Assembly (NCBI GenBank): GCA_031285645.1 | Contig: JAITVU010000071.1 | Coordinates: 1 to 12,450, forward strand | Source: Oscillospiraceae bacterium | GTDB lineage: Bacteria > Bacillota > Clostridia > Oscillospirales > Ruminococcaceae | Reading direction: 5' to 3' | Length of the DNA: 12,450 nt | Part shown: positions 1 to 12,450 of the stretch, one piece after another | Numbering within the stretch: position 1 is the stretch's first letter | Layout: each line of letters starts with the position of its first letter | Notes under the pieces: generated by a model | Seen by the model: only the letters and a program-made list of their open reading frames with translations | Database searches by the model: none | Told to the model about the DNA's origin: nothing | Made by a program: the position numbers and the translations under genes

Positions 1-1
1 C

Positions 2-736
2 ACCACTGTGCGCGGCCGCGCGCTCAAGGACACGCGGCGGCAAATTCAAATGGTGTTTCAGGATCCTTTTGCTTCCCTCAATCCGCGCATGAGCATTGGC
101 CGCAGCATCCGCGACGTGCTGGATATACATCACGTCGGGCCGCGGGCTCAGCGCCGCGCGGCCGTGGAGAAAATGCTTGACGCCGTGGGATTGGGCGCCG
201 CCAGCTACGACCGTTATCCCCACGAGTTTTCGGGCGGCCAGCGGCAACGGGCCGGCATTGCCCGCGCGCTTGTAATCAGCCCCAAAATCGTTGTGTGCGA
301 CGAGCCTGTTTCGGCGCTTGACGTCTCCGTCCAATCCCAGATTCTCAACATCCTCACCGCGCTCAAAAAAGATCTCGGCCTGTCGTATCTTTTTATCGCC
401 CACGGACTCAATGTTGTGCGTCATCTCTCGGACAAGGTGGCGGTGATGTATCTGGGCCGTTTTGTGGAAACAGCCCCGTGCGACGCGCTTTTCTCCGAGC
501 CCAGGCATCCCTACACACAGGCGCTCATCTCCTCAATCCCCCTGCCCGATCCAAACAGGGCGCTCGGCGACAGGCGCATCATCCTTGACGGCGATATCCC
601 GAGTCCCCTGAATCCGCCGTCAGGCTGCGCCTTCCATACCCGGTGCCGTTACACAAAGGATATTTGTAAAAAGGAGCCGCCGCCCCTTACCGGAGACGGC
701 GGGCATTTGACGGCCTGTCATTTTCCGTTCATATAG
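2..736 (+). CDS. Oligopeptide/dipeptide ABC transporter ATP-binding protein (OppF/DppF type), 5' truncated by window edge
   Basis: This is the cytoplasmic ATPase of a peptide/nickel-type ABC importer. The frame is open from base 2, so the start codon and the Walker A loop lie upstream. Visible in order are the Q-loop (MVFQDPFASLNPR, about nt 50-90), the ABC signature FSGGQRQ (nt 227-247), Walker B (VVCDEP, nt 290-307), the D-loop SALD and the switch histidine in FIAHG (about nt 395-409). The C-terminal oligopeptide-transporter extension follows, with its cysteine pattern GCAFHTRC...DIC near nt 625-668, typical of OppD/OppF/DppD/DppF. Its partner ATPase is probably just upstream (inference). 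No permease sits next to it here. The receptor and both permeases come 4.1 kb later, after three enzyme genes, and they have no ATPase of their own in the window. I infer that this ATPase powers them. The choice between OppF and DppF is not certain. Confidence 0.93.
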   Translation, partial: TTVRGRALKDTRRQIQMVFQDPFASLNPRMSIGRSIRDVLDIHHVGPRAQRRAAVEKMLDAVGLGAASYDRYPHEFSGGQRQRAGIARALVISPKIVVCDEPVSALDVSVQSQILNILTALKKDLGLSYLFIAHGLNVVRHLSDKVAVMYLGRFVETAPCDALFSEPRHPYTQALISSIPLPDPNRALGDRRIILDGDIPSPLNPPSGCAFHTRCRYTKDICKKEPPPLTGDGGHLTACHFPFI

Positions 737-917
737 CGATCCCTCATTCGAGTATACCGGCGGGGAACAATCCTGTTATTCGGCCGCCGCTACACAGAGG
801 GAAACAGCGCCTTCCTGAAAAGTCCCGTCCGTGACGGCCTTTCTAAAGTGTGGCCGCTGGTTTGTTTGCGTACATAATTATCAAAATGATCAATATGAGC
901 AATTGGCAGGTGAATTA

Positions 918-2273
918 ATGGAACAGTCATATTTGCGCCGTCTTGTCGGCCTCTGCCGTGAAAGCGCTGAACTCACAACGGACGTGGAGCGGTCGGCGCG
1001 CCTGTGCCTGCTCGACACTCTGGGCTGTATTCTATACTCAACCACGCTGGCGGACGGCGCGATGATCATGCGCGGGGCCTCAATGTTCGGAACCGGCGAT
1101 TATCCCCTGCCCGCAAGCAAAAACCGCTACACACCGGATACCCTGGCCCTTGTGATGGGCAGTCTATGCCATCTGCGCGAAATGGACGACGTCCACTATT
1201 CGATTGTTCATCCCGGATCCGGTATCATCCCCGCCGCTTATGCGGCTGCCATCATGAAAAACGCCGGACTCGGCGCGCTTCTGTCCGCAATAACGGCCGG
1301 TTACGAGGCGGCGGTCCGCATATCCCGGGCGTCCAATTTTTTGGAGCACCGCCGCCGTGGCTTCCATGCCACGGCGACGATCTGTCCCTTTGGCGCCGCT
1401 ATGGCTGCCGCTTTTATTCTCGATCTGGACGAGGCCAGGACTGTTCAGGCGTTGGGCATCGCCGGTACGCGCACGGGCGGCACATGGGCCTTTGCCCGGG
1501 ACAACGCAATGACAAAGCGTCTGCATCCGGGCCTCGCGGCCCGCGACGGCTTGCAGGCCGCCTGTTTCGCGCTCGCCGGCGTCAGCGGTCCCGAATTCAT
1601 ATTGGACGCGCGGGAAGGCGGCTTCTTCCGCGTATTCACGGGCGATTGCGATATGGAGGCGCTTTTGGCTCCCGCAAAACCCGCCATTTCAGAGACGGAA
1701 TACAAGTATTACGCCTCCTGTAAATCCGCGCATTCCCCCATTGAGGCCGCCATTCAAATATATAAGGATAACATGGGCAAAAAGCCCGCGAAAATAGAGG
1801 TGAAGATCAATTCCTCCGCCATGAGCATGGCCGGACGGCTGCACGAAAAAGGCTCCGTCGTTTCCGCTCAGCTCTCCATTCCCTATGCCGTCGCATTGGG
1901 GCTGAGCGGCCATACGGGCGGCGCGCTTGATTATACCGACGACATGGTGTCGGACGACGCGCTTTTCGGCCTCGCAGCCCTTGTCGAGATGGCGATCAGT
2001 CCTGAGATGGATCAGATACGCGCCGAAAAACACCGCTCGGCGGCGCGGCTCAAAGTTTATTGGGAAGATGGCGGCTCTTCCGGCGCCTTTGTCCAGACGC
2101 CCAGGGGCGCGATGGATAACCCGCTCAGCGAAGAGGAAATTATCCATAAATTCCTGACCCTCTCATCAAGCGCTGTCGGGCACAGCGTGGCCAGGGAGCT
2201 TGTATCAACCATTATGGAGGGTCCGCATTATATCCGTATACGCGAACTGGTCGACATGATCGGCTTTGATTGA
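918..2273 (+). CDS. MmgE/PrpD family protein (candidate iminodisuccinate-type epimerase)
   Basis: This encodes a 451-residue cytoplasmic protein of full MmgE/PrpD length. I chose ATG 918 over an in-frame ATG at 831: a ribosome-binding-like GGCAGG lies just upstream, and the extra 29 residues are unlike the family. Family landmarks (451-residue numbering) are the DD pair near 90-91, HPG at 98-100, FHATAT with H150, TKRLHPG with K200 and H203, the CKSAHSP loop with H272, and a PYAVA stretch near 322. The histidines and lysine fall where catalytic residues occur in relatives such as cis-aconitate decarboxylase. Known family activities include 2-methylcitrate dehydratase, cis-aconitate decarboxylase and iminodisuccinate epimerase. 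No methylcitrate synthase or lyase is nearby. The next gene is an ArgH-like C-N lyase, which favours the epimerase-type role (inference). A structured element fills most of the 155-bp gap after it. Confidence 0.92.
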   Translation: MEQSYLRRLVGLCRESAELTTDVERSARLCLLDTLGCILYSTTLADGAMIMRGASMFGTGDYPLPASKNRYTPDTLALVMGSLCHLREMDDVHYSIVHPGSGIIPAAYAAAIMKNAGLGALLSAITAGYEAAVRISRASNFLEHRRRGFHATATICPFGAAMAAAFILDLDEARTVQALGIAGTRTGGTWAFARDNAMTKRLHPGLAARDGLQAACFALAGVSGPEFILDAREGGFFRVFTGDCDMEALLAPAKPAISETEYKYYASCKSAHSPIEAAIQIYKDNMGKKPAKIEVKINSSAMSMAGRLHEKGSVVSAQLSIPYAVALGLSGHTGGALDYTDDMVSDDALFGLAALVEMAISPEMDQIRAEKHRSAARLKVYWEDGGSSGAFVQTPRGAMDNPLSEEEIIHKFLTLSSSAVGHSVARELVSTIMEGPHYIRIRELVDMIGFD

Positions 2274-2293
2274 CAGCGGAATGCGGAGTCTTC

Positions 2294-2374
2294 CCGCGCC
2301 ATTGCCATGAAAACACTTGTGTTTTCATGGGGCGGGCACAGCCCGCCGACGCGCCGCGCGCGTCAATGGCGCGG
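2294..2374. repeat. Cloverleaf palindromic element, copy 1
   Basis: This is an 81-bp structure between the MmgE/PrpD and lyase genes. A perfect 10-bp outer stem (CCGCGCCATT at 2294-2303 with AATGGCGCGG at 2365-2374) encloses three contiguous hairpins: AT-rich 2305-2330 (12-bp arms), GC-rich 2331-2347 (GGCGGGC, loop ACA) and 2348-2364 (GACGCGC, loop CGC). All arms are perfectly paired. Confidence 0.85.
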
Positions 2375-2428
2375 CAGCACGGCTAATCAAGGGCGCACCC
2401 CATCAAAGAAGACGAAAGGACGGCTAAA

Positions 2429-3931
2429 ATGGAACAGGCAGCGCAATCCAAGGGCTTTTTTGAACGCACGCAAGGCAAAATGAACCCCCTTGTACTCGAG
2501 CATTACTATAAAAAAAGGATGGGCGATATCGCCGGCTCATCAATGTATCTTTTAAACGTCATGCGCGCCCATGTGTGCATGCTCGCCAAACAGGACATCA
2601 TTCCCCGCGACATGGCAAAGGCCCTTTCGGGCGCGCTCAGTGGCTGGACCGCTTCCGGCGGCATCACCCACGATATGCTCGATCCCGCGTTTGAGGACCT
2701 CTACCTCAATATGGAGCATATGCTTAAAGAAAAGCTCGGCGCCGAGACGGCCGGATATCTGCCTGTGGCGCGTAGCCGCAACGATGTCGAGGCCGCCATG
2801 TGGCGCATGGAGATAAGGGAAAAACTCGTCGTACTTGCGCGGTCCGTCATCCGCCATGCGTCTATCTTAATCAAGCGCGCCGGGGATAACATTGACAGCG
2901 CCATGCCGGGTTACACGTATCACCAGCAGGCCCAGCCCCTGACGCTCGGCTTCCAGCTGGCCGCCTTATCCGCGGCGCAAATTCGCGATGCCGAGCGCAT
3001 TGTACAGAGCGTTAAGCGCCTCAACCTTAATCCTTTGGGTTCGGCCGCCCTGGCGGGCACGGGCTATCCCATTGATCGCGAATACACGGCGCGGCTCCTC
3101 GGTTTCGACGGCGTCACGGACAACTGCGAGGATGCCGTCGCCGCCTGCGACTACATGCTTGAGTCGGCGTCGGCCGCCTTGCTCACGCTCACAACTCTCT
3201 CCCGATTTGCGGAAGAAGTGATCAAATGGTGCCAGAACGAGGCGGGTTTTGCCGCCCTGCCCGACGACATCATCGACTCATCCTCCATCATGCCGCAGAA
3301 ACGCAATCCCGTCGTCCCCGCGACGGTACGGGCGCAGGCGCGGCTTGCCGCTGGCGATTTTGCCGGAATGGCCGCCGCCTGCACAGTCGCCTATGAAGCC
3401 AGCCGGGACGTCACCATTGTCTATGAAAAAACAATCGCGTTTATCGAGAACGCCTACGATATGTGCATGGTGTCGAGCGCGTACGCCGAGGGTATCACAT
3501 TCAATTTGGATAAGCTGCGCGGCGCGCTTGACCTCGGCTTTTCCACCACAACCGAAATCGCGGATACGCTTGTCCGGGACGGGAATATGCCCTTCAGGAT
3601 CGCACATGCCCTTGTCGGCGGTCTGGTCGGCTCTCTCTATGATGCCGGAAAAGGCCCCGAGAACCTGACCTATGAAGCCCTGCGTGCGTTTGCCCGTGAA
3701 GAAACCGGCAAAGACCTGCCCATTACAAAAGCACAGTTTGACGCGGCCAACAATGTGGATGAAAACATTGCCCGGCGCGGCCATACGGGCGGCACGTCAC
3801 GGGATCAGGTGCAAAAATCGCTGCATAACCAGCAAAACCGCCTGTCCGGCCTTGAAAAAGAGCTGACAGCGTTTGAAGCGCAGTGGAAAGAGGCCGGAAC
3901 GCTGCTTGACGCGGCCTGCCGAGGCATATAG
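2429..3931 (+). CDS. Argininosuccinate lyase-like C-N lyase of the aspartase/fumarase superfamily
   Basis: This is a 500-residue protein, somewhat longer than typical ArgH (about 450-470). The superfamily signature SSSIMPQKRNP is at residues 284-294 and carries the mobile-loop catalytic serine and the Lys/Asn substrate ligands. The N-terminal ARSRND (114-119), MPGYTYHQQAQP (159-170) and NPLGSAALAGTGYPIDRE (201-218) are clearly ArgH-like. Several usual ArgH positions are changed. The GYTH histidine is Tyr164, with a His following at 165; the HT before ARSRND is PV; the IH of the EDIH motif is LY. This suggests a substrate other than argininosuccinate (inference). Known relatives with altered substrates are iminodisuccinate C-N lyase and EDDS lyase, which release fumarate from N-substituted aspartates. 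The start has a good AAAGGA site 8 bases upstream. Its place between an importer and a MmgE/PrpD gene supports catabolism. Annotation pipelines might call it argH. Confidence 0.9.
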   Translation: MEQAAQSKGFFERTQGKMNPLVLEHYYKKRMGDIAGSSMYLLNVMRAHVCMLAKQDIIPRDMAKALSGALSGWTASGGITHDMLDPAFEDLYLNMEHMLKEKLGAETAGYLPVARSRNDVEAAMWRMEIREKLVVLARSVIRHASILIKRAGDNIDSAMPGYTYHQQAQPLTLGFQLAALSAAQIRDAERIVQSVKRLNLNPLGSAALAGTGYPIDREYTARLLGFDGVTDNCEDAVAACDYMLESASAALLTLTTLSRFAEEVIKWCQNEAGFAALPDDIIDSSSIMPQKRNPVVPATVRAQARLAAGDFAGMAAACTVAYEASRDVTIVYEKTIAFIENAYDMCMVSSAYAEGITFNLDKLRGALDLGFSTTTEIADTLVRDGNMPFRIAHALVGGLVGSLYDAGKGPENLTYEALRAFAREETGKDLPITKAQFDAANNVDENIARRGHTGGTSRDQVQKSLHNQQNRLSGLEKELTAFEAQWKEAGTLLDAACRGI

Positions 3932-3971
3932 GTTTTAACGCGCCGCAGCGCTATAAAGGGAAGGAACAGAC

Positions 3972-4433
3972 ATGGGTTATGTTGAGGAACTGCGCGCCCT
4001 GATTGGCCACAGACGGATAATACTGCCCGGGAGTCTGGTCATTATACGGAATCCGGACGGCCGCATCTTAATGCAGCAGCGCAAGTACCCGTATGGCCGG
4101 TGGGCGCTTCCGGGCGGTCTGATGGATCCCGGGGAATCCACTGTCGATACGGCCAAACGGGAGATCAGGGAGGAAACCGGGCTTGAGGTCGATGACCTCA
4201 AGCTGCTCGGCGTTTATTCGGGCCCGGAATACCTTTGCGCCGCGCCGAACGGCGATGAGTGGTATGCCGTGACCACCGCTTACATGACGGGCCGCTACAG
4301 CGGCGCTCTGTGTGTGAACGACGATGAATCCCTCGCGTTTGACTGGTTTGATCCGTATCGTCTTCCTGCCGACATGTCTCCGACGAACCGTTATATAATC
4401 AGCGATTACCTTGATTATATCGGCAATCTATAG
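3972..4433 (+). CDS. NUDIX hydrolase
   Basis: This is a 153-residue soluble Nudix protein with a complete Nudix box at residues 49-71. Gly49 is followed by Glu55, then REIREETGL (63-71), which fits Gx5Ex7REUxEExGU exactly. The metal-binding glutamates E67 and E68 are present. Family members hydrolyse nucleoside diphosphates linked to another group. The sequence does not reveal the substrate. It starts 40 bases after the lyase stop, with a purine-rich AAGGGAAGGAA site upstream, so it is probably co-transcribed with the lyase. Its link to the catabolic pathway is unclear: it may be housekeeping, or it may remove a nucleotide-linked by-product (speculation). The 421-bp region after it is full of repeats and separates it from the receptor gene. 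Confidence 0.92.
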   Translation: MGYVEELRALIGHRRIILPGSLVIIRNPDGRILMQQRKYPYGRWALPGGLMDPGESTVDTAKREIREETGLEVDDLKLLGVYSGPEYLCAAPNGDEWYAVTTAYMTGRYSGALCVNDDESLAFDWFDPYRLPADMSPTNRYIISDYLDYIGNL

Positions 4434-4442
4434 CTGTACAGG

Positions 4443-4499
4443 TTTAAAATTGATACACAATTTTAAATGCGCGGCAAACGCCGCGCGCCGCGAAGCGGC
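4443..4499. repeat. Cloverleaf palindromic element, copy 2 (outer stem degenerate)
   Basis: Three adjacent hairpins in the same order as copy 1: AT-rich 4443-4467 (10-bp arms), GC-rich 4469-4486 (GCGCGGC arms) and 4487-4499 (GCCGC, loop GAA). The outer stem is weak; TATAG/CTATA outside the hairpins may be its remnant. It directly follows the Nudix gene. Confidence 0.65.
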
Positions 4500-4530
4500 C
4501 TATATAGTGAATTCGCTTTAAGACTAACTC

Positions 4531-4634
4531 ATACTAATCCGCTTTTAAAATCAGATACTTAACTATCGCTCAAAACGCCTTTTTTCCAAAACGCATCGCG
4601 CCATTTTATCTGCTTTTTAATGGGATATTAGTAT
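4531..4634. repeat. MITE-like element, copy 1
   Basis: This is a 104-bp element with inverted ends ATACTAAT (4531-4538) and ATTAGTAT (4627-4634). The inner right half (CGCTCAAAACG..., AAACGCATCGC, TTTTATCTGCTTTT, GGATATTAGTAT) closely matches the element at 10591-10676 in the same orientation. It has no coding capacity. Confidence 0.75.
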
Positions 4635-4687
4635 AAATAGAATGCACGCGCTCTGTCTCGCAGGCTTTTTTAAGTGGTTTAACTATA

Positions 4688-4783
4688 CTTGCCGCATTGT
4701 CATATCCACGCGATGCGTGACAGCGGGCAAAGCCCGCTGTGGTTTAAAACTGTATCAGTTTCAAACCTATAATGACTATATAA
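4688..4783. repeat. Cloverleaf palindromic element, copy 3
   Basis: A 96-bp element with ends CTTGCCGCAT and TGACTATATAA, both shared with the copy at 8503-8599. The outer stem is GTCAT/ATGAC with flanking pairs. The hairpins are 4707-4719 (CACGC, loop GAT), 4720-4740 (ACAGCGGGC, loop AAA) and 4741-4767 (12-bp AT-rich arms, one A-C mismatch). Orientation is opposite to copies 1 and 2. Confidence 0.8.
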
Positions 4784-4854
4784 TATATGCGTAAGGCTAA
4801 GCCTTCATATAACGCGGCGCTGCCGCACAATCCAAACATTAAGAGGAGAGAAAA

Positions 4855-6471
4855 ATGAACAGGATTAAAAAAATCTTACCCCTGATGCTGGCCATGGCAC
4901 TCATTATAACCCTTGCCGGGTGCAATGGCGGCGATTCAGGCAGTCCGTCCTCAGACGCCTCTCAATCCGCTGTGTCTGCCGATTCGTCACAGGCTCAGTC
5001 CAGTCCCACGGATGCCCCTTCAGATGAACTCAAAGACCTTATCGTCGCCACTGGCACGGACGCGTCAACCTTGGACCCCCATTTGTGCACCGACTCGGCG
5101 ACGGAAGTCATCAACAAGAATATCTATCAAAATCTGGTGCGCTATACGGCTGAAATGGAAATTGTCCCCGAACTCGCCACCGAGTGGACGACATCGGAGG
5201 ACGGAAAAACATGGCGCTTTACACTGCGCGACGATTTAAAATTCCACGACGGTACCGATTTTAACGCTGAAGCGGTCAAGATCAACTTCGAGCGTATCCT
5301 CGCCGAGGAGACCGCCTCCCCACGCCGCTCCGTTTTCGCCATGATTGAGTCTGTCACGGTTGTGGACCCGACTCATGTCGACATTCTCACCTCCTATCCC
5401 TGCGGATCTTTCCTTCAGCAGCTTTGCCACCCGGCGGGCGGCATGATCAGCCCGGCAGCCATAGAAACGCACGGGATCGAAAACCTCGGTCAAAATCCCT
5501 GCGGCACCGGCCCCCTGATGCTTAAAGAGTGGACACCCGGCGAAAAACTGGTCTTTGATATCTTCCAGGATTATTACGCCGGCGCGCCCAAGGTGAAAAG
5601 CGTCACGATGAATATTGTCCCCGACAGCTCCACCCGCGCGATGCTTATTGAATCCGGTCAGTGCGATGTGGCGCTGCGCCTGCCCGTCACCGAGATTGAG
5701 CGCCTGCGCGGCGACGCCAACCTCACCGTAACCGAGGGGTCCACCGTCATGACGATGTACATTGCGCTCAACAACACAAAAGGGGCGCTTCAGGACCCCA
5801 ATGTGCGCCGCGCGCTCAATTTGGCGGTGGATATTGATTCCATTGTTAAAAATGTGGTCTCCAATTTCTCCGAGGCGGCCGATTCCGTCATCTCCAAACA
5901 CACGTGGGGACATGCCTCCATCGGCGCCTATCCCTATGATCCGGAGCAGGCCAAACAGCTGCTTAAAGACGCCGGTCATGAAAACCTTGAAATCACGCTT
6001 TGGACGCCTGTCGGCCGCTATCTGATGGACATCCAGGTCGCGGAGGCCATTCAGGCGCAGCTCGCCGACGTCGGCGTCACACTCAATATTCAGCAGTGGG
6101 AATTCCAGGCTTTGATGGAAGAGGTTAAAAAAGCTGAATTTGATGCAGTCCTCCTTGGCTGGAGCCCCTCCACCGCCGATGCCGATCAGGGACTCTATCC
6201 TGTCTTCCACTCCACCCAGCACCCGCCCCAGTCCAACCGCGCGCTTTATTCGAACGCCGATGTGGACACGCTGCTTGAGCAAGCCCGGGAGGAAGTGGAC
6301 GCGACAAAACGCGCCGACCTCTACAAGCAGGCTCAGCAGATTATTATGGATGACGCCGCCTGGCTCCTGCTTTATTACCCCAACCAGGCGCTTGTCACAA
6401 CCAAGGATGTGTCCGGTATTGAGCTGATCCCCACAGAGCATATGCTGTTCGCCAACGTAGAGAAGAAATAA
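4855..6471 (+). CDS. ABC transporter substrate-binding lipoprotein, family 5 (peptide/nickel/opine type)
   Basis: This is a 538-residue extracellular receptor. It begins with a lipoprotein signal peptide: basic MNRIKK, a hydrophobic core, then the lipobox LAGC with the lipidated Cys at residue 23. A Ser/Asp/Gln-rich flexible linker follows to about residue 57. The family-5 signature lies near residues 121-147 (RFTLRDDLKFHDGTDF and the following AEAVKINFERI). Length and layout are normal for DppA/OppA-like receptors. An AAGAGGAG ribosome binding site lies 6 bases before the ATG. Known ligands of the family include peptides, nickel chelates, opines and aminopolycarboxylates such as EDTA complexes. 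The last would suit the adjacent enzymes (inference). The next gene is the first permease, after a 174-bp gap holding a large structured palindrome. That palindrome might lower permease expression relative to the receptor. A 514-codon antisense frame here is only a shadow. Confidence 0.95.
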   Translation: MNRIKKILPLMLAMALIITLAGCNGGDSGSPSSDASQSAVSADSSQAQSSPTDAPSDELKDLIVATGTDASTLDPHLCTDSATEVINKNIYQNLVRYTAEMEIVPELATEWTTSEDGKTWRFTLRDDLKFHDGTDFNAEAVKINFERILAEETASPRRSVFAMIESVTVVDPTHVDILTSYPCGSFLQQLCHPAGGMISPAAIETHGIENLGQNPCGTGPLMLKEWTPGEKLVFDIFQDYYAGAPKVKSVTMNIVPDSSTRAMLIESGQCDVALRLPVTEIERLRGDANLTVTEGSTVMTMYIALNNTKGALQDPNVRRALNLAVDIDSIVKNVVSNFSEAADSVISKHTWGHASIGAYPYDPEQAKQLLKDAGHENLEITLWTPVGRYLMDIQVAEAIQAQLADVGVTLNIQQWEFQALMEEVKKAEFDAVLLGWSPSTADADQGLYPVFHSTQHPPQSNRALYSNADVDTLLEQAREEVDATKRADLYKQAQQIIMDDAAWLLLYYPNQALVTTKDVSGIELIPTEHMLFANVEKK

Positions 6472-6489
6472 GCTATTCGGGCAGCTTGC

Positions 6490-6578
6490 CCGCGCGCATG
6501 TGTTTCTTTGAAACACATATACAAGGGGCTCTTTAGAGCCCCTTGTATTCCAAACCGCCTGGCGGTTTGGGCGCGCGG
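6490..6578. repeat. Cloverleaf palindromic element, copy 4
   Basis: An 89-bp element between the receptor and first permease genes. Perfect 8-bp outer stem CCGCGCGC (6490-6497)/GCGCGCGG (6571-6578). The hairpins are 6498-6518 (9-bp arms, AT-rich), 6519-6548 (13-bp arms, loop TTTA) and 6550-6570 (10-bp arms around one T). A further outer stem TTCGGGC (6476-6482)/GCCCGAA (6603-6609) is possible. No U-tract follows the hairpins. Confidence 0.85.
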
Positions 6579-6645
6579 ATATGTGCGGATTCACCCGGGT
6601 ATGCCCGAAAGAATACTTTTTACGCCACACAAAAAGGAGACGACC

Positions 6646-7563
6646 ATGGCCGTTTACATCGCCAAAAAAATAGGCCTTACTTTTGTGGTGCTCTTTTGCG
6701 CGGCGACATGCTCGTTTTTCCTGTTGCGCCTGATCCCCGGCGACCCCGCCGAAGCGCTCGCGGGCCCGCAGGCCACACAAAGCGACGTCGCGGCGGTGCG
6801 GGCATCCCTCAACCTCGACAAGCCCATCCCGCTCCAGTACACAGCTTACATGGGCAATCTTCTCAAAGGGGATCTCGGCTATTCATACCGCTCACGGCGG
6901 CCCGTTCTCGACGAGGTACTCGCGCGCTGGCCCAATACACTGCGCCTGTCGCTGACAAGCATGCTTGTGGCCGTCGTCATCGGGGTGCCGGTCGGGATTT
7001 TCGCGGCCCGGCGGCGCGGAAAACTGGGCGACACCTTGAGCATGGGGATCTCTTTTCTTGGAATTTCGATGCCCTCGTTTTGGCTCGGCATGCTGCTGAT
7101 CCTGCTCTTTTCCGTGCGCTTCAAACTTCTGCCTTTCTACGGGATGGATTCGCCGCTCAACTATATCCTGCCCAGCCTGACGCTGGGGCTCGGCATCGCC
7201 GCCAATATCGCGCGGCTCACGCGTGTGAGCATGCTTGAAGTTCTGGATCAGGATTACATCCGCACCGCGCGCGGTAAAGGCGTGTCCGAAGCCGGCGTCG
7301 TCTATGTCCACGCTTTGCGCAACGCGGCCGTGTCAATTATCACCATCATCGGCCTGCAGCTCGGCGCGCTTTTGGGCGGCCAGGTCGTTACCGAAACGCT
7401 CTTCTCGTGGCCGGGGCTCGGCCGGATGATCGTGGATGCGTTGACGGCGCGGGACTATATGGTCGTGCAGGGCGGTATTCTGGTCCTGGCGCTCACCTTT
7501 ACCATACTCAACCTGCTCACCGACATCTGCTATGCAGTGCTGGACCCGAGAATCAGGTTATAG
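6646..7563 (+). CDS. ABC transporter permease, DppB/OppB family
   Basis: This is a 305-residue inner-membrane permease of the BPD type. It has a hydrophobic N-terminal segment followed by the conserved RLIPGDPAE (about residues 26-34), which is diagnostic of DppB/OppB. Several membrane spans follow, and then the EAA-type loop YIRTARGKGVSEAGVVYVHA near residues 204-223. The C-terminus ends with the usual DPRIRL. I chose ATG 6646 because AAAAAGGAG precedes it at a proper distance and it gives the standard family length. An in-frame upstream ATG at 6508 would add 46 residues translated from inside a palindromic repeat. The second permease follows after only 7 bases, so the two are surely co-transcribed and should form the heterodimeric channel. 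No dedicated ATPase follows, so the ATPase gene at the left edge is the likely partner. Confidence 0.95.
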   Translation: MAVYIAKKIGLTFVVLFCAATCSFFLLRLIPGDPAEALAGPQATQSDVAAVRASLNLDKPIPLQYTAYMGNLLKGDLGYSYRSRRPVLDEVLARWPNTLRLSLTSMLVAVVIGVPVGIFAARRRGKLGDTLSMGISFLGISMPSFWLGMLLILLFSVRFKLLPFYGMDSPLNYILPSLTLGLGIAANIARLTRVSMLEVLDQDYIRTARGKGVSEAGVVYVHALRNAAVSIITIIGLQLGALLGGQVVTETLFSWPGLGRMIVDALTARDYMVVQGGILVLALTFTILNLLTDICYAVLDPRIRL

Positions 7564-7570
7564 GCGGTGA

Positions 7571-8410
7571 ATGAAAATGCTTAAAAATAGCCTGGGATTT
7601 TTCAGGCGGCCGTCAACCCTGATCGCGGCGGTCATCTTTCTCATATTGATCATTGTATGCCTGTTCGGCACATCGATCGCCCCCTATCCCCCGTATGAGC
7701 AGAATCTGGAGAACAAATTGCAGCCCCCCGGAGGCGGCCATTTGTTCGGAACGGATGACTTTGGCCGGGATCTGTTCAGCCGGGTTCTGGCCGGGGCGAA
7801 GTATTCGCTGTCGGCGGGGCTCGTCTCCGTTCTGGTCGGCCTTACGGGCGGGTTGCTGCTCGGCGTTCCCGCCGGTTACTACGGCGGCTGGCTCGACAGG
7901 CTTGTGATGCTGATCTGTGACACCATGCTGGCTTTCCCCGGTATCTTGATGGCCATGGCGCTTTCGATGGTGCTCGGGCAGGGACGCTTTACGCCGATGA
8001 TTGCCGTCGGCATCAGCTCCATCCCCGTGTTTGCGCGCCTGGTGCGCTCGCAGTTTCTTTCCATACGCGAGCGGCAGTATATTGAGGCGGCCCGCGCCGC
8101 GGGCGCCGGGGATCTGCGTATTGCGCTGTTCTACATCCTGCCCAATGCTTTTGGCACTGTTATGGTGCAGGCGACGCTGCGCATGGGCACGGCCATCATC
8201 ACGGCGGCGACCCTCAGTTTTCTCGGCCTCGGCGCACAGCCTCCGGAACCGGAATGGGGATCGATGCTCAATGCCGCGCGGGCCTATTTTTTCAGCGCGC
8301 CCCACCTCGCCGTTTTTCCCGGCCTTGCCATAACCATAACGGTGGTGGCTGTCAATATACTCGGCGATTCCCTACGGGATTATCTGGACCCCAGGCTCCG
8401 GGAACGTTAA
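7571..8410 (+). CDS. ABC transporter permease, DppC/OppC family
   Basis: This is a 279-residue inner-membrane permease, the usual DppC/OppC length. It has an N-terminal transmembrane helix (about residues 15-37), the conserved FGTDDFGRDLFSRVL (about 58-72) and later spans. The EAA loop YIEAARAAGAGDLRI is followed by LPNAFG and by TLSFLGLGAQPPEPEWG, all hallmark DppC motifs. The protein ends in DYLDPRLRER. The start lies just after the dppB-like stop, and its ribosome binding site (GGCGGTGA) overlaps the end of the upstream gene, which suggests translational coupling. An in-frame ATG two codons later is an alternative start. The 233-bp stretch downstream carries two back-to-back cloverleaf palindromes before the isomerase gene. 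Confidence 0.95.
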   Translation: MKMLKNSLGFFRRPSTLIAAVIFLILIIVCLFGTSIAPYPPYEQNLENKLQPPGGGHLFGTDDFGRDLFSRVLAGAKYSLSAGLVSVLVGLTGGLLLGVPAGYYGGWLDRLVMLICDTMLAFPGILMAMALSMVLGQGRFTPMIAVGISSIPVFARLVRSQFLSIRERQYIEAARAAGAGDLRIALFYILPNAFGTVMVQATLRMGTAIITAATLSFLGLGAQPPEPEWGSMLNAARAYFFSAPHLAVFPGLAITITVVAVNILGDSLRDYLDPRLRER

Positions 8411-8429
8411 CAAGGCTGTTTTTATAGCC

Positions 8430-8503
8430 GGTTAACTTAAAAATGCTACCGCGTTTTTAAGACGCGACGCATGCCGCGCACCGCTCTACGAGCGGTGTTA
8501 ACC
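8430..8503. repeat. Cloverleaf palindromic element, copy 5
   Basis: A 74-bp element after the dppC-like gene. Outer stem GGTTAAC (8430-8436)/GTTAACC (8497-8503). The hairpins are AT-rich 8436-8461 (CTTAAAAA/TTTTTAAG), a weak central one near 8464-8479 (CGCG/CGCG) and 8480-8496 (ACCGCT, loop CTACG). It directly abuts copy 6, which has the opposite orientation. Confidence 0.7.
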
Positions 8504-8599
8504 TTGCCGCATAGTCAGTTGCACGCCGAAGGTGTGCCAGCGGGCGTATACCCGCTGGTTGAAAATGCAAATTCATTTTCAACTTAACTGACTATATAA
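8503..8599. repeat. Cloverleaf palindromic element, copy 6
   Basis: A 97-bp element with ends CTTGCCGCAT and TGACTATATAA, as in copy 3. The 10-bp outer stem is ATAGTCAGTT (8511-8520)/AACTGACTAT (8586-8595). The hairpins are 8521-8537 (GCACGCC, loop GAA, one G-T pair), 8538-8557 (CAGCGGG/CCCGCTG) and 8558-8583 (GTTGAAAATG/CATTTTCAAC). It lies just upstream of the isomerase gene. Confidence 0.85.
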
Positions 8600-8643
8600 C
8601 TGAATATAAACGATTGTGAAGTCATTTTTACGGGAGGTTTAAA

Positions 8644-9096
8644 ATGAATATTATTATCGGCGGTGATCGTTCCGGTTTTGAACTGAAACAAAAAGTACTT
8701 AAAAAACTTGAGGCGGACGGGCACGCCGTCACCCATGTCGGCAGCTATTCGGCCGATGAAAACGTTGATTTCCCCGATGTGGCGCGCAAAATATGCAAAG
8801 CCATCCTCAGCGGCGACGCGCAGCGCGGCATTATGGTCTGCGGGACCGGCGTCGGCGCCGCGATTGCGTGCAACAAGGTGCGCGGTATCCGCGCTTCCGT
8901 TGTCCACGATATCTATACGGCGCATCAGTGCGTGGAGCACGACGATGTTCAGGTGATGGCCATGGGCGGACAGATTGTCGGCGACGTCGTCGCTTACGAG
9001 CTGATCGATCTCTTTTTAAACGCCCGCTACTCCGGCGATGAGATGTACCGAATCCGCCTGGAAAAACTGGAACAAATGGAAGTCGACAAGGATTGA
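8644..9096 (+). CDS. RpiB/LacA/LacB family isomerase, atypical phosphate-binding residues
   Basis: This 150-residue cytoplasmic protein matches RpiB in full length and fold signature. MNIIIGGDRSGFELK corresponds to the usual GxDHxGFxLK. CGTGVGAAIACNKVRGIRA carries the catalytic cysteine at residue 66, and EHDD holds the ring-opening histidine at residue 99. Both positions agree with E. coli RpiB numbering. The residues that grip the sugar phosphate in true RpiB are altered. The His of DH is Arg9; HND reads HDD; and the C-terminal GGRH motif reads GDEM, losing its arginine. RpiB-fold enzymes acting on unphosphorylated substrates are known (for example DhuI), so the substrate here may not be ribose 5-phosphate (inference). 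GGGAGG lies 6 bases before the ATG. It is the last gene of the island before a strong terminator. Confidence 0.9.
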   Translation: MNIIIGGDRSGFELKQKVLKKLEADGHAVTHVGSYSADENVDFPDVARKICKAILSGDAQRGIMVCGTGVGAAIACNKVRGIRASVVHDIYTAHQCVEHDDVQVMAMGGQIVGDVVAYELIDLFLNARYSGDEMYRIRLEKLEQMEVDKD

Positions 9097-9155
9097 TATC
9101 GACGTACGGGAGCGCTCACGGAGCATTCCAAAAGTACTGACAACAATTAATAAAC

Positions 9156-9190
9156 AAAAACCGGCGTCCAATAATTGGACGCCGGTTTTT
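9156..9190. terminator. Bidirectional rho-independent terminator
   Basis: A perfect 16-bp stem (AAAAACCGGCGTCCAA, loop TAA) with an A-run on one side and a T-run on the other. It lies between the convergent isomerase (+) and ArsC/Spx-like (-) genes and can stop both. Confidence 0.95.
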
Positions 9191-9195
9191 GCCTG

Positions 9196-9555
9196 TTACT
9201 GAGTGACCACAAGTTTTTCACTCCATTGCTTCTCATTAAACCCAATCAGGATAAAATCTTTCGCGATCAAAAGCGGCCTTTTAACCAGCATACCGTCCGT
9301 CGCCAGCAATGCGAGCTGATCCTCTTCGCGCATTTCGGGCAGCCGATCCTTGAGCTTCAGTTCCTTGTAGAGAAGGCCGCTCGTATTAAAAAATCGCTTC
9401 AAAGGCGCTCCGCTCAAGGCATGCCAGGCCCTGAGCTCGTCCAATGCGGGATTCTCGGTTTTAATCTCCCTCGGCTGGAACTCAATGTGATGATCCTCCA
9501 GCCATTTCTTTGCCTTTTTACATGTCGAGCAGTTGGTGTAGCACAAGAAAACCAT
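9196..9555 (-). CDS. ArsC/Spx-family thioredoxin-fold protein
   Basis: This is a 119-residue small soluble protein of the ArsC/Spx/YffB superfamily. The N-terminus VFLCYTNCSTCKKAKKWL carries a CxxC at Cys9-Cys12, and an extra Cys5 is present. The conserved GMLVKRPLLI, with the family's Lys-Arg-Pro, lies near residues 88-97. Relatives include arsenate reductases, the redox regulator Spx, MgsR and uncharacterised ArsC-like proteins. No arsenic resistance genes are nearby, so a general thiol-redox or regulatory role is as likely as arsenate reduction. The start has a strong AAGGAGG site. A TTGTAT-17-TATAAT promoter lies directly upstream, though its predicted RNA start would fall within or next to the ribosome binding site. 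The gene ends against the isomerase gene across a shared bidirectional terminator. Confidence 0.9.
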   Translation of the reverse strand: MVFLCYTNCSTCKKAKKWLEDHHIEFQPREIKTENPALDELRAWHALSGAPLKRFFNTSGLLYKELKLKDRLPEMREEDQLALLATDGMLVKRPLLIAKDFILIGFNEKQWSEKLVVTQ

Positions 9556-9572
9556 CTCATCCCTCCTTTTTT

Positions 9573-9601
9573 ATTATATCAAACACATAAATAAGATACA
9601 A
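9573..9601 (-). promoter_or_regulatory. Candidate promoter of the ArsC/Spx-like gene
   Basis: On the minus strand: TTGTAT (9601-9596), 17-bp spacer, TATAAT (9578-9573). The -10 is only 17 bases from the start codon, so the leader would be about 10 bases and would keep little of the AAGGAGG site. The true start of transcription may lie further upstream in this AT-rich gap. Confidence 0.5.
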
Positions 9602-9665
9602 ATTGATTATTAAGTTGTAATTTTCAATATTATTTATTTTAATTTTAATAATATTTATTTTTCTA

Positions 9666-9694
9666 TTGACATTATTAATCACACCTGATATTAT
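9666..9694 (+). promoter_or_regulatory. Strong sigma-A-type promoter of the DUF2089/SHOCT operon
   Basis: A consensus TTGACA at 9666-9671, a 17-bp spacer ending in TGA, and TATTAT at 9689-9694, which also gives an extended -10 (TGA-TATTAT). RNA should start near 9701, about 33-54 bases before the candidate start codons. Confidence 0.85.
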
Positions 9695-9699
9695 GTGTG
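9680..9699. promoter_or_regulatory. Inverted repeat over the -10 box, possible operator
   Basis: CACAC (9680-9684) and GTGTG (9695-9699) form a 5-10-5 inverted repeat centred on the -10 hexamer of the DUF2089 promoter. This would be a natural site for a repressor, possibly the HTH-bearing DUF2089 protein itself (inference). Confidence 0.35.
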
Positions 9700-9733
9700 T
9701 AAAGGCCCAACAAATATTTATTGACTGCATAGA

Positions 9734-10126
9734 TTGCGGAAAGGAGAATGCTTTATACAAGGAAGTATACCGCAAAAATGCCCCGCATGCGCACAGGAAA
9801 TGACCGTCCGCCTTCTGCGGTGTTCCGCATGCCAAACCGAGGTTCAGGGCGCATTCAGCCTCGACCGTTTTTCGAGGCTCTCGCCCGAAAACCTCAATTT
9901 TCTCGAGATTTTCATCCGCTGCCGCGGCAGCCTCAAGGATGTCGGCGCGATTCTGGATATTTCTTATCCGACGGCGCGCAACCGATTGGACGCCTTAATC
10001 GCGGCGCTCGGTTTTGAGGATACCTCCTCCGCAGCGGCGCGGCGCATGGATATTCTTACCCAGCTTAAGGAAGGGCTTATTACCACCGAAGAAGCGCTCA
10101 TTGCGCTCGGTGAAAATAATAATTAA
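9734..10126 (+). CDS. DUF2089 family protein (zinc ribbon plus helix-turn-helix)
   Basis: This encodes about 130 residues from the TTG at 9734, or about 123 from the ATA at 9755. The N-terminal zinc-ribbon has two Cys pairs, CPAC and CSAC. DUF2089 hallmarks follow: FSRLSPENLNFLEIFIRCRG, then SLKDVGAILDISYPTARNRL, which reads as an HTH. The function is not established; a transcription factor is plausible. The start is unclear. The TTG at 9734 has no Shine-Dalgarno. The best AAGGAG (9741-9746) is correctly spaced only for the rare codon ATA at 9755. The ATG at 9748 is 1 base from that site and in another frame, and it would join the DUF2089 frame only if the A-run at 9774-9778 were one base shorter. 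A strong promoter lies at 9666-9694. The SHOCT-like gene follows 30 bases later, a pairing seen elsewhere in Clostridia. Confidence 0.82.
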   Translation: MRKGECFIQGSIPQKCPACAQEMTVRLLRCSACQTEVQGAFSLDRFSRLSPENLNFLEIFIRCRGSLKDVGAILDISYPTARNRLDALIAALGFEDTSSAAARRMDILTQLKEGLITTEEALIALGENNN

Positions 10127-10156
10127 AGGGGGAGCGGCTTCGCGCCGCGCACGGCT
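10125..10156 (+). promoter_or_regulatory. Ribosome binding site separated from its start by a hairpin
   Basis: AAAGGGGGAG at 10125-10134 lies 22 bases before the ATG of the SHOCT-like gene. A hairpin at 10134-10148 (GCGGC, loop TTCGC, GCCGC) fills the gap and leaves GCACGGCT, 8 bases, between stem and ATG. When folded, the spacing becomes normal. Confidence 0.5.
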
Positions 10157-10591
10157 ATGAATGAAGAACGCACAATGATTTTGGAAATGCTCAAGAACGG
10201 CGACATTACGGTTGAGGAGGCGGAGCGCCTTATGGACGCCATACCCAGGGAAAGCGACAGCCTCACTGTCAAGGCATCCGGCGCTCAGGGCCTGGCGCCC
10301 AAACGCATTGTTGTGCTTGTCACTGAGGACGACAAGGCGAAGGTCAATGTCAAGGTCCCCTTTTCCCTGGTAAGGGCAGGCCTCAAGATCGGCAAGGCAT
10401 TCGGCGGATTCAGCGCCAGGAACGCCGACAGCGAAGCGGAGGCGCGGGCATTCGAGATGCTTCAGGAACTGGATATCGATGAGATTCTGGCCAGCATCAG
10501 CGACGGCGAAATAGAACTGCCCTATACCATGGTTGATGTGGATAATATTGAAGACGGCAAGGTCCAGCATGTTAAGGTTACACTGGAATAA
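10157..10591 (+). CDS. SHOCT-like domain protein, partner of the DUF2089 gene
   Basis: This is a 144-residue soluble protein. Residues 6-29 (TMILEMLKNGDITVEEAERL and on) form a SHOCT-like helical hairpin, the short 'level of gene product plus TVEEA' motif often found at the start of DUF4097/YvlB-type proteins. The rest is an acidic mixed alpha/beta region without recognisable catalytic motifs and without a membrane span. It lies 30 bases after the DUF2089 gene and should be co-transcribed. Its ribosome binding site, AAAGGGGGAG, is separated from the ATG by a small GC hairpin. Folding of that hairpin leaves an 8-base gap, close to ideal spacing. Its stop codon shares one base with the start of a MITE-like repeat. 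Function unknown; an anti-sigma or partner role for the DUF2089 protein is only a guess. Confidence 0.85.
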   Translation: MNEERTMILEMLKNGDITVEEAERLMDAIPRESDSLTVKASGAQGLAPKRIVVLVTEDDKAKVNVKVPFSLVRAGLKIGKAFGGFSARNADSEAEARAFEMLQELDIDEILASISDGEIELPYTMVDVDNIEDGKVQHVKVTLE

Positions 10592-10676
10592 TACCAATAT
10601 CCGTCAAGTCGCTCAGAACACGTTTTACCTAAAACGCATCGCTCATTTTTATCTGCTTTTAATTGGATATTGGTAT
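10591..10676. repeat. MITE-like element, copy 2
   Basis: An 86-bp element with perfect 12-bp inverted ends ATACCAATATCC (10591-10602) and GGATATTGGTAT (10665-10676). The interior contains an inner hairpin (CGTTTTA/TAAAACG near 10621-10636) and sequence shared with 4531-4634. Its first base is the last base of the SHOCT-like stop codon. Confidence 0.8.
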
Positions 10677-10730
10677 AAGCATGTACTCGCGGCATCAGCC
10701 TTACACTGCATGTGGATGTAAAACTGCGTA

Positions 10731-10769
10731 TAACAAAGCGGCAGGAATTGAATTCCCGCCGCTTTGTTA
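10731..10769. terminator. Long hairpin, probable terminator of the DUF2089/SHOCT operon
   Basis: A 39-base near-perfect hairpin: a 12-bp outer arm TAACAAAGCGGC, one A-C mismatch, then GGAATT-G-AATTCC. Only a broken T-rich tail (TTTGTTACATTATTTT) follows, so it is not a textbook terminator, but position and stability suit transcript end formation. Confidence 0.5.
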
Positions 10770-10911
10770 CATTATTTTGGTTTGTTAAATAATATCGTGG
10801 CAAGCCTGTCGCAGGCTTTAAAACAAACGGGACGCCTGTTTTCATTTTTATTACTATATAAATGTGGCATTTTGGCCGCCGCAGTCCGCTATAAACGGAT
10901 TGCCTATATAA
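10770..10911. other. Non-coding gap with a small hairpin
   Basis: It contains a 7-bp hairpin at 10802-10818 (AAGCCTG, loop TCG, CAGGCTT), the same 7-3-7 size as some cloverleaf arms, and AT-rich ACTATATA/CCTATATAAT strings. It could be a decayed cloverleaf element. It lies 3' of convergent genes. Confidence 0.4.
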
Positions 10912-11232
10912 TCATTGCACTGTAACAGGCGGTGTTTCAAGCTTCAGTATGAGCTGGCGCGCCAGCCTTATCGGCGCGGGCAGAAGTCCCCGGAACCGAT
11001 GCGTGTATACGCGCGCCTGCTCCAAATATTCCCCGCCCAAAAGGTACTCCCTGCCCATAAAAGTAAAGGCGATGCCCGCATCGTCGACGCCATCTATCTG
11101 GAACATGGACCGGAACTCCCCGGGCATGTATAGTTCCGAACTGAGATCAACCAGTGCAAAACCGCAAATGGCTCCCATTAGTATTAACGCAAGCAGAAAG
11201 GCAGCGGCAAAATGTCTCGCTTTAAGCAGCAT
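10912..11232 (-). CDS. Hypothetical small protein with N-terminal signal or membrane anchor
   Basis: This is a 106-residue protein that I do not recognise. It begins with a basic head (MLLKARH) and a strongly hydrophobic stretch (about residues 8-28), followed by a polar domain. The layout suggests a secreted or membrane-anchored protein facing outwards. A Cys at residue 23 sits in the hydrophobic stretch without a convincing lipobox. AAAAGGGG lies about 5-9 bases before the ATG, supporting the start. The gene is preceded on its strand by the terminator of the nitrilase-like gene, so it is probably a separate transcription unit. I could not find a convincing promoter: a TTGCTG-17-GATAAA pair would start RNA inside the ribosome binding site. 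Confidence 0.6.
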   Translation of the reverse strand: MLLKARHFAAAFLLALILMGAICGFALVDLSSELYMPGEFRSMFQIDGVDDAGIAFTFMGREYLLGGEYLEQARVYTHRFRGLLPAPIRLARQLILKLETPPVTVQ

Positions 11233-11357
11233 GTCATATCCCCTTTTTATCGTTGTTAATCACGCCTACAGCAACATTATGGGCATCTTTTCGACATCTT
11301 AGACGCCGTTTTGCAGCCATAAATCAGATTTTTTCGCGTTGGCGCCTTCGGTTACAA

Positions 11358-11390
11358 AAACGCCCCCTGGACTATGGCCAGGGGGCGTTT
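11358..11390 (-). terminator. Rho-independent terminator of the nitrilase-like gene
   Basis: A perfect 13-bp stem (AAACGCCCCCTGG/CCAGGGGGCGTTT) with a 7-base loop. On the minus strand it ends in GTTTTTGT. It begins 19 bases after the stop codon of the nitrilase-like gene. Confidence 0.92.
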
Positions 11391-11409
11391 ACTATAAACT
11401 CAACCCGAT

Positions 11410-12099
11410 TTACAGCAGTTCCTTCCTGTGCATTGCGTAAAGTCGCCTGCTCAGGCAAAATCGCTGGGGCAAGGCCGAAAGATCATCGGCGCGCAGTTTT
11501 GCCGTCATGGGTATTTTAAGATTGGGGGACACCAAAAAACCGTCGTCATGTTTTGTCATGGTCCTCGGCACGCAGACACAGTTAAAAGCGTTCGTCACCG
11601 CAACCGTAAAGACCGGATTGCTCTGCGCCGCGCCCCATATTCCGGCAACAACCATACTGCTGTTATAATCGCCCTTCGCTATATACTGCGAGCCAATGAT
11701 TATATGAGCACCCATGTCGCTCGCCACACGCGCCACCTCGGGATGATAAATATCCACATCGACGCAAAGCGCCACGCCGCCAAACTCCGTCGCCAAAACC
11801 TCCAGAACCGTGCTGCGTTTATTCCCCCGGGACGCCGTATTCCAAAAAATATTTTTCTGCGCGCCCAGAACACGGCCCTCCGGCGATATCAGGCACATAC
11901 ACTGATAACCCATCAACATAAACCGCTCCGGCACAAGATAAACTTCGTAATGCTTGGCATACTTGCAGCAGCGGCTTATATATTCCTTTGACTGCTCCTC
12001 CGGGACGGCGGCGCCGGAATCAGACGCAAACGCGACAAAATTGCTGCCCCATACGGGCGAACCAAACGGCTCGATAACACCGAGAAACAACTCCGTCAT
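11410..12099 (-). CDS. Carbon-nitrogen hydrolase (nitrilase superfamily), short N-terminus
   Basis: This is a 229-residue cytoplasmic protein, shorter than typical nitrilase-superfamily members (about 260-300). GGVALCVDVDIYHPEVARV (residues 107-125) matches the family's nucleophile region, with Cys112 as nucleophile and the HPE after it. GAQKNIFW supplies the catalytic lysine (Lys82). The catalytic glutamate is doubtful: the usual VVFPE strand seems to read VAFASD (residues 22-27), and the only PE-like motif upstream of Lys82, VPERF (Glu58), sits too close to it. The start is well bounded, since an in-frame TGA lies 33 bases upstream with no other start between. An ext-10 promoter (12151-12179) precedes it and a strong terminator follows. 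It may be a divergent amidase or a non-catalytic homologue. The family acts on amides, nitriles and N-carbamoyl compounds; the substrate here is unknown. Confidence 0.85.
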   Translation of the reverse strand: MTELFLGVIEPFGSPVWGSNFVAFASDSGAAVPEEQSKEYISRCCKYAKHYEVYLVPERFMLMGYQCMCLISPEGRVLGAQKNIFWNTASRGNKRSTVLEVLATEFGGVALCVDVDIYHPEVARVASDMGAHIIIGSQYIAKGDYNSSMVVAGIWGAAQSNPVFTVAVTNAFNCVCVPRTMTKHDDGFLVSPNLKIPMTAKLRADDLSALPQRFCLSRRLYAMHRKELL

Positions 12100-12150
12100 C
12101 CACTCACCCCATTTGCCGGCCCAAAAACGAATTCATTATATATTTATTAT

Positions 12151-12179
12151 ATTATAGCAAAAACCAAACCGTCCTGCAA
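12151..12179 (-). promoter_or_regulatory. Promoter of the nitrilase-like gene
   Basis: On the minus strand: TTGCAG (12179-12174), 17-bp spacer ending in TGC, TATAAT (12156-12151), so an extended -10 with consensus hexamer. RNA would start near 12144, giving a leader of about 45 bases. Confidence 0.8.
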
Positions 12180-12307
12180 CAAATGTTACTTTTAACACGC
12201 GGGCTACATGCAAATTTTGCTGGCTCAATCCCGCGGATAATACCTTTCGCCACGGAGACAATATAACCGTGAGCGGCCTCAGCCGTATCGGTAAAATCAC
12301 TGCGGTT
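12180..12307. other. Gap between divergent genes without a convincing gene
   Basis: It is GC-richer than the other gaps and partly open in several frames on both strands. No frame has a start codon with a ribosome binding site or a recognisable protein, so it may be decayed coding sequence or a plain leader region. Confidence 0.4.
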
Positions 12308-12336
12308 TTGCTTACTCCCGATATTTCTTTTATACA
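12308..12336 (+). promoter_or_regulatory. Candidate promoter for the gene at the right edge
   Basis: TTGCTT at 12308-12313, 17-bp spacer, TATACA at 12331-12336. RNA would start near 12343, followed by a strong ribosome binding site AAAAGGAGG at 12363-12371. Confidence 0.5.
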
Positions 12337-12412
12337 TTTAAGGCGAATTCACTTTATTACACAAAAGGAGGTTTCGGATTATACGCCCCAGTTGGGTTTA
12401 ATCCATGACTAT

Positions 12413-12450
12413 ATGGCTAATTTAACCAATAATGAATATGACCTGATGGT
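12413..12450 (+). CDS. Possible start of an unidentified gene running off the window
   Basis: The last 38 bases are an open frame beginning MANLTNNEYDLMV. The frame is open upstream as well, back to about 12158. A promoter-like pair at 12308-12336 and a strong AAAAGGAGG at 12363-12371 show that a gene should start close by, but no ATG, GTG or TTG lies at proper distance from that site. ATG 12413 is 41 bases further on. Too little protein is visible to name it. A faint likeness to the N-terminus of clostridial spore-coat proteins (MANLT-type starts) is not enough for a call. Confidence 0.3.
   Translation, partial: MANLTNNEYDLM

Follow-up and report, generated by a model that had tools for sequence, protein, structure and literature searches.

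Eight genes on the plus strand of contig JAITVU010000071.1 (Oscillospiraceae bacterium), between positions 2 and 9096 of the window (the whole 12,450-nucleotide stretch analysed), may form an operon that imports a natural N-substituted aspartate and cleaves its C-N bond, the MmgE/PrpD protein acting as C2 epimerase; we give this reading an even chance. A Dpp-type ABC importer would bring in a small N-substituted aspartate (aminopolycarboxylate, opine or sugar-aspartate adduct), the MmgE/PrpD protein would interconvert the stereoisomers at the aspartyl C2 through proton removal and return, and an ArgH-superfamily lyase would break the C-N bond of one stereoisomer, yielding fumarate and an amine. 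The reading builds on features taken from sequence, namely the gene set, the position of the lyase outside the ArgH clade, the retained catalytic residues and the recurrence of the pair.

Gene set and importer

The open reading frames and families of the eight genes were checked (Table 1) and bear out the gene order described in the earlier note, in which a MmgE/PrpD gene is followed by an ArgH-like lyase gene and importer genes flank both; none of the eight is an arginine or methylcitrate gene, as that note had also stated. Although the open frame of MmgE/PrpD runs from GTG 831, the proteins of relatives begin later, so translation may in fact start at ATG 918. The terminator-like hairpin sits between rpiB and a convergent Spx-like gene. 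Neither Rfam elements at gathering score nor tRNAs were found in the window.

Table 1. Features of the locus, with the matches on which each assignment rests
Feature	Position	Strand	Evidence
DppF-type ABC ATPase, 5' end lost at contig start	2..736	+	NCBIfam PRK11308 315.3 bits
MmgE/PrpD-family protein, predicted as probable C2 epimerase/isomerase	831..2273	+	PF03972 166.5 bits, PF19305 85.9 bits
ArgH-superfamily C-N lyase, not ArgH	2429..3931	+	PF00206 146.6 bits, PF14698 48 bits; tree, residues
Nudix hydrolase	3972..4433	+	PF00293 81.4 bits
SBP family 5 extracellular solute-binding lipoprotein	4855..6471	+	PF00496 326.7 bits; lipobox LAGC by direct reading
Inverted repeat, 13 pairs, between receptor and permease genes	6519..6548		Pattern scan
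DppB-type permease	6646..7563	+	NCBIfam Opp2B 353.5 bits, cut-off 350
DppC-type permease	7571..8410	+	NCBIfam GsiD 313.4, Opp2C 276.1 bits, both under cut-off
RpiB/LacA/LacB-type isomerase	8644..9096	+	PRK05571 164 bits, cut-off 135
Terminator-like hairpin, 20-pair stem, T-rich tail	9152..9194		Pattern scan only

Base 1 bounds the locus merely as the end of the contig. At the end of contig C8, from the same genome, lie dppD and the first 68 codons of a DppF gene, and the gene set therefore probably continues upstream of base 1. The window itself holds a receptor, two permeases and one ATPase of a Dpp/Opp-type importer; because C8 supplies dppD and the missing DppF start, the importer is probably complete, with receptor, two permeases and two ATPases, DppD being taken from C8. 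The window DppF shares 62% identity with the PrpD-adjacent DppF of G341/L041, a genome of the same phylum, vs 51% with the C408 DppF of its own genome. The family-5 receptor matches GsiB at 303.5 bits, below the cut-off of 594. A nickel or peptide importer was also considered as the main point of the locus and dropped, as the receptor passes none of 11 cut-offs among the models listed.

The Nudix protein is below the cut-off for each of the 21 NCBIfam families among the matches listed, and the RpiB-type gene is one of four PF02502 genes in the genome. Neither gene has an explained step in the proposed route, which counts against the uptake-and-cleavage reading; so does a 421-bp gap with a promoter-like site (pattern scan), which may split the enzyme genes from the receptor and permeases.

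The lyase

In the lyase tree, 17 ArgH proteins form a 100/100 clade and the window lyase lies outside it. Rows from sampled genomes were required to contain the RSRND motif; after removal of duplicates and of rows contained in others (48 to 40), six rows without the motif were added by hand. The lyase frames of L104, L105, L109 and L110, which lay under longer antisense frames in the neighbourhood reading, are still in the tree (L104 and L109 as L076 and L077). Structure predictions for both enzymes from two-row alignments reached mean pLDDT values of 51.0 and 41.4, and the models were left unused.

The window lyase lacks at least six residues that all 17 ArgH rows share (H92Y, Q120V, H164Y, G284S, D295V and Y324A), an invariance that is partly by construction as these rows are a clade taken from the tree. 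The general-acid His at 164, here Tyr, is present in 25 of the 26 other non-ArgH rows, the exception being EDDS lyase with Gln; among the 45 lyases at that site (outgroup excluded), it is absent only in the window lyase, L007 and EDDS lyase. Retained are R117, N118, D119, T163, S285, M288, P289, K291 and N293, fumarate-side and catalytic-loop residues that are invariant in 17/17 ArgH and found in 24 to 26 of the 26 other lyases, from which fumarate-forming chemistry would be expected.

The locus could also belong to ordinary metabolism, with a divergent argininosuccinate lyase and a 2-methylcitrate dehydratase brought together by chance. The lyase shares with ArgH the fold family, the succinyl-side residues and the loop Ser, it passes the TIGR00838 argH model (310.6 bits, cut-off 279.5), and its placement as sister to all ArgH was not rejected (AU p 0.53). 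However, the model does not discriminate, because two lyases from outside the ArgH clade, those of L140 and L141, also exceed its cut-off (that of L007 falls just under, at 277.8), and the genome has a separate, true ArgH (617.4 bits), clustered elsewhere with argG, argC, argJ and argB. Judged by clade, lost residues and this second gene, the window lyase is not the biosynthetic ArgH, in agreement with the earlier note, which had looked to phylogenetic placement for the answer. As to the other half of the chance explanation, the MmgE/PrpD protein scores 22.1 and 20.8 bits against curated 2-methylcitrate dehydratase models with cut-offs of 950 and 575. PrpB, the only gene of that cycle sought, was not found in the 70.55%-complete genome. 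By family score the protein is not a 2-methylcitrate dehydratase, as the earlier note had also supposed, and with the PrpD-lyase pair conserved in L007 the chance explanation is scarcely credible.

EDDS lyase (Chelativorans BNC1; PDB 6rx8, 6g3d) belongs to the same superfamily, likewise lacks the general-acid His, and has the equivalents of its R112, N113, S280, K286 and N288 retained in the window lyase. By contrast, the pocket residues of the wild-type enzyme, Q159, D290 and Y320 (PMC12363623, partial text), correspond to Y164, V295 and A324. EDDS lyase is no closer to the window lyase than true ArgH is (172.9 vs 198.4 bits); the two as sisters were not rejected (AU p 0.49), and the free tree has no supported grouping.

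The MmgE/PrpD protein

The MmgE/PrpD protein has the catalytic His and Lys of its family, with H127 (equivalent to H99 of iminodisuccinate epimerase), H179, K229, K292 and H301 retained, and is a probable C2 epimerase. The two bases proposed for iminodisuccinate epimerase are His99 and Tyr145 (PMC7347537, partial text). At the Tyr145 position the window protein has H173, and His is found there in all three clade members. Grouping of the window PrpD clade with iminodisuccinate epimerase was rejected (AU p 0.0002), the reference being a 270-residue fragment on a long branch. Both this and the replaced Tyr145 count against the uptake-and-cleavage reading.

Cokesa is said to have described in 2004 the degradation of iminodisuccinate in Agrobacterium tumefaciens BY6 by an epimerase and a stereoselective C-N lyase. 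The earlier note likened the present enzymes to exactly this pair, but a specific link to the epimerase is not supported: a MmgE/PrpD protein, a C-N lyase (for BY6, by description) and the catalytic His are shared, whereas the window clade is rejected as kin of the epimerase and Tyr145 is replaced. An operon for a synthetic chelator, iminodisuccinate or EDDS, as in BY6, would account for the two enzyme folds and for a lyase that may be sister to EDDS lyase. Against it stand the PrpD result, the replacement of D290 and Y320 in the lyase pocket, and the presumed habitat, as such a chelator is an unlikely food in a termite gut, the source suggested by the record name of the nearest relative. This explanation is highly improbable, and iminodisuccinate itself is unlikely as substrate; the preference of the earlier note for a natural substrate over the synthetic chelator fits the reading favoured here. 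We know of no protein in the window clade with a known activity or ligand.

The two enzymes might instead act separately, the lyase on an N-substituted aspartate and the MmgE/PrpD protein on a different di- or tricarboxylate, like methylsuccinate isomerase or cis-aconitate decarboxylase. Members of the family differ widely in function (PMC12290011), and the best match of the window protein among solved structures is B. subtilis 'IRG1' (89.6 bits). Its clade sits among proteins mostly of its own phylum, whose regions have no ArgH-like lyase neighbour: none of at least 100 bits was found in the 20 PrpD regions fetched from the phylum. In G341 the gene order is DppD-DppF-PrpD and the contig ends right after PrpD; in this 92%-complete assembly no window-type lyase was detected, the best match (224.9 bits) having an ArgH-like score. 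The G341 case and the 20 regions count against the uptake-and-cleavage reading as well. However, ArgH-like lyases are paired with PrpD proteins in two separate PrpD lineages, which argues for a substrate common to both enzymes, and separate substrates seem unlikely, though worth weighing.

Recurrence of the pair and candidate substrates

The gene-neighbourhood search proposed in the earlier note bears it out in part: the pair recurs in L007, L140 and L141, but L007 has no ABC importer beside it, which counts against the uptake-and-cleavage reading, and the importer of L140 and L141 is of the polar amino-acid type. L007 lies in one related draft genome (G207), with 57% and 51% identity. Among 398 genomes of the phylum, G207 and G341 are the only other members of the PrpD clade, and G207 alone has another window-type lyase. 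Other samples gave three matches besides the own genome among 100 genomes (best 30% identity), no match over 283.1 bits other than the window among 291 genomes of the class, and the window's own lyase alone at E 1e-72 among 394 of the order; further samples of 8 and 4 genomes returned only G341 and G207 themselves. Wider sampling of the window clade thus gained one new member.

L140 (Agrobacterium sp. 33MFTa1.1) and L141 (Cereibacter sphaeroides KD131) carry their pairs on plasmids, the two genes being 4 bp apart in the former and overlapping by 4 bp in the latter. As in the window, PrpD and lyase are tightly adjacent and an importer is present; by contrast, the enzymes are of other sub-lineages and stand inside fructosyl-amino-acid-like clusters with SIS and asparaginase genes. 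A PrpD neighbour was found in 3 of the 13 plasmid lyase neighbourhoods read, one of them (L143) a 77-residue frame left by internal deletion, and an ArgH-like lyase in none of the eight plasmid PrpD neighbourhoods read (none above 60 bits); these counts, too, weigh against the uptake-and-cleavage reading. L095, in which roughly 8 kb and several frames separate PrpD from the lyase, was not counted as a pair. L061, L062 and L131 have ArgH-like lyases within Dpp-type importer operons, the first two being the two top plasmid matches listed for EDDS lyase. The ArgH-like lyases in sugar-type importer operons (L098, L099, L105, L106 and L108, read by eye) belong to a different sub-lineage and were set aside.

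These clusters raise a sugar-aspartate (Amadori-type) substrate, from which the lyase would yield fumarate and an amino sugar, with the RpiB-type isomerase handling the sugar part. The L140 and L141 pairs stand beside an FrlB-like SIS protein (PRK11382 matches of 69.4 and 81.4 bits, far under the cut-off of 430), a PfkB kinase similar to fructoselysine 6-kinase is found in the L140 and L143 clusters (153.1 and 116.5 bits, cut-off 247), and an accessory RpiB gene is part of the window operon. However, the scan of window proteins turned up neither an SIS deglycase nor a PfkB kinase nor an asparaginase. Tree tests also rejected a common group for the window PrpD and its counterparts in L140, L141 and L142 (AU p 0.0002), and for the window lyase and its counterparts in L140 and L141 (AU p 0.02). 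In the known use of fructose-asparagine, moreover, release of the amino acid is already the work of a deglycase. A sugar-aspartate as the specific substrate is distinctly unlikely. For the preferred uptake-and-cleavage reading, we infer the substrate, the reactions and their order, the completeness of the importer and any role of the Nudix and RpiB proteins.

The described case of such an enzyme pair known to us is the breakdown of a man-made chelator. The present pair resembles the chelator-degrading one yet, judged by sequence, is a separate lineage. Its occurrence in gut-type bacteria, together with the separate alphaproteobacterial pairs, suggests that N-substituted aspartates of natural origin serve as food. 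The association of comparable pairs with fructosyl-amino-acid-like clusters is a new finding of this analysis. A PrpD epimerase and an ArgH-type lyase may have come together on at least two independent occasions, as a general natural route for N-substituted aspartates of mixed stereochemistry, including sugar-aspartate adducts, a rather unlikely proposal. If it were true, the fumarate freed would be a possible electron acceptor for an anaerobe, and the iminodisuccinate pathway of Agrobacterium would be one instance of its recruitment. As lyases outside the ArgH clade can score above the cut-off of the standard argininosuccinate lyase model, catabolic pathways of this kind stay hidden, as do C-N lyases that might be new tools for synthesis.

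Predicted operon layout and importer

The window makes up contig C405 of a 2.24 Mb draft genome (428 contigs, 70.55% complete). Its ATPase lacks exactly the part of DppF that is carried at the end of C8, another contig of the same genome, where a DppD gene is followed by 68 codons from the DppF N-terminus. Aligned to the DppF of L041 (a locus of the relative G341), the C8 piece extends to residue 89, and residue 106 is matched by the eighth residue of the window piece. Because C8 supplies what the window ATPase misses, the two contigs are probably adjacent in the genome and the importer complete. The RpiB-type isomerase is one of four genomic copies (29-38% identity to the other three) and is thus not the sole copy for housekeeping. 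The Spx/MgsR-like gene (TIGR01617, 95.8 bits, cut-off 75.05) is convergent with rpiB, and the hairpin between them is common to both. Further downstream, a 229-residue protein has no Pfam match at E 0.001 and, judged by eye, resembles a nitrilase-type hydrolase.

Features of the window and of three comparison loci
Locus	Coordinates	Strand	Feature
Window	2-9096	+	Eight genes, in order: DppF-type ATPase (truncated), MmgE/PrpD protein, ArgH-like lyase, Nudix hydrolase, family-5 receptor, DppB, DppC, RpiB-type isomerase
Window	9152-9194		Hairpin, 20 pairs, T-rich tail, 3' of the eight genes
Window	9196-9555	-	Spx/MgsR-like protein
Window	9734-10126	+	DUF2089-type adjacent pair, first: zinc ribbon and HTH
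Window	10157-10591	+	DUF2089-type adjacent pair, second: SHOCT-like start
Window	11410-12099	-	229-residue protein
L059	1524-4240		Distant lyase-superfamily gene directly adjacent to MmgE/PrpD
L061	11513-14933		Agrobacterium vitis lyase operon; DppB-like and receptor-like matches each split across two frames
L143	8774-9004		PrpD deleted to 77 residues

The lyase

The window lyase passes the argH model (310.6 bits). A true ArgH is encoded elsewhere in the genome; it reaches 617.4 bits and is clustered with argG, argC, argJ and argB, two other frames lying between. A 46-lyase tree unites the 17 ArgH in one clade (100/100 support), outside which fall the window lyase and its relative from L007. 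On these sequence grounds, and in line with the earlier note, the window lyase is not an ArgH. The two lyases may branch beside the whole ArgH clade (AU p 0.53) or beside the chelator-cleaving EDDS lyase (AU p 0.49), neither position being rejected. Their grouping with the lyases of two plasmid loci, L140 (Agrobacterium sp. 33MFTa1.1) and L141 (Cereibacter sphaeroides KD131), is rejected (p 0.02).

At sites invariant in 17/17 ArgH, the window lyase shows H92Y, Q120V, H164Y, G284S, D295V and Y324A, while R117, N118, D119, T163, S285, M288, P289, K291 and N293 are kept. Position 164, the general-acid His site, is His in 25 of the 26 other non-ArgH lyases, the exception being EDDS lyase (Gln). 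By these residues, the lyase retains its fumarate side and catalytic loop and is remodelled on the amine side. One study places R112, N113, Q159, N288, D290 and Y320 of EDDS lyase close to the substrate (PMC12363623), and the window lyase agrees at three of these six. The EDDS lyase sequence compared (6rx8) has M at both 290 and 320 and is thus apparently an engineered variant; the same study supplied the wild-type letters at these positions.

Automatic annotation can misname such lyases, since model TIGR00838 passes those of the window, L140 and L141, none of which belongs to the ArgH clade. A separate, well-supported sub-lineage of ArgH-like lyases of about 500 residues (L098, L099, L105, L106, L108) lies, with the neighbouring genes judged by eye, beside sugar-type importers and ROK-like or amidohydrolase-like genes, and forms a second uncharacterised catabolic lyase group.

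The MmgE/PrpD protein

Among proteins of solved structure, this one scores best against B. subtilis 'IRG1' (89.6 bits), followed by iminodisuccinate (IDS) epimerase (68.3 bits). Its H127, H179 and K229 correspond to His99, His150 and Lys198 of IDS epimerase, family residues being kept, and K292 and H301 are also retained. Two papers propose that IDS epimerase employs two bases, His99 and Tyr145 (PMC7347537; PMC12290011). The Tyr145 column holds His173 in the window clade (neighbouring Arg174 under another gap placement) and Tyr in the PrpD proteins of L140, L141 and L142.

The proteins of the window, L007 and L041 group together at 100/100 in a 51-sequence tree, amid proteins mostly of their own phylum. 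The specific kinship with IDS epimerase suggested earlier is not supported, its grouping with the window clade being rejected at p 0.0002, although the references (IDS, IRG1, cis-aconitate decarboxylase) are fragments on long branches and the rejection is therefore weaker than its p-value implies. Grouping with the L140-L141-L142 proteins is rejected at the same value. The reading that the protein is not a 2-methylcitrate dehydratase is supported: it scores far under the cut-offs, and PrpB has no match in the genome, although about 30% of that genome is missing.

Recurrence of the pair and the proposed route

L007 (WREE01000015.1, titled Symbiobacteriaceae MAG Lab288P3bin58, a name that suggests a termite gut source) carries on a single strand a lyase (57%), a DUF2087 protein, an unassigned protein of 335 residues and a PrpD protein (51%), with no importer genes adjoining the set. 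G341 shows DppD-DppF-PrpD, the contig ending directly after; DppF precedes PrpD as in the window. The ATPases of the window and C8 share 62% identity with those of G341, more than with the one other DppD-DppF pair compared from the window's own genome. The window-type lyase is absent from the G341 assembly.

On plasmids, the PrpD and lyase genes are 4 bp apart in L140 and overlap by 4 bp in L141, with asparaginase, GntR, amino-acid importer and SIS genes nearby and additionally a PfkB kinase in L140. L143, from another C. sphaeroides, carries a gene resembling fructoselysine 6-kinase on its upstream side; on this one plasmid PrpD is internally deleted, while in KD131 it is intact. The SIS and kinase matches fall below curated cut-offs, so 'fructosyl-amino-acid-like' denotes resemblance only. 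Dpp-type operons with an ArgH-like lyase and no PrpD occur in L061, L062 and L131; the split frames in L061 suggest that its operon may be decaying.

Among 13 plasmid lyase neighbourhoods, which include two true ArgH by tree (L132, L146), a PrpD neighbour occurs in three (one deleted) and a Dpp-type importer in three; conversely, none of eight plasmid PrpD neighbourhoods has an ArgH-like lyase, all having been picked from matches listed and not drawn at random. Near PrpD genes of the phylum, an ArgH-like lyase of at least 100 bits occurs in 0/20 fetched regions (some from the same genome), and a distant lyase (25.7 to 40.1 bits) in four (L052, L053, L056, L059). No title among the matches listed in the open-access literature describes an operon joining MmgE/PrpD to an ArgH-like lyase. 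By these counts the PrpD-lyase pair is rare, yet it is drawn from different lineages of both enzymes.

The route probably runs from import through C2 epimerisation to C-N cleavage. An N-substituted aspartate would be imported and epimerised at C2 by the PrpD protein, and the lyase would release fumarate and an amine. Protein family and residues point to the first and last steps, the pairing and family chemistry to the epimerisation. Nudix and RpiB may act on the amine or sugar portion, or have nothing to do with the pathway.
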